DNA of 64,000 nucleotides, from contig SVFE01000004.1 in NCBI GenBank assembly GCA_015057055.1, positions 1 through 64,000 of the forward strand, written 5' to 3'. Below, piece by piece: positions 1 to 64,000 of this stretch (positions within the stretch are counted from its first letter, which is position 1; every line of letters begins with the position of its first letter). The DNA comes from Lachnospiraceae bacterium (GTDB lineage Bacteria; Bacillota; Clostridia; Lachnospirales; Lachnospiraceae). The notes under the pieces were generated by a model that did no database searches, was not told where the DNA came from, and was given only the letters and a program-made list of their open reading frames with translations. The position numbers and the translations under genes were made by a program.

Positions 1-55
1 GCTGTTTGGATAAATACAGTCAAATGTATTTTTTCTGTGAAAGGAGGAGGCTGTA

Positions 56-766
56 ATGCAGGAATATGTGCAAAGCATAGGAATATTGGTGCTGTATTTC
101 GTAGTATTAGCCTCTTTGGCAGGGGGGTATCGGGTGTTTGGAAATCCGGAAGATGAAATATTCCGTAAAATATTGCACTTCATTTTGCTTGGTTCATTAC
201 CGGTTTTTCTGTTTTGTTTTGCGACCTGGACGGGAGCGGTGGCGGCCGCGCTCGGTTTTGCCGTGGTTGTCTATCCTCTGTTGCATTTTGCAGAAAGAAT
301 AAAGGGGTTTTCTCATTTTTTTCATGAGCGAAAAGGCGGAGAGATTAAGAAAAGTCTGCTTCTTGTATTTGGAATGTTTGCTGTGGTAATTGCGGTGTTC
401 TGGGGATATTTTGATGACAGATTACTGGCAATGGCAGGGGTTTATGCCTGGGGAATCGGGGATGCCCTGGCTGCCATCATCGGAAAACGGTATGGAAAAC
501 ATAAAATACGGGGACGTTTTCTGGACGGTAAAAAAAGTCTGGAAGGCTCCGGAGCAATGTTTGCGGCATCTTTTTTCAGTGTGTTCGGAATACTTCTGCT
601 GCGGGGCGGCCCGGTGTGGTATCTGCTTATGGGAATTGCGCTTATTACTGCGTTGGTGACGACGCTGGTGGAATTGTACGCAAAAGAGGGGAATGATACC
701 GTGTATTGCCCACTGGCGGCAACGACGGTAATGCTGCTTTTCTTGCAAATGATCAGTGATTTATAG
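56..766 (+). CDS. SEC59/DGK1/VTE5-type integral membrane protein (phosphatidate cytidylyltransferase or dolichol kinase-like)
   Basis: Multi-TM protein with GxGDALAAIIGKRYGKHKI...GKKSLEGSGAMF, a motif of the CTP-dependent kinase/cytidylyltransferase family. Confidence 0.7.
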   Translation: MQEYVQSIGILVLYFVVLASLAGGYRVFGNPEDEIFRKILHFILLGSLPVFLFCFATWTGAVAAALGFAVVVYPLLHFAERIKGFSHFFHERKGGEIKKSLLLVFGMFAVVIAVFWGYFDDRLLAMAGVYAWGIGDALAAIIGKRYGKHKIRGRFLDGKKSLEGSGAMFAASFFSVFGILLLRGGPVWYLLMGIALITALVTTLVELYAKEGNDTVYCPLAATTVMLLFLQMISDL

Positions 767-778
767 CGGGGATAAAGT

Positions 779-1390
779 ATGAGAGAAAAAACAAAAGGTA
801 AGAAAACCCTCCTGATGTCGGTGCTTATGAGTGCGCCGGGGCCTCTTATTATCGGACTGGGGCTGATGGCAGGAAGAAGTGCGACGCAGATGGCGGACTT
901 TGTGCGGCGGAGCGCGGAACTTTTGGCAATTATTGTTTCCTTTGCCGTGTATTGTAAAACAGAAAAGTTTACCGAAGAGGAAAATGAAAAAAAGGAAACC
1001 ATTCAGCGACAATCCAACCGTTTTGTGGGAAGTATGATGTGCCTGGGCGGCCTTCTTATGATGCTGACTACCTTTTGGGCTTCCGGGGAGGAGAAAGGAA
1101 ATGTAATTACGGGACTGGTGATTGCGCTGCTTGGCGTGATTGCCAATACCATCTTTTGGTTTCGCTATGCAAAACTTTCGGGGGAAAGCAACAATGCGAT
1201 TCTTGCCGTGCAGGCAAGACTTTACCGTGCCAAGTCGCTGGTTGATATTTGCGTAACGACAGCACTTACATCGGTTTATTTCTTTCCTGAAGCAGCGTTT
1301 TCCTATTATCTTGATTTGATCGGTTCTTTGGTTGTGGAAATTTATTTGATTTATTGCGGTATCAAAACCATGCGGGAAGCAGGGAAATAA
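779..1390 (+). CDS. Membrane protein resembling the TM part of cation diffusion facilitator transporters
   Basis: ORF with TM segments; pattern S..L..D......T.......S...DLIGSLVVEIYLIYCGIKTM is CDF-like. Confidence 0.5.
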   Translation: MREKTKGKKTLLMSVLMSAPGPLIIGLGLMAGRSATQMADFVRRSAELLAIIVSFAVYCKTEKFTEEENEKKETIQRQSNRFVGSMMCLGGLLMMLTTFWASGEEKGNVITGLVIALLGVIANTIFWFRYAKLSGESNNAILAVQARLYRAKSLVDICVTTALTSVYFFPEAAFSYYLDLIGSLVVEIYLIYCGIKTMREAGK

Positions 1391-1393
1391 TAC

Positions 1394-1422
1394 TGTTTTT
1401 TGCGGCCGTTTTGTGTTATAAT
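1394..1422 (+). promoter_or_regulatory. Putative extended -10 promoter (TGTTATAAT) for the hyd maturation operon leader
   Basis: TG-T-TATAAT at 1414-1422 in an intergenic region; -35 is weak. Confidence 0.5.
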
Positions 1423-1463
1423 TTTGAAAACAACAGTTTTCCTGACATAAAGAAATTCTGCGT

Positions 1464-1556
1464 GAAAGGTGACGGCAAATAAAAGAAACAAAACGGCTTA
1501 TAACGGGCCGTGTTATTTGACGTACCTTTGGAAAAGAAAGGTGCGTTTTTTATTTT
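1464..1556 (+). promoter_or_regulatory. Candidate attenuator/riboswitch-like leader: antiterminator stem, internal hairpin, intrinsic terminator
   Basis: 1465-1482 pairs with 1513-1529 (16 bp, one bulge, one mismatch); 1493-1497 pairs with 1507-1511; alternative terminator stem 1520-1529/1537-1546 followed by a T-run. Confidence 0.65.
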
Positions 1557-1600
1557 GAGATTATGTTTTCCGGTTTTGTCTTTTGAAAGGAGGCAGGGGA

Positions 1601-1861
1601 ATGGATACCAGAGTAGCGGTAATGAGCATTATTGTGGAACAAAGCGATTCGGTAGAGGTGTTAAACGGTATTTTGCATGAGTACGGTAATTTTATTATAG
1701 GACGAATGGGGATTCCCTACCGGCAAAAAAATATCAACATTATCAGCATTGCCATTGATGCGCCTCAGGACAAGATTTCCGCGCTTGCGGGGAAAATAGG
1801 GAAATTGTCCGGAGTCAGTGTAAAGACGGCATTTTCCGGGGTGATTACCCATGAAAAATGA
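1601..1861 (+). CDS. TM1266-family iron-only hydrogenase system putative regulator (ACT-like/NikR C-term fold)
   Basis: Small ACT-like protein directly upstream of hydE; RBS aaaggagg; start refined to 1601. Confidence 0.8.
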   Translation: MDTRVAVMSIIVEQSDSVEVLNGILHEYGNFIIGRMGIPYRQKNINIISIAIDAPQDKISALAGKIGKLSGVSVKTAFSGVITHEK

Positions 1862-2909
1862 AAACAAACAAAGGATTGATAAATTAGCAAAAGAGCATAG
1901 CCTCTCCCTGCAGGAATACGAGGCACTGCTGACGGATGGGGATAGCGAAACGGCTGCATACCTAACGGAAAAAGCGATGCAGGTAAAGCAGGAATGGTAT
2001 GGCGATACGGTATTTATCCGAGGATTGATTGAAATCAGTAATATTTGCAAGAATGATTGTTATTACTGCGGGATTCGGAAAAGCAATGCAAAATGCCAGC
2101 GGTACCGGCTTACGAAGCAGCAGATTTTGGATTGTTGTAAAGCCGGTTATGAAATTGGTTTTCGTACGTTTGTGTTGCAAGGCGGAGAAGATGCATACTT
2201 TAATGATGAACGTTTGGCCGATATCGTCAGCAGAATCAAATCATCATTTCCGGATTGTGCCATCACCCTTTCCATGGGAGAGAGAAGCTTTGCAAGTTAC
2301 CGGAAATTGAAACTGGCAGGCGCCGACCGCTATCTGCTGCGTCATGAGACCTCAGATGAAGAACATTATCGCCAACTTCACCCAGCGGAAATGTCCTGGG
2401 AGGAGAGATTAAAGTGTCTCGAACATTTGCGGGAACTCGGATATCAGGTGGGGTGCGGATTTATGGTGGGTTCGCCTTACCAGACGGATGCAATGCTGGC
2501 CGCAGAGTTGAAATTCATTGAAACATTTCATCCGGAAATGTGCGGTATCGGTCCGTTTATTCCTCACAAGGATACCCCGTTTGGGGACCGAAGTGCCGGT
2601 TCGGCGGATATGACCTGTCGGTTACTGAGCCTGATTCGTTTAATCAGTCCGGGGATTTTGCTTCCAGCCACCACAGCGCTGGGGACATTGGAAAAAGACG
2701 GACGGCTCCGGGGAATACAGGCAGGGGCCAATGTGGTAATGCCGAATCTTTCGCCCTACGAGGTGCGGGACAAATATATGCTTTATGATAATAAACTGCA
2801 TGCCGGGGCAGAATCGGCGCAGGAACTGGAAAAATTAAAAGCGGATCTGGCGACCATCCAAAGTCTAGTGGTTGTCTCCCGGGGAGACGCATTGCGGGAA
2901 AAGCAGTAA
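1851..2909 (+). CDS. hydE: [FeFe] hydrogenase H-cluster radical SAM maturase HydE
   Basis: Radical SAM motif CKNDCYYCGIR; BioB-like; operon with hydG and hydF. Confidence 0.93.
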   Translation: MKNENKQRIDKLAKEHSLSLQEYEALLTDGDSETAAYLTEKAMQVKQEWYGDTVFIRGLIEISNICKNDCYYCGIRKSNAKCQRYRLTKQQILDCCKAGYEIGFRTFVLQGGEDAYFNDERLADIVSRIKSSFPDCAITLSMGERSFASYRKLKLAGADRYLLRHETSDEEHYRQLHPAEMSWEERLKCLEHLRELGYQVGCGFMVGSPYQTDAMLAAELKFIETFHPEMCGIGPFIPHKDTPFGDRSAGSADMTCRLLSLIRLISPGILLPATTALGTLEKDGRLRGIQAGANVVMPNLSPYEVRDKYMLYDNKLHAGAESAQELEKLKADLATIQSLVVVSRGDALREKQ

Positions 2910-2969
2910 ACAGGAAAAAGTAAAATTAAGAAAATATAACATAAAAGTACAATAGGAAAAGGAGACAAA

Positions 2970-4430
2970 ATGATGGCAGTTTACAACCCGAAATCGAAGG
3001 CAGCCGAAGAATTTATCAATGATGAGGAGATACAGGAGACTTTGCGTTATGCAGAGGAAAATAAGAGAAATGAGGCTTTGATTGACGAAATACTGGAAAA
3101 AGCAAGGCCGAGAAAAACCGCGGAAGGATGGAATTGCAGCGGACTTTCCCATAGGGAGGCTTCCGTACTTCTGGCCTGTGATTTGCCGGAAAAAATAGAA
3201 AAGATGTATGCAATTGCAGCAGAAATCAAACAGGCATTTTACGGAAATCGAATTGTGATTTTTGCGCCCTTATATCTGTCCAACTACTGTGTGAACGGTT
3301 GCGTATATTGCCCGTATCATATGAAAAACAAAACGATTCCCAGGAAAAAACTGACCCAGGAAGAAATCCGCCGGGAAGTCATTGCGTTACAGGATATGGG
3401 GCACAAACGTCTGGCGATTGAAACCGGGGAAGATCCGGTAAATTGTCCATTGGATTATGTGCTGGAAAGCATTAATACTATTTACAGTGTTCACCATAAA
3501 AACGGGGACATCCGAAGGGTTAATGTCAATATTGCAGCGACGACGGTAGAAAATTACCGGAAGCTTCATGAGGCGGGCATCGGTACCTATATTCTTTTCC
3601 AGGAAACCTACCACAAAGAAAGCTATGAGAAACTTCATCCCACGGGGCCGAAGAGCAATTATGCTTATCACACTGAGGCCCATGATCGTGCAATGGAGGG
3701 CGGAATTGATGATGTGGGACTGGGGGTATTGTTTGGTCTGGAACTTTATAAGTATGAATTTGCCGGACTGCTTATGCATGCCGAGCATTTGGAAGCGGTG
3801 TACGGCGTGGGACCGCATACCATCAGTGTGCCGCGGTTGAAACGGGCGGATGATATTAATCCGGATGATTTCGATAACGGCATTGATGATGCCACTTTTG
3901 AAAAAATCACGGCTTGTATCCGTTTGGCTGTACCCTACACGGGAATTATTATTTCCACGAGGGAAACGGAAGAGGTCCGGGGTAAATTATTGAAACTGGG
4001 GGTATCCCAGGTGAGCGGCGGTTCCCGGACTTCCGTGGGCGGATATGCCGGATATACGCCGGAGGAGAGACCCCATGATACGGAACAGTTTGATGTATCG
4101 GACCAACGTTCCCTGGATGAAGTTGTCCGTTGGCTTATGGAAAACGGACACATTCCGTCCTTCTGCACCGCCTGCTACCGGCTCGGAAGAACCGGCGACC
4201 GGTTTATGAGTCTTTGCAAGAGCGGTCAGATCGGAAACTGCTGTCATCCCAATGCACTTATGACATTGACGGAATATCTGGTGGATTATGCCGGTGAAGA
4301 AACCAAAGAACTGGGCTACAAAATGATCGAAGAAGAATTAAAGAATATTCCCCGGGAACAGACCAGGGAAATTGCAGCAGAGCATATTGCAGAGATTAAG
4401 AATTCAAACAAACGGGATTTCAGGTTTTAA
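2970..4430 (+). CDS. hydG: [FeFe] hydrogenase H-cluster radical SAM maturase HydG
   Basis: ThiH-like with CVNGCVYCPYH and C-terminal CTACYRLGRTGDRFMSLCKSGQIGNCC. Confidence 0.95.
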   Translation: MMAVYNPKSKAAEEFINDEEIQETLRYAEENKRNEALIDEILEKARPRKTAEGWNCSGLSHREASVLLACDLPEKIEKMYAIAAEIKQAFYGNRIVIFAPLYLSNYCVNGCVYCPYHMKNKTIPRKKLTQEEIRREVIALQDMGHKRLAIETGEDPVNCPLDYVLESINTIYSVHHKNGDIRRVNVNIAATTVENYRKLHEAGIGTYILFQETYHKESYEKLHPTGPKSNYAYHTEAHDRAMEGGIDDVGLGVLFGLELYKYEFAGLLMHAEHLEAVYGVGPHTISVPRLKRADDINPDDFDNGIDDATFEKITACIRLAVPYTGIIISTRETEEVRGKLLKLGVSQVSGGSRTSVGGYAGYTPEERPHDTEQFDVSDQRSLDEVVRWLMENGHIPSFCTACYRLGRTGDRFMSLCKSGQIGNCCHPNALMTLTEYLVDYAGEETKELGYKMIEEELKNIPREQTREIAAEHIAEIKNSNKRDFRF

Positions 4431-4445
4431 AAAGGAGGTGGCATC

Positions 4446-5636
4446 ATGCAGGAACAGGTATCGGCGCAGCGGGTGCACATAGCATTTTTCGGAAGACGTA
4501 ATGTAGGAAAGTCCAGCCTCATCAACGCGGTAACGGGACAGAAGCTTTCGGTTGTGTCAGAGGTCAAAGGGACCACTACGGATCCGGTAAAAAAAGCAAT
4601 GGAGCTTTTGCCGATTGGCCCGGTGGTAGTGATTGATACCCCCGGATTTGATGATGAAGGACCGCTGGGGGAACTTCGCGTGGAAAAAACCAAAGAAATC
4701 TTACGACAGACGGATGTGGCGGTGCTGGTGGTTGATGCTACGGCCGGAAGAACCCCTGAGGAAGTGGCGTTTCTTAATGCATTGGAGAAAAAAGAAGTGC
4801 CTTATATCCAGGTCTATAACAAGGCTGACCTTTTGGAAGATGAGAAAAAAGATCCTTCGGCGGTTTATGTCAGCGCGGCCAAAGGAAGCGGAATCGAGAA
4901 TTTAAAGGAAATACTGGGAAATCTTGCAAAGAAGAAGGAATCGGACAAACGAATTGTGTCGGATTTGCTTTCGAAAGGGGATGTGGTATTGCTGGTAACG
5001 CCGATTGATGAATCGGCACCGAAAGGCCGTCTGATTTTGCCCCAGCAGCAAACTATCCGGGATATTTTGGACGCAGGAGCCATGCCCTTGGTATGCCGGG
5101 ATACGGAATTAAAGGATGCCCTGGGTTCTTTGGGGGCGCCGCCCAAGATGGTAATTACGGACTCCCAGGCGTTCGGAAGGGTTTCGAAAATAGTGCCGGA
5201 AAGCATTCCACTGACCTCGTTTTCGATTCTGTTTGCCAGATACAAAGGCGATTTAAAGGCGCAGGTACAAGGAGCCGCCATGCTTTCGAAACTGAAAGAG
5301 GGGGACCGCATTCTGATTGCAGAAGGCTGTACCCATCACCGGCAATGCGGCGATATCGGAACGGTCAAATTGCCGGCGTGGATTCGGGCGTTTTCCGAAG
5401 CCGATGTGAAGATGGAATTCATGTCCGGGGGAGAATTCCCGGTTGATTTATCCGCCTATAAGCTGGTGGTTCACTGCGGCGGCTGTATGTTAAATGAGAC
5501 GGAGATGAAAAACCGTATAAAAGCGGCCAAGGAACAACATGTTCCGGTCGTAAATTACGGTGTGGCGATTGCGCATATTCACGGAATTTTAAAGCGAAGT
5601 CTGGAATTGTTCCCGGATGTTTTGGAATTGCTGTAA
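4446..5636 (+). CDS. hydF: [FeFe] hydrogenase H-cluster maturation GTPase HydF
   Basis: P-loop GRRNVGKSSLIN, DTPGFDD, NKAD and C-terminal HCGGC motif. Confidence 0.95.
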   Translation: MQEQVSAQRVHIAFFGRRNVGKSSLINAVTGQKLSVVSEVKGTTTDPVKKAMELLPIGPVVVIDTPGFDDEGPLGELRVEKTKEILRQTDVAVLVVDATAGRTPEEVAFLNALEKKEVPYIQVYNKADLLEDEKKDPSAVYVSAAKGSGIENLKEILGNLAKKKESDKRIVSDLLSKGDVVLLVTPIDESAPKGRLILPQQQTIRDILDAGAMPLVCRDTELKDALGSLGAPPKMVITDSQAFGRVSKIVPESIPLTSFSILFARYKGDLKAQVQGAAMLSKLKEGDRILIAEGCTHHRQCGDIGTVKLPAWIRAFSEADVKMEFMSGGEFPVDLSAYKLVVHCGGCMLNETEMKNRIKAAKEQHVPVVNYGVAIAHIHGILKRSLELFPDVLELL

Positions 5637-5670
5637 CGGAACCCGGCTACGGGCCAAAAAGAAAAGCAAC

Positions 5671-5703
5671 AAAAAATCCGCCTTGGCGGATTTTTCGTTT
5701 TTC
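5671..5703 (+). terminator. Intrinsic terminator after hydF (potentially bidirectional with thiT)
   Basis: AAAAAATCCGCC tt GGCGGATTTTTcgttttt. Confidence 0.88.
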
Positions 5704-5735
5704 TCTTATGTTCAGAGTGTATATAAGGAATTTAA

Positions 5736-6450
5736 TCAGGAATTCCAAAGACTCTGTTTGACTTTGGCAAGGGCCCGGTTTACGGAAGGAATCGCCAAAA
5801 CAATCAGGGTCAGTATCATTTCCGGAATCAGGTAGGATGCCTGATAAGCCAGAGAATAGGTTATCTGTCCGATTAGGGGCATGGAACTATCCCCCCAGAT
5901 AACAACCCCTGCCAGAAAGGCAAAGAAAAATCTTCCGGCCACGCCGGCGATATAGCCGCGAATCAAGCCGTGTTTCTGATTGCAGAAGAAACCGGAAATT
6001 CCCAAGGCACCAAATGCCAGGATGTAATCCAAGAGAACCTGGGGAAAGGAAATAAATTTCGGATCCAGCACAAATTGTAAAAGACCGTAAGCCAAGGCGG
6101 TAAGAATTCCGCTTCCGGCACCGAACCAGTAACCGATGAGCACGATAAAGAGCATGGAAAAAAGCGTGATGGAGCCGCCCAGAGGGAGACTGAGGGTAGG
6201 GAGAAATTCCGAAGTAATGATACCCAGTGCCATTGCTACGGAAGCGTAGACGATAGGCAGGGCAACATTTCCGGTTTTCGGCCTCTTGCGCTTCGGAACG
6301 GAAGGTTCCTTCGATGTTTTCTCACGGTTAAGCCGGTAGAAAAGTAAAACGGAAAGGGACATCAAAACTGCAATCAGCAGGATAACGGTAATGATTCCCG
6401 GTGTTGTGAGGGTAAATTCACCCTCAGCTTCTGTGTAAAACAGGTTGTTC
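5736..6450 (-). CDS. thiT: Energy-coupled (ECF) thiamine transporter S component ThiT
   Basis: Multi-TM ECF S-component-like protein directly downstream of a TPP riboswitch; start refined to the ATG near 6450. Confidence 0.85.
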
Positions 6451-6483
6451 ATAAAAAAATCCTCCTTACGATACAAACGCAAA

Positions 6484-6582
6484 GAGGGGCTACAATAATT
6501 GCTTCCTTACGCCGGTATTACCCGGTTCAAGTGATGAGGGTTTATGGCACAGGCCACGTCTCAGCAAAAAGCACCCCTAGCG
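6484..6582 (-). ncRNA. TPP riboswitch (THI element)
   Basis: Reverse complement reads CTAGGGGTGC...CTGAGA...ACCCTCATCACTTGAACCGGGTAATACCGGCGTAAGGAAGCAA...AGCCCCTC, matching the THI consensus. Confidence 0.96.
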
Positions 6583-6715
6583 AATGTTTAATAAAAATAT
6601 TCTGTTACGCACTTATGATAAGTATTGGAATGGTTTTTGTCAATATCGTACTTTCGTTTTTTCGAATTTATTGGTATGATAGGAGACGGAAAGTAACCAG
6701 AAAATAAAAACAACT

Positions 6716-8203
6716 ATGAAAGAACAGAGATTACAAAATATGTTTCAATATATCTTATTTGACTTAGACGGTACACTGACCGATCCGAAAGAAGGAATAT
6801 GCAAATCGGTACAGTATGCCTTGAAAAAGGCAGGAATTGAGGAAAACAATCTGGATAAACTGGAGCCCTTTATCGGGCCACCGCTTTTGGACAGTTTCCG
6901 GGAATTCTATCAGATGGATGAGGAAGCGGCCAGACAGGCGGTGAGCGATTACCGGGAACGTTTTTCTGTAAAGGGATTATATGAAAATGCGGTATATCCC
7001 GGCATTGATGAATTGTTAAAAAAACTGAAAGAGAACGGATGTCGTCTGGCGGTAGCTTCCAGCAAACCGCAGGTTTTTGTGGAAAAGATTTTAAAACATT
7101 TTTCTTTGTATACTTATTTTGATGTGATTGTGGGCAGTGAATTGGACGGTACCAGAGTGGCCAAGGAAGAAGTCGTGGACGAAGCGCTGCGCCGCCTGTA
7201 CCTGTGTCAAAAAGAAGCACCGGAAACCGCGAAAAAGAAAACGGTTATGGTGGGGGATAGGAAATTTGATGTGGAAGGCGCAAGGGCTGCGGGAATTGCT
7301 TCGGTGGGTGTTTCTTACGGATATGCCGTGGGACGGGAATTGCACAAAGCCGGAGCGGATGCGGTAGTTCCTTCCGTGAAGCATCTGCAGGATTATCTGC
7401 TTCCCGGGCAGAAAGGCTCCTTTTGGCGTTCCCTTTCCATGCTGGTTCCATTTGCGGTATTTTTTCTTACCTATCAACTGGCGGGAATCCTGGGACTTTC
7501 CGTGATAGAGAGTTTACGGGCAAAGGAATCGTTTGCCGGATGGATTGCAAAGCATTCGGATTTGGCAGCGGCGCTGGTGGGAATGTTGGCCTTTGGCGGC
7601 AGCATTGCAGTGCTGTGGGCGGCTTTTCGTAACACGGATGTAATGCGGCTTCACAAAAGCAAATATATGGCACCAGGGCTGGTGCTGGCCGTTACGTTAT
7701 CCTTGGGACTGAATATACTGATTGGCTATGTTGTAGAGTATTTCCGGGTTTATTCGGAGGATTATGCCCAGGCAACGGAGCGCGCCGTGCTTCCCCTTGG
7801 AATCGGCCTTTTGTATTATGTGCTTTTGTCACCATTGGCAGAAGAAATGGTATTCCGGTGGCTTTTGCAGGGGCGAATCCGCCACGGCCTTGGAAAAAAT
7901 GTGGCGATTGTTACCACCGCTCTGTTTTTTGCTTTTTATCACGGCAATGTTCCCCAGGGGGTATATGCCTTCTGTATGGGGCTGGTGCTGGCAGTTTTGT
8001 ATGAGTGGAGTGGGACGTTTCTGATGCCGCTGCTGTTCCATATTATGGCCAATGCAGCCGTTTATCTTATGGGATATATGCCTGCAGCGGTATGCGGCAT
8101 TATTGTTACCCCGGTGGGCTGCGTGGTTTTGCTGGCGATTTCCGCTGCAATTTTCGGATATATCATAAAACTCAGAAATAGAAAGGAGACAGGAAAATGG
8201 TAA
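6716..8203 (+). CDS. HAD-superfamily hydrolase (PGP-like) fused to CPBP intramembrane metalloprotease
   Basis: N-term FDLDGTLTDPKEG...VGDRKFDVEGARAAG (HAD); C-term multi-TM with EEMVFRWLLQGRIR and FAFYHGN (CPBP/Abi); possible alternative start at 6740. Confidence 0.85.
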   Translation: MKEQRLQNMFQYILFDLDGTLTDPKEGICKSVQYALKKAGIEENNLDKLEPFIGPPLLDSFREFYQMDEEAARQAVSDYRERFSVKGLYENAVYPGIDELLKKLKENGCRLAVASSKPQVFVEKILKHFSLYTYFDVIVGSELDGTRVAKEEVVDEALRRLYLCQKEAPETAKKKTVMVGDRKFDVEGARAAGIASVGVSYGYAVGRELHKAGADAVVPSVKHLQDYLLPGQKGSFWRSLSMLVPFAVFFLTYQLAGILGLSVIESLRAKESFAGWIAKHSDLAAALVGMLAFGGSIAVLWAAFRNTDVMRLHKSKYMAPGLVLAVTLSLGLNILIGYVVEYFRVYSEDYAQATERAVLPLGIGLLYYVLLSPLAEEMVFRWLLQGRIRHGLGKNVAIVTTALFFAFYHGNVPQGVYAFCMGLVLAVLYEWSGTFLMPLLFHIMANAAVYLMGYMPAAVCGIIVTPVGCVVLLAISAAIFGYIIKLRNRKETGKW

Positions 8204-8418
8204 ATCCTGCTAAGTTATTAAAGTTTCGAAAAGAATGGGGAGAATTTGAAACCCGTCACCCCAAGTTTGTGCGTTTCATCATGACCATTGCCAGAAACGG
8301 TATTTTGGAAGGGAGCATTATTGAAATTAAGGTTACAGCTCCTGACGGAACCGTTACGGAATCCAATATGCGGGTTTCCGCAGAAGATATGGAAATGGTA
8401 AAGGGATTACAGGAATAA
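8197..8418 (+). CDS. Small conserved hypothetical protein
   Basis: 73 aa ORF overlapping the preceding stop (translational coupling), followed by an intergenic promoter. Confidence 0.6.
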   Translation: MVNPAKLLKFRKEWGEFETRHPKFVRFIMTIARNGILEGSIIEIKVTAPDGTVTESNMRVSAEDMEMVKGLQE

Positions 8419-8484
8419 AATTGTACTTTCCTAATTTGCAGAAAAATGATATAATACTTGTATCTTTTTTTGGGAGTTATACGA

Positions 8485-8850
8485 ATGAGTAAAAAAGTAT
8501 TGATTTGTGAAGACGCGAGACTGACGCGTACGACATTAAGAAAAATATTGACGGAAGGCGGACATGAAGTTGTAGGAGAAGCTGTTAACGGTGCGGAAGC
8601 AGTGGAAAAATACAAAGAATTGCAGCCGGAAGTGGTTTTTATGGATATCGTTATGCCGGAGATGGACGGACTCGAGGCGTTGCGTCTTATTTTGGAGTAT
8701 GATCCCAATGCGCAGGTAATTATGTGTTCTTCCTTGGCGCAACAGAAAAAAGTCGCAAATGCTGAAACAATCGGAGCGAAGGATTTTATTGTAAAACCTT
8801 TTACTCCGCAAAGAGTGTTGGATTCCATTGCGAAAAAGGACGAGAAATAA
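8485..8850 (+). CDS. Single-domain CheY-like response regulator
   Basis: KVLICEDARLTRTTLR..., VVFMDIVMPEMDGLEA, MCSS, KPF; start refined to 8485. Confidence 0.92.
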   Translation: MSKKVLICEDARLTRTTLRKILTEGGHEVVGEAVNGAEAVEKYKELQPEVVFMDIVMPEMDGLEALRLILEYDPNAQVIMCSSLAQQKKVANAETIGAKDFIVKPFTPQRVLDSIAKKDEK

Positions 8851-8863
8851 TGGAAACGATTTG

Positions 8864-8910
8864 AAAACCTCACCGGTGGCGGACGCTTTGGTGAGGTTTT
8901 ATCTTTTTTT
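8864..8910 (+). terminator. Intrinsic terminator
   Basis: AAAACCTCACC...GGTGAGGTTTT followed by a T-rich tract. Confidence 0.85.
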
Positions 8911-8959
8911 GGACGAATCATTGGGGGAATGAGTTTATTTTTGGAAAGGAGCGACCTTA

Positions 8960-10894
8960 ATGGCGCAGGTTGATTACAATAAAGCAGCTAGATTGGGAGA
9001 GAAAGAATATCATATTTGTGTAGCCAGCGGGCAGTATCCCTACCTGCCGGTTTTGGATGAATTATTATCCCATGTGGAGGTGGAAGCCCAGGTTTCTTTG
9101 GGACTTGTGGAGATTCCCATAAATCAGATTGTGGGAACATACAGCGCAGGGCGGACGACGGCTTTTGCAAGGAATTTCATGCCGATTTTGGATTCTTCTT
9201 CCGAATTTGCCACCAAATGGAGTCAGTTATATGATGCATTGGCGGAAGAGGGACTGCGGGACCCCATCAAAGCATATGAATTTAATAATAAGTTCTATGT
9301 TATGGAGGGTAATAAGAGGGTTAGCGTACTGAAATTTATGGATGCGGTGAGCATCGAAGGAACGGTAACCCGTGTGATTCCCAAGCGGACCGATGACCCG
9401 GAATGCCGGATTTATTATGAGTTTTTGGAGTTTTATGAGGCAACGCAGGTTAACTATTTATGGATGACCAAGGAAGGCGGATTCCGCAAACTTCTCGAAC
9501 TTACGGGTACGGAACCGGGAGAAAAGTGGTCGGAAGAAAAGGCCCAGGATTTTAATATGCTTTATACCTTCTTTGCGGCAGAATTTGAAGCAAAGGCGCA
9601 AAACAAGATTAAGATTACGGCCGGTGATGCCCTTTGCGTTTATCTGGAAATATACGGTTATGAGAAGGCCAAAGAAAAGGGGCAGGCAGATTTTAAGAAG
9701 GATTTGTCCAAAATCTGGAATGAAATATTGATGTACAACAATCCGGAAAGTGTGGCAATGGTGCTGCATCCTACGGAGGAATCCCAAAGAACGGCACTTA
9801 CTAAGCTCTTCCCGGTGGGTACGCCGCCGCTCAAAGTGGCATTTATCCACGACAGCAGTGTACAAAATTCCGGGTGGACCTATGCCCATGAATTGGGACG
9901 AAAATACATACAGGATGTGTTTGGGGAAAAGATTATTGCCAGTTGCATTGAACGGGTAGACGGAGACAGTGCGGATGATGTTTTTGAAGCGGCAATCGAG
10001 GCGGGAAATAAAGTGATTTTTGCAACTTCCCCCAAACTTTGCGCCCCGTCGCTTAGGGCAGCGCTGGACCATCCTGAGATTAAGATTTTAAATTGTTCCA
10101 TGAACAACAATCACAAAACCGTCCGGAGTTACTATTTGCGGTTGTATGAAGCGAAGTTCATAAACGGTGCCATTGCAGGCTCCCTGATTTCGGAGGGAAA
10201 CATCGGTTATCTGGCAGATTATCCCATCAGCGGAACCACAGCGGAAATCAATGCATTTGCACTGGGGGTACAAATGACAAATCCCAGAGCCAGGGTATGT
10301 CTGGAATGGTCGAGTGTCAAGGACAGGGATTGGCGTGAAGAATTCCGGAAAAAAGAAGTGGAATTGGTTTCCGGCAGGGATTTGAACGCGACGGTGAGTG
10401 AGAATCGTGAGTTTGGTCTGTTCCGATTCCTGGAAAATGGAGAACATCAAAATCTGGCTATGGCAGTAAGACATTGGGGGAAATTGTACGAAGAACTGCT
10501 TCGTTCCGTGATGCGTGGCGGATACAAAAATGACGATGCTATCTCGGGAACCCAGGCATTGAATTATTATTGGGGAATGTCAGCGGATGCAGTGGATGTT
10601 ATTTATTCCCGAAATCTTTCGGCAGGAGGAATCCGGCTTCTTCGGACCCTTCGGGAGGGAATCCGGAGCATGGAAATCAATCCGTTTACCGGACCGATTT
10701 ATTCCCAAGACGGGTGCTGTCGTTGTGAAGACGGTCAGACGCTGGATATGAAAGACATTGTCAACATTGACTGGTTGGCGGAAAATATTGACGGATATAT
10801 GCCGGAACTTACGGAACTGAAGGAAGAAGCAATAGAGTTGGTAAAATTACAGGGTGTGAAGCAAAACAATGAAAATACTGGTAATAGCAGATAA
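8960..10894 (+). CDS. Cytosolic BMP-type (periplasmic-binding-protein fold) protein with ParB-like N-terminal domain
   Basis: No signal peptide; N-term FNNKFYVMEGNKRVSVLKF (ParB-like); C-term PLKVAFIHDSSVQNSGWTYAHELGRKYIQ...GNIGYLADYPISGTTAEINAFALGVQMTNP (BMP-like). Confidence 0.75.
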   Translation: MAQVDYNKAARLGEKEYHICVASGQYPYLPVLDELLSHVEVEAQVSLGLVEIPINQIVGTYSAGRTTAFARNFMPILDSSSEFATKWSQLYDALAEEGLRDPIKAYEFNNKFYVMEGNKRVSVLKFMDAVSIEGTVTRVIPKRTDDPECRIYYEFLEFYEATQVNYLWMTKEGGFRKLLELTGTEPGEKWSEEKAQDFNMLYTFFAAEFEAKAQNKIKITAGDALCVYLEIYGYEKAKEKGQADFKKDLSKIWNEILMYNNPESVAMVLHPTEESQRTALTKLFPVGTPPLKVAFIHDSSVQNSGWTYAHELGRKYIQDVFGEKIIASCIERVDGDSADDVFEAAIEAGNKVIFATSPKLCAPSLRAALDHPEIKILNCSMNNNHKTVRSYYLRLYEAKFINGAIAGSLISEGNIGYLADYPISGTTAEINAFALGVQMTNPRARVCLEWSSVKDRDWREEFRKKEVELVSGRDLNATVSENREFGLFRFLENGEHQNLAMAVRHWGKLYEELLRSVMRGGYKNDDAISGTQALNYYWGMSADAVDVIYSRNLSAGGIRLLRTLREGIRSMEINPFTGPIYSQDGCCRCEDGQTLDMKDIVNIDWLAENIDGYMPELTELKEEAIELVKLQGVKQNNENTGNSR

Positions 10895-11504
10895 AGAATC
10901 GAAAAGTTTATGGGATTTTTATGAACCGGGAAAACTGGAGGGGATAGATTTGATTATCTCCTGCGGTGACCTTGACCCGCGGTATTTGTCCTTTTTGGTG
11001 ACAATGGCCAATATTCCCCTTTTGTACGTGCATGGAAATCATGACGACAAATATGAGGATATTCCCCCCGACGGATGCGTATGCATCGAGGATAAAATAT
11101 ACGTGCATGAAGGCGTGCGGATTATGGGCCTTGGAGGTTCCCTGCGCTATAAAGTAGGAACGCACCAGTACGAGCAGAAGGAGATGCGTTCCCGGGTGAA
11201 AAAAATGTGGTTCCAGTTTTGGAAACACAAAGGGGTAGACATTATGGTGACCCACGCGCCGGCATGGAAAATCGGTGACGGTGAAGATCGCACCCACCAG
11301 GGATTTGAAGTGTTCGTAGAACTTCTGGAAAAATATTCTCCGCGGTATTTTTTGCACGGACATGTGCATACCAATTACGGCCGGAAGTATAAAAGGATTT
11401 CGTCATATAAAGAGACTCTGATTATTAACGGTTATGAAACGTATCTGTTTGAATATGAGACAGAATATGAAAAGCAAATGAAAAAAGAAAAGGAGCAGAA
11501 GTAA
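10869..11504 (+). CDS. Metallophosphoesterase
   Basis: MKILVIADKES..., ISCGDLDPRY, VHGNHDD, VTHAP, HGHVHTNYG. Confidence 0.92.
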   Translation: MKILVIADKESKSLWDFYEPGKLEGIDLIISCGDLDPRYLSFLVTMANIPLLYVHGNHDDKYEDIPPDGCVCIEDKIYVHEGVRIMGLGGSLRYKVGTHQYEQKEMRSRVKKMWFQFWKHKGVDIMVTHAPAWKIGDGEDRTHQGFEVFVELLEKYSPRYFLHGHVHTNYGRKYKRISSYKETLIINGYETYLFEYETEYEKQMKKEKEQK

Positions 11505-11506
11505 TT

Positions 11507-12568
11507 ATGCTTTGGGAAAAAAATGTGCGGAAGGTGGTTCCGTATGTGCCGGGTGAGCAGCCCAACAAAGAAAATATGGTGAAGTTAAATACCAACGAAT
11601 GTCCTTATCCGCCGGCCCCGGCCGTGGAAAAGGCATTGAAGGAAATGGCCTATGATGATTTCCGGTTGTATCCGGCCCCGGGAGCGGATGATTTGGTGGC
11701 ATCGCTGGCAGACTATTATCACAGAAAGCCTTCGGAGATTTTTGTGGGGGTCGGCTCGGACGATGTGATTTCGTTGGCGTTTTTGACTTTTTTTAATTCC
11801 GACAAGCCGATTCTGTTTCCGGATATTACGTATTCTTTTTACGAAGTGTGGGCAGGGGTTTACGGTATTTCGTTTGAAAAGCAGCCCCTTGATGAAAATT
11901 TCAGAATCCGTCCGGAGGATTATGAAAAAGAGAACGGAGGAATTATTTTCCCCAATCCCAATGCCCCCACTGGAATTTTGGAAGATTTGGATTTTATAGA
12001 ATCCATACTGAAAAAGAATAAAGACAGTGTGGTGATGGTAGATGAAGCTTACATTGATTTTGGCGGAAAGAGCGCCGTTGAATTGATTGATAAGTATGAC
12101 AATCTTTTGGTAATCCAGACATTTTCCAAGTCCAGAGCCATGGCGGGAATGCGTATCGGATTTGCCATCGGAAATGAAAAATTGATTGGATATTTAAATG
12201 ATGTAAAATTCTCCATTAACTCCTATACCATGAACCGGCCGTCGCTGATTTTGGGAGTAAAATCCGTGGAGGATGCCGGATATTTTGAGGAATGTACGAG
12301 GAAAATTATCCGTACCAGAGAATGGATGAAAGAAGAACTAAAAAGGCTTGGATTTGAATTCCCGGACAGTATGACCAATTTTATTTTTGCAACCCATCCT
12401 TCCTATGCAGCGAAAGAGTTGTATGAATACTTGCGGGAAAAGAACATTTTTGTGCGGTACTTTAATTTGCCCAGAATTGACAATTATCTGCGAATCTCGG
12501 TGGGAACGGATGAAGAGGCGCAAATACTGATGAAAGCATTAGAGGAAAAAATCGGAGGTAGAGTATGA
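11507..12568 (+). CDS. hisC: Histidinol-phosphate aminotransferase family PLP enzyme
   Basis: KLNTNECPYPPAP, NPNAPTG, VDEAYIDFGG, TFSKSRAMAGMRIGF. Confidence 0.85.
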   Translation: MLWEKNVRKVVPYVPGEQPNKENMVKLNTNECPYPPAPAVEKALKEMAYDDFRLYPAPGADDLVASLADYYHRKPSEIFVGVGSDDVISLAFLTFFNSDKPILFPDITYSFYEVWAGVYGISFEKQPLDENFRIRPEDYEKENGGIIFPNPNAPTGILEDLDFIESILKKNKDSVVMVDEAYIDFGGKSAVELIDKYDNLLVIQTFSKSRAMAGMRIGFAIGNEKLIGYLNDVKFSINSYTMNRPSLILGVKSVEDAGYFEECTRKIIRTREWMKEELKRLGFEFPDSMTNFIFATHPSYAAKELYEYLREKNIFVRYFNLPRIDNYLRISVGTDEEAQILMKALEEKIGGRV

Positions 12569-13473
12569 AATTCATAAAAGATATTTTAAAGGGAATGGTT
12601 ATGGGAATTGCCAATATTATTCCCGGCGTAAGCGGCGGAACGATGGCCGTTTCCATGGGAATATATGACATATTGATTCATTCCGTTACTCATATTTTTA
12701 AAGAATTCAAGAAGAGTTTTAACGCGTTATTACCTATCGGCATCGGTATGGTTGTGGGAATTTTGGGATTGTCCAGACTTATTGAATGGATGTTTGATGC
12801 GGTACCGATTCAGACCAATTTATTATTCATCGGGTTGATTATCGGAGGTCTTCCTGCGGTATGGAACCGCGTGAAAGGGCAGACGGTACGGGTTTGGCAC
12901 ATTGTGGGCGCTCTGGCGTTTTTTGCGTTGGTGGTCGGCTTGGCAGTATTAGATGGTACGGAAGGCAGCGCGGCAGATTTGACATTCAGCCTTATGAACT
13001 GCGTTAAATTGTTTGTGGTGGGTGTGATTGCAGCGGCGACCATGGTAATTCCCGGCGTAAGCGGGTCCATGATGCTCATGCTTATGGGATATTATAATCC
13101 GATTCTTGAGACAATCAACGGCTTTATTGATGATTTGATTGCGCTGAACTGGGATGGAATCTGGGCCGGCGTAGGTGTTCTTGCTCCCTTTGGAATCGGT
13201 GTTTTGGTGGGAATCCTGGGAATTGCAAAGTTGATTGAAATTTTGCTTGTAAAAGCCCCTTATCTGGTTTTCTGGTGTATTATCGGTTTGATTGTGGCTT
13301 CCCCCATTGCCATCGTTATGCTGAATGACTTTTCCGGAATTAATGCGGTAAGTATTATCACCGGTATTGTAGCACTTGCAGTGGGATTTGTGGTGGCCAT
13401 GAAACTCGGCGGCGACGAAGGTGACGAAAATGAAGGCAAAGCTGCAGAGACAGAAGTAAAAACAGAAGGATAA
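12565..13473 (+). CDS. DUF368 family membrane protein
   Basis: Duplicated motif (A)NIIPGVSGGTMAVSMGIYD and MVIPGVSGSMMLMLMGYYNPI in a multi-TM protein. Confidence 0.88.
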   Translation: MKFIKDILKGMVMGIANIIPGVSGGTMAVSMGIYDILIHSVTHIFKEFKKSFNALLPIGIGMVVGILGLSRLIEWMFDAVPIQTNLLFIGLIIGGLPAVWNRVKGQTVRVWHIVGALAFFALVVGLAVLDGTEGSAADLTFSLMNCVKLFVVGVIAAATMVIPGVSGSMMLMLMGYYNPILETINGFIDDLIALNWDGIWAGVGVLAPFGIGVLVGILGIAKLIEILLVKAPYLVFWCIIGLIVASPIAIVMLNDFSGINAVSIITGIVALAVGFVVAMKLGGDEGDENEGKAAETEVKTEG

Positions 13474-13477
13474 AACA

Positions 13478-14242
13478 GTGGAAGCATATACAAGTTTTGC
13501 GGCAGTTTATGATGAACTGATGGATGATACGCCTTACGAGGCGTGGAAAAAGGATATTGTTTCGCTATTTCGGGCAGAAGGGATTTCAGAAGGGCTGGTG
13601 CTTGACCTTGGCTGCGGCACCGGTACCATGACGATGCTTTTGGCAGAAGAAGGCTATGATATGATTGGTGCGGATTTGTCCATGGAGATGCTGGAAATTG
13701 CCCGGCAGAAGAAGGAAGGCACGGAATATGACATTTTGTATTTATGCCAGGACATGCGGGAATTTGAATTGTATGGCACCGTAGCGGCCGTTGTATGCGT
13801 CTGCGACAGTCTCAATTATCTTCTGGAGTTATCTGAAGTGGAGGAGACATTCCGGCTGGTAAATAACTATCTTGATCCGGGCGGAATATTTATTTTTGAT
13901 TTTAATACGGTATATAAGTACCGGGAGATTATCGGTGATGCGGTAATTGCGGAAAACCGGGATAAATGCAGCTTTATCTGGGAAAATTATTACGAAGAAG
14001 AGACCGGAATTAACGAATACGCCCTAACGATTTTCGTAGAGGAAAAGGAAGGGCTGTTTCGAAAATTTGAAGAACAACACCTGCAAAAAGGCTATGAACT
14101 GGAAGAAATTAAAGAATGTCTCTTGCGTTCCGGAATGGAATTTGTAAAGGCTTACGATACGGAAACCGGAAAGGAACCTTGCGGGCAGACGGAACGTATC
14201 ACGGTTGTGGCAAGAGAGCAGGGAAAGAAAAAGGAATTATAA
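13478..14242 (+). CDS. Class I SAM-dependent methyltransferase
   Basis: VLDLGCGTGTMTMLLAEEGYDMIGADLS; GTG start. Confidence 0.9.
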   Translation: MEAYTSFAAVYDELMDDTPYEAWKKDIVSLFRAEGISEGLVLDLGCGTGTMTMLLAEEGYDMIGADLSMEMLEIARQKKEGTEYDILYLCQDMREFELYGTVAAVVCVCDSLNYLLELSEVEETFRLVNNYLDPGGIFIFDFNTVYKYREIIGDAVIAENRDKCSFIWENYYEEETGINEYALTIFVEEKEGLFRKFEEQHLQKGYELEEIKECLLRSGMEFVKAYDTETGKEPCGQTERITVVAREQGKKKEL

Positions 14243-14244
14243 TT

Positions 14245-15126
14245 ATGAAGGATACAATTACAAGAGCGACGGCGGCAAATGCACAAATCAGGGCATTTGT
14301 AGCCAATACCAAAAATTTGGTACAGACGGCATATGAGAAGCACAAAACATCCCCGGTAGTGACCGCAGCCCTGGGAAGAACATTGACGGCGGGTGCGATG
14401 ATGGGAGTGATGCAAAAGGGAGAGAAGGATTTGCTGACCATTAAAATCGACGGAGACGGTCCCATGGAAAGCATCACCGTTACGGCAGATTCCAAGGGAT
14501 GCGTGAAGGGATTTGCGTTAAATCCCCGGGTGGATATTCCTTTGAAAGCAAACGGGAAACTGGATGTATCCGGAGCTATCGGAAACGGAATGCTTACGGT
14601 GATAAAGGACATGGGATTAAAGGAGCCCTATACCGGACAGATTCCCCTTCAGACCGGTGAAATTGCGGAGGATTTCACATACTATTTTATGGTATCGGAG
14701 CAGGTGCCTTCCGCCGTAGGTCTGGGAGTTTTGGTAGACCGGGACTACAGCGTAAAACAGGCAGGCGGTTTTATCGTGCAGCTGATGCCTTTTGCAGAGG
14801 ATGAAGTGATTAGTAAACTGGAAGAAAATCTGGCGAACATCAGCAGTGTTACGAAAATGCTGGAAGAGGGCATGAGTAACGAGGACATTTTACATCTTCT
14901 TCTGGAGGGATTAGAGCCGGAAATTATGCAGGAGCATACTCCGGAATTTGCCTGCAATTGCGGAAACGGACGAATTGAAAAAGCGCTGATTTCCCTCGGG
15001 AAAACGGAACTTGGAAAAATGATAGAAGACAAAGAACCCATTGAGGTGCACTGTGATTTTTGTAATACTTCCTATACCTTCTCGGTGGAAGAATTGGAGA
15101 AATTATACCAAAGTGCGAAAAGGTAA
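14245..15126 (+). CDS. hslO: Hsp33 family redox-regulated molecular chaperone
   Basis: Hsp33 fold with C-terminal CNCG...CDFCN zinc motif; start refined to 14245. Confidence 0.94.
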   Translation: MKDTITRATAANAQIRAFVANTKNLVQTAYEKHKTSPVVTAALGRTLTAGAMMGVMQKGEKDLLTIKIDGDGPMESITVTADSKGCVKGFALNPRVDIPLKANGKLDVSGAIGNGMLTVIKDMGLKEPYTGQIPLQTGEIAEDFTYYFMVSEQVPSAVGLGVLVDRDYSVKQAGGFIVQLMPFAEDEVISKLEENLANISSVTKMLEEGMSNEDILHLLLEGLEPEIMQEHTPEFACNCGNGRIEKALISLGKTELGKMIEDKEPIEVHCDFCNTSYTFSVEELEKLYQSAKR

Positions 15127-15185
15127 GAACAAAAAACGGTGAAGACCAATATGATAAAAAACGGAAACAGAAAGGCGGGATAGGT

Positions 15186-17096
15186 ATGAATCAGGGGTTT
15201 GTTAAAGTAGCGGCGGTTACGCCCAAAATTAAAGTGGCCGATCCGGAGTACAATGCAAAATCCATAGTGGAAAAAATGCTGGAAGCGATGGAACAAAAGG
15301 CCAAAATTATTGTATTCCCGGAACTTTGTATCAGCGGCTATACCTGCCAGGATTTGTTTTTGCAGGAATTGCTTTTGCGTAAATCCTTTGCACAGCTCTC
15401 TGTGATTGCGGAAGCGACCAAAGGCTGGGACGGCATAGTGTTTGTGGGACTTCCGGTGGAGAAAAATCATAAATTGTATAATGCGGTAGCGGCAATTTCC
15501 GGTGGAAAAGTGTTGGCGTTTATACCCAAAAAGAATCTGCCGAATTTCGCAGCTTTTGCGGAAGCCCGCTATTTCGCGCCGGGACAGGATGCGGCGGATA
15601 CGATTTTGTGGCAAGGGGAAAATGTGCCTTTTGGAACGAATGTTTTACTGGAATGCAGCAGCATGCCGGGGTTATGTATTGCATGCGAAATCGGACAGGA
15701 TGCACAGGCACTGACGCCCCCCGGTGTTTCCCATGCCGAGGCGGGGGCAACCGTGATTGTGAATCCCTCGGCGTACGGAGAAATGGTAGGAAAAGACAGT
15801 TTGCGTGAAATGCTGGTACTGTCTTCCAGTATGCGCTTGATCTCCGGCTATATTTTTACCGGTGCATCGGAGGGCGAGTCCAGTCAGGATTTGGTATTTG
15901 CCTGCCAAGGAATGATTGCGGAAAACGGAGCCATGCTGGCGAAGAGAAAAAGCTTTGCTGCAGGAATCCTATATTCGGATCTGGATTTGGAGCGAATCAG
16001 TACAGAGCGAAGAAAGAATAATATGTTCTGCGTTGCAGAGAAAAAAGACTATTGCAAGGTGATGTTTTCTCTGGACGTGGAAGAGACGGATTTGCATCGC
16101 ACCTTTGCGCCGCTTCCTTTTGTACCGGAAGGGGAAGAAAAATGTGCAAAGCGTTGCAGGGATATTTTGTCCATTCAGGCTCACGGTTTGAAAAAACGAT
16201 TGGAGCATGTGGGATGCGAAAACGTTATTATTGGGGTGTCCGGAGGATTGGATTCTACCCTTGCACTTTTGGTGACGGCAGATGCCTTTGACCTTCTGGG
16301 GCTTTCCAGAAAGGGGATTGTGGCCGTGACCATGCCCTGCTTCGGAACCACGGAGCGCACAAAGTCTAATGCATTGGCTTTGGCAGAGCAACTTGGAGTT
16401 ACGCTGAAAGAGGTAAATATTAAAAAAGCAGTGCTTCAGCATTTTGAAGATATCGGGCAGGACCCGGAAAAACAGGATGTTACGTATGAAAATGCCCAGG
16501 CCAGAGAGAGAACCCAGGTGCTGATGGATTTGGCCAATCAAATGGGCGGTTTGGTTATTGGTACCGGTGATTTGTCGGAATTGGCACTGGGGTGGGCTAC
16601 CTACAACGGAGATCACATGTCCATGTACGGCGTGAATGCGGGTGTGCCAAAAACCCTTCTTCGTTATCTGGTGGCGCATTATGCGAAGGAATGCGGAGTG
16701 GAAGCACTGGCTGCAACGCTTCGGGATGTGTTGGATACGCCGGTCAGCCCGGAACTTCTGCCTCCCAAAGACGGAGAGATTGCCCAAAAGACGGAGGATA
16801 TTGTGGGACCGTATGAATTGCACGATTTCTTCCTGTACTATATGCTTCGGGTCGGTTATTCTCCTATGAAGGTGTTCCGCGTGGCAGTTCGGGCATTTGA
16901 CGGAATTTATGAAGAAGAGATTATCCGTAAATGGATTCACATTTTCTATCGTCGTTTTTTTGCTCAGCAATTTAAGCGCAGCTGTCTTCCGGATGGCCCG
17001 AAAGTGGGAAGTGTGGGCGTTTCTCCCCGGGGAGATTTGTGTATGCCTACGGATGCATCGGCAAGACTTTGGTTGGAAGAGTTGGAAGAAATATAG
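15186..17096 (+). CDS. nadE: Glutamine-dependent NAD(+) synthetase (nitrilase + synthetase domains)
   Basis: N-term nitrilase (FPELCISGYTC), C-term GVSGGLDSTLALL and GTGDLSELALGW. Confidence 0.94.
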   Translation: MNQGFVKVAAVTPKIKVADPEYNAKSIVEKMLEAMEQKAKIIVFPELCISGYTCQDLFLQELLLRKSFAQLSVIAEATKGWDGIVFVGLPVEKNHKLYNAVAAISGGKVLAFIPKKNLPNFAAFAEARYFAPGQDAADTILWQGENVPFGTNVLLECSSMPGLCIACEIGQDAQALTPPGVSHAEAGATVIVNPSAYGEMVGKDSLREMLVLSSSMRLISGYIFTGASEGESSQDLVFACQGMIAENGAMLAKRKSFAAGILYSDLDLERISTERRKNNMFCVAEKKDYCKVMFSLDVEETDLHRTFAPLPFVPEGEEKCAKRCRDILSIQAHGLKKRLEHVGCENVIIGVSGGLDSTLALLVTADAFDLLGLSRKGIVAVTMPCFGTTERTKSNALALAEQLGVTLKEVNIKKAVLQHFEDIGQDPEKQDVTYENAQARERTQVLMDLANQMGGLVIGTGDLSELALGWATYNGDHMSMYGVNAGVPKTLLRYLVAHYAKECGVEALAATLRDVLDTPVSPELLPPKDGEIAQKTEDIVGPYELHDFFLYYMLRVGYSPMKVFRVAVRAFDGIYEEEIIRKWIHIFYRRFFAQQFKRSCLPDGPKVGSVGVSPRGDLCMPTDASARLWLEELEEI

Positions 17097-17103
17097 AGAT
17101 TTC

Positions 17104-17169
17104 CCGCTAACGGAACTGACAAAATCCGTTAGCGGAATGAAAAAAGTTCGGGCGCCCGAACTTTTTTTG
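17104..17169 (+). terminator. Tandem hairpins and intrinsic terminator after nadE
   Basis: CCGCTAACGGA/TCCGTTAGCGG, then AAAAAAGTTCGGGCGCCCGAACTTTTTT. Confidence 0.85.
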
Positions 17170-17188
17170 TTGCACGACTGATGCACGA

Positions 17189-17614
17189 CTATTGCACTGC
17201 GGCAGCTTTTTCCAAAGAAAGCTGAATGGCATCAAGGAGAAGAAGGGCGGTGTATTTGTTTTCTTCCGAATATGTAATTCCCTCCAGGGACTGGGATGCA
17301 ATGATCTGACTGGATAAATCGTTCAAAGAAGGCTCCATCAGAGGGAACATGGTGGTGACGGCTTCGCTTAAATTGACCATCCGGATACTGTTGATATTGT
17401 TTTCGTCTACCACCACTTCAATGTCCATGGACTGGTCCCGCAGGGTAAGCGAGGTGGTATAAACACCGGGTACATAGGCCGCATCACCGGAGTCATTTCC
17501 TGGCGCAAACATCACGACAAGAAGAACGATGAACAGTATACCAAGAAGCACAAAGAGACCGGTATAGACAAGTTCTTTTAAGTGGAATACTACAATTTTT
17601 GTTTTTGAACTCAT
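17189..17614 (-). CDS. Hypothetical membrane-anchored protein (FMN-binding-like)
   Basis: N-terminal TM helix, extracytoplasmic YVPGVYTTSLTLRDQSMDIEVVVDENNINSIRMVN; start refined. Confidence 0.65.
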   Translation of the reverse strand: MSSKTKIVVFHLKELVYTGLFVLLGILFIVLLVVMFAPGNDSGDAAYVPGVYTTSLTLRDQSMDIEVVVDENNINSIRMVNLSEAVTTMFPLMEPSLNDLSSQIIASQSLEGITYSEENKYTALLLLDAIQLSLEKAAAVQ

Positions 17615-17782
17615 AATCTGCCTCCGTATTATGGGATTTTTATTGGTTTTCACTAACATCCTATGATGTCCGGTGCGAGGATATTACCGGTTTTTACGCG
17701 GGCGGATTTCGTTGACAAGAAAGAGGGTACACTGTTATCATTAAAAGGTTAGGAAGCAAAGGAAAAAGAGAGGTTTTTGATT

Positions 17783-18610
17783 ATGAAATTTGTTAAAATG
17801 GAAGGCTGTGGCAATGATTATGTTTACGTTAATGGAATAAAAGAAAATGTGGAAAATAAGCCCGATACGGTGCGTCGTCTCAGTGACCGTCATTTTGGTA
17901 TCGGAGGTGATGGGGTAATTTTTATCAACGCTTCAGAGAATGCGGATTTTGAAATGGAGATGTACAATGCGGATGGTTCCCGTTCGGAAATGTGCGGAAA
18001 CGGAATCCGCTGCGTAGGAAAGTTTGTCTATGATTTCGGGCTTACCAACAAAACGGAAATCACCGTGGAAAGTGCGGGGAAGATTAAATATCTCACGCTT
18101 TATACAAAGGACGGTAAAGTAGAGAAAGTTCGGGTGGATATGGGGGCACCGGAGCTTACAAGCAAAAATGTACCGGTAGCCTTTCCGGGAGAACAGATGA
18201 TTGATGAAGAATTTACGGTGGATGGAGTGGTATATCGCGGTACGGCGGTTTCCATGGGAAATCCCCATGTGGTGGTATTTGTGGATGATGTGGATTCTCT
18301 GGATTTGGAAAAAATAGGTCCTTCCTTTGAACACCACGAGCTGTTCCCGAACCGGGTGAATACGGAATTTGTAACCGTGGAAGATGATAAGAATGTACGT
18401 ATGCGCGTATGGGAGCGGGGTACGGGGGAGACCCTTGCCTGCGGTACCGGATGCTGTGCTACGGCGGTAGCCTGTGTGCTCAACGGGAAAACCGGCGAGG
18501 AGGTTACGGTGAAGGTGCTTGGCGGTGAAATTCAGATTCATTGGGACAGAGAAAAAAATACGGTATTTATGACTGGGCCCGCAACCACGGTTTTTCAGGG
18601 TGAAGTGTAG
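17783..18610 (+). CDS. dapF: Diaminopimelate epimerase
   Basis: EMCGNGIRC and ETLACGTGCCATA catalytic Cys motifs. Confidence 0.95.
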   Translation: MKFVKMEGCGNDYVYVNGIKENVENKPDTVRRLSDRHFGIGGDGVIFINASENADFEMEMYNADGSRSEMCGNGIRCVGKFVYDFGLTNKTEITVESAGKIKYLTLYTKDGKVEKVRVDMGAPELTSKNVPVAFPGEQMIDEEFTVDGVVYRGTAVSMGNPHVVVFVDDVDSLDLEKIGPSFEHHELFPNRVNTEFVTVEDDKNVRMRVWERGTGETLACGTGCCATAVACVLNGKTGEEVTVKVLGGEIQIHWDREKNTVFMTGPATTVFQGEV

Positions 18611-18685
18611 AAAATATAAGGGATTTGTGGTATCTTTAAGAGAAGAAAACGGATAGAAAACGAAAAGAAACAATAGGAGGTTGGC

Positions 18686-19237
18686 ATGGCACAGGCAGTT
18701 GTTTTTATGGCAGACGGTTTGGAAGAAATCGAAGGGCTCACTGTAGTGGATATTTTACGAAGAGCCGGTGTGGATACACAGATGGTGTCCGTTATGGGCA
18801 GGAAGGAAATTACCGGCTCTCACGGTATTGAAATAAAAGCGGATGTTTTGTTTGAAGAGGTGGATTTTTCCGGTGTGTCTATGCTGGTACTTCCCGGTGG
18901 CTTAAAGGGAAAAGAAAATCTGGAAGCACACGAAGGCGTAAAGAAGCAGATTACCGAATTTTTGGCAAAGGACAAATACGTTGCGGCCATTTGCGCATCC
19001 CCGACGATTTTTGGTCACATGGGCATTTTGCAGGGTAAGAGAGCCTGCTGCTATGAAGGCATGGAAAATGAACTCCTCGGCGCGCAGGTAAGCTACGAAG
19101 AGGTGGAGCAGGACGGCCGGATTATCACATCCCGGGGAATGGGTACATCCATCGCATTTGCGTTGAAACTGACAGAGATTTTCTGCGGAGCGGACGCTGC
19201 CGAGACCATGGGCAAAAAGATTATATACAGACGATAG
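18686..19237 (+). CDS. DJ-1/PfpI family protein
   Basis: LPGGLKGKENL and AAICASPTIFG nucleophile elbow. Confidence 0.92.
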   Translation: MAQAVVFMADGLEEIEGLTVVDILRRAGVDTQMVSVMGRKEITGSHGIEIKADVLFEEVDFSGVSMLVLPGGLKGKENLEAHEGVKKQITEFLAKDKYVAAICASPTIFGHMGILQGKRACCYEGMENELLGAQVSYEEVEQDGRIITSRGMGTSIAFALKLTEIFCGADAAETMGKKIIYRR

Positions 19238-19252
19238 GAAACGAGGACAATA

Positions 19253-20986
19253 ATGAAATCCCTGCTTTGTTATTTTAAGGGCTACAAAAAGGAATGTGTT
19301 TTGGGACCGCTGTTTAAACTGTTGGAAGCGTCCTTTGAACTTTTAATTCCCCTTGTGGTAAAGGCAATTATAGATGTGGGTATTGCCGGTGAAGATGCCG
19401 GATATATCCGGAAAATGTGTCTTATCATGGTAAGCCTTGGCGTAATCGGGCTGGTCTGTTCTTTGACCGCCCAGTATTTCTCGGCAAAGGCGGCCGTTGG
19501 ATTTGCCACAAAATTGAAAATGGCATTGTTTGCCAATATACAGAAACTGTCCTATGCGGAGATTGACAGTCTCGGCACTTCAACCATGATAACCCGCATG
19601 ACAAGCGACGTAAACCAGCTACAGTCCGGAGTGAATTTGACGCTTCGGTTGTTTTTGCGTTCTCCTTTTATTGTATTCGGTGCAATGGTTATGGCATTTA
19701 CCATCGATGTGAAAGCGGCGATGGTTTTTGTGGTGGTGATACCGGTATTGGCCGTTATCGTGTACGGAATTATGCTGCTTACCATTCCCATGCACAAAAA
19801 GGTGCAGGCTTCCCTGGATAAGGTACTGGGAATCACCAGAGCGAACCTTACCGGTGCCAGGGTAATCCGGGCATTTGGACAGGAAGAGGAAGAAACGGAA
19901 GAATTTTCCGTTCGAAACGAAGCATTGGTAAAAATGCAGACAAAGGTAGGACGGATTTCCGCGTTGATGAATCCGCTGACTTTTGTGGTAATCAATGCAG
20001 GTACCGCATGGCTGGTTTGGCGCGGAGCATTGCAGGTGGATGCGGGAGAGTTGACCCAGGGTGATGTGGTTGCACTGGTAAATTATATGTCCCAGATTCT
20101 GGTGGAACTGATTAAACTGGCCAGTTTGATTATTACCATGACAAAGGCAATTGCCTGCGCGGGAAGAATTGAAACGGTCATTTCCATGAAAGCGAAAATG
20201 CAGGAAGGGGACAAGACGGAAAATGAGAATTACCGCGGAAAACGCGGCAAAGTATGTTTTGAAAATGTATCCTTACGCTATGCCAATGCGGCAGAGGATG
20301 CCCTTACCGGGATTTCTTTCACGGCACAGGCAGGAAGTGTAATCGGTATTATCGGTGGTACCGGTTGCGGAAAATCTTCGGTGGTTAACCTGATTCCCCG
20401 ATTTTATGATGTTACGTCAGGACGCGTCACGGTGGATGATATGGACGTTAAGGATTATCGATATACGGCTCTTCGGGATAAAATCGGCATTGTACCGCAA
20501 AAAGCAGTACTGTTTTCCGGCTCCATTCGGAAAAATATGCAGTGGGGCAATCCGGGAGCGACGGATGAAGAGATTTGGCAGGCATTGGAGATTGCCCAGG
20601 GAAAAGAATTTACCATGGAAAAAGAGGGTGGCCTGGATTTCGAAATTGCGCAGGGCGGGAAAAATCTGTCCGGCGGACAGCGTCAGCGTCTTACCATTGC
20701 CAGAGCCTTGGTAAAGAAACCGGAGATTTTGATTTTGGACGACAGTGCATCTGCGCTGGATTACGTAACGGACGCCGCACTTCGAAAAGCCATTGCCGGC
20801 ATGGAGAATGCGCCCACGGTCTTTATCGTATCCCAAAGGACCTCTTCCATCATGCATGCGGACCAGATATTGGTATTGGAAGACGGCGTTGCAGAAGGGC
20901 TGGGTACTCACGCAGAGTTGTTGGAAAACTGTGAAGTATACCGGGAAATTTATGACTCCCAGTTTAAGGCAGAGGAAAAAGGATAA
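19253..20986 (+). CDS. ABC exporter half-transporter (TMD-NBD), degenerate-site subunit
   Basis: Walker A GGTGCGKSS, signature LSGGQRQRL, Walker B ILILDDSASALD. Confidence 0.92.
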   Translation: MKSLLCYFKGYKKECVLGPLFKLLEASFELLIPLVVKAIIDVGIAGEDAGYIRKMCLIMVSLGVIGLVCSLTAQYFSAKAAVGFATKLKMALFANIQKLSYAEIDSLGTSTMITRMTSDVNQLQSGVNLTLRLFLRSPFIVFGAMVMAFTIDVKAAMVFVVVIPVLAVIVYGIMLLTIPMHKKVQASLDKVLGITRANLTGARVIRAFGQEEEETEEFSVRNEALVKMQTKVGRISALMNPLTFVVINAGTAWLVWRGALQVDAGELTQGDVVALVNYMSQILVELIKLASLIITMTKAIACAGRIETVISMKAKMQEGDKTENENYRGKRGKVCFENVSLRYANAAEDALTGISFTAQAGSVIGIIGGTGCGKSSVVNLIPRFYDVTSGRVTVDDMDVKDYRYTALRDKIGIVPQKAVLFSGSIRKNMQWGNPGATDEEIWQALEIAQGKEFTMEKEGGLDFEIAQGGKNLSGGQRQRLTIARALVKKPEILILDDSASALDYVTDAALRKAIAGMENAPTVFIVSQRTSSIMHADQILVLEDGVAEGLGTHAELLENCEVYREIYDSQFKAEEKG

Positions 20987-21005
20987 AACCGGAAGGAAGA
21001 AAAGT

Positions 21006-22757
21006 ATGAATAACAGGCAGATTATCAGAAAAGTTCTGCATTATATAAAAAGATATTGGTTGATTTTAGCACTGTCCATTTTGATGGCAGCCGTTTCGGC
21101 GTTAATGGCTTTGTATATTCCGGTGCTGGTGGGAGAAGCCATCGATTATGTGGTGGCGCCCGGGCAGGTGGATTTTGCGGCCATTGGTAAAGTATTGGTG
21201 CAGATGGCGGTGTTTATTGCGATTACGGCACTGGCCCAGTGGATTATGAATGTATGCAACAATAAAATTACTTACGATGTGGTACGGGATATCAGAAAAG
21301 AAGCCTTTGATAAAATAGAAAAGCTTCCGCTTGCCTACATCGACAGCCATCCGGCCGGAGAAGTGGTAAGCCGTGTAATTGCCGACGTGGATCAGTTTGC
21401 GGAAGGGCTTTTGCTTGGTTTTTCCCAGTTTTTTACCGGCGTACTAACGATTCTGGGCACGTTGTTTTTCATGCTGAAAATCAACCCCGGCATAACGCTG
21501 GTGGTGGTAATCGTAACGCCGGTTTCGTTGTTTGTAGCGGCCTTTATTGCCAAGATGACCCACAATATGTTTGTGCTTCAGTCGAAAACCAGAGGAGAAC
21601 AGACTGCGCTGATTGATGAAATGCTGGGCAACCAAAAGGTGGTGCTGGCATTTTCCCATGAAGATGAAGCCATGGAAGAATTTGATGAGATTAACCGGCG
21701 GCTGGAAAAATGCTCTCTGCGGGCAATCTTTTTCTCATCCACCACCAATCCCTCTACCCGTTTTGTAAATGGTTTGGTGTATGCCGGAGTTGCACTGTTT
21801 GGCGCCGGAGCTGTGGTGAACAAACAACTTTCCGTAGGACAGCTTTCCTGTTTTCTGAACTACGCCAATCAGTATACCAAGCCCTTTAATGAAATTTCCG
21901 GAGTAATTACGGAGTTGCAAAACGCCCTTGCCTGCGCCGGCAGAGTGTTTGATTTGATTGAAGAGGAGCCGCAGGTGCCGGATGCGCCGGATGCCGCAGT
22001 ATTGCAAAATGCTTCCGGAAAAGTAGAAATCAGGGACGTGGCATTTTCTTATGTGCCGGAAAAACCGTTGATAGAAGATTTTAATCTGTCTGTTTCTCCG
22101 GGGCAGCGTGTGGCGATTGTTGGTCCTACCGGATGCGGAAAGACAACGATTATCAATTTGCTTATGCGGTTTTATGATGTGAAGGAAGGCCGCATTTCCG
22201 TACAGGATAAAGACATCCGCGATTATACCAGAGAGAGCCTTCGGGCGTCATACGGAATGGTATTGCAGGAAACCTGGCTGAAGGAAGGAACCATCCGGGA
22301 AAACATTGCCATGGGAAGGCCGGAGGCAACGGAGGAAGAAATTGTTGCAGCTGCAAAGGCATCTTATGCCCATAGTTTTATTAAACGTCTGGAAAATGGG
22401 TATGATACTTTTATCGGGGAAGACGGGGGAACCCTATCCCAGGGACAGAAGCAGCTTTTGTGTATTGCCAGGGTGATGCTGACTCTTCCGCCGATGTTGA
22501 TTTTGGATGAGGCGACCAGCTCCATCGATACCAGAACCGAGCTGAAGATACAACGGGCGTTCCTTAAAATGATGGAGGGAAGAACCAGTTTCATTGTAGC
22601 TCATCGGCTTTCTACAATCCGCGAGGCGGATATCATTTTGGTAATGAAGGCCGGTAAAATCATTGAACAGGGAAATCATGAAACCCTTCTTGCCCAGGGC
22701 GGATTTTATGAACAGTTATATAACAGTCAGTTTAGCGGCGTTGTGACGGAAGGCTGA
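21006..22757 (+). CDS. ABC exporter half-transporter (TMD-NBD), partner subunit
   Basis: Walker A GPTGCGKTT, signature LSQGQKQLL, Walker B MLILDEATSSID; start refined to 21006. Confidence 0.92.
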   Translation: MNNRQIIRKVLHYIKRYWLILALSILMAAVSALMALYIPVLVGEAIDYVVAPGQVDFAAIGKVLVQMAVFIAITALAQWIMNVCNNKITYDVVRDIRKEAFDKIEKLPLAYIDSHPAGEVVSRVIADVDQFAEGLLLGFSQFFTGVLTILGTLFFMLKINPGITLVVVIVTPVSLFVAAFIAKMTHNMFVLQSKTRGEQTALIDEMLGNQKVVLAFSHEDEAMEEFDEINRRLEKCSLRAIFFSSTTNPSTRFVNGLVYAGVALFGAGAVVNKQLSVGQLSCFLNYANQYTKPFNEISGVITELQNALACAGRVFDLIEEEPQVPDAPDAAVLQNASGKVEIRDVAFSYVPEKPLIEDFNLSVSPGQRVAIVGPTGCGKTTIINLLMRFYDVKEGRISVQDKDIRDYTRESLRASYGMVLQETWLKEGTIRENIAMGRPEATEEEIVAAAKASYAHSFIKRLENGYDTFIGEDGGTLSQGQKQLLCIARVMLTLPPMLILDEATSSIDTRTELKIQRAFLKMMEGRTSFIVAHRLSTIREADIILVMKAGKIIEQGNHETLLAQGGFYEQLYNSQFSGVVTEG

Positions 22758-22804
22758 CGAAGCTAATTTGGCAGAGAATGTAAAGCGAAGAGAGAGGAAG
22801 AAAA

Positions 22805-25534
22805 ATGCAGAATCAAAATGAATCCAAAGGAAAAATGAGATGGGTATTTATTGCGATGCCGACGCTGGCGATTATTCTCGGCTGCGGAATCGTATTTTGG
22901 TTTTTGTTCGGACAAGGCGAGGACGGGGCCCGGAGCGTCAGTGGTTCTGCAATAGAAACGACAACAGAGGGAAGCGGAAGCGTCGAAAACGGTGACAGCG
23001 ATGCGTCGGCAGGACAGTCCGATGATACGGCCGGAGGCGGTGCCGTACAAGGTGATACGGTAATGGTGATGGGAACCTCTGTGTTAAATACCGGAAATCT
23101 TACGGAGACGGGAAACGGATATGAAGGAATCCCGGGCACAGGTGATTATAACTATGGTGAGGCATTGCAGAAATCGCTGCTTTTTTATGAATTGCAGCGT
23201 TCCGGAGATTTGCCGGAGGAAGTCCGCTGTAACTGGCGGGGAGATTCCGGTCTGACGGACGGAAGTGACGTGGGGCTTGATTTGACCGGTGGCTGGTATG
23301 ATGCGGGGGATCATGTAAAATTTAATTTGCCTATGGCATATTCAGCGACAATGCTGGCCTGGTCCTTGTATGAAGATCCGGATGCGTATGAGGAAAGCGG
23401 TCAGCTTACTTATGCGCTGTCTAATATTCGCTGGGCTAACGAATATTTTATCCGTTGTCATCCGGAGGACGAGGTGTATTATTATCAGGTGGGAGACGGC
23501 GGTATTGACCATTCCTGGTGGGGACCCGCAGAGGTAATGCAGATGCAGCGTCCCTCCTATTGTGTCACGGCAGATGCACCCGGCTCTACCGTATGCGGAG
23601 GAACGGCGGCGTCGCTGGCTGCCTGCAGCATTGTGTTTGAAGAAACGGATGGGGCTTTCAGCGAGGAGTGTTTATCCCATGCGATATCCCTGTATGAATT
23701 TGCGGCAAGCACCATGAGTGATGCCGGATATACCAAAGCGGCAGGATTTTACGATTCCCACAGCGGATTTTATGACGAACTTGCCTGGGCGGCAACTTGG
23801 CTTTATCTTGCTACCGGTGAGGAAAGTTATTTAGCGGAGGCAGAAGAGTACTATCCACAGGCATGTCAGGATTACAATTGGGCACATTGCTGGGATGATG
23901 TACATATCGGAACTGCACTGATGTTGGCGCGGATTACCGAAGAGAGTGTGTATAGTGATGCAGTAGAACTGCATCTGGATTATTGGACGGTGGGAACCGA
24001 AAGCGGTGAGCGGATTACCTATACGCCCCAGGGACTGGCCTGGTTGGATGGCTGGGGAGCGCTCCGCTATGCTACCACTACGGCGTATATTGCATCGGTG
24101 TACAGCGAATGGGAAGGCTGTCCTTCGGACAAAGTGGACATTTATTGGGACTTTGCGGTTAGTCAGGCAGGATACGCCTTGGGAGATACCGGATTTTCTT
24201 ATCTTATCGGATTTGGAGAAAACCATCCGGAGAATCCTCATCATCGTACCGCACAGGGGTCCTACTGCAATAATATGAATGAACCTTCGGAGGCAAGACA
24301 CACATTATACGGTGCTTTGGTGGGAGGTCCGGGCTCGTCGGATGATTACATTGATGAAGTATCAAATTATAATACCAATGAAGTGGCGTGTGACTATAAT
24401 GCCGGATTCACCGGACTTATGGCAAAATTGTACACCCGGTATCACGGGGAAACATTGGTGGATTTTGGCGCGGTAGAGCCGATTACCATTAACGAATTGT
24501 ATGTGGACGGCGGAATCAATGTGGAAGGCACGGATTTCGTGGAAATTAAAGCTTATGTATACAATGTATCTGCCTGGCCGGCACGTGTTCCGGAAAATCT
24601 GGAACTTCGCTATTTCGTGGATTTGTCTGAAGTGTATGCGGCGGGAAAAACCGCAGCGGATATAGAAATTACAACCAATTATATGCAGGCCGGGGCGGCA
24701 GCAGGACTGCATGTATGGGATGAGGAAAACCACATTTATTACCTGTCCATTGACTTCACGGATGCATTGATTTATCCCGGCGGACAGGATAATTACAAAA
24801 AAGAAATTCAGGTTCGGATGCGAAATCCGGAAGGAACATGGGACAACAGTAACGACCCGTCCTTTGCCGGACTGGCAAGCGGAAGTGTAGCTTTGGCAAC
24901 CGGGATGGGATTATATGAAAACGGTGTTTTGGTGTTTGGCAGCGAACCTGCAGCGGGAGAAAATGCCGGCTCGGTTGTGGTCGGACAAACCGGTGCAAAT
25001 GCAGGAAGTGCGTCCGGCGATAATTCCGGAGATGGCGGAAACGCAGGAGCCGGAGGAAACGCACCGCAAAATGCTACGGCCACCAACGAGGAAGTATCGG
25101 TATCCATTGATTATTCCAATATGCAGAGCAGTTCCACCAGCATCAGCGGAACGCTTACCGTCCGCAATGAAAGTGACGGTTCTTTGGACCTGGGCGATAT
25201 GACCATCCGGTACTATTTTACCAATGAAAACGGCAGCGCATTATCCTTTGCCTGCTATCATGCAGCCTTAAACGGTGCAAATGGTTCCTACAGCAGTCTC
25301 AGTGGCGTGACAGGTGAATTTTCGGACTGCGACGGGGACAATGCAGATACCCTTTGTGAGATTTCCTTTGGATCGGCAGGACTTTTGGAAGAAGGCGGAG
25401 AGGTTAGTATCAACTTCTGCATTAACCATTCTGATTGGTCTGCATTTACCACAAGTAATGATTATTCCGGAGAATCGGCAGAACATATTGTTATTTGTAT
25501 CGGGGAAGATGTTATCTTTGGAGAAAAGCCATGA
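22805..25534 (+). CDS. Membrane-anchored glycoside hydrolase family 9 cellulase with CBM3-like modules
   Basis: N-terminal TM anchor; GH9 motifs DLTGGWYDAGDHVKFNLPMAYSATMLAWS and LYGALVGGPGSSDDYIDEVSNYNTNEVACDYNAGFTGLMAKLY; CBM3c-like region, Gly/Ala-rich linker, second CBM3-like module. Confidence 0.92.
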   Translation: MQNQNESKGKMRWVFIAMPTLAIILGCGIVFWFLFGQGEDGARSVSGSAIETTTEGSGSVENGDSDASAGQSDDTAGGGAVQGDTVMVMGTSVLNTGNLTETGNGYEGIPGTGDYNYGEALQKSLLFYELQRSGDLPEEVRCNWRGDSGLTDGSDVGLDLTGGWYDAGDHVKFNLPMAYSATMLAWSLYEDPDAYEESGQLTYALSNIRWANEYFIRCHPEDEVYYYQVGDGGIDHSWWGPAEVMQMQRPSYCVTADAPGSTVCGGTAASLAACSIVFEETDGAFSEECLSHAISLYEFAASTMSDAGYTKAAGFYDSHSGFYDELAWAATWLYLATGEESYLAEAEEYYPQACQDYNWAHCWDDVHIGTALMLARITEESVYSDAVELHLDYWTVGTESGERITYTPQGLAWLDGWGALRYATTTAYIASVYSEWEGCPSDKVDIYWDFAVSQAGYALGDTGFSYLIGFGENHPENPHHRTAQGSYCNNMNEPSEARHTLYGALVGGPGSSDDYIDEVSNYNTNEVACDYNAGFTGLMAKLYTRYHGETLVDFGAVEPITINELYVDGGINVEGTDFVEIKAYVYNVSAWPARVPENLELRYFVDLSEVYAAGKTAADIEITTNYMQAGAAAGLHVWDEENHIYYLSIDFTDALIYPGGQDNYKKEIQVRMRNPEGTWDNSNDPSFAGLASGSVALATGMGLYENGVLVFGSEPAAGENAGSVVVGQTGANAGSASGDNSGDGGNAGAGGNAPQNATATNEEVSVSIDYSNMQSSSTSISGTLTVRNESDGSLDLGDMTIRYYFTNENGSALSFACYHAALNGANGSYSSLSGVTGEFSDCDGDNADTLCEISFGSAGLLEEGGEVSINFCINHSDWSAFTTSNDYSGESAEHIVICIGEDVIFGEKP

Positions 25535-26211
25535 GAAAATTGAAAAAAGAAGTAAAAGAGCTTCTGGTTTTTTTGGCGGTACTATTTCTGTTGATGGCCG
25601 GATACGCCGTGTATGCCCACATGAACCGCTTCGTGTTTGATGAGAGTCTGAGCGATGTGATTATTACGGTGGGAGAGCGGGAAATTACCCTGAAAGAATT
25701 CACGTATTACATAATGCAGGTGGAAGAGACCGGGCAACAGGCGGCGCTTTTGTACAATGAGGAGAATCCCTTGGAATATTGGGGGCTTTACATGAACGAA
25801 GGTGAAAAAGCCGGCTACATTTCGGATTTGGCACGGATTGCGGCAACCGATTATTGCATCCGGGATTATGTGTATGCAGCGGAAGCGGTAAGAAACGGAA
25901 TCAGCCTGACGGAAGAAGAGCGGGCAGGAGTTTTAGAGAATGCGACGTATGCCTGGGAGCATATGACGGAGAAACAAAGGGAAGCAACGACGTTTACCCG
26001 GGAGGAACTGATTCTTGTTATGGAAACGGAAGCATTGGCCCATAAATATATGGTGATGCTGGCAAATGCAACAGGGCACCCCCTGGAAGCGATTTCCACG
26101 GAATATGATGTGAACGGAACATACTACGAAGAATTAAAGTTGCAATACGATATTGTGGTTGATGAACGTGTCATAGAGAAGCTTCGCTTCGGACACATTA
26201 CCATTAACTGA
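25531..26211 (+). CDS. Membrane-anchored hypothetical (SurA/PpiC N-terminal-like)
   Basis: N-terminal TM; helical ISLTEEERAGVLENATYAWEHMTEKQRE pattern; ATGA overlap with the GH9 stop. Confidence 0.6.
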   Translation: MRKLKKEVKELLVFLAVLFLLMAGYAVYAHMNRFVFDESLSDVIITVGEREITLKEFTYYIMQVEETGQQAALLYNEENPLEYWGLYMNEGEKAGYISDLARIAATDYCIRDYVYAAEAVRNGISLTEEERAGVLENATYAWEHMTEKQREATTFTREELILVMETEALAHKYMVMLANATGHPLEAISTEYDVNGTYYEELKLQYDIVVDERVIEKLRFGHITIN

Positions 26212-26231
26212 GAGAAAGGAACAGGTAAGGC

Positions 26232-26885
26232 ATGGAATTTCATGAGATTTCCGTTAGAAGCAAAGTTGTAATTACGGTAACCAACGGGTCAGACGTACAG
26301 GCGAAGTTTTTATCCAAGGTTATGAAAAACGGAGAAACTTATCTTTTGGTAATTCCGTTTATGTACAACGGAATGCGGATTCGTTTTGAAGGAAAGAAAA
26401 TGAGCATTCACATGGAAGTACGGGATGCGGAAGGTGTACTTTGGACATTTCGAAACTGCAAAATTGATACCATCCGAAAAAACGGTCTGAAATACCATAA
26501 GATTGAATGCGCTATGAAGAAGGGAATCGAAAATCGAAGAGGCGGCCGAAGATTTTATATTTGGGAACCCACCACATTTCAGATTGAGGGGTTGGAAAAA
26601 CCGGCAATTTGTCATCTGAAGGATATCGGGGTAGAAGGCTTTAGTTTTGCGATGGATATAAGAAATCCGGAGTTGATGGACGGAACGAAGGTAACCTGTC
26701 ATTACAAAGACAAAAGCGGTATCGAGATTGCAACCACGGGTAAAATCGTGCGGAAAGAAAAATTGGACCATTACCATGTCTATGGCTGTCATTTGTTGGA
26801 ACATGATTTAGAATTGGAACGATTTGTAAAGAAACTGGAAAGAAGAATGATTGTTACCGGTGTGGAACTGGATAGCATGATGTGA
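26232..26885 (+). CDS. PilZ domain-containing protein (YcgR-like)
   Basis: RRGGRRFYIW...CHLKDIGVEGFSFAM resembles the PilZ RxxxR...(D/N)xSxxG motif. Confidence 0.7.
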   Translation: MEFHEISVRSKVVITVTNGSDVQAKFLSKVMKNGETYLLVIPFMYNGMRIRFEGKKMSIHMEVRDAEGVLWTFRNCKIDTIRKNGLKYHKIECAMKKGIENRRGGRRFYIWEPTTFQIEGLEKPAICHLKDIGVEGFSFAMDIRNPELMDGTKVTCHYKDKSGIEIATTGKIVRKEKLDHYHVYGCHLLEHDLELERFVKKLERRMIVTGVELDSMM

Positions 26886-28201
26886 AAAGGAGAAGGGTAT
26901 TGGCAGCAAGAAGAAGCAAAGGGGAAATCGGAAAAAGATATCTGTTTATGATATTGGGGCTTTTATTCAATGCATTTGGTGTGGTGCTTTTGACAAAATC
27001 GTCCTTGGGAACCTCACCGATTGCATCGATTCCCTATGTTTTGAGTGAATACTTTCCCATTAGCATGGGAACATTGAATTTTGCACTGTACTTTCTTTTC
27101 TTTGTGGTGCAGTTGTTGATTCTGAGAAAGAAAATGACTGCCAGTGATTGGATGCAGATTCCTTTGTCCATGTGCTATTCTGTATTTTTGGATTTGTGCA
27201 TTTCCCTGGCAGCGGCATACCAACCGAAAGAATACGGCGTGATGCTTGGGGGTCTTTTGCTTGGATGTATTTTTCGCTCATTGGGTATCAGCATGCAGGT
27301 GGTGGCGGATGTGGCGATGCTTTCCGGCGAGGCTTTTGTGCTGGTGCTGGCCAAAGCGCTGAAGAAGGAATACAGTATTGTAAAACTCGTTTCTGACGCA
27401 CTTATGGTAATTATTGCCGTTGTGCTTTCCTATGTGCTTTTGGGAGATGTCATTGGTGTGCGGGAGGGTACGCTGATTGTAGTTCTTTTGGTGGCGCCTC
27501 TATCCAATTCCATGACAGAATCGTTGTTTCCCATCGGGAATCGGTTGTTTAAATGCAAGGCAGAAGTGCTTCCCGGTAAGGAAATATCCGTAAAAGAAGG
27601 GGCTCCTTTGATTATAACCATCAGTTCCCAGTCCGGAAGCGGCGGGCACAGAATCGGGAAATTGGTGGCAGAAAAACTGGGAATGAAGTTATATGATAAC
27701 AGTATCATTGACATGATTGCAAAAGAGGGCGGCTTTGAGCCGGAATATGTAAGAGACCGGATGGTTGGCTTATACACCAATCGGTTTTGGGAGTTCTTTG
27801 TGGAGAATTATTCTCAGGTCAGTTACCAGATGGATAACTACGAAGCAATTTATGAAGCGCAGGAGCGGGTTATGGAAAAACTTGCAGCGGAGGGGAATTG
27901 CGTAATCGTTGGATATTGTTCCGAGTATTTGCTGAAAGAACGGGAAAATGTATTCAGCGTGCATATTCATGCCAATGAAGAGGCAAAACTGAAGTTTTTA
28001 GAGCAGGAATATAAAGTGACATCCCGCAGGGCAAAAGAAATTATGCTGTCCCATGACCGGGAAAGAGCGCGTTATTTTAATCATTTTACAGGAGAGGATT
28101 GGTCGGAAACCGGGCGGTTTAGCCTGTCGCTGGATTCCTCCTTGTTTGGCCTTGACGGTACGGCAGATATTATTTGCAATGTGATAGGAAAAATAATATA
28201 A
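26882..28201 (+). CDS. YczE/YyaS-like membrane domain fused to cytidylate kinase-like domain
   Basis: Multi-TM N-term (GLLFNAFGVVLLTKSSLGTSPIASIPYVLSE) followed by ITISSQSGSGGHRIGKLVAEKLGMKLYDNSIIDMIA (CMP kinase-like P-loop). Confidence 0.8.
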   Translation: MKRRRVLAARRSKGEIGKRYLFMILGLLFNAFGVVLLTKSSLGTSPIASIPYVLSEYFPISMGTLNFALYFLFFVVQLLILRKKMTASDWMQIPLSMCYSVFLDLCISLAAAYQPKEYGVMLGGLLLGCIFRSLGISMQVVADVAMLSGEAFVLVLAKALKKEYSIVKLVSDALMVIIAVVLSYVLLGDVIGVREGTLIVVLLVAPLSNSMTESLFPIGNRLFKCKAEVLPGKEISVKEGAPLIITISSQSGSGGHRIGKLVAEKLGMKLYDNSIIDMIAKEGGFEPEYVRDRMVGLYTNRFWEFFVENYSQVSYQMDNYEAIYEAQERVMEKLAAEGNCVIVGYCSEYLLKERENVFSVHIHANEEAKLKFLEQEYKVTSRRAKEIMLSHDRERARYFNHFTGEDWSETGRFSLSLDSSLFGLDGTADIICNVIGKII

Positions 28202-28241
28202 TATAGGGGATGTTACACTTTTAGAAAGGATGGATATACTT

Positions 28242-28619
28242 ATGGAATTTAAAGAAAGAAAACGATGGTTATTTTTTGGACTGCCTTTTACATTTACGAC
28301 GTATACCGTGACGGAAGATATGCTGACGATTGATTCCGGTATTCTTACAAGAATTGAAAACGATTGTTACATGTATAAAATTATTGATGTTAAATTAGAG
28401 ACTTCTTTGTTGGAAAGAATATTCAAACTAGGAACCATTATTTGCTACACCGGCGATACGACTCATCCGGAACTTCGTATTATGCACATTAAAAATGCGA
28501 AGGCAATCAAGAACTTCATCCTTGAAGTTTCGGAAACAGCGAGAAAGAAACGTCGTACGTTGAATACGTTGGATATCGGCGGAGGCGGCATTATGGATGA
28601 CGTGGATTCCATAGAATAA
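28242..28619 (+). CDS. PH domain-containing protein (bPH2/YdbT-like)
   Basis: FTFTTYTVTEDMLTIDSGILTRIENDCYMYKIIDVKLETSLLERIFKLGTIIC pattern. Confidence 0.7.
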   Translation: MEFKERKRWLFFGLPFTFTTYTVTEDMLTIDSGILTRIENDCYMYKIIDVKLETSLLERIFKLGTIICYTGDTTHPELRIMHIKNAKAIKNFILEVSETARKKRRTLNTLDIGGGGIMDDVDSIE

Positions 28620-28632
28620 GTGCGAGAAAATG

Positions 28633-28676
28633 CAGGACCGTTGATAGTTGTGAGACTATGGATGGTCCTGTTTTCT
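28633..28676 (+). terminator. Hairpin terminator between convergent genes
   Basis: CAGGACC gttg ATAGT tgtgag ACTAT ggat GGTCCTG ttttctt. Confidence 0.7.
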
Positions 28677-29123
28677 TGTCGCCCCGGTGAGACGGTGTTT
28701 TTCCGGTAATGGTGTTTTGGTTACCATGTGCTCCATAATTAGTCCGGTGGTAAACCACAGAGGAAAGAAGTCGAGACGAATTAAAGAGTGAATGTTCCAT
28801 TTGCAGTTTGCATAGTTCCAAGGACAGGATTTCTTTTTGTTCAGAAGATAGCCGAAAAGATATTCTGCACCGAAGAATACAATGGCATAGCAGATGCCCC
28901 GGTTATGGCAGGATCTTTTTCTGCAAAAGTGAAAAAGTGGCTCTAAAGCGGCGGCCATTCCGTAAATCGGAAACATCCAAAGGGAAGTGGTGCCGGTGAG
29001 TTTCGGATCTTTTTTGCGAAAGGATTGGAAGGAAGTGTAGAGGATTTCCATACACCATCCGGTGACGCCGCAGCGAAAAAAATTAACGAGAAAACGATGT
29101 ATGTGCCGGAAAAGAAATTTCAT
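28656..29123 (-). CDS. Putative ABC transporter permease (CmpB-like) membrane protein
   Basis: CGVTGWCMEILYTSF...TGTTSLWMFPIYGMAAALEPL pattern; start refined. Confidence 0.7.
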   Translation of the reverse strand: MKFLFRHIHRFLVNFFRCGVTGWCMEILYTSFQSFRKKDPKLTGTTSLWMFPIYGMAAALEPLFHFCRKRSCHNRGICYAIVFFGAEYLFGYLLNKKKSCPWNYANCKWNIHSLIRLDFFPLWFTTGLIMEHMVTKTPLPEKHRLTGATRKQDHP

Positions 29124-29234
29124 AGATGCTCCTTTTTGCATGGTTATTTTTAATAGTATGAGCGGGAAAAAGGGGAATTATACGAAATACTTTTACGAAA
29201 AACGATACGTATTTATGAAAAAGGGGAGAGAGGA

Positions 29235-31601
29235 ATGCGTGAATTTGAAACAAAAGAAAACGCACAGTATGTGACAGGGTATTATATGATGCCGGATGGG
29301 CAAATGTTTCCTTGCATTATGTATCCGCAAGGTCCGATGCCTCAGGGAATGATGCCTCCGCAAGGGATGATGCCGCCGCAGGGGATGGTGCCACCGCAGG
29401 GGATGATGCCGCCGCAGGGGATGGTGCCGCCGCAGGGGATGGTACCGCCGCAGGGGATGATGCCGCCGCAAGGGACGGTGCCGCCGCAGGGGATGATGCC
29501 GCCGCAGGGGATGATGCCGCCGCAGGGGATGGTGCCGCCGCAAGGGATGATGCCGCCGCAGGGGATGATGCCGCCGCAGGGGATGATGCCGCCGCAAGGG
29601 ATGATGCCACCGCAAGGGATGATGCCGCCGCAAGGGATGATGCCGCCGCAAGGGACGGTGCCGCCGCAAGGGATGCAGCCGACCGACAGTAAGGCGACAG
29701 CGGCACCGAAACAGAAAAAGAATTTGGAAAGTGCCGTAGGAAAAAATCTTATGGGTATTTTAGCATCGGTATTGATTTTTGCGGGCTTAACGCTACTGGC
29801 AACGGCGGTGTACGATTCTTTTACCGACGTTATGCGTGTAATCGGATTGTTTTTGATTAGTGCAATTATGCTTACGGCAGGACGCCTTGGAATGCGAAAG
29901 GAGAAAAATGCATTTTTCTTATCCCTTACCGGCTGCGGTGTCGGTGCCGTATATATATCCTTGTTTTTAACTTACGGTTATTTTGGCCTGATTAATGAAA
30001 TTGTTTTGTATCTGCTTTTGGCAGTGTGGTCTGTCGTTGTGTATTTTATCGGCGGCAAAGGTTCGCAGCTGTTTAAAATTATCGGACAGCTTGGTATTTT
30101 GGTTTCACTGGTTTTCGGCAATGTACAGTTTTTGGACGGAAACGTTACGTCCGAAGACGTATTGCTGATTTATATGCTCATGATATTCTATATTGCGACG
30201 TCGGCATTCTATCTCTTTATTGAGTGGAAGAAAGGGGTTGCGGAGAATCTTCCGGCGTTGATTATCAATATTATCGGTACGTTTTTCCTGTATCATGCAG
30301 CGGGGAAATTGGTTAATTTTATCGATGTTTGGGCTGTTGTGCTTACGGGATATTTGATTGCTGCATATCTGCTTATGCAGGTTTGGGTCTATGTGAAGCA
30401 GGTGGAAAAGGTTTTTGATAAGGATAAAGATTCCCTTGGATGCTGGCTCTTTTCCAGCGCAGCATTGTTTGTTTCCTTTTTGGGTACATTGTTTCTTTTG
30501 CCGAAGGGAGAGGAGTGGGTTTACGGTGTTTGCTCCCTCGGATTTTTGCTTGTGTTCTGGCTCATTACGGAGCAGCGTCGCAAAGAAGATGCGGTGCGGA
30601 CCGCCCTTCTTTCGGAAGCTTTTTTCTATGGAGTGATTTGCTGTTTTACCTTGGATTTGGTCGCAGATATTTTTGGCGCGGCAATACTGGCACTTCCGCT
30701 GGCAGTTGCAGCGTATTTGAAAAAAGACGGTTTGTATCTGACATTGTCCATGGTGGCATTTTGCGTCTTTGCGGTATTCGGAGGAGAATACGAGGCGCCG
30801 TACGTCCTTTTTGTTGTAATTTTTGTTCTGTTATATTTCCTTATTATGCTGAATCGTTTGGAAATGTACAAACAACGCTACAAAATTCTTTTGTACGTGG
30901 GCGTGCTTTTCACACTGTTTTCGGCAACGGATAAGTTCGATCCGGTAGGTCTGACACACATGGAATTTCAGCATGTGATTTTGTATCTGGGCGCCCTTAT
31001 TTGTGCATTGGCAACCCTTACGGATTATTCCAAGTCCTGGGTGGAAAAGGGAAAAATTGAAAAGGAAATAAAATGGTTTCTGGCAGCAGTAACCGTGTAT
31101 TGGATGCTGGCATTAAGTGCGGTGATGTATCAGGATGCAGGACCGGTATGGCATGCATTGGCAGCGGCGTTTTTACTCTTTTTGGTTGTTATGAATATCC
31201 CGATTATGATTCGCTACTACAGGGAAAAAATGTGGTGTGCATTTTACATTGGAATTAAATTGACTCTTTATTTGGTTATCACGCTGGGTTCTTACGATGC
31301 GGCGGGATACGTGGTAAGTTTATGCTGCCTGATTATGGCAATTGCAACCATCGGTATCGGGTTTAAATTCAAGTACCGCTATATCCGATTGTACGGATTG
31401 ATATTATCGATTGTAAGCATTGTGAAACTGGTTCTTTTGGATGTGGAGTACAATTCTACCATGGCAAGAGCGGTAACGGTTACCGTGTGCGGGCTCATTG
31501 CCTTTGGCATCAGTTTTCTGTACAATGTGATTGATAAGAAAATTACAGCACCGGAAACGGAGACAGATTATGACGGACAGGGAAATACAGGAATTCATTG
31601 A
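29235..31601 (+). CDS. DUF2339-like multi-TM membrane protein with N-terminal GMMPPQ repeat
   Basis: About 20 predicted TM helices after a Pro/Gln/Met-rich repetitive N-terminus. Confidence 0.75.
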   Translation: MREFETKENAQYVTGYYMMPDGQMFPCIMYPQGPMPQGMMPPQGMMPPQGMVPPQGMMPPQGMVPPQGMVPPQGMMPPQGTVPPQGMMPPQGMMPPQGMVPPQGMMPPQGMMPPQGMMPPQGMMPPQGMMPPQGMMPPQGTVPPQGMQPTDSKATAAPKQKKNLESAVGKNLMGILASVLIFAGLTLLATAVYDSFTDVMRVIGLFLISAIMLTAGRLGMRKEKNAFFLSLTGCGVGAVYISLFLTYGYFGLINEIVLYLLLAVWSVVVYFIGGKGSQLFKIIGQLGILVSLVFGNVQFLDGNVTSEDVLLIYMLMIFYIATSAFYLFIEWKKGVAENLPALIINIIGTFFLYHAAGKLVNFIDVWAVVLTGYLIAAYLLMQVWVYVKQVEKVFDKDKDSLGCWLFSSAALFVSFLGTLFLLPKGEEWVYGVCSLGFLLVFWLITEQRRKEDAVRTALLSEAFFYGVICCFTLDLVADIFGAAILALPLAVAAYLKKDGLYLTLSMVAFCVFAVFGGEYEAPYVLFVVIFVLLYFLIMLNRLEMYKQRYKILLYVGVLFTLFSATDKFDPVGLTHMEFQHVILYLGALICALATLTDYSKSWVEKGKIEKEIKWFLAAVTVYWMLALSAVMYQDAGPVWHALAAAFLLFLVVMNIPIMIRYYREKMWCAFYIGIKLTLYLVITLGSYDAAGYVVSLCCLIMAIATIGIGFKFKYRYIRLYGLILSIVSIVKLVLLDVEYNSTMARAVTVTVCGLIAFGISFLYNVIDKKITAPETETDYDGQGNTGIH
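29346..29675 (+). repeat. In-frame 18-bp minisatellite, 18 units encoding G[MT][MV]PPQ
   Basis: Repeats of gggatgatgccgccgca counted directly from the translation. Confidence 0.95.
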
Positions 31602-32859
31602 TAAACTGGGTACTTACGGAAGTGTCCTCGGACTGGACTTAGTCCGGGAACTGCTTCGAAGACTCGGAAATCCGCAGGATAAGTGCAAGGTGATTCATAT
31701 TGCCGGAACCAACGGAAAGGGTTCGGTGCTGGCGTATGTTTCCACTGTGCTTTATAAAGCGGGATACCGGGTAGGAAGGTATCTGTCACCGGTGATACAT
31801 GAATACCGGGAAAAAATACAAATTAACGAAAAAAATATCACAAAGAAAGCATTGGCAGAGGGAATGACACTCATCCGGGATGCTATTTCGGAAATGGAGC
31901 GGGATGGGTTCTCGTCGCCGACTTTGTTTGAAGCAGAGACGGCACTGGCTTTTTGGTATTTTGCTAAAAAGGAATGCGACTATGTGGTGCTGGAAACCGG
32001 ATTAGGCGGCAGGGAGGATGCAACCAATGTAATTTCGGCGCCGCTGGTGTGTGTGTTGACCCCTGTATCCATGGACCATATGGCGATTCTCGGAAAAACA
32101 TTGGGTGAGATTGCGTGGGTGAAATGCGGCATAATAAAGCCGGGCGCAGTGGTTGTAAGCGGAATACAGGAAAATGAAGTTCTTGATATAGTCAAAGAAA
32201 CGGCAGAAAAAAACGGCTGTAAGTTGCAGGTGGCAAAAGCGCCGGAAAAAGTCTCCTACGGATTGGAAAAGCAGACTTTTTCCTATGGGCCGTACAAAAA
32301 GGTGCAGATAACGCTGGGCGGAATATACCAGCCGGAAAATGCGGCGCTTGCCCTGGAGGTCATTACGGCGTTGCGAAGTCTGGGCGTTACCATCTCTGAC
32401 GTGGCATTGGCGGAAGGGATGAAAAGTACAAGGTGGGACGGCCGGTTTACACTTCTTCGAAAGAAACCCATATTTATTATGGACGGAGCACACAATGAGG
32501 CGGCAGCAATCCGCCTTCGGGAATCGCTGGAGACGGTTCTTAGCGATAAAAGAAAGATTTTTATTATCGGTGTATTGAAGGATAAGGAATACGCAAAGGT
32601 TTTGGAGCATACGGCAGATTTGGCAGAACATATTATCACGTTGATGCCACCGGAAAACCCCAGAGCGTTGCCGGCATATGAATTGGCAAAAGAAGCCGAG
32701 CGTTATCATTCCCGTGTCACGACAGCGGACAGCGTGGAGGAAGCGGTAGAGATTGCTTCATTGCTAAGCGGGCTGGAATGTGCTATTATTGCATTTGGCT
32801 CCCTTTCTTATTTGGGAAGGCTTGAGCAGGTAGTCAGGAAGGATAGGATGCCGAGATGA
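31570..32859 (+). CDS. folC: Bifunctional folylpolyglutamate/dihydrofolate synthase
   Basis: [25 protein letters not shown]; start refined to 31570. Confidence 0.94.
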
Positions 32860-33416
32860 TTGATGAGAAAAAAATTGAAGAGGCAGTGAAACTTTTGTTG
32901 GAAGGAATGGGGGAAGACCATGCCAGAGAAGGCTTGGCGGAAACCCCGGCCCGCATTGCCAGAATGTATAAAGAAATCTATGCCGGATATGAGGAGGATG
33001 CAGCAGTGCATCTATCGAAAACGTTTCATGTGGAAACCGGTGAGATGGTCGTAGAAAAGGATATTGTATTTTACTCCATGTGTGAGCATCATCTGATGCC
33101 GTTTTTCGGAAAGGCACACGTTGCCTATATTCCGGACGGACAGGTGGTGGGGCTTAGTAAGTTAGCTCGGCTGGTGGAGGTGTTTGCAAAGCGTCTGCAA
33201 TTGCAAGAGCAGCTGACGGCTCAGATTGCGGATGCCCTGATGGAGCATTTGATGCCGAAGGGAGCGATGGTGGTTATTGAAGCGGAGCATATGTGTATGA
33301 CGATGCGGGGCGTAAAAAAACCGGGAAGCAAAACCGTGACCATGGCAACCAGAGGAGTATTTGCGGAAGATGCCAATTTGCAGCAGAATTTTTTCCGTAT
33401 GCTGGAAAGGGAATAA
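32856..33416 (+). CDS. folE: GTP cyclohydrolase I
   Basis: [33 protein letters not shown]. Confidence 0.96.
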
Positions 33417-33424
33417 AAGAAAAC

Positions 33425-34225
33425 GTGAGAATCAGAAACTGTGATTTATTAAAACCGAATAAAACATACGTTATGGGAATCCTGAATGTTACACCGGATT
33501 CCTTTTCTGACGGCGGCAAATATGCGGATGCGGATGCAGCGTTGCAACATGCGGGAGAGCTGATTGCCGAGGGCGCAGATGTGATTGATGTCGGCGGTGA
33601 ATCCACAAGGCCGGGATTCGAAGCGGTGGATGCGGAAGAAGAACTGGAACGGATTCTGCCCGTGATAACAGGGATTCGGCAAAAGTATCCTGTCCCGATC
33701 TCTGTGGACACCAGAAAAACGGAAGTTGCGGCGGCGGCGCTGGATGCCGGGGCGGATATCATCAATGATATCAGTTTTTTGGAAGAATCTGCAATGGCAA
33801 AACTGGTTGCCGAGCGGCAATGCGGTTATGTGCTGATGCACAACAGAAAGACCGAAGATGAGGATTTTATCGGGAAAGTCTGCCGTGATTTTGAAGAAAA
33901 GACAGCAGTGCTTCTGGCGGCTGGAGTGAACCGGGAACAAATTATGCTGGACCCGGGAATCGGATTTAACAAAACCTATGAGCAGAATTTGGAATTATTG
34001 CAGAATCTGGATGCTATCGTCCGGCTGGGGTATCCGGTCTTACTGGGGTGTTCCAGAAAATCGGTTATTGGGCTGGCGCTGAATGTGCCGGAAAATGAGC
34101 GTTTGGAAGGCACCTTGGCAACCACCGCGGCAGCGCATTATGCCGGATGCAGGATGGTAAGGGTGCATGATGTACGGGAAAATGCAAGGTTTCTTCAGAT
34201 GCTGGAGGCGTTGCACCGAGGATAA
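33425..34225 (+). CDS. folP: Dihydropteroate synthase
   Basis: MGILNVTPDSFSDGG, DVGGESTRPG, LDPGIGF, GCSRKS; GTG start at 33425. Confidence 0.94.
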   Translation: MRIRNCDLLKPNKTYVMGILNVTPDSFSDGGKYADADAALQHAGELIAEGADVIDVGGESTRPGFEAVDAEEELERILPVITGIRQKYPVPISVDTRKTEVAAAALDAGADIINDISFLEESAMAKLVAERQCGYVLMHNRKTEDEDFIGKVCRDFEEKTAVLLAAGVNREQIMLDPGIGFNKTYEQNLELLQNLDAIVRLGYPVLLGCSRKSVIGLALNVPENERLEGTLATTAAAHYAGCRMVRVHDVRENARFLQMLEALHRG

Positions 34226-34252
34226 GAAAAGTTAAAGGAACGGACAGGACCT

Positions 34253-35083
34253 ATGGACAGAATAAAAATTCAGGAATTAAAAGTGTTTGCGCATCACGGT
34301 GTTTTTGATTTCGAGAAGGAGAAGGGACAAAATTTCTTTGTGAATGCCACATTGTTTTTACCGCTGCAAAAGGCCGGAAGGACGGATGCCCTGGAGGAAA
34401 CGGTAAACTATGCTGCAGTATGTGATGATATAGTAAATGAGATGCAGGGAAAAAATTATGATTTAATTGAAGCGGCAGCGGAAGCGGTGTGTGTGTGTTT
34501 GTTAAATAAGTATCCGCGTTTGCAGCAGGTTGATTTGGAAATCAGAAAACCGGAGGCGCCGTTAGATGCGGACTTTTCTTCTGTTTCTGTATACATTTCC
34601 AGAAAGCGTCACAGAACCTATATTGCGTTTGGTGCCAATCTGGGAGATCCGCTTGCCCAAATTAGTGCTGCAAAAGAAGCGATAAATGCAGATGGATCCT
34701 GCAAGATTTTGCGCAGTTCGGAGATTATCAAAACGACGCCTTACGGCGGTGTGGAGCAGGATGATTTTTATAATGGTGTCTGGGAAACGGAAACCTATCT
34801 GGAACCGGAAGAACTGCTGGATTTTCTGCACCGTGTGGAGCAGACGCAGGGCCGGGTGCGGGATGTGGTCTGGGGCCCCCGTACGCTGGATTTGGATATT
34901 CTTTTGTTTGACCGGCTGGTATATGAAAGCGAACGACTTTTCATCCCTCACAGGGACATGAAAAACAGGGATTTTGTATTGGAACCGCTGGCATCTTTAA
35001 CGCCGGATTTGTGTCATCCGGTGACCGGTCAGACCATCATAGAAATGCTGGGGGAAGTAAAAGAACGTCATATTTGCAAATAA
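34253..35083 (+). CDS. folK: FolB-FolK fusion: dihydroneopterin aldolase / HPPK
   Basis: N-term FolB (AHHGVFDFEKEKGQNFFVNA), C-term HPPK (AFGANLGDP...RDVVWGPRTLDLDILLF). Confidence 0.93.
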   Translation: MDRIKIQELKVFAHHGVFDFEKEKGQNFFVNATLFLPLQKAGRTDALEETVNYAAVCDDIVNEMQGKNYDLIEAAAEAVCVCLLNKYPRLQQVDLEIRKPEAPLDADFSSVSVYISRKRHRTYIAFGANLGDPLAQISAAKEAINADGSCKILRSSEIIKTTPYGGVEQDDFYNGVWETETYLEPEELLDFLHRVEQTQGRVRDVVWGPRTLDLDILLFDRLVYESERLFIPHRDMKNRDFVLEPLASLTPDLCHPVTGQTIIEMLGEVKERHICK

Positions 35084-35109
35084 AAAGGGGATTCTATAAG
35101 TGAATCCCC
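35081..35109 (-). terminator. Intrinsic terminator overlapping the stop of the thioesterase gene
   Basis: Minus strand reads GGGGATTCACTTATAGAATCCCCTTTTTATTTG. Confidence 0.8.
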
Positions 35110-35486
35110 GTACAAGTAGCAATGGCTACGGTTTTGTCGTTGTCATCGGTAATCGTGACCTCAAAGACACAGGTTTTTTGCCCGGATTTGATGCATTGGG
35201 TCTCGGCAACAAGATAAGTGCCTTTGGCCGGCCGGATATAGTGAATCTGACTGTCTAAGGTAACGGTGGCCATGTCATCCCCGTTGGCAGCAACGGCTGC
35301 CGTGAAATCAGCTAAGGTAAACAAAGCACCGCCCATCACGCAGTGGTTGGCATTGAGGTGCTTTTTTTCGATTCGGAAAGAGCAGCGGGCATAGTTGGTC
35401 TCGGCCTTTTCGATTACGATTCCTGTGGTTTCTGTGGCAAAATAGTCCGTGCCGAAAAGTTCTCTTGCTTTTTCTGTGCGGTCCAT
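35094..35486 (-). CDS. PaaI family hotdog-fold thioesterase
   Basis: HLNANHCVMGGALFTLADFTAAVAAN; start refined to 35486. Confidence 0.9.
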   Translation of the reverse strand: MDRTEKARELFGTDYFATETTGIVIEKAETNYARCSFRIEKKHLNANHCVMGGALFTLADFTAAVAANGDDMATVTLDSQIHYIRPAKGTYLVAETQCIKSGQKTCVFEVTITDDNDKTVAIATCTGIHL

Positions 35487-35521
35487 TGTGAAGTCCTCCT
35501 GCATCGATGTCTGTATTTTGA

Positions 35522-36598
35522 TTATGGATTTGTATCATCCGCAATATTTTCATTGGCGGCAATAGCAGCACCGGAAAAGGTGGAAATATTAACTGCGCCG
35601 TATGTCGATGTCTGGTAAATCGGAACATCACTTCCAAATTCCGTAAAATAAACATATTCGGAGGTGATTTGGATGTTTTTGAATACACCGTCGCAGACGG
35701 TTTCGTCGCCGGTGCCGTCCGTATAAATCCTTCTGAGCTGATAGTTTTCTTCGTTGCAAGTCTGGTAATATATGATGGAGTTATAGAGGTTGTAGGTATC
35801 AATCCGCTCATTTACCAGCGTAATGCACTCGCCGTCAGTGAAAGAGTATCGTTTTAATTTGTAGTCATCATTTAAATCCAGATAGAACAGATAGCCGTCG
35901 GAGTATATCGGAAGATACATACTTTCCATGGATTCGACATGCATGGCACCATCGGTAAGGTTATAGGTATGCAGGTAATGGTCGTTGTTCATCCCGGCAT
36001 AATAAAGAATTCCGTCGTTATAAGCACCCAGCCGTATATGGTCTGTAAAAACATGACGGGACTGGGTATCATTTAGTCCGATTTGGCGAACCGTTACCAA
36101 AGCATTATAAATGTCATTTTCGTTTTCCGTAATGTCGGTGTAGAACAGGGTATTACCTGCAACCAACATACTGTCGGTGGTTGCTTTAACCAGACAGATG
36201 GAATTTCGTTCGCCGATTTCCAGACGATAGATGCCGCGTCCTCCGCGGATAAAGCCCAGGCCCGGCTCTTGATTTCCGCTGGGCGAATAGTAATAAATAT
36301 AGTTACCCAAAACATTGATGTACTCAGCGGGGGCGGTGGAAATCCGGGTGATATTGGTTTGTCCGGCTTCCATGCGGTACAGGGAATGATTGTCGTAGGG
36401 ATTGGAAAAATAAATCATCCCGTCTGCTTCACAAAAGAGTCCGTCGTTGTATAAGTTTCCGGCGGTATTGCCCACGGAGTATATAGGATTTTCCGGAATG
36501 CGCTCGCTTTTTTCCAACAGGATATTTATAACAAAAATGACTCCCGAAAAAAGAATTATGATACCGACAAGAAGAATGATTTTTACGGTTTTATTCAT
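35522..36598 (-). CDS. DUF5050-like membrane-anchored beta-propeller protein
   Basis: N-terminal TM followed by repeated (I/L)YY/YFS-type blades; start refined to 36598. Confidence 0.75.
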   Translation of the reverse strand: MNKTVKIILLVGIIILFSGVIFVINILLEKSERIPENPIYSVGNTAGNLYNDGLFCEADGMIYFSNPYDNHSLYRMEAGQTNITRISTAPAEYINVLGNYIYYYSPSGNQEPGLGFIRGGRGIYRLEIGERNSICLVKATTDSMLVAGNTLFYTDITENENDIYNALVTVRQIGLNDTQSRHVFTDHIRLGAYNDGILYYAGMNNDHYLHTYNLTDGAMHVESMESMYLPIYSDGYLFYLDLNDDYKLKRYSFTDGECITLVNERIDTYNLYNSIIYYQTCNEENYQLRRIYTDGTGDETVCDGVFKNIQITSEYVYFTEFGSDVPIYQTSTYGAVNISTFSGAAIAANENIADDTNP

Positions 36599-36727
36599 AG
36601 AACTCTCCGTTTCTGTCAAAATTTTCGCTTGATACTATTTCTATTATAAGTGAAAAATACATGAATGAAAAGTTAAAAAGTGCAAAGAATAAAAGGGATA
36701 TTTTGCGTAAAAAAAGGAGAATATTAT

Positions 36728-37183
36728 ATGACGGAACAGGAAAAACAGCAGTATCAGGAATATATTAAAGAGATTACGCCGGTGCACTGTCTGTGGAAGC
36801 AGATGCTCAGGGCATTCCTCACAGGAGGGTTTATCTGTCTTCTCGGGCAGGGGATATTAAATCTGGCCATGGACAAAATGGGAATGGATCGAAGCATGGC
36901 GGGAAGCTGGTGCTCACTTATTTTGATTTTTATTTCGGTTGTGCTGACCGGATTTGGAATTTATCCGAAAATTGTAAAATGGGGCGGCGCGGGAGCCTTG
37001 GTGCCTATAACCGGATTTGCCAACAGTGTAGCTTCACCGGCGATAGAATACAAAAAGGAGGGACAGGTATTTGGTGTGGGAAGCAAAATATTTACCATTG
37101 CCGGTCCGGTTATTTTGTATGGGATTTTTACAAGCTGGGTGTTGGGATTTTTATATTGGATCATCAATTTTTGGGCAAAATGA
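36728..37183 (+). CDS. spoVAC: SpoVAC-like sporulation membrane protein
   Basis: AFLTGGFICLLGQGI..., GAGALVPITGFANSVASPAIEYKKEG matches SpoVAC signatures. Confidence 0.85.
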   Translation: MTEQEKQQYQEYIKEITPVHCLWKQMLRAFLTGGFICLLGQGILNLAMDKMGMDRSMAGSWCSLILIFISVVLTGFGIYPKIVKWGGAGALVPITGFANSVASPAIEYKKEGQVFGVGSKIFTIAGPVILYGIFTSWVLGFLYWIINFWAK

Positions 37184-37302
37184 TAAGAAAAAAGACTTTT
37201 AATCATAAAATATTACAAAAATCAACCTTTTTGTGGTAATTTTATTGTCAATGTGTTACAATGTAAGTCAACGAAAGGCAAACTATTACGGAGGTAGGCA
37301 GA

Positions 37303-39276
37303 ATGGTTCAGCAGGGGATGAATAATGGTCTGATTCGGACCAATGAGAATTGTGTTGGTTGTAACAAATGTATTAAAGTTTGTAGTTGCGTGGGGGCTAC
37401 GGTAGCGCATCAGACAGAAGACGGAAGAAATGTTATCCAGGTAGACGGAAACAAGTGTATTGCCTGCGGTGCTTGTTTTGATGTTTGTGCCCACGATGCA
37501 CGTGATTTTATTGATGATACGGAAGAATTTTTTGCAGCACTGAATCGGGGAGAGAAGATTACGATTTTGCTTGCACCGGCTTTTGCGGCTAATTATCCGA
37601 AGGAATACGAAAGTGTTCTCGGCGGTCTTAAACAGTTGGGTGTGAACCGCATTATCAGTGTTTCTTTTGGTGCGGATATTACCACATGGGCCTATTTAAA
37701 TTATGTTAAGAAATACAACTTCCTTGGCGGAATTTCGCAGCCCTGTCCTGCGGTTGTAGGTTATATCGAGGAATATGTTCCGGAACTTTTGCCGAAATTG
37801 TTCCCGGTACAAAGCCCCATGATGTGTACTGCAATTTATGCCCGGAAGGTACTTGGTATTACCGACAAGATGGCATTTATCAGTCCTTGTATTGCTAAGA
37901 AATTCGAAATCAATGCAGTTCGCGGCAAGGCCGGCACGGATGCCCCCCTGATAAATTACAATGTAACCTTTGACCATTTGATGAAATATGTCAGAGAACA
38001 TAAAATTTATGGCACCATGTGCAAGGATGAAATTGAATACGGTCTGGGCGCAATTTATCCCATGCCCGGCGGTTTAAAGGAAAATGTATATTGGTTCCTC
38101 GGAGAAGATGTTCTGATTCGCCAGGTGGAAGGCGAAGGACATATGTACCACTATTTGGAGGAACATAAAGATAAGATTAAAAACGGTGATACTCCCTATG
38201 TATTTGTGGACGCATTGAACTGTTCCGCAGGATGTCTTTACGGAACCGGTATTGAGCCTATGAAGAGCAATTCCGATGATGCCTTAATCGAAGTAATGCG
38301 GATCCGCGAGAAGTGTAAAAAGACAACTCCGAAGGGGGAATGGTCGAGAAAACAGAAACCGGAAGCACGGTTGAAGGCATTAAATAAGCATTTTGCGAAT
38401 CTTAAGTTGGATGATTATCTTTGTACATATACGGACCGTTCCGGACAGTGTGCTTACTCCGTACCTAATGCCATGGAGCAGGATGCGATTTTCAATGATA
38501 TGTTGAAATTCTCTCAGGAAGACCGATGTGTGGATTGTTCCTGCTGCGGATATAACAGCTGTCGGGAAATGGCAATGGCGATTCACAACGGATTTAACCA
38601 CAAAGAAAATTGTATCTATTATCTGAAGAAACAGATCGAAAATGAAAAGATTCAGGAATCCAGACTTGCCATGGAAGTAGAGGAAGAGAAGGAACTGATT
38701 CAGGCACAGGCGCAGCGTATCGCGGACGCGATTATGGAAGTGAACCAGAGAATGGATATCATTTATACTTCCGTAGATGAACTTTCCATCGGTAATAACA
38801 GTAACGTTATGGAATGTGAAAAGATTCTCGGCGGAATCAATGAAGTAAATCGTTTCTGTGAGGATTTGAATTCTTCCATGATTCAGATTGACGGATTGCT
38901 GCATGAACTGACCGAAAACAACGAAGAGGTTGTTGCCATTGCGTCCCAGACCAATTTGCTGGCGCTGAATGCTTCTATCGAGGCTGCTAGAGCAGGCGAG
39001 GCCGGAAGAGGATTTGCGGTTGTTGCGGGTGAAATTAATCATTTGGCGGAAGGTTCTAAGAATACGGCGGCAATGAGCCAGATTTCCCAGAAGAATATTT
39101 TGGAATCCATCGGCAAGATTCAGGAAGATGCCCGTCAGTTGTCCGAAACCATTACGGCTGTATATACCCAGACAGAGACTCTTACCAGTACGGCAGAAGA
39201 GATTGCGGCATCTACGGACAGCATCGTAGCATCCATGGATGAGATGAAACGTAAACTGGCTGCGTTGCTGGAATAA
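37303..39276 (+). CDS. Cytosolic [FeFe]-hydrogenase-like sensor fused to a methyl-accepting chemotaxis signalling domain
   Basis: 2x[4Fe4S] ferredoxin N-term; H-cluster motifs [26 protein letters not shown]; extra Cys cluster [15 protein letters not shown] tip [28 protein letters not shown]; no TM segment. Confidence 0.92.
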
Positions 39277-39396
39277 GTATGGATCGTGCTTTGGCAAAAG
39301 TTCAGACGAAGTAAAAACTGAATGAACAGAATTCAAATATGGGCAGGGGGGGTGCGTACCTTGCCCATATGTTGTTGGAAGGAAAGGCTTGGGATT

Positions 39397-40547
39397 GTGT
39401 TGAAAAATTTCAAAATTCTGTATGCCTATTGGGGAGAAATTACATATCGTATGCCGTCCGTTGTCTGACGGAAATGGGACATACGGTTCGGGTGTTGACG
39501 GCGCCGGAAAATTATACGGAGCCGACGGCATGGGATACTTTTGCAGAAAAAATGAAGGAAGGATTCGACTTTGTATTCTCTTTTGATTTCTTTCCGGTGC
39601 TGTCGGAATTGTGTATGGAAATGCAAACGCCATATGTGGCCTGGGTGTATGATTCGCCGCATTTAACCCTGTATTCGAAAAAGGTAAAGAATCCCGTAAA
39701 TCGAATTTTTTTGTTTGACCGGGCGGAATGTGAGCGTTTAAGAAGTTTGGGGGCGGATACGGTTTTTTACGAACCACTGGCGGTACATGGGAAGCGACTG
39801 GATGCGGAATTGTCCGGACTCATCCCCGGAGAATATGCGGTTTCCTTTGTGGGAAATCTTTACCGGGATGAATACAATTTCTTGGATCAGATTGCCTATC
39901 TGCCGGAAGGCCTGCGGGGATACATTGACGGAATCCTGCAGGCTCAGAAAATGTTTTTTGGATTTGATTTGGTGGGAGATGTGTTTTCCGGTGAGAAAGC
40001 GGAAGAAATGGCTGCTTATGTGAAACTGGGTTTTGGCGAGGATTATTTCGATGTTCGGGACGAAGTGTTTTGCAATATGATTCGGAAAAAAATTACGGCA
40101 GATGAGCGGACGACTCTTTTACAGGCAATCGGAGCCATGGCAGATTTGACCCTTTGCTGTAAAGAAAAGCCGGAGGGAATTCGGGCACGGCATATGGGAT
40201 ATGTGGATTACGAAAAAACCATGCCGCGGGTTTTTCGGAAAAGCAGAATCAATCTTAATATCTCTCTTCGCACCATAAAAAGTGGGATACCGCTTCGGAT
40301 TTTGGATATACTTGGAGCAGGGGGGTTTTTACTGACGGATTATCGGGCAGAACTGCCGGAGTATTTTTCCTACGAGAAGGAATTGGTATGGTATGAGTCC
40401 CCGGAGGATTTGTTGGAGAAAATCGCTTTTTATCTTCCGAAGGAGGAGTTATGCAGGGAAATTGCAGAAGCCGGAAGAAAGCGGGCCGGAGAGGTATTTT
40501 CCTACGAATACCGACTGAAAAGGATATTGGAGAAAGCCGGCGTTTAG
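39397..40547 (+). CDS. DUF3880/CgeB-like glycosyltransferase, apparently interrupted by a 1-nt frameshift near 39450
   Basis: Main ORF 39453-40547 has GT features (SRINLNISLRTIKSGIPLRILDILGAGGFLLTDYRAEL); N-terminus KNFKILYAYWGEITYR lies in another frame. Confidence 0.75.
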
Positions 40548-40617
40548 GCCTCGGCTTTTCCGCGAAAAACAAAATGGATATTACATCCGAAAAAAACGAT
40601 AGAAGGAGAAGCATAGT

Positions 40618-40926
40618 ATGGGAGTGATTCATGTAACAAAGGAAAATTTTATCCGGGAAGTGACGGAGGCAGAAGGAAAAGTGCTTTTGGATTTTTTTGC
40701 GCCATGGTGCGGCCCGTGCCAAATGCTGGGTCCCATCGTGGAGCAGCTGGCAGAAGAAAATCCGCAGTACAAAATCTGTAAAATCAATATTGATGAAGAG
40801 GAAGATTTGGCGATCCGTTTTAAAATTCGTGCCGTGCCTACGCTGGTGGTGATGGAAAACGGAGAGATTAAGGAGCGGGTTTCCGGCGGAAGAAGTAAAG
40901 CGGAACTTTTGGATTTGTTAAAATAA
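40618..40926 (+). CDS. trxA: Thioredoxin
   Basis: LLDFFAPWCGPCQMLGP, VPTLVVMENG. Confidence 0.95.
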   Translation: MGVIHVTKENFIREVTEAEGKVLLDFFAPWCGPCQMLGPIVEQLAEENPQYKICKINIDEEEDLAIRFKIRAVPTLVVMENGEIKERVSGGRSKAELLDLLK

Positions 40927-40976
40927 GATAAAAACGCAAAATAAGAAACTGCGACAAATGATTTCATGAAATTGAT

Positions 40977-41017
40977 AAAAAAGAGTATCTCACCGGAAAC
41001 GGTGAAATACTCTTTTT
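40977..41017 (+). terminator. Bidirectional intrinsic terminator between trxA and the GH31 gene
   Basis: AAAAAGAGTATcTCACCGgaaaCGGTGAaATACTCTTTTT. Confidence 0.9.
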
Positions 41018-41087
41018 GTTTTGCTAAAAAATCGGTACGAAAAAAACTAGGTCACGGAAAAGCGGTATTCGCCGTCGCCGCTGAGTT

Positions 41088-43406
41088 TTACCAGACTATC
41101 CCTTCCTTCGCGGGAAATGCCTTCCCCGGAGAGAGATTGACAAAACGAAGGGTAAAATCTCCCGGGCAGTGATACTTCGCTGTAATGCCGGTATCGTTGC
41201 CCAAAACATGCAAAGAAGCAACCGGTACGCCCTTTTCGTTGCAAATTTTTGCTTTGCAGTCCAAAGAGAATGTTCCCCGCGCGGAGGAATCATCACCATG
41301 CCCTGTATATACGAGAAATTCCGGATTTTCGGAAAAATCGTAATCCGGACGCCGGTCGGTACAACCCAGTGTAAGGATGGCGTTTTCTCTGACAAACAAA
41401 GGAATGTGCATATAGTCGCATGGTTCTTTGTACCAACGGCCGCCCTGCAGTTCCTTTCCGGTAAAGAAATCAGTCCATACGCCTTCCGGCAGATAGTATT
41501 CGGCAATGCTTTGGTCGTTGAAAATCGGCGCAACCAAAAGGTTGTCGCCCAGCATATATTGTTTATCCAGATAATGACAATTCCGGTCCTCGGGGAATTC
41601 CAAAATCATGCTGCGCATCATGGGGATGCCGGTTTTGGAAGCCTCTGCAGCGGTCTTAAACAAGTAAGGCATCAGGCGGGCTTTGAGTTTGGTAAAGCAC
41701 CGTACCACGTCCACGGATTCCTCGTCGTAAAGCCAGGGAACCCGGTAAGAATGGCTTCCGTGCAGGCGGGAGTGGGAAGACAAAAGCCCGAAGGCCACCC
41801 AGCGCTTATACACGTCTGCCGTGGAGGTGCTTTCAAAACCGCCGATATCGTGGGCCCAGTAGCCAAAACCGCTCATCAGAAGGGATAGGCCGCCTCGGAG
41901 ACTCTGCTCCATGGATTCGTAATCGGACCAGCAGTCACCGCCCCAGTGTACCGGGAATTTCTGGCATCCGGCGGTGGCGGAGCGGGCAAATAAAACCGCG
42001 TTGTCGGCGCCTTTCTTTTGGACAAGCAGCTCATAGACGCATTGGTTGTACAGATAGGTGTAGTAATTGTGCATTTTCTCCGGATTGGCGCCGTTACTGT
42101 AGCAGACCTCTTCGAAGGGGATACGCTCGCCAAAATCCGTTTTGAAACAGTCCACGCCCATATCAACCAGCGCAGCCAGTTTTTCCTGGTACCAGCGGCA
42201 TGCCTCGGGGTTCGTAAAATCCACAATGGCCATTCCGGGTTGCCACATATCCCATTGCCATACGGTGCCGTCGCTGCGACGGATAAAGTAGCCGCCGGTC
42301 ATTCCTTCGTCGAACAGCTCGGATTCCTGGGCAATGTAAGGGTTAATCCACACGCAGACATTGAGGCCCTTTTCTTTAATTCGTTTCAGCATACCGGCAG
42401 GGTCCGGAAATACCCGTTCGTCCCATAAAAGATTGCTCCAATGAAAATCTTTCATCCAAAAGCAGTCAAAATGGAAGGTGCGAAGCGGGATGTCCCGGGA
42501 CTGCATTCCGTCAATGAATTCCATGACGGTATCTTCGTCATAGTTTGTTGTAAAGGATGTGGATAACCAGAGCCCAAAGGTCCAGGGCGCGGGAAGCGAC
42601 GGTTTCCCCGTTAAATCCGTATAGCGCATCAGAACCTCTTTCATGGAGGGGCCGTTGATGAAGAAGTAGTCCAGGCCGGTGCCTTTTACGGAAAATTGTG
42701 TCCGATTAACCATTTCCGTTGCGATTTCAAAGGAAACCTCTTCCGGATGGTTGACAAATACCCCGTACCCGCGATTGGTCAGGTAAAAAGGGATATTTTT
42801 GTAAGACTGTTCGGTGCTGGTACCGCCGTCTTCGTTCCAGATATTTACGGTTTGTCCGTTTTTGACAAAGGGAGTGAACCGCTCGCCCATACCATAAACC
42901 AGTTCCCCTACGGAGAGGGAGAACATTTGGCGAAGGTAAGTATCACGGGTATCTCCTTTGTCGTAGGCCGGGCCGCTCCAGTTTGTTTTCATTAAAGCCA
43001 AATCCTTCTCTTTGGCGCCGGTGATGATTTCGTCCCCTCGCAAAAACGTCATGGAAAAGGGATTTTTCCCGATGTGAAGAGAAGTTTCTCCGCTATGGAG
43101 AACATAGGCATCTTCTGTTTCCTGGGGATAGAGGGGGAGAAGGGCGCCGGTATGCAAATCAAAGGTGACCGAATCGTCAATGGCTCCTTTGTGATGATAG
43201 GTGCGTATATGAAAAACTTCCGGTATCGGAGCGGTGATTTCTATGGTTAAATTGATACCGCCAAGGGTATCGCCCCGGTGCCGGATTGCTGTGGTGGGAG
43301 CCGTAAACACGGCTTTTTCTTCCGTAATTTTAGAAAAGTAGATTTCTTTTGGAGCAAAGCATTCGCAGTGTTCTTTTTGCAACCAGCATCCATTGGCAAA
43401 TTTCAT
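41088..43406 (-). CDS. yicI: Glycoside hydrolase family 31 (alpha-xylosidase YicI-like)
   Basis: FHFDCFWMKDFHWSNLLWDERVFPDP, DCFKTDFGERIPFE nucleophile region, SGFGYWAHDIGGFE. Confidence 0.92.
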   Translation of the reverse strand: MKFANGCWLQKEHCECFAPKEIYFSKITEEKAVFTAPTTAIRHRGDTLGGINLTIEITAPIPEVFHIRTYHHKGAIDDSVTFDLHTGALLPLYPQETEDAYVLHSGETSLHIGKNPFSMTFLRGDEIITGAKEKDLALMKTNWSGPAYDKGDTRDTYLRQMFSLSVGELVYGMGERFTPFVKNGQTVNIWNEDGGTSTEQSYKNIPFYLTNRGYGVFVNHPEEVSFEIATEMVNRTQFSVKGTGLDYFFINGPSMKEVLMRYTDLTGKPSLPAPWTFGLWLSTSFTTNYDEDTVMEFIDGMQSRDIPLRTFHFDCFWMKDFHWSNLLWDERVFPDPAGMLKRIKEKGLNVCVWINPYIAQESELFDEGMTGGYFIRRSDGTVWQWDMWQPGMAIVDFTNPEACRWYQEKLAALVDMGVDCFKTDFGERIPFEEVCYSNGANPEKMHNYYTYLYNQCVYELLVQKKGADNAVLFARSATAGCQKFPVHWGGDCWSDYESMEQSLRGGLSLLMSGFGYWAHDIGGFESTSTADVYKRWVAFGLLSSHSRLHGSHSYRVPWLYDEESVDVVRCFTKLKARLMPYLFKTAAEASKTGIPMMRSMILEFPEDRNCHYLDKQYMLGDNLLVAPIFNDQSIAEYYLPEGVWTDFFTGKELQGGRWYKEPCDYMHIPLFVRENAILTLGCTDRRPDYDFSENPEFLVYTGHGDDSSARGTFSLDCKAKICNEKGVPVASLHVLGNDTGITAKYHCPGDFTLRFVNLSPGKAFPAKEGIVW

Positions 43407-43608
43407 AAGACAGGTACCTCCGAGGTTTTAGAATATGTTTTTATCATATCATATTCTTGCCGGGAACGGGTGGGAATCTTTCGGATTTGCCTACAGATTT
43501 TACTGTGTATTTTATGTGTAAATAGGTTTGAGAAAAAGAAGAAAATATGATACAATTATTTTTTCGGAAAGAAGGATTTTCAGAAGGATTTATTAGGAGG
43601 AACGTTTC

Positions 43609-45069
43609 GTGCGAATCAGTTTTGATAATGAAAAATACTTAAAGATGCAGTCAGAGCACATTATGGAGCGGATTGAAAAATTCGATAATAAGCTTTATTT
43701 GGAATTTGGCGGGAAACTCTTCGATGACTTTCACGCAGCAAGGGTACTTCCCGGTTTTGCGGCAGACAGTAAACTGCAAATGCTGATGCAGTTGGCAGAC
43801 CAGGCGGAAATCGTAATGGTGGTGAGTGCCGACGATATTGAAAAGAACAAAATCAGAGGTGACCTCGGAATCACTTACGATAATGATGTGATCCGGCTGA
43901 TTGAAGAATTCCGAGGAAAGGGACTGTACGTGGGAAGCGTGGTGCTTACCAAATACGCTAAGCAACACGGCGCAGTGGCGTTCCAAACCCGTTTGGAAAA
44001 ACTGGGTATCAAAGTATACAGGCACTATCTGATTCCCGGATATCCGGCCAATATTCCCCTGATTGTCAGCGAGGAAGGCTTTGGGAAGAATGATTATATC
44101 GAAACGACCCGTCCGTTGGTGGTGGTGACGGCGCCGGGACCCGGCAGCGGAAAAATGAGTACCTGTCTGTCCCAGTTATATCACGAACTGAAACGGGGCG
44201 TGCGGGCCGGATATGCCAAATACGAAACCTTCCCGGTGTGGAATCTTTCTTTGGATCATCCGGTGAATTTGGCTTATGAGGCAGCCACTGCGGATTTAAA
44301 TGACATCAACATGATTGACCCGTATCATTTGAAAACCTACGGGGAAACAGCGGTAAATTACAACCGTGACGTGGAGATTTTCCCGGTACTGAATACGATT
44401 TTTATGAAAATCTACGGAGAGAGCCCCTATGCATCACCTACGGATATGGGTGTGAATATGGCGGGGAACTGTATCGTGGATGAGGAAGGCTGTAAAGAAG
44501 CCTCCCGTCAGGAAATCATCCGGCGCTACTATCAGGCGCTGACCGGCTCGACGGAAGGAAAATGCAGCGACGAAGAAGTGGGAAAATTGCAGCTTCTGAT
44601 GAATAAAGAAGGGCTAGCCGTAACAGACCGGAAAACGGTGACGCCGGCACTTGAACGAGCGGAGGAGACCGGAAAACCGGCGGTAGCTATTGAATTAAAC
44701 GACGGCAATATCATTACCGGTAAAACCGGAGAACTTCTGGGCGCCAGCTCAGCGGCCCTGCTGAATGCGTTAAAAGCGTTGGCAGGAATTCCCCATGAAG
44801 TCATGGTGCTTTCACCGGAATCCATTGCTCCGATTCAGACCTTAAAGACAGAGTACCTTGGAAGCAAGAATCCAAGACTCCATACCGATGAGGTGCTGAT
44901 TGCACTTTCCGCAACCGCAGCGGACAATGAGGCGGCGCGACTGACCTTGCAACAGCTTCCGAAGTTGAAAGGTTGCCAGGTGCACTCCAGCGTGATGCTT
45001 TCGGCAGCAGACAAAAAGACTTTCCAGCGGTTGGAATGTGAAGTGACCTGCGAACCGAAGAGTATGTAG
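43609..45069 (+). CDS. DUF1846 domain-containing protein
   Basis: Full-length match in style to DUF1846 proteins (GFAADSKLQMLMQLADQAEIVMVVSADDIEKNKIRGDLGITYD; TAPGPGSGKMSTCLSQLYHE). Confidence 0.92.
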   Translation: MRISFDNEKYLKMQSEHIMERIEKFDNKLYLEFGGKLFDDFHAARVLPGFAADSKLQMLMQLADQAEIVMVVSADDIEKNKIRGDLGITYDNDVIRLIEEFRGKGLYVGSVVLTKYAKQHGAVAFQTRLEKLGIKVYRHYLIPGYPANIPLIVSEEGFGKNDYIETTRPLVVVTAPGPGSGKMSTCLSQLYHELKRGVRAGYAKYETFPVWNLSLDHPVNLAYEAATADLNDINMIDPYHLKTYGETAVNYNRDVEIFPVLNTIFMKIYGESPYASPTDMGVNMAGNCIVDEEGCKEASRQEIIRRYYQALTGSTEGKCSDEEVGKLQLLMNKEGLAVTDRKTVTPALERAEETGKPAVAIELNDGNIITGKTGELLGASSAALLNALKALAGIPHEVMVLSPESIAPIQTLKTEYLGSKNPRLHTDEVLIALSATAADNEAARLTLQQLPKLKGCQVHSSVMLSAADKKTFQRLECEVTCEPKSM

Positions 45070-45079
45070 CTAGTGAATA

Positions 45080-45130
45080 AAAACTTCCTCTACCAATGGG
45101 CGGAACGATTCGTTGGTGGGGGAGTTTTTG
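45080..45130 (+). terminator. Intrinsic terminator after DUF1846 gene
   Basis: AACTTCCTCTACCAA...TTGGTGGGGGAGTTTTT. Confidence 0.7.
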
Positions 45131-45470
45131 GTATGGCATAAAGTTTCCCCGAAACAATCTTGTTATATAAAACACTTTGCGCGTATAAGGAAGTTGTTTC
45201 TTTGCCCCTTTTGCTCTGAACCTTCTGCGAAATCTGACTTCCCTTTCCGGGGAAAAACAGGTATTCTATACCTATAGGTATGAGATTTTTTTTAGATTAT
45301 GGAGTACTACCCATTTATGCATTTTGGGCGAATAAAGAGAACTTATAGTGCCCGGGAAATGGTTGTTTTTGTTGCAGGAACGAATAGTACAAGCTTGTCA
45401 GAGATGAATGATATTGGAGCATTTAAGTTATTTATTCCGGGGGGAATTAAGAAATACGAGGAGGAATATT

Positions 45471-45791
45471 ATGAGTATACAAGAGGCGTATATTGTTATG
45501 TATAATTTTCTTGATGATTATTATTGTCGAGGGTCAGAGAATGCTTCACTTGCCTCATTACTAAGTGATATGGATCCTAATATTTTTTCAGATAAAAAAA
45601 CTGCAGACCCGGCTACTTATAATGATTGGTACAATTGTATCAGTCGATATGTAAAAAATGGAGAAATTGAGAAAGAAAATATTCTTACAGCACTGAAAGA
45701 TTTTTTATTATATTACCAGCAAGTATTTGGTTATCAGTTGAAAGATGTGATTAGTTTTATTGAGGATAAAGATAGAATAAAGGGCGTTTGA
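45471..45791 (+). CDS. Small hypothetical protein, possible immunity protein
   Basis: ORF with RBS gaggagg; AT-rich; adjacent to two immunity-like genes. Confidence 0.55.
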   Translation: MSIQEAYIVMYNFLDDYYCRGSENASLASLLSDMDPNIFSDKKTADPATYNDWYNCISRYVKNGEIEKENILTALKDFLLYYQQVFGYQLKDVISFIEDKDRIKGV

Positions 45792-45860
45792 AAATAGAAA
45801 TCTTTCAAAATTTATATGATAACATAATTTTTTTTGAAAATTATTAAATGAGAACGGATT

Positions 45861-46475
45861 ATGAATAAACAAACAGAAGAATTTATTGATAAAATGCAAG
45901 AGTTTTTCCCAGGGACAAGGGAAATGGTTAATGAAAGTATAGAGAAATACGGTACAGTATTGGAAACCGTGGTAATAGAAGATATTTTTATGCCTCCGAT
46001 ATTGAAATTATTAAGTGAAAATAAGGAGACAAAACGGTTAAAAGAAATCTTTTCGTATTTTGAAGAAATAGTAAATAATAATGATTTGCATTTGATGAAT
46101 ATTTTTTCGATTACCGTCATGGAAATTTTGGGAAATGACAAATCTATTTTAGAAAAAGCAGAACAATATATGGGCACAAAGACTAGAATGCTTCAAAGAA
46201 AGGCAGATGAGAATTTGGGAAGAAAAGAAGAAAGAAAATTTGGCAGTATGGATTGTGTTAAAAATTTTATTAGTGAATTAAAAGATTTTTGTGGAGAAAA
46301 CTCGAGGTGGTACAACGAACTTGTTTGGTTTTGCCAAACTAATTATACAACTACGTCAGAATATTATGGAGATTTAATGCTATTGGTGGAGAGACTATGC
46401 AATGACGCAGAACTAAAAGAATATCATAAGGATTTAAATATATTATTGCAAAAGCTTCATCAGTTATTTAAATAA
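45861..46475 (+). CDS. Putative immunity-type protein (DUF7674-like)
   Basis: FFPGTREMVNESIEKYGTVLETVVIEDIFMPPILKLLSEN...IFSYFEEIV...TVMEILGN...AEQYMGTKT. Confidence 0.55.
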   Translation: MNKQTEEFIDKMQEFFPGTREMVNESIEKYGTVLETVVIEDIFMPPILKLLSENKETKRLKEIFSYFEEIVNNNDLHLMNIFSITVMEILGNDKSILEKAEQYMGTKTRMLQRKADENLGRKEERKFGSMDCVKNFISELKDFCGENSRWYNELVWFCQTNYTTTSEYYGDLMLLVERLCNDAELKEYHKDLNILLQKLHQLFK

Positions 46476-46540
46476 AATGCAATGGTACTATTAGAGAAGA
46501 AATATTTGGACTATCTACAAGGAGACGTAGGAAAGTAAAA

Positions 46541-46939
46541 ATGGAGATATATAAAATTAAAGGTATAAACATAAATGAAATCGAAAAAGATTCGCCTTTG
46601 GGTAAATGGTATTTTGAAATGGTAAAAAAGAATGAAAAGGAACTTACATTACGTGATATATCTCATATGCTTAGACAAAATGTGTATCTGGATATTGCGA
46701 TACCAATCTCATATACGATGCTTTTAAGAGATCCTTTTTGCGGAGAATTATATGAAGGAGAAATATTAGAATTGGTTATCCGTGTACTTGAAGCCAATCC
46801 GGAAATGAGAGACTATGATTTTTACAATAGATTTAGTGGAAAAGTAAACGAAGCGTTTTTGACATGTGAAGAAGATAGCTCTGGGAGAGCTGAGTATAAA
46901 AGTGCGATAAGTAAATTAGAAAAAATATATGCGGATTAA
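46541..46939 (+). CDS. Contact-dependent growth inhibition immunity-like protein (CdiI family-like)
   Basis: LTLRDISHMLRQNVYLDIAIPISYTMLLRDPFCGELYEGEILELVIRVL resembles the CdiI RQN..L..AIP...L..DP...E.Y.GE.L pattern. Confidence 0.6.
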   Translation: MEIYKIKGININEIEKDSPLGKWYFEMVKKNEKELTLRDISHMLRQNVYLDIAIPISYTMLLRDPFCGELYEGEILELVIRVLEANPEMRDYDFYNRFSGKVNEAFLTCEEDSSGRAEYKSAISKLEKIYAD

Positions 46940-47072
46940 AAAAATGGATGCAGAGTAATTTCTCCGGAACTTTGGGAGGATGGTCAACCTATGGATAAGG
47001 CTATCCTTAAGTGATGTTTCAAGAGAGTTAAAGAAAATAATAATTTTAGAATGAAATAATGACTTTGTCGAG

Positions 47073-47120
47073 TAAGCGTGTTACAATTTAAACTGCATGA
47101 ATTAAATTGTAACGCGCTTA
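47073..47120. repeat. 19-bp near-perfect inverted repeat with 10-nt loop
   Basis: TAAGCGTGTTACAATTTAA / TTAAATTGTAACGCGCTTA, one mismatch. Confidence 0.9.
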
Positions 47121-47156
47121 TTCTAACAGTAAAATGCATTGAAAGGAACAGAATAA

Positions 47157-48185
47157 ATGACGCAGAAGAATACGGAGAAAAAATCAAGACTGGGCTATTT
47201 GGATGTTTTACGTGCCCTCGCCATGCTTCCCGTGGTGGCAGCGCATTACATCGATGCACTGGGGAGTGTGGGAGTAACATGCCCGTTTAATATTCTGCCG
47301 ATAAAGCCCTTTGGGGTATATCTGGGAAATGTAGGCGTTTCCGTGTTTTTTATCGTGTCCGGTGCATCTTTAATGTGTGTGTACGGCGGCAGGGCATTGC
47401 AAACCGGGCAATATTTTAAGAAAAGATTTCTGGGGATTTTGCCGATGTTTTGGATTGCTTATATTGTGGCATTTGTATTTTTCAGAGCTTGGAATAATTT
47501 CCCCGGGACGGAGCCCTGGAAGGCGATTTTTACACTGCTTGGTATGGACGGCTATGTAATGTGGATTACGCCGACATTTTATCTTCTGGGAGAGTGGTTT
47601 TTGGGGTGCATTATTCTTTTGTATCTTTTGTTCCCGCTTTTGAAGGCGGGCTTGGAGAAAAAGCCCTATCTTACCTGGGGCGCAGTGCTTCTTTTGTGGA
47701 TAGTAGGACCGTTTGTCTATGAGTGGAGAATTCCGGATGAGATTTTCTTTTTGTTCCGCATTCCGGAATTTTTCTTTGGCATGTGGTTTGTATCTTCCGG
47801 AAAAAAGGTGAAACTTCCGGCATTTATTGTCGGCGCAGCAGGGCTTATCCTGCTGTCTGTATTGAATCTGGATTTTATCCCAACGGTTTACCGGAATCCT
47901 TTTGTGGGGATTTGCCTGTTTCTGGTGATTGTATGGCTTTGTCAAAATATTAAAAGCAAGCTTTTTTACAAAATATTTGAGGTGGCAGGGAAGCACGGCT
48001 ACGCAGTGCTTTTGACCCATCATTTACTGGTCATCTATCTGGTGGGCAGATTTGCGGGGCAGACCTTCTCCGCAGGTAAGAATTTCCTGGTATTTGGCGT
48101 GTATCTGGCAGGCGTTATTGTGGCCAGCGCGGTGCTTTATCAGGTGAATTCCCTTGTTGTGAATATAGTTGCGAAGAAGAAGTAA
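47157..48185 (+). CDS. Acyltransferase 3 family membrane protein
   Basis: RLGYLDVLRALAMLPVVAAHY, multi-TM. Confidence 0.9.
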   Translation: MTQKNTEKKSRLGYLDVLRALAMLPVVAAHYIDALGSVGVTCPFNILPIKPFGVYLGNVGVSVFFIVSGASLMCVYGGRALQTGQYFKKRFLGILPMFWIAYIVAFVFFRAWNNFPGTEPWKAIFTLLGMDGYVMWITPTFYLLGEWFLGCIILLYLLFPLLKAGLEKKPYLTWGAVLLLWIVGPFVYEWRIPDEIFFLFRIPEFFFGMWFVSSGKKVKLPAFIVGAAGLILLSVLNLDFIPTVYRNPFVGICLFLVIVWLCQNIKSKLFYKIFEVAGKHGYAVLLTHHLLVIYLVGRFAGQTFSAGKNFLVFGVYLAGVIVASAVLYQVNSLVVNIVAKKK

Positions 48186-48268
48186 AATTTGGTATAATAG
48201 AGAGTACAGTGTAAGAGACAAGGGGAATTATAAGTTGCTTTTAGAAAAGACAGAAAGGAAGATTTTCC

Positions 48269-49741
48269 ATGTTACATGAAAATTCTACATTGGTGGATGT
48301 AAAACATGAGGTGTTATACCGGGTGGCAAAGGCTGCATTTGAAGGTGATTTGGAAGAAGCGGTACAGCGGATTCCTTACGAAATCGTAGGTACGACACCG
48401 AAGTTTCGTTGTTGCATATACAAGGAAAGGGAAGTTATCCGGGAGAGGATCAGTTTGGCAAGAAACCGGGATCCCATCACCGGGGAGCCCTGTCACAATA
48501 CCGTACAGATTCTGCCGGCGGCCTGCGAGGGTTGTCCCATTACCCGTTATGTAGTAACGGACAACTGTCAGAAGTGTATGGTGAAGAAATGCCAGGGAGC
48601 ATGTAATTTCGGTGCGATTACCATGTTTAAGGACAAGGCTTATATTGAGCCGAAGCTTTGCCGGGAGTGCGGAAAGTGTCATGCGGCATGTCCCTACAAT
48701 GCCATTGCGGATTTGCTCCGTCCCTGCAAAAAGTCCTGTCCCGTAGATGCCATCAGCATGGATGAAAATATGCGGGTCCGCATTGATGATGAAAAATGTA
48801 TCCGTTGCGGTGCATGTATTAAAGACTGTCCCTTCGGTGCTGTTTCCGACAGTTCTCGAATGGTAGAGGTTATTGAGCATTTGCTTTCCGACAAAAAGGT
48901 ATACGCCATGGTGGCACCGGCAGGAGAAGGTCAGTTTGGCCCCGGCATTACGATGGAATCCCTGCGGGTCGGATTGAAAAAAATGGGCTTTGAAGATATG
49001 TTTGAAGTGGCACTCGGTGCCGATTTTGTAGCCTTCGAAGAGGCAAAGGAATGGGGCGAGGCCTATAAGGAAGGGAAGAAGATGACAACCTCCTGTTGTC
49101 CGGCGTTTGTCCATATGATTCGCCGTCATTTCCCGTCTCTGGCAGAGAATATTTCCACGACGATTTCTCCCATGGCGGCTACGGCCCGGATGATTCGTGC
49201 CCTGGATAAGGATGCGGTGTGCATCTTTATCGGTCCTTGCATTGCCAAGAAAAGTGAAGCAGGACAGTCCCAGCACATTCAGGGAGAAAATGCAGATTTG
49301 GTTTTGACTTTTGAAGAGTTGTACGCGATGTTGGTGGCGAAGGAAATCGTGTTGGAGCCGATGGACTATGAAAATCAGCAGGGTAGTGTACACGGTAAGA
49401 ATTTTGCGAAGTCCGGCGGAGTTACCGCGGCAGTGAAAGAGGCGCTGAAAGAGCAGGGAGTAACGGATGAAATTAAGGTATTTACCTGTAACGGCGCGGC
49501 AGAATGTAAGAAGGCCCTGATGATGATGAAGGCCGGAAAACTGCCGGAGGACTTTTTGGAAGGAATGATTTGTACCGGCGGTTGTGTCAGCGGCCCCGGG
49601 GTAATCAAAACATCGGTGCAGGCAGCGGCAGACAGAAACCGAAGTGTTGCGTTGGCGGATGAAAGAACCATCGGCGACAGTATTGCTGCCCATGGAGACC
49701 TGGAGTTTTCCATGCACCGGAGTGAAGAAACAGAGGGATAG
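48269..49741 (+). CDS. Monomeric [FeFe] hydrogenase
   Basis: Ferredoxin-type [4Fe4S] motifs plus H-cluster L1 TTSCCPAF, L2 IGPCIAKKSE, L3 EGMICTGGCVSGPG. Confidence 0.93.
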   Translation: MLHENSTLVDVKHEVLYRVAKAAFEGDLEEAVQRIPYEIVGTTPKFRCCIYKEREVIRERISLARNRDPITGEPCHNTVQILPAACEGCPITRYVVTDNCQKCMVKKCQGACNFGAITMFKDKAYIEPKLCRECGKCHAACPYNAIADLLRPCKKSCPVDAISMDENMRVRIDDEKCIRCGACIKDCPFGAVSDSSRMVEVIEHLLSDKKVYAMVAPAGEGQFGPGITMESLRVGLKKMGFEDMFEVALGADFVAFEEAKEWGEAYKEGKKMTTSCCPAFVHMIRRHFPSLAENISTTISPMAATARMIRALDKDAVCIFIGPCIAKKSEAGQSQHIQGENADLVLTFEELYAMLVAKEIVLEPMDYENQQGSVHGKNFAKSGGVTAAVKEALKEQGVTDEIKVFTCNGAAECKKALMMMKAGKLPEDFLEGMICTGGCVSGPGVIKTSVQAAADRNRSVALADERTIGDSIAAHGDLEFSMHRSEETEG

Positions 49742-49746
49742 GCAGA

Positions 49747-50214
49747 ATGGATGTATCGGTTCGGCTGAGAGAAATTGATGAGGACAATTGGATGGATGTG
49801 GTATTTCTGTCTACCGAGGATGAGGAAATGCCCAGAATCTGTGAGAAATATGTAGCGTCCAATGCGTTGTCCATTGTACAGGCAGTTTATGAGGGCACGT
49901 GGAATGTACGTGCGGTATATTGCGGGAAGTGTCCGGTGGGGTTCGCCATGTTCGGCTACAACAAGGAACATGATTTATATGAAATCTGCCGTCTGATGAT
50001 TGACCGCAAGCACCAGGGGAAGGGATTCGGACAAATTGCCTTACGGCTTGTCATTGAAGAAATCCTTAGTTTGGAGGAGTGTGAAGAAATCTATCTTACG
50101 ACGAATCCGGAAAATGTAAAGGCGAAACGCATGTATGAGCGTTGCGGATTTGTTAATACCGGTAAAATGCTGGGACAGGAAGAATTGTATTGCTGGTCCA
50201 TGGAGAAGTATTAA
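49747..50214 (+). CDS. GNAT family N-acetyltransferase
   Basis: RLMIDRKHQGKGFGQIALRLVIEEI...NPENVKAKRMYERCGFVNTG. Confidence 0.92.
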   Translation: MDVSVRLREIDEDNWMDVVFLSTEDEEMPRICEKYVASNALSIVQAVYEGTWNVRAVYCGKCPVGFAMFGYNKEHDLYEICRLMIDRKHQGKGFGQIALRLVIEEILSLEECEEIYLTTNPENVKAKRMYERCGFVNTGKMLGQEELYCWSMEKY

Positions 50215-50242
50215 AGTGCCGGAATATAGGTGAAAGGAAAGG

Positions 50243-51352
50243 ATGGAAAAGATGTTTAAGTTTATGGTAATGGCAATTGTCGTATTCGTTGTTTTCCGCA
50301 TGGTGATGGGGGAAAGCATCCGTAAGGATGAAGAATCCGGCAGAGAAGCAACAATGGAAATGAAGGAAAATATCCGGAAAATCATCACTATCGTAGCCGG
50401 CGTGCTTTTTGCGGTGATTACGGTGTTTAATTCCTTCTATACAATCTCCGAGCAGGAGGCAGCGGTAGTTACTACCTTTGGTATGCCCCGGGCGGTAACG
50501 GAGACGGGACTTCATTTTAAGATTCCTTATGTTCAAGAAGTGACCAAGGTAAATACCACCATCAATGGTTTGATGATGGGATACCGGATTAACGAGGCCG
50601 GCGTAGAAGAAGCCAATGAGAGTGAATCCCTTATGATTACACAGGATTACAACTTCGTAAATGTAGATTTCTATATAGAATATCGCATCGTGGACCCGGT
50701 GAAATATTTGTATGCATCGGAGGACCCGGTCAATATTTTGAAAAACATTTCCCAGAGCTGGATTCGTGATACCATCGGAAGTTATGATGTAGATGCGGTT
50801 TTGACCACGGGAAAGGGCGAAATCCAGTCCGTGATTAAGGAACGCATTATTGGAGAATTGGAGCAGATGGATATCGGAATCCAGTTAGTAAATATTACCA
50901 TTCAGGATGCGGAACCCCCTACCGATGCGGTTATGATTGCATTCAAAGCCGTAGAAACGGCAAAACAGGGTATGGAGACTACCATCAACGAAGCGAACCA
51001 GTATATGAATGAGCAGATTCCCTTGGCCCTTGCTGAGGTGGACCGTATTTTGCAGGAGGCAGAGGTTATCCGTACCCAGCGAATCAACCAGGGCTACGAG
51101 GAAGTTGCCATGTTTAATGCGATGTACGAAGAGTATCTGGAAAATCCGGAAGTGACAAGACTTCGTATGTTCTACGAAACGATGGAAAATATCCTGCCGG
51201 ATATGAAGATTGTTATTAACAATTCGGACGGAACGGTGGAGACCCTGTATCCGTTGGAAACATTTGCTCAATACGGTATTACGGGAACCGGCGGAACCGG
51301 AAATATTACCATAGGAACCATGGGAGAAAGTGAGGGAGATGGCGATGAATAA
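50243..51352 (+). CDS. hflK: HflK-like SPFH domain protein
   Basis: SEQEAAVVTTFG...GLHFKIPYVQEV; pairs with hflC. Confidence 0.88.
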   Translation: MEKMFKFMVMAIVVFVVFRMVMGESIRKDEESGREATMEMKENIRKIITIVAGVLFAVITVFNSFYTISEQEAAVVTTFGMPRAVTETGLHFKIPYVQEVTKVNTTINGLMMGYRINEAGVEEANESESLMITQDYNFVNVDFYIEYRIVDPVKYLYASEDPVNILKNISQSWIRDTIGSYDVDAVLTTGKGEIQSVIKERIIGELEQMDIGIQLVNITIQDAEPPTDAVMIAFKAVETAKQGMETTINEANQYMNEQIPLALAEVDRILQEAEVIRTQRINQGYEEVAMFNAMYEEYLENPEVTRLRMFYETMENILPDMKIVINNSDGTVETLYPLETFAQYGITGTGGTGNITIGTMGESEGDGDE

Positions 51353-52214
51353 GTTTAAATTTAAGTTAATCAGCGGTATTGTGGTCGTTTTCCTGACGAT
51401 GGTACTTTTGAACAGCTTTTCCTACGCGGCAGAGGATGAATACCATTTGATTTTGCGTTTTGGTAAGATTGACCGTGTGGTAGAAGATGCGGGTTATTAT
51501 TTCCTGACTCCTTTTGTGGAAACCGTAACGGTATTGCCGAAAGAGATTATGCTTTACGACATTCCGCCCTCAGACGTAATTACATCGGATAAAAAGACGA
51601 TGATTGTGGATGAATTTGTTCTCTGGCGGATTACGGATGCGGTTAAGTTTGCGCAGACGTTGAATTCTTCCATATCCAATGCGGAATATCGAATCAATAC
51701 AATCGTATATAATGCAACCAAAAATGTGATTTCTTCTACCCTTCAGGAAGATGTCATCAGCGGGCGTGACGGCTGGCTTGCAGAATCCATTATGAGAGCC
51801 ATCGGTAGCGGTGCAGAGCAGTACGGTATGGAGATTATTGCAGTGGAAACGAAGCGTTTGGATTTGCCGGATGATAACAAAGAGGCCGTGTATGAGCGAA
51901 TGATTTCCGAACGGGAAGCCATCGCTGCAGAATATCGGGCAGAGGGTGAGTCCCAGGCACAGATGATTATCAATGAAACGGATCGTACTGTACAGGTTAA
52001 CATTTCCAATGCAGAGGCGGAGGCGGCTGCGATTATAGCCGAAGGAGAAGCGGAATACATGCGGATTCTGGCGGAGGCGTACGATTCGCCGGAGAAGCAG
52101 CAATTTTATATGTTTATCCGCGCGTTGGAGGCAGCAGAGGCGTCTTTGACCGGTGAGACTACATTGATTTTGGATGCAGATTCGCCGATTGCACAAATTT
52201 TTATGGGATACTAG
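51345..52214 (+). CDS. hflC: HflC-like SPFH domain protein
   Basis: VFLTMVLLNSFSYAAEDEYHLILRFGKIDRVVEDAGYYFLTPFVETV, MISEREAIAAEYRAEGESQAQ; start refined. Confidence 0.9.
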   Translation: MNKFKFKLISGIVVVFLTMVLLNSFSYAAEDEYHLILRFGKIDRVVEDAGYYFLTPFVETVTVLPKEIMLYDIPPSDVITSDKKTMIVDEFVLWRITDAVKFAQTLNSSISNAEYRINTIVYNATKNVISSTLQEDVISGRDGWLAESIMRAIGSGAEQYGMEIIAVETKRLDLPDDNKEAVYERMISEREAIAAEYRAEGESQAQMIINETDRTVQVNISNAEAEAAAIIAEGEAEYMRILAEAYDSPEKQQFYMFIRALEAAEASLTGETTLILDADSPIAQIFMGY

Positions 52215-52267
52215 GAAGCCGAACTTAATTTTTACAGTGGCATTTTTTACTATAATGAGAGAAAGGT

Positions 52268-52906
52268 ATGGATTTTATGCAGGATATCTCTTTTAATGAA
52301 ATGGAACTCTCCGCAATCGGAGAGATTTCCAATATCAGTTTGGGAAATGCAGCGACTTCATTAGGAATTTTACTTCATAACAATGTGGAAATTTCCACGC
52401 CCCGGATAGAAATTAAAAACAAAGGCGAGATTGTGCAGATGCACAAGGAGAACGCGGTTATTATCCGGGTAAACTACATCAAGGGAATTCAGGGCTACAG
52501 TATTTTGTTCCTGAAGGAAGAAGATGTAAAGATTATTACCGATTTAATGATGGGAAGTGACGGGTACGGAATGTTTTATGAACAGGAAATTTCCGAACTT
52601 CATATCAGTGCCGTATCGGAAGCGATGAACCAGATGATGGGATCAGCGGCGACGGCCATGAGTACCATGATGGACAGAGTGGTGGATATTTCCATTCCGG
52701 AGACGGCCCATATGAGCGCGGGCGAATACGTAGCGTATGAATTTCCCAACGATGACCGTTTTCTGCAGATTAACTTCAGGGTAAAACTGGGAGATGTGGT
52801 TGTAACGGATATGGTGCAGATGTATCCGTATGTATTAGGAAAAGCCATTGCGGATTTGTTTATCTTAAACAGAGATGACATTTTGCAGAAGCACAATGCA
52901 CAGTAG
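52268..52906 (+). CDS. CheC/FliY-N-terminal-like chemotaxis phosphatase domain protein
   Basis: ELSAIGEISNISLGNAATSLGILL and ISAVSEAMNQMMGSAATAMS: paired ExxN CheC-type helices. Confidence 0.85.
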   Translation: MDFMQDISFNEMELSAIGEISNISLGNAATSLGILLHNNVEISTPRIEIKNKGEIVQMHKENAVIIRVNYIKGIQGYSILFLKEEDVKIITDLMMGSDGYGMFYEQEISELHISAVSEAMNQMMGSAATAMSTMMDRVVDISIPETAHMSAGEYVAYEFPNDDRFLQINFRVKLGDVVVTDMVQMYPYVLGKAIADLFILNRDDILQKHNAQ

Positions 52907-52970
52907 AGAAAATTGACGATAACAGTGCAACAGCAGTCGCATTTTCCTTCGGAAAACAAGGAGGGATGGT

Positions 52971-53792
52971 ATGAGCGAAGAATGTACACATAATTGCAGC
53001 AGTTGCGGAAAAGACTGCGGAGAACGGACGGCGGAGAGCTTGTTAGTGCAGCCCCATTCCCGTTCTGATGTAAAGCATGTGATTGCCGTGGTCAGCGGAA
53101 AAGGTGGCGTGGGTAAGTCCATGATTACCGGGCTTTTGGCAAAGCATTTTACCGATATGGGTAAGCGGACCGCAATCTTGGATGCGGATATTACGGGGCC
53201 ATCGATTCCGAAAATGTTTGGAATTAAAGAAAAGGCAAGAAATGATTTCGACGGAGTATATCCCGTCAAGGCGGAGAACGGTATTTCTGTGATGAGTATT
53301 AATCTACTTTTGCAGAATGAAACAGATCCTGTGGTATGGCGCGGACCGGTGATTGCCAATTCCGTAACGCAATTTTGGTCAGAGGTTATCTGGGGAGAGG
53401 TTGATTACATGTTTGTTGATATGCCTCCCGGAACCGGAGATGTGCCCCTGACCGTATTCCAATCCCTGCCTATTGACGGGATTGTAGTAGTTACATCGCC
53501 TCAGGAGTTGGTTTCCATGGTGGTGGAAAAAGCAGTGAAAATGGCGCAGATGTGTGATGTACCGATTTTGGGCATCGTGGAGAATATGTCCTACTTTGAA
53601 TGTCCAAACTGCAAAGAGAGACATTATATTTACGGTGAGAGTGAGATACAAGCCATCGCAGAACGTTATGATATCGATACGGTATTGCAGCTTCCGTTGA
53701 ATCGCGAATATGCAAGTGCGTGCGATAAAGGAAAAGCATATGAGATGGATGCCAAAATGATGGCACCGCTTTATGAAAAAATAAGTAAGTAA
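52971..53792 (+). CDS. Mrp/NBP35 family Fe-S cluster carrier ATPase
   Basis: VVSGKGGVGKSMITGLLA, DADITGPSIPKMFG, DMPPGTGDVPLT, N-term CSSCGKDC, C-term CPNC. Confidence 0.94.
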   Translation: MSEECTHNCSSCGKDCGERTAESLLVQPHSRSDVKHVIAVVSGKGGVGKSMITGLLAKHFTDMGKRTAILDADITGPSIPKMFGIKEKARNDFDGVYPVKAENGISVMSINLLLQNETDPVVWRGPVIANSVTQFWSEVIWGEVDYMFVDMPPGTGDVPLTVFQSLPIDGIVVVTSPQELVSMVVEKAVKMAQMCDVPILGIVENMSYFECPNCKERHYIYGESEIQAIAERYDIDTVLQLPLNREYASACDKGKAYEMDAKMMAPLYEKISK

Positions 53793-53811
53793 TCACAGAA
53801 GGTGATTCAGA

Positions 53812-54243
53812 ATGGAGGAAAAGATGAAAACAGTAGAAATTAACATGAGACCCACAGATATCAAAGGAATTAAATTCAACAATTCTTTTATGGCAAAACC
53901 CGGCGAGCCGGTGAAAATGGAAGTAAAAACCAACGTAGGGATTAAATTGAATCCTGCGGCGCCTACGATAGCCAGCGTTGTAGTTCTTTTCTCTGCCAGA
54001 GATGAAAAAGAAACCATTTTGCTTGAAGTAGAAACTGTAACTATGGTTTCTGTAAATACTTTTGTAGACAATCTTGATAAGGTTATTAAAGACAATTATA
54101 TTAACACGATTATGATGGCTGTAAATGAAAAAATACGTGTGCTTGCTACCATGGTAGGTTTGAATATTACCGTGCCGGCTGTTAAATTTGAGTATTCTGA
54201 TGAATCTGACAGCATTGATGCAGATATTTTCCGCAATATGTAG
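53812..54243 (+). CDS. SecB-fold-like protein (tentative)
   Basis: Size and beta-strand/helix pattern ILLEVETVTMVSV...NTIMMAVNEKIRVLATMVGLNITVPAVKFEY; alternative start at 53824. Confidence 0.4.
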   Translation: MEEKMKTVEINMRPTDIKGIKFNNSFMAKPGEPVKMEVKTNVGIKLNPAAPTIASVVVLFSARDEKETILLEVETVTMVSVNTFVDNLDKVIKDNYINTIMMAVNEKIRVLATMVGLNITVPAVKFEYSDESDSIDADIFRNM

Positions 54244-54272
54244 TTTGAAATTGCACACGTCGGAGGACGGCG

Positions 54273-56216
54273 ATGTTATACCAGATTTGTAACGGTAAGG
54301 TTGCTTACGGCAACAATATCGTTTTGAAAGATGTAAATTTTGAAATTCGAAATACCGAAAAAATTGCAATAGTGGGCCGTAACGGATGCGGAAAAAGTAC
54401 ACTTCTGAAACTGATTTTGGGCGAAGTGGATTTGCTCAAAATCAGTAGTGAAGAAGATGTCTATATCGCGAAAGCGGGGAATCCGGTAATCGGCTGTTTG
54501 AAACAGATGACATTTGATGATAATGCCATCTGTTTGTCTGATGAGATAAAAAAGGTTTTTCGTCCGATTTTGGAAATGAAAGCCCGGATGGAGGAACTCC
54601 TTGCCATACTGGAAAATTCTGCAGATGAGAAAAAGGTAGAAGAGTATTCGGCATTGGAGGAGCGGTTTACGTATTTGGGTGGATACCGTTATGAGAAGGA
54701 TTATGAAATGATTCTTCGCAGGTTCGGTTTTACCGAAGAGGATGAAAGGCGGAAACTGTCGGAGTTTTCCGGCGGGCAGAGAACGAAAATTGCATTTATA
54801 AAGCTTTTGTTATCCAAGCCGGATATCCTGCTTTTGGACGAGCCAACCAACCATTTGGATATTTCTACGATTTCCTGGCTGGAAGGGTATTTAAAGGAGT
54901 ATCCCAGGGCTGTGGTTATTGTATCCCATGACCGAATGTTTTTGGATCGGGTGGCAGATGTTGTTTATGAAATTGAGCACGGAAAAACCACGCGTTATCC
55001 GGGAAATTATTCCAATTTCGTGGTGCAGAAGAAAGCGGCTTGGGAGAAACAGGAGAAGGATTATCTTGCCCAGCAGAAAGAAATAGAGCGGTTAAATCAG
55101 ATTGTGGACCGTTTTAAAAATAAGCCCACAAAGGTGGCCATGACCCGTTCCAAGTTAAAAGCCATTGAGCACATGGATAAAATTGAAAAACCGGAAAATT
55201 ATGATGACCGGGCCTTTCAAACAAAATTATCGGTTGCAAAGGAAAGCGGAAACGATGTTCTCAGCATAGAAAATCTGGGAATCGGCTATACGGAGGAATT
55301 GGCGAAGGTTTCTTTTGAGATGAAAAAAGGGCAAAAAATCGGTGTCATTGGCGGAAACGGCTTAGGTAAATCCACTCTGTTAAAGACGCTGACCGGAGCG
55401 TTACCGAAAAAGAGCGGAAAATATAAATTCGGTTATAATGTGGAAATCGGTTATTTTGATCAGCAGATGGCGCAGTATACCAGCGACAAAGAGGTTATCC
55501 AGGAATTTTGGGATGCATTTCCCACGTTAACCCAGACGGAAGTCAGAAATATCCTGGGCGGATTTTTGTTCCGCGGAGATGATGTATTTAAGCGTGTGTC
55601 CATGTTGTCCGGAGGAGAAAAAGTCCGGCTTGCTTTGGCAAAAATATTCCAGACAAAGCCTAATTTTCTGATTTTGGACGAGCCAACCAATCATATGGAT
55701 ATCGTGGGGAAAGAAGCTTTGGAAGAGATGCTGATGCAATATGAAGGTACGGTGTTGTTTGTATCTCATGATAGGTATTTTGTAAAGCAGTTGGCCAATG
55801 CGCTTGTAGTTTTTCAAGGAAATAAACCATTTTATTTTCCTTACGGCTATGAAGAATACGAAGAAAAATACGGTGAACAAAAACAGGAAGTTACGGCAGA
55901 ACAGGCCCTTCGTCTTTCCGCAGCAAACCCGGAACCGGTAGTGGCAGAAAAGAAACCGGCAGAGAGTAAGAACTACTATAATCCCGGTAAAGAGAAAGCA
56001 AAACGGGAGCGTAGAATTGCAAGATTAGAAGTTCTAATCGAAGAATGCAGTGAGAAAATTGCTTCGTTGGAAGAAACACTGGCCAATCCGGAATATGCGA
56101 CCAATTATGTGAAATTGCAGGAGATTGGTGATGAAATTGCAACCCAAAAAGCGTTGGAAGAGCAGTATATGATGGAATGGGAAGAATTGTCGGAACTGGC
56201 AGATTCCGAGAACTAA
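54273..56216 (+). CDS. ABC-F family ATP-binding protein (duplicated NBD)
   Basis: GRNGCGKSTLLK, FSGGQRTKIAFIKLL, LLLDEPTNHLD and a second NBD GGNGLGKSTLLK, LSGGEKVRLALAKI. Confidence 0.95.
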   Translation: MLYQICNGKVAYGNNIVLKDVNFEIRNTEKIAIVGRNGCGKSTLLKLILGEVDLLKISSEEDVYIAKAGNPVIGCLKQMTFDDNAICLSDEIKKVFRPILEMKARMEELLAILENSADEKKVEEYSALEERFTYLGGYRYEKDYEMILRRFGFTEEDERRKLSEFSGGQRTKIAFIKLLLSKPDILLLDEPTNHLDISTISWLEGYLKEYPRAVVIVSHDRMFLDRVADVVYEIEHGKTTRYPGNYSNFVVQKKAAWEKQEKDYLAQQKEIERLNQIVDRFKNKPTKVAMTRSKLKAIEHMDKIEKPENYDDRAFQTKLSVAKESGNDVLSIENLGIGYTEELAKVSFEMKKGQKIGVIGGNGLGKSTLLKTLTGALPKKSGKYKFGYNVEIGYFDQQMAQYTSDKEVIQEFWDAFPTLTQTEVRNILGGFLFRGDDVFKRVSMLSGGEKVRLALAKIFQTKPNFLILDEPTNHMDIVGKEALEEMLMQYEGTVLFVSHDRYFVKQLANALVVFQGNKPFYFPYGYEEYEEKYGEQKQEVTAEQALRLSAANPEPVVAEKKPAESKNYYNPGKEKAKRERRIARLEVLIEECSEKIASLEETLANPEYATNYVKLQEIGDEIATQKALEEQYMMEWEELSELADSEN

Positions 56217-56274
56217 AATGTAATATAAGTAAATATGGGAAAAAAGTTTTGCTGAAGGTTGATTTTGAACATAG

Positions 56275-56310
56275 AAAAGGCTGTATTCCGAAAGGATACA
56301 GCCTTTTTGA
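56275..56310 (+). terminator. Intrinsic terminator after abc-f
   Basis: AAAAGGCTGTATTCCgaaaGGATACAGCCTTTTT. Confidence 0.9.
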
Positions 56311-56360
56311 TATCGTTTTATAATGTCTTCGCTAATTTGCGAATCGTATCAAAATGATTA

Positions 56361-57428
56361 TTAGTGAAGACTTCCGCCGTTCAGCAATCTCTGGAGACTG
56401 TCACGGTCATTGGAATAACTGAATGCAGTAGCACGGTCAACCATACCATTACTGATGAGTCTCTTCAAATCACTGTTCAATGTATGCATACCCATTGCGC
56501 CGTTCGCCTGAATTGTACTGGGAATCTGGTTGGTTTTATTTTCGCGGATCAGGTTACCGATAGCAGGGTTCATAACCATCGTTTCGGTAGCAACAATACG
56601 TCCGTTACCATCCTGCAAAGGAAGAAGCTGCTGGGATACAACACCGTAAAGAATGTTGGTCAGCTGAATACGGAGCTGATCACGACCTTCCATAGGACAA
56701 CCGTCAATGATTCGGTCTACGGTCTGGGCAGCGCTGGTGGTATGTAAGGTAGAGAATACCAGATGTCCGGTTTCTGCCGCCGTAATAGCAGCGGAAATTG
56801 TTTCGTAGTCACGCATTTCACCTACAAGGATAATATCCGGATCTTCACGAAGGGAAGAGCGGAGCGCGGTAGCATAGTCGGAAACGTCTTTTCCGAGCTC
56901 ACGCTGATGAATCATGGCCAATTTGTGATTATAAATGTATTCAATCGGATCTTCGATAGTCATAATGTGGCAAGGACGATTTTTGTTGATGTAATCAATC
57001 ATGGATGCCAGGGTAGTTGTTTTACCGCTACCGGTAGGACCTGTAATCAAAACAAGACCACGAGGAAGTTTACAGAAACTTTCGATTACATCAGGAAGCT
57101 TCAAACTATAGAAATCAGGAATGGTTTCGTTCAAAATACGGATACTTGCCGCAAGATTGTTACGCTGATGATAGATGTTAACACGCATACGAACTTTTCC
57201 GTTTTTGCTGTAACGGGCAAAATCCAGGTCCCTTCCGCCTTCCGCAAGTTCGCGCTGCTCATCGGTCATGATTTCGTAAAGCATTGCGCGGGCTTCATCC
57301 ATGGTAGGTTCCGGATTGATAATCTGCAATGTTCCGAAACGACGTACTGCCAAATGAGTTCCTACGGTAATATGAATATCGGAACATTCGTTGGCAATGG
57401 CATAATCAAGTAACTGTTCAAATGTCAT
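56361..57428 (-). CDS. pilT: Type IV pilus twitching motility ATPase PilT
   Basis: ITGPTGSGKTTTLASMIDYIN, EDPIEYIY, HQRELGKDV, LREDPDIILVGEMRDYETI. Confidence 0.95.
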   Translation of the reverse strand: MTFEQLLDYAIANECSDIHITVGTHLAVRRFGTLQIINPEPTMDEARAMLYEIMTDEQRELAEGGRDLDFARYSKNGKVRMRVNIYHQRNNLAASIRILNETIPDFYSLKLPDVIESFCKLPRGLVLITGPTGSGKTTTLASMIDYINKNRPCHIMTIEDPIEYIYNHKLAMIHQRELGKDVSDYATALRSSLREDPDIILVGEMRDYETISAAITAAETGHLVFSTLHTTSAAQTVDRIIDGCPMEGRDQLRIQLTNILYGVVSQQLLPLQDGNGRIVATETMVMNPAIGNLIRENKTNQIPSTIQANGAMGMHTLNSDLKRLISNGMVDRATAFSYSNDRDSLQRLLNGGSLH

Positions 57429-57721
57429 AAGTGAGTCCTCCCCTTACATTTTTATTAAATAATTACAATACACTTCAAAATATGTGACAATTTTACCATA
57501 TTTTTGTTGAAAATACAATGTTTTAGAAGGAATAATGTATTGATTTTTGTCCTGTGAGGAACAATGAAAAAATATAGTGTAATGCTTGCAATTTATAGGA
57601 GAGTATGTTATTCTTAAAACAGAACATATGTTTGCTTGTGGCATGGCGGTTTCGGAATCGGAAAAACATATGAAAATAAATAAAAGAATTATGTTTCGTT
57701 AGTGAGAATTAAAAAAGCATG

Positions 57722-58064
57722 TTACATAATTTTTTTATTTATTTTTTTGTTTGTATTTAGGGTTTACATAAAGAGTTGAAGAAAATATTATAAGTTATTT
57801 CTGATACATTACATAAAGCAAAATTATAGAAAATAATCAAATGCAAATTTTAATAAATAGAAATCATGAAAAAATGAAAAGGAATTTCGAAATTTTGACC
57901 GGGATAGTTATAAGAAAAATAATATTAATTATTTAATATAAAAGTTTACATAAAATTAAAAGTATTATATATCACAGAAAAATTTGGTTTACAAAAAGTT
58001 ATTTACATAAAGGACTGGTTTACCATAATTCGGTATGTTAGAAAGTGTTGTTTGGTTTACATAA
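57722..58064. repeat. Dispersed direct repeats of TTACATAA (often GGTTTACATAAA)
   Basis: Exact TTACATAA at 57722, 57764, 57809, 57946, 58003, 58057; near-matches GGTTTACAAAAA (57986) and GGTTTACCATAA (58017). Confidence 0.85.
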
Positions 58065-58191
58065 AAATGGTTGTTTTAACAAAAAAATTAGCAAATGTAT
58101 GATACATTAAGGGAAGTAAACCGAATGTAAATGTTGTATAATATGAGACGGAAAACAGAGATAAGAGTTTTTGCGAATGAGGATAGGAAGC

Positions 58192-60735
58192 ATGTCTTTG
58201 GAACAGAAGAATTTAAAAGAAAATGATGTTTTACAAGTTCCCCTGTCTTACGAAATCAAAGTTTCGGTGAGACAGCTGGTAGAATTTGTACTTCGCAGCG
58301 GCGATATTGATAACCGGCGCACTTCTTCCGTGGAAAGTGCAATGCAGGAGGGGAGCCGTCTGCATCGGATGATTCAACGCAGAATGGGGGAGGAATACGA
58401 AGCGGAGGTGCTTTTACGTTATCGTTATGAAACCCCGGACTACTTGATCGGGATTGAGGGGCGTGCAGATGGAATTATCACTCTTGAGAATAAGTCGGCG
58501 AAGGCGGAAGCGTTAATGCAAAACCTGCCGGCGCTAAATCAATACGATATTTCTGAGGAAAATCCTCTGGTTACCATTGATGAAATCAAATGTGTAGCGA
58601 AAGATTTGGAGTATATTACGGCTCCGGCAACGGTACACCTAGCCCAGGCGAAAGTATATGCGTATATTTATGCCTATGAGAAGCAGTTACCTTTTATATG
58701 CGTGAGAATGACCTATTGTAATATGGAAACAGAGGAACTGAAATATTTTTTCGAAGAATATTCATATGCCGAACTGGAGGAATGGTTCCTTGATTTGATG
58801 AAGCAATACAAAAAATGGGCGGATTTTCAGTATCAGTGGAGCATTGCAAGGGCAAATTCCGTTAAGAAACTGCAATTCCCCTATGAATACAGGAAAGGGC
58901 AAAGAGATCTGGCGGTGTATGTGTATCGCACGATTTTGGAAAAAAAGAAATTATTTATGGAAGCACCCACCGGTGTCGGAAAAACCCTTTCCACTATATT
59001 TCCTGCGGTAAAGTCCGTCGGAGAAGGATTGACGGAACGGATTTTTTATCTGACGGCGAAAACAATCACCCGGTGCGTGGCTGAGGATACCTTCCGTTTG
59101 CTCCGGGAACAGGGATTGTGTTTTAAATCCCTTACCTTAACGGCAAAGGAAAAGGTGTGTCCGCTGGAAAAAGCGGAATGCAATCCGGTGACATGCCCGT
59201 TTGCGAAGGGACATTATGACCGGGTTAATGATGCATTGTATGATGTAATTACGACGAGAGATGGGATTGACAGAGATGTCATTATTGAAACGGCGAAAAA
59301 ATGGCAGGTGTGTCCGTTTGAACTCAGCCTCGATGCCAGCTTGTTTTCGGACGCAATCATTTGTGATTACAACTACGTTTTTGACCCACATGTCAGTTTG
59401 AAACGATTCTTTTCCGACGGGCAAAAAGGAAATTATGTATTCTTGATAGATGAAGCCCATAATCTGGTGGACCGGGGTAGGGAAATGTTTAGTGCATCCT
59501 TATGTAAGGAAGATTTTTTGACACTAAAGCGAGAGTTGAATTACGTGATAGAACGGCAACCTCTGACCAAAATGCTGAAGAAACCATCGGTTGCAAAGCG
59601 ATTGGTGTCTGCCTTGGAACGATGCAACAAGGAATTGTTGCGACTTAAGAAGGAATGTGATGAATGTACGGTTCTGGAAAGCGTCGATACCTTTGCCGGT
59701 TATGTGGAGAGTCTATACACGGCAATGGACAATTTTTTGGAGGAAGAGGAGGATTCGGAAATTCGGCAGATGGTTTTGGAGTTTTATTTTGAAATCTGCC
59801 ATTTTTTGCTGATTTACGAACGCCTGGACGAAAACTATTTAACCTATTGCCGCCTGCAGGAAGACGGAAATTTTGTGATAAAACTGTTCTGCGTTAATCC
59901 CCGGGTTAATTTGCAGGAAGCCATGGCGAAGGGGCGGAGTAGTATTTTGTTCTCAGCCACATTGCTTCCCATTCAATATCACAAAAAATTGTTGGGGGGA
60001 GAAGAGACGGATTATGAGGCCTATGCCGAAACTGCATTTATGCCGGAAAAACGGGGACTATACATTGCGAAGGATGTAACAAGCAAGTATACAAGGAGAA
60101 ATGAGGCGGAGTTTCGAAATATTGCAACCTATATTTATGAAATTGTCAGCGCCAAAAAGGGAAATTACATGGTGTTTTTCCCGTCTCACGCCTTTTTGTC
60201 CAAAATATACGAAGTTTTTATGGAATTGTATTATACCGAGGAACGGATGCAATGTGTGGTGCAGGAGGAATATATGACCGAGACGGACCGTGAAGCGTTT
60301 CTGCAGTTATTCACGGAGGGGAAGACTTCTGATAAAATTTTACTCGGATTTTGTGTGCTGGGCGGTATTTTTTCGGAAGGAATCGATTTGAAAAACGACA
60401 GCTTAATCGGAGCAATTATTGTTGGGACAGGTTTGCCGCAAGTATGCAGCGAAAGGGAATTGTTAAAAGAATATTTTGACGAAGAATCCGGGGACGGATT
60501 CGATTATGCGTACCGGTTTCCGGGGATGAACAAAGTCTTGCAGGCGGCAGGAAGGGTAATTAGAACCAGCGAGGACATCGGTGTAGTGGCGCTTTTGGAT
60601 GAGCGCTTTATGGGGAACTCCTATCGGAAACTTTTTCCACGGGAGTGGCGCGGCTATTCCACGGTAAACAAGAACACCATAAGGGAAGAAATCACCCTTT
60701 TTTGGGATAAATGGAAAGCGATAAATGGTGGATAA
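58192..60735 (+). CDS. Rad3/XPD/DinG-like Fe-S DNA helicase with PD-(D/E)XK (Cas4/RecB-like) N-terminal domain
   Basis: N-term GRADGI...TIDEIKCV nuclease-like; helicase motif I EAPTGVGKTLSTIFPA, Fe-S cysteines (CPLEKAECNPVTCPF...VCPFE), DEAHNLVDR, QAAGRVIRT; start refined. Confidence 0.88.
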   Translation: MSLEQKNLKENDVLQVPLSYEIKVSVRQLVEFVLRSGDIDNRRTSSVESAMQEGSRLHRMIQRRMGEEYEAEVLLRYRYETPDYLIGIEGRADGIITLENKSAKAEALMQNLPALNQYDISEENPLVTIDEIKCVAKDLEYITAPATVHLAQAKVYAYIYAYEKQLPFICVRMTYCNMETEELKYFFEEYSYAELEEWFLDLMKQYKKWADFQYQWSIARANSVKKLQFPYEYRKGQRDLAVYVYRTILEKKKLFMEAPTGVGKTLSTIFPAVKSVGEGLTERIFYLTAKTITRCVAEDTFRLLREQGLCFKSLTLTAKEKVCPLEKAECNPVTCPFAKGHYDRVNDALYDVITTRDGIDRDVIIETAKKWQVCPFELSLDASLFSDAIICDYNYVFDPHVSLKRFFSDGQKGNYVFLIDEAHNLVDRGREMFSASLCKEDFLTLKRELNYVIERQPLTKMLKKPSVAKRLVSALERCNKELLRLKKECDECTVLESVDTFAGYVESLYTAMDNFLEEEEDSEIRQMVLEFYFEICHFLLIYERLDENYLTYCRLQEDGNFVIKLFCVNPRVNLQEAMAKGRSSILFSATLLPIQYHKKLLGGEETDYEAYAETAFMPEKRGLYIAKDVTSKYTRRNEAEFRNIATYIYEIVSAKKGNYMVFFPSHAFLSKIYEVFMELYYTEERMQCVVQEEYMTETDREAFLQLFTEGKTSDKILLGFCVLGGIFSEGIDLKNDSLIGAIIVGTGLPQVCSERELLKEYFDEESGDGFDYAYRFPGMNKVLQAAGRVIRTSEDIGVVALLDERFMGNSYRKLFPREWRGYSTVNKNTIREEITLFWDKWKAINGG

Positions 60736-61002
60736 CTTTGTGGATATTGTGGATTTAAAGAAAAGAAATTTTAAATTTAACTATTTGAAAGTTCTGAATA
60801 TTATGTTAATAAACCGCGGGATGTGCGAATTATTAGGAAATACTGATAAAATTTGCACAGTTTTTCCGCAATGTTAAAGGGCAATCAGACCAATATTTGT
60901 GGGGATAAAGAAAAAATGTAAATGTACCGCAAGATATGGTAAAATAAGAAGGCGGGATTTGTAATAATACTTGCAAAAAAAATATTTTGGGAGGAAGAAA
61001 CT

Positions 61003-62316
61003 ATGTGGGCATACGAAAGTGTATTTTATCAGATATATCCTTTGGGATTTTGCGGGGCACCCTTTGAGAACGACGGGGTCGCTGCGTCGCGAATTAAAAA
61101 AGTGTTGGATTGGATTCCCCACATGCAAAAACTGGGAATCAATGCCATTTATTTTTCCCCGGTATTTGAATCGGATACGCACGGATATAACACCAGAGAT
61201 TATACCAAAATTGACTGTCGCCTGGGAACGAATGAAGATTTTAAAGAGGTATGCGATGCGCTCCATAAGGCCGGTATCAAAGTGGTTTTGGACGGTGTAT
61301 TTAATCATGTGGGACGCGGCTTTTGGGCATTTCAGGATGTGCTGAAAAATCGGGAAAACTCGCCCTATGTCAGCTGGTTCCATCGCATTGATTTTGGCGG
61401 CAATTCCAATTACAATGACGGGCTTTGGTACGAAGGCTGGGAAGGCAATTATGACTTAGTAAAACTTAATCTTCACAATGAGGATGTGGTAAATCATATT
61501 TTCAGCGCAGTGGAAGGCTGGATTAAGGAATTTGACATTGACGGTATCCGCTTGGACGTAGCCTATTGTCTGGATTACGGCTTTTTGAACCGCCTCCGGG
61601 CTTTTTGTGATTCCAAGAAAGAGGATTTCTTTCTGTTAGGGGAGGTGCTTCATGGAGAATACGGGAAAATGCTTCGGGAGATGAACATTCATTCCGTGAC
61701 CAATTACCAGTGTTACAAGGGAATCCACTCGTCCTTTAACAGCGCCAATATGTTTGAAATCGTTCATTCGTTGCTTCGGATGTTTGGGCCGGAGGATTGG
61801 ACGATTTGCCGGGATGGTCATTTGCTCAGCTTTGCGGATAATCATGATGTGTCCCGTATTGCCAGTGTAATTCAAAACGAAAAATGTTTGCCTTTGGTGT
61901 ATGCCATGGTCTATGGTATGCCCGGCATCCCCTGCGTATATTACGGAAGTGAGTGGGGCGCAAAAGCGGATAAGAGCCAGGGAGACCCTGCCCTCAGAGC
62001 TTGCTTTGAGACACCGGAGTGGAATGAACTTACGGATTATATTGCAAAATTAAGTGAAATCAAGAAGAATTCCCACGCGTTAAATTATGGCGGCTTCCGC
62101 AGCGTGGTGCTTACCAATAAACAGTGTATTTTCGAGAGAAAGACAGAGCGGGAACGGGTGCTTGTGGCCATCAATATGGATGAAAACCCGTATCACGCCC
62201 ATTTTGATGCAGGCTGCGGTCAGGCAGAAGAACTCATCAGCGGAAAAATGCATGATTTTGGCGGCGGCAGCGAACTTCCGCCCTACAGTGCAAGTTTTTG
62301 GAAAATGGAACGTTAA
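61003..62316 (+). CDS. GH13 alpha-amylase family glycosidase
   Basis: VVLDGVFNHVGRGFWAFQDV, DGIRLDVAY, LLGEVLHGEY, FADNHDVSRI. Confidence 0.93.
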   Translation: MWAYESVFYQIYPLGFCGAPFENDGVAASRIKKVLDWIPHMQKLGINAIYFSPVFESDTHGYNTRDYTKIDCRLGTNEDFKEVCDALHKAGIKVVLDGVFNHVGRGFWAFQDVLKNRENSPYVSWFHRIDFGGNSNYNDGLWYEGWEGNYDLVKLNLHNEDVVNHIFSAVEGWIKEFDIDGIRLDVAYCLDYGFLNRLRAFCDSKKEDFFLLGEVLHGEYGKMLREMNIHSVTNYQCYKGIHSSFNSANMFEIVHSLLRMFGPEDWTICRDGHLLSFADNHDVSRIASVIQNEKCLPLVYAMVYGMPGIPCVYYGSEWGAKADKSQGDPALRACFETPEWNELTDYIAKLSEIKKNSHALNYGGFRSVVLTNKQCIFERKTERERVLVAINMDENPYHAHFDAGCGQAEELISGKMHDFGGGSELPPYSASFWKMER

Positions 62317-62389
62317 TGGAACGTTAAACTCTGTTTTGTAAGCGGAGCGGTAAAACTTCTTTTGTGAAGTGGAACGAGAGCGAGGGTGG

Positions 62390-62455
62390 GTGCCTCGAGA
62401 GTGCCTCGCAAGTGCCCTGCAAGTGTCCTGCAAGTGACCCGCAAGTGCTTTGCAC
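62390..62455. repeat. 11-bp tandem repeat (6 units) preceding the 52-bp array
   Basis: gtgcctcgaga, gtgcctcgcaa, gtgccctgcaa, gtgtcctgcaa, gtgacccgcaa, gtgctttgca at 11-nt spacing from 62390. Confidence 0.85.
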
Positions 62456-62900
62456 CGCCTGAAAAGAGAAAAAGAAAAGTAGGCGGTGGCGGAAGAGTGC
62501 TTAGCACCGCCTAAAAAGAGAAAAAGAAAAGTAGGCGGTGGCGGAAGAGTGCTTAGCACCGCCTAAAAAGAGAAAAAGAAAAGTAGGCGGTGTTGGAAGA
62601 GTGCTTAGCACCGCCTAAAAAGAGAAAAAGAAAAGTAGGCGGTGTTGGAAGAGTGCTTAGCACCGCCTGAAAAGAGAAAAAGAAAAGTAGGCGGTGGCGA
62701 GGTTGTGCTTTGCACCGCCTGAAAAGAAAAAAAGAAAAGTAGGCGGTGGTGGAAGAGTGCTTAGCACCGCCTAAAAAGAAAAAAAGAAAAGTAGGCGGTG
62801 GCGGAAGAGTGGTTTGCACCGCCTGAAAAAAGAAAAAGAAAAGTAGGCGGTGTCGGAAGAGTGCTTTGCACCGCCTAAAAAGAAAAAAAGAAGATTGAGC
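62452..62900. repeat. 52-bp tandem repeat array, 9 units, each with CACCGCCT/AGGCGGTG inverted repeats
   Basis: gcaccgcct at 62452, 62504, 62556, 62608, 62660, 62712, 62764, 62816, 62868 (constant 52-nt spacing); last unit degenerate. Confidence 0.95.
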
Positions 62901-62956
62901 GGTGGAATGAGAAAAAGCGGGAAAATTGGCAGAAAAGTAGGCGGAGGTACGATTGT

Positions 62957-63418
62957 GTGAATATAGAATTGGTCAGGGCAACCATGGAGGATGCTTCCAT
63001 GCTATGGGAAATGCAAGTGAAATCCTTTCGGGATTTGTTCGATAAATATCAGGATTATGAAACCAATCCGGCGGCCGAGCCGGTGGAAAAGGTGATAAAT
63101 CGGTTAAAGCAAAAGGAAACTTTTTACTATTTTATCGTTGCGGATGATGTCAAAGTTGGGGCAATCCGGGTTGTCGTCCATCCGCTGGGCAAGAAAAAGA
63201 TCAGTCCGTTATTCGTATTGCCGGAGCACCAAAACAGAGGAATTGCCCAAAAGGCCATGAAGCGGTGCGAGGACATCCATGGCCATGACAATTGGGAATT
63301 AGATACGATTTTGCAGGAAGAGGGAAATCGATATTTGTATGAAAAAATGGGGTATCACAGAACCGGAAAGAGTGAAGTGGTAAACGATAAACTGACACTG
63401 ATTTTTTATGAAAAATAG
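62957..63418 (+). CDS. GNAT family N-acetyltransferase
   Basis: FVLPEHQNRGIAQKAMKRCEDI...NRYLYEKMGYHRTGK. Confidence 0.9.
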   Translation: MNIELVRATMEDASMLWEMQVKSFRDLFDKYQDYETNPAAEPVEKVINRLKQKETFYYFIVADDVKVGAIRVVVHPLGKKKISPLFVLPEHQNRGIAQKAMKRCEDIHGHDNWELDTILQEEGNRYLYEKMGYHRTGKSEVVNDKLTLIFYEK

Positions 63419-63483
63419 GGCCTTAGCCTAAATTTTTGGCGCGGCGTAAATTTCTCGCTTCTGCCGGAAAAAGGAGAACTACC

Positions 63484-64000
63484 ATGAAAATTCTATTTAT
63501 AAATTTGCCCTATTATGGTCATGTGATACCTACCATCGGTCTTGTGCAGGAATTGATTAAAAAGGGCTGCGCGGTAACCTATCTGTTGCCTTTTTCCTGG
63601 GAAGAAAAGATTGCAGAAAGCGGTGCAGAGTTTGCCGGATATGACAACCATAAGCAACTTTCGAAGCAGATGAAGAATGCGTATGCCGTGGCAGAAGGCA
63701 TGATAGAACAGTATGATTTTGTTATCTATGAGCAGTTTTTCTTTTTGGGAAAACATCTGGCGGAAAAGTACAAGAAACCGGTGGCAAGGATTTTCACTGC
63801 CCCGGCCACAAACGAAACGTTGATGCAGGAATATATCGCGTCCAAAGGGCCGATGTCCGTTTTTAAGCATAAATGGATTGCAAAAGCATTTACGAAAAAT
63901 ATTGCCAAAGGCATTCCAATGAAAACTGATAACTGGCTTGATGAAATCATTTTTAATCCGCCTGAGCTGAATCTTGTATATACCCTTCGGGAATATCAGC
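63484..64000 (+). CDS. MGT/UGT-like (GT1) glycosyltransferase, truncated by window end
   Basis: MKILFINLPYYGHVIPTIGLVQELIKKGCAVTYLL...; open at the window edge, so absent from the ORF track. Confidence 0.85.
   Translation, partial: MKILFINLPYYGHVIPTIGLVQELIKKGCAVTYLLPFSWEEKIAESGAEFAGYDNHKQLSKQMKNAYAVAEGMIEQYDFVIYEQFFFLGKHLAEKYKKPVARIFTAPATNETLMQEYIASKGPMSVFKHKWIAKAFTKNIAKGIPMKTDNWLDEIIFNPPELNLVYTLREYQ

Follow-up and report, generated by a model that had tools for sequence, protein, structure and literature searches.

The window, the whole 64,000-nucleotide stretch of Lachnospiraceae DNA that was analysed (contig C39), carries an 11-bp tandem repeat that runs directly into an array of 52-bp units, both lying between a predicted amylase gene and a predicted acetyltransferase gene. 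The features of the locus are as follows.

61003..62316, + strand: upstream flanking gene, GH13 alpha-amylase-like protein (PF00128)
62390..62454, + strand: 11-bp tandem repeat of the aagtgcctcgc type, about six units (TRF, direct reading)
62453..62904, + strand: 52-bp minisatellite, nine 36-nt hairpins of the form CACCGCCT-(A/G)20-AGGCGGTG and eight 16-nt linkers
62453..62488, + strand: hairpin 1, whose CACC is the exact start of the array
62869..62904, + strand: hairpin 9, terminal and degenerate, with the 3' arm TGAGCGGTG
62931..62947, + strand: degenerate 3' half-unit GAAAAGTAGGCGGAGG (weak search match, direct reading)
62957..63418, + strand: downstream flanking gene, GNAT acetyltransferase (PF00583)

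TRF and direct reading of the sequence both confirm that the array is real. TRF reports a period of 52 with 8.6 copies at 62444-62892 (match 92%, score 735) and period-11 repeats at 62390-62416 and 62400-62448, which together make about six units. When units are cut at the 5' arm, nine hairpins are obtained from 62453 to 62904 and eight of eight successive spacings are exactly 52 bp, in agreement with the nine-unit anatomy and exact period described in an initial annotation of this DNA. That annotation was right to place an array here but ended it slightly early: it runs to 62904, its ninth unit is degenerate, and a half-unit follows at 62931-62947. This half-unit sits at the expected Shine-Dalgarno position of the GNAT gene and reads as a putative ribosome-binding site.

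A family of intergenic arrays

Copies of the unit are present at no fewer than five loci of the same genome. A covariance model of the hairpin recovers 71 units, all of them within five intergenic loci that are arranged as follows.

Locus 1 (window, C39): GH13 amylase, array of 9 units, GNAT
Locus 2 (C52): lysC, array of 23 units, MotA/ExbB-like gene
Locus 3 (C79): comEC-like gene, array of 18 units, unknown gene
Locus 4 (ends of C65 and C38): T-box leader, array of 4 units per side with one linker type, valS
Locus 5 (split C49/C65): membrane gene, array of 10 and 3-4 units, unknown gene

The modal period is 52 bp at all five loci, with a length of 51 or 53 bp in only 6 of 64 internal units, and the number of units per locus ranges from 9 to about 23. 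The assembly is a draft, probably from short reads, and contigs end inside arrays at two loci, so that copy numbers and joins had to be inferred: the split halves (C65/C38 and C49/C65) are taken to belong together from their shared unit type and gene order, and at C49/C65 the same unit variants occur at both contig ends. Every array starts at CACC and stops at GGTG, that is, on complete arms, and all units are head-to-tail. The flanking genes are co-directional at five of five loci, with the CACCGCCT-purine strand as the sense strand; the purine content of that strand in the arrays is 69-77%, and the common orientation may be a consequence of the purine bias that is usual in coding strands. 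Among the genes that flank the five loci, no common function was found. The C52 array has a terminator-like hairpin after lysC (direct reading) on one side and a putative promoter on the other, and the valS array lies between the T-box terminator and the coding sequence; no single transcriptional role fits both.

The final 11-mer of the window's 11-bp repeat (aagtgctttgc) matches the end of the 52-bp unit's linker. The initial annotation had divided each unit into an 11-mer and a 41-bp block, and had proposed that expansion was seeded by capture of the last 11-mer. Since the other four arrays keep the period with other linkers and with no 11-mer array beside them, the unit is better described as a 36-nt hairpin plus a 16-nt linker, and seeding of the period by the 11-mer is not supported. 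More likely, the 11-mers did not give rise to the period but are copies of the linker end of the window's own array (AGTGCTTTG). The same annotation had called the array non-coding on the grounds that 52 is not a multiple of three. The call was right but the logic is weak: on the minus strand of the C52 locus (L058, 3306-4678), all three antisense frames stay open through the 1.2-kb array (428-447 codons), and automatic annotation could call spurious repetitive proteins there. Isolated complete copies of the unit were not found in the genome, and the nearest approach to one is a weak half-unit before a gene start on C37 (L061, approximately 2191-2250), which reads GGCGGTG-N14-CACCGCCTAAAAA..AGGAAG, also given as GGCGGTG-N14-CACCGCCTAAAAATT..AAAAGGAAG. 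Speculatively, it may be a relic of the 52-bp unit, or its progenitor or ancestral arrangement.

Variation and folding of the unit

Within arrays, 2.8% of arm sites depart from the consensus, compared to 9.3% of loop sites and 13.0% of linker sites, so that variation in the arms is about 4.6 times lower than in the 16-nt linker (permutation p 0.0001). Between arrays, the consensus sequences are 95% identical in the arm, 68% in the loop and 40% in the linker, for which 34% is expected from composition. The linker and loop type is specific to each array and common to most of its units, with linker agreement of 83-100% within the main arrays and 75% in the three-unit C65 fragment; such locus-specific variants in most units are expected from local homogenisation. 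TRF also detects a 156-bp (three-unit) higher-order repeat in the C49 array. By these comparisons, the palindrome is held while the rest of the unit drifts at constant length. Copying of linkers from the local flanks was considered and rejected: the upstream flank resembles the linker at 12 of 16 positions at C79 and 9 of 16 at C39, and elsewhere not clearly (5 of 16). The 3' arm variant TGAGCGGTG is common to the last units of the window array, the C52 array and the array of a second genome described below; its presence at the ends of both C39 and C52 suggests copying of an array, or at least of a part of one, from one of these two loci to the other.

The arms CACCGCCTA and TAGGCGGTG can pair inside a unit, leaving an 18-nt A-rich loop, or between units, leaving a 16-nt loop. 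The computed stability of the sense RNA is similar for the two folds, which use the same arms (approximately -13 kcal/mol within a unit and -15 kcal/mol across units), and the alternative pairing proposed initially is upheld. The array region forms much more stable computed folds than dinucleotide shuffles do, on the plus strand (z -7.9) as well as on the minus strand (z -10.3). No covariation of arm pairs above that of shuffles was found on either strand, and arm changes that are compatible with G-U wobble pairing are equal by strand, with 8 events and 21 units for sense and antisense each, a count of independent events that is approximate because one change can spread inside an array. This balance points to a cause at the level of DNA or to the absence of a strand-specific RNA function, and does not separate selection from self-driven maintenance. 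On the minus strand, direct reading finds inter-unit stems followed by a T/C-rich tract, which the initial annotation had interpreted as a battery of antisense terminators. The stems have 16-nt loops, however, a terminator scan (loops of 3-8 nt) returned 0 sites at the three arrays scanned, and the arm events are 8 versus 8; what the terminator idea retains is structural plausibility.

Occurrence in relatives and comparison with known repeats

The hairpin model had no match at E <= 0.01 in 97 other species (34 in the genus, the rest in the family or order), and DNA searches within the genus returned only chance-level or low-complexity matches. A scan of contig sequences found one other carrier, a second MAG of the same species from roe deer rectum (RGIG4530), which is 97.6% identical to the genome studied here across 2.8 kb of flank, has unit variants with at least two differences to any unit of this genome, and has a contig that stops inside the array. 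The search of the genome and its relatives that was initially recommended thus yielded five loci and a second MAG of the same species but nothing in the 97 other species, and absence from relatives, which the initial annotation had treated as a sign of neutral satellite DNA, holds at the species level while the array persists in the second MAG. That MAG also contains a DUF3800-XI RNA (Rfam RF02975; L056, 1492-1539, minus strand). Plasmid and phage collections gave no match and one pattern scan of viral contigs gave nothing; a plasmid or phage origin was rejected for lack of matches in those collections. No relevant publication on tandem hairpin repeats in Lachnospiraceae came up in a literature search.

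No array separates the T-box terminator from valS in the sister species G023, where valS follows no more than about 60 nt downstream; G016 likewise lacks an array in its GH13-valS spacer of about 100 nt. The GH13 amylase gene is directly upstream of valS in many species of the genus (L067-L093); in the genome studied here and in G023, a T-box is found before valS instead. Both genes border an array here, but a rearrangement of GH13 and valS driven by the arrays was rejected, and the rearrangement is probably older than the arrays, because G023 has the T-box before valS and no array. G016 carries, near a contig start (L178, C20:50-158), a tandem pair of another, terminator-like unit 52-53 bp in length.

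Its units, tens of bp long and arrayed head-to-tail in several intergenic spacers, give the family the arrangement of a MIRU-like intergenic minisatellite. The MIRU/MIRU-VNTR of Mycobacterium tuberculosis are short tandem units at several, mostly intergenic loci that change rapidly in copy number, and MIRUs have been hypothesised to be transcribed within operons (PMC3635867). The arrays described here are likewise short tandem units at several intergenic loci, but the 52-bp unit is unrelated in sequence and occurs in a different phylum. A conserved GC-rich palindrome with an A-rich loop is not known to underlie MIRU units. BrickBuilt of Porphyromonas gingivalis is a species-restricted and strictly intergenic minisatellite/MITE with many loci, 23-nt units, leader and tail segments and IS5-type terminal inverted repeats (PMC4596501). 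The 52-bp arrays are similarly species-restricted, intergenic and multi-locus, but a comparison of their flanks for leader, tail and terminal inverted repeats of this type found no homology except one weak low-complexity similarity, and a MITE with shared ends was rejected for these unrelated flanks. REPs are usually present in more than 100 copies, BIMEs contain them in alternating orientation, and the GTAG families are linked to RAYTs (PMC2817692, PMC3733652). REPs resemble the 52-bp units as extragenic palindromes of 20-40 bp that are often clustered, but here there are 71 units at five loci, all head-to-tail. A GTAG tag precedes the 3' arm in C39, C38/C65 and part of C52, and is absent from C79 and C49. 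Y1_Tnp/RAYT (PF01797) has 0 matches in this genome versus 5 of 14 control genomes that score, and the lack of a Y1 transposase excludes a REP-RAYT origin. Triplex-motif (TM) loci of E. coli are secondary-structure motifs linked to raised local sequence variability (PMC4666352); the association of a structure-forming motif with local variability is common to both, but TM motifs are single GC-rich intrastrand triplex sites. Regular palindromic repeats at intervals of constant length recall CRISPR, which is excluded because the linkers are shared within an array and are not unique spacers; no recognisable cas genes are present among the flanking genes examined. An Rfam structured-RNA family is excluded, as no array matches any family above its gathering score. 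The 52-bp family is neither REP/RAYT, CRISPR nor an Rfam family. This gut bacterium carries a home-grown 52-bp family, found in no other species searched, that is most simply explained as self-expanding repeat DNA, and the arrays, on the same simplest explanation, also mark unstable spots between genes.

Origin and maintenance of the arrays

The family is probably a dispersed, species-specific intergenic minisatellite, similar to MIRU/VNTR, that maintains itself and is largely neutral, with arms that drive or survive expansion. The unit, a 36-nt GC-rich palindrome plus a 16-nt linker, would have arisen in this Lachnospiraceae species and then reached at least five intergenic spacers. There, each array would have been amplified and homogenised on its own, by slippage, template switching or unequal recombination at replication. 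The palindromic arms could fold on a single-stranded template and stall the fork, and re-pairing of the strands one or more units out of register would lead to the gain or loss of whole units. The arms would then most likely persist by promoting expansion, and the array would be near-neutral, any influence on the spacer, for example a ribosome-binding site supplied to the next gene, being incidental; we infer both fork stalling with slippage as the cause and near-neutrality. The higher-order repeat of C49 and the changed variants of the second MAG fit this model of self-maintenance. Conservation of the arms to this degree can equally be explained by selection for a function, however, and the period of exactly 52 bp at five loci despite nearly unrelated linkers counts against the model, as does the single orientation relative to neighbouring genes at all five.

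Those same properties are what would be expected if a host protein bound the inverted AGGCGGTG half-sites for nucleoid organisation, partition or local repression: a period of 52 bp, which is about five helical turns, would place successive sites on one face of the helix and is retained at five loci, the arms are conserved within and between arrays while the linkers drift, the arm changes lack strand preference as DNA-level recognition predicts, and the arrays start and finish on complete arms. Such a binding-site array is unlikely, given that no candidate protein has been identified, the unit is not conserved in sister species, the loci differ in size, with 9 to about 23 units each, and the flanking genes share no theme. 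It is quite unlikely that the family is a new DNA-level element in which helically phased palindromic sites for a putative host protein, limited to one species, have selected arms and drifting linkers and act as a local source of tandem duplication.

An element acting in RNA, whether as sense-strand spacer, insulator or stabiliser hairpins or as terminators against antisense transcription, would account for the folding of both strands far beyond shuffles, the co-directional genes on either side of five of five arrays, whose sense strand is always the same one, and the T/C-rich tracts that follow inter-unit stems on the minus strand. It is nevertheless improbable in view of the lack of covariation above shuffles, the 8 wobble-compatible events per strand, the lack of a terminator-like site at the three scanned arrays, and the position of the C52 array outside any obvious transcript, upstream of a putative promoter. 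Spread by a transposase as a non-autonomous mobile element (MITE- or REP-like), followed by tandem amplification, could explain why dispersed loci have a common, palindromic core and why TGAGCGGTG terminates the arrays of both C39 and C52; it is very unlikely, as the genome has no gene for a Y1/RAYT/IS200-type transposase, the flanks do not have a leader, tail or terminal inverted repeat in common, and the weak half-unit of C37 stands in place of isolated complete copies. As a young, species-limited minisatellite with fixed arms and a drifting remainder of constant length, the family makes selection and self-driven expansion testable against each other. Its arrays break MAG contigs and could serve for strain typing.

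Ten other tandem repeats, with periods of 11-48, lie within 1 kb of the arrays. A tandem repeat is present in 7 of 10 array flanks, compared with 6% of the 1-kb chunks in a sample of this genome (Fisher p 8e-7), and unrelated intergenic tandem repeats number 2.7 per kb near arrays versus 0.24 in the genome sample, an excess of approximately 11-fold (Poisson p 9e-7). The background density was taken from about 370 kb of this genome, in which genes were called by a simple ORF rule. In coding DNA near arrays, the excess is not significant (p 0.07). Two of the ten are in coding DNA (L060, C79, 3388-3517 and 1826-1883), where the comEC-like gene has a 30-bp repeat close to its 3' end and the next gene a 15-bp repeat, and one is the 11-bp array of the window, a sequence similar to the end of the local linker and only partly independent. 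The arrays may provoke duplications nearby, or may survive only in spacers that are prone to duplication, and these loci would suit the question of whether hairpin arrays cause duplication in neighbouring DNA. Elsewhere in the window, an 18-bp tandem repeat of 18.7 copies (GCCGCAGGGGATGATGCC) at 29339-29675 is probably an in-frame coding repeat, because 18 is a multiple of three, and a TPP riboswitch (Rfam RF00059) is present on the minus strand at 6487-6588.
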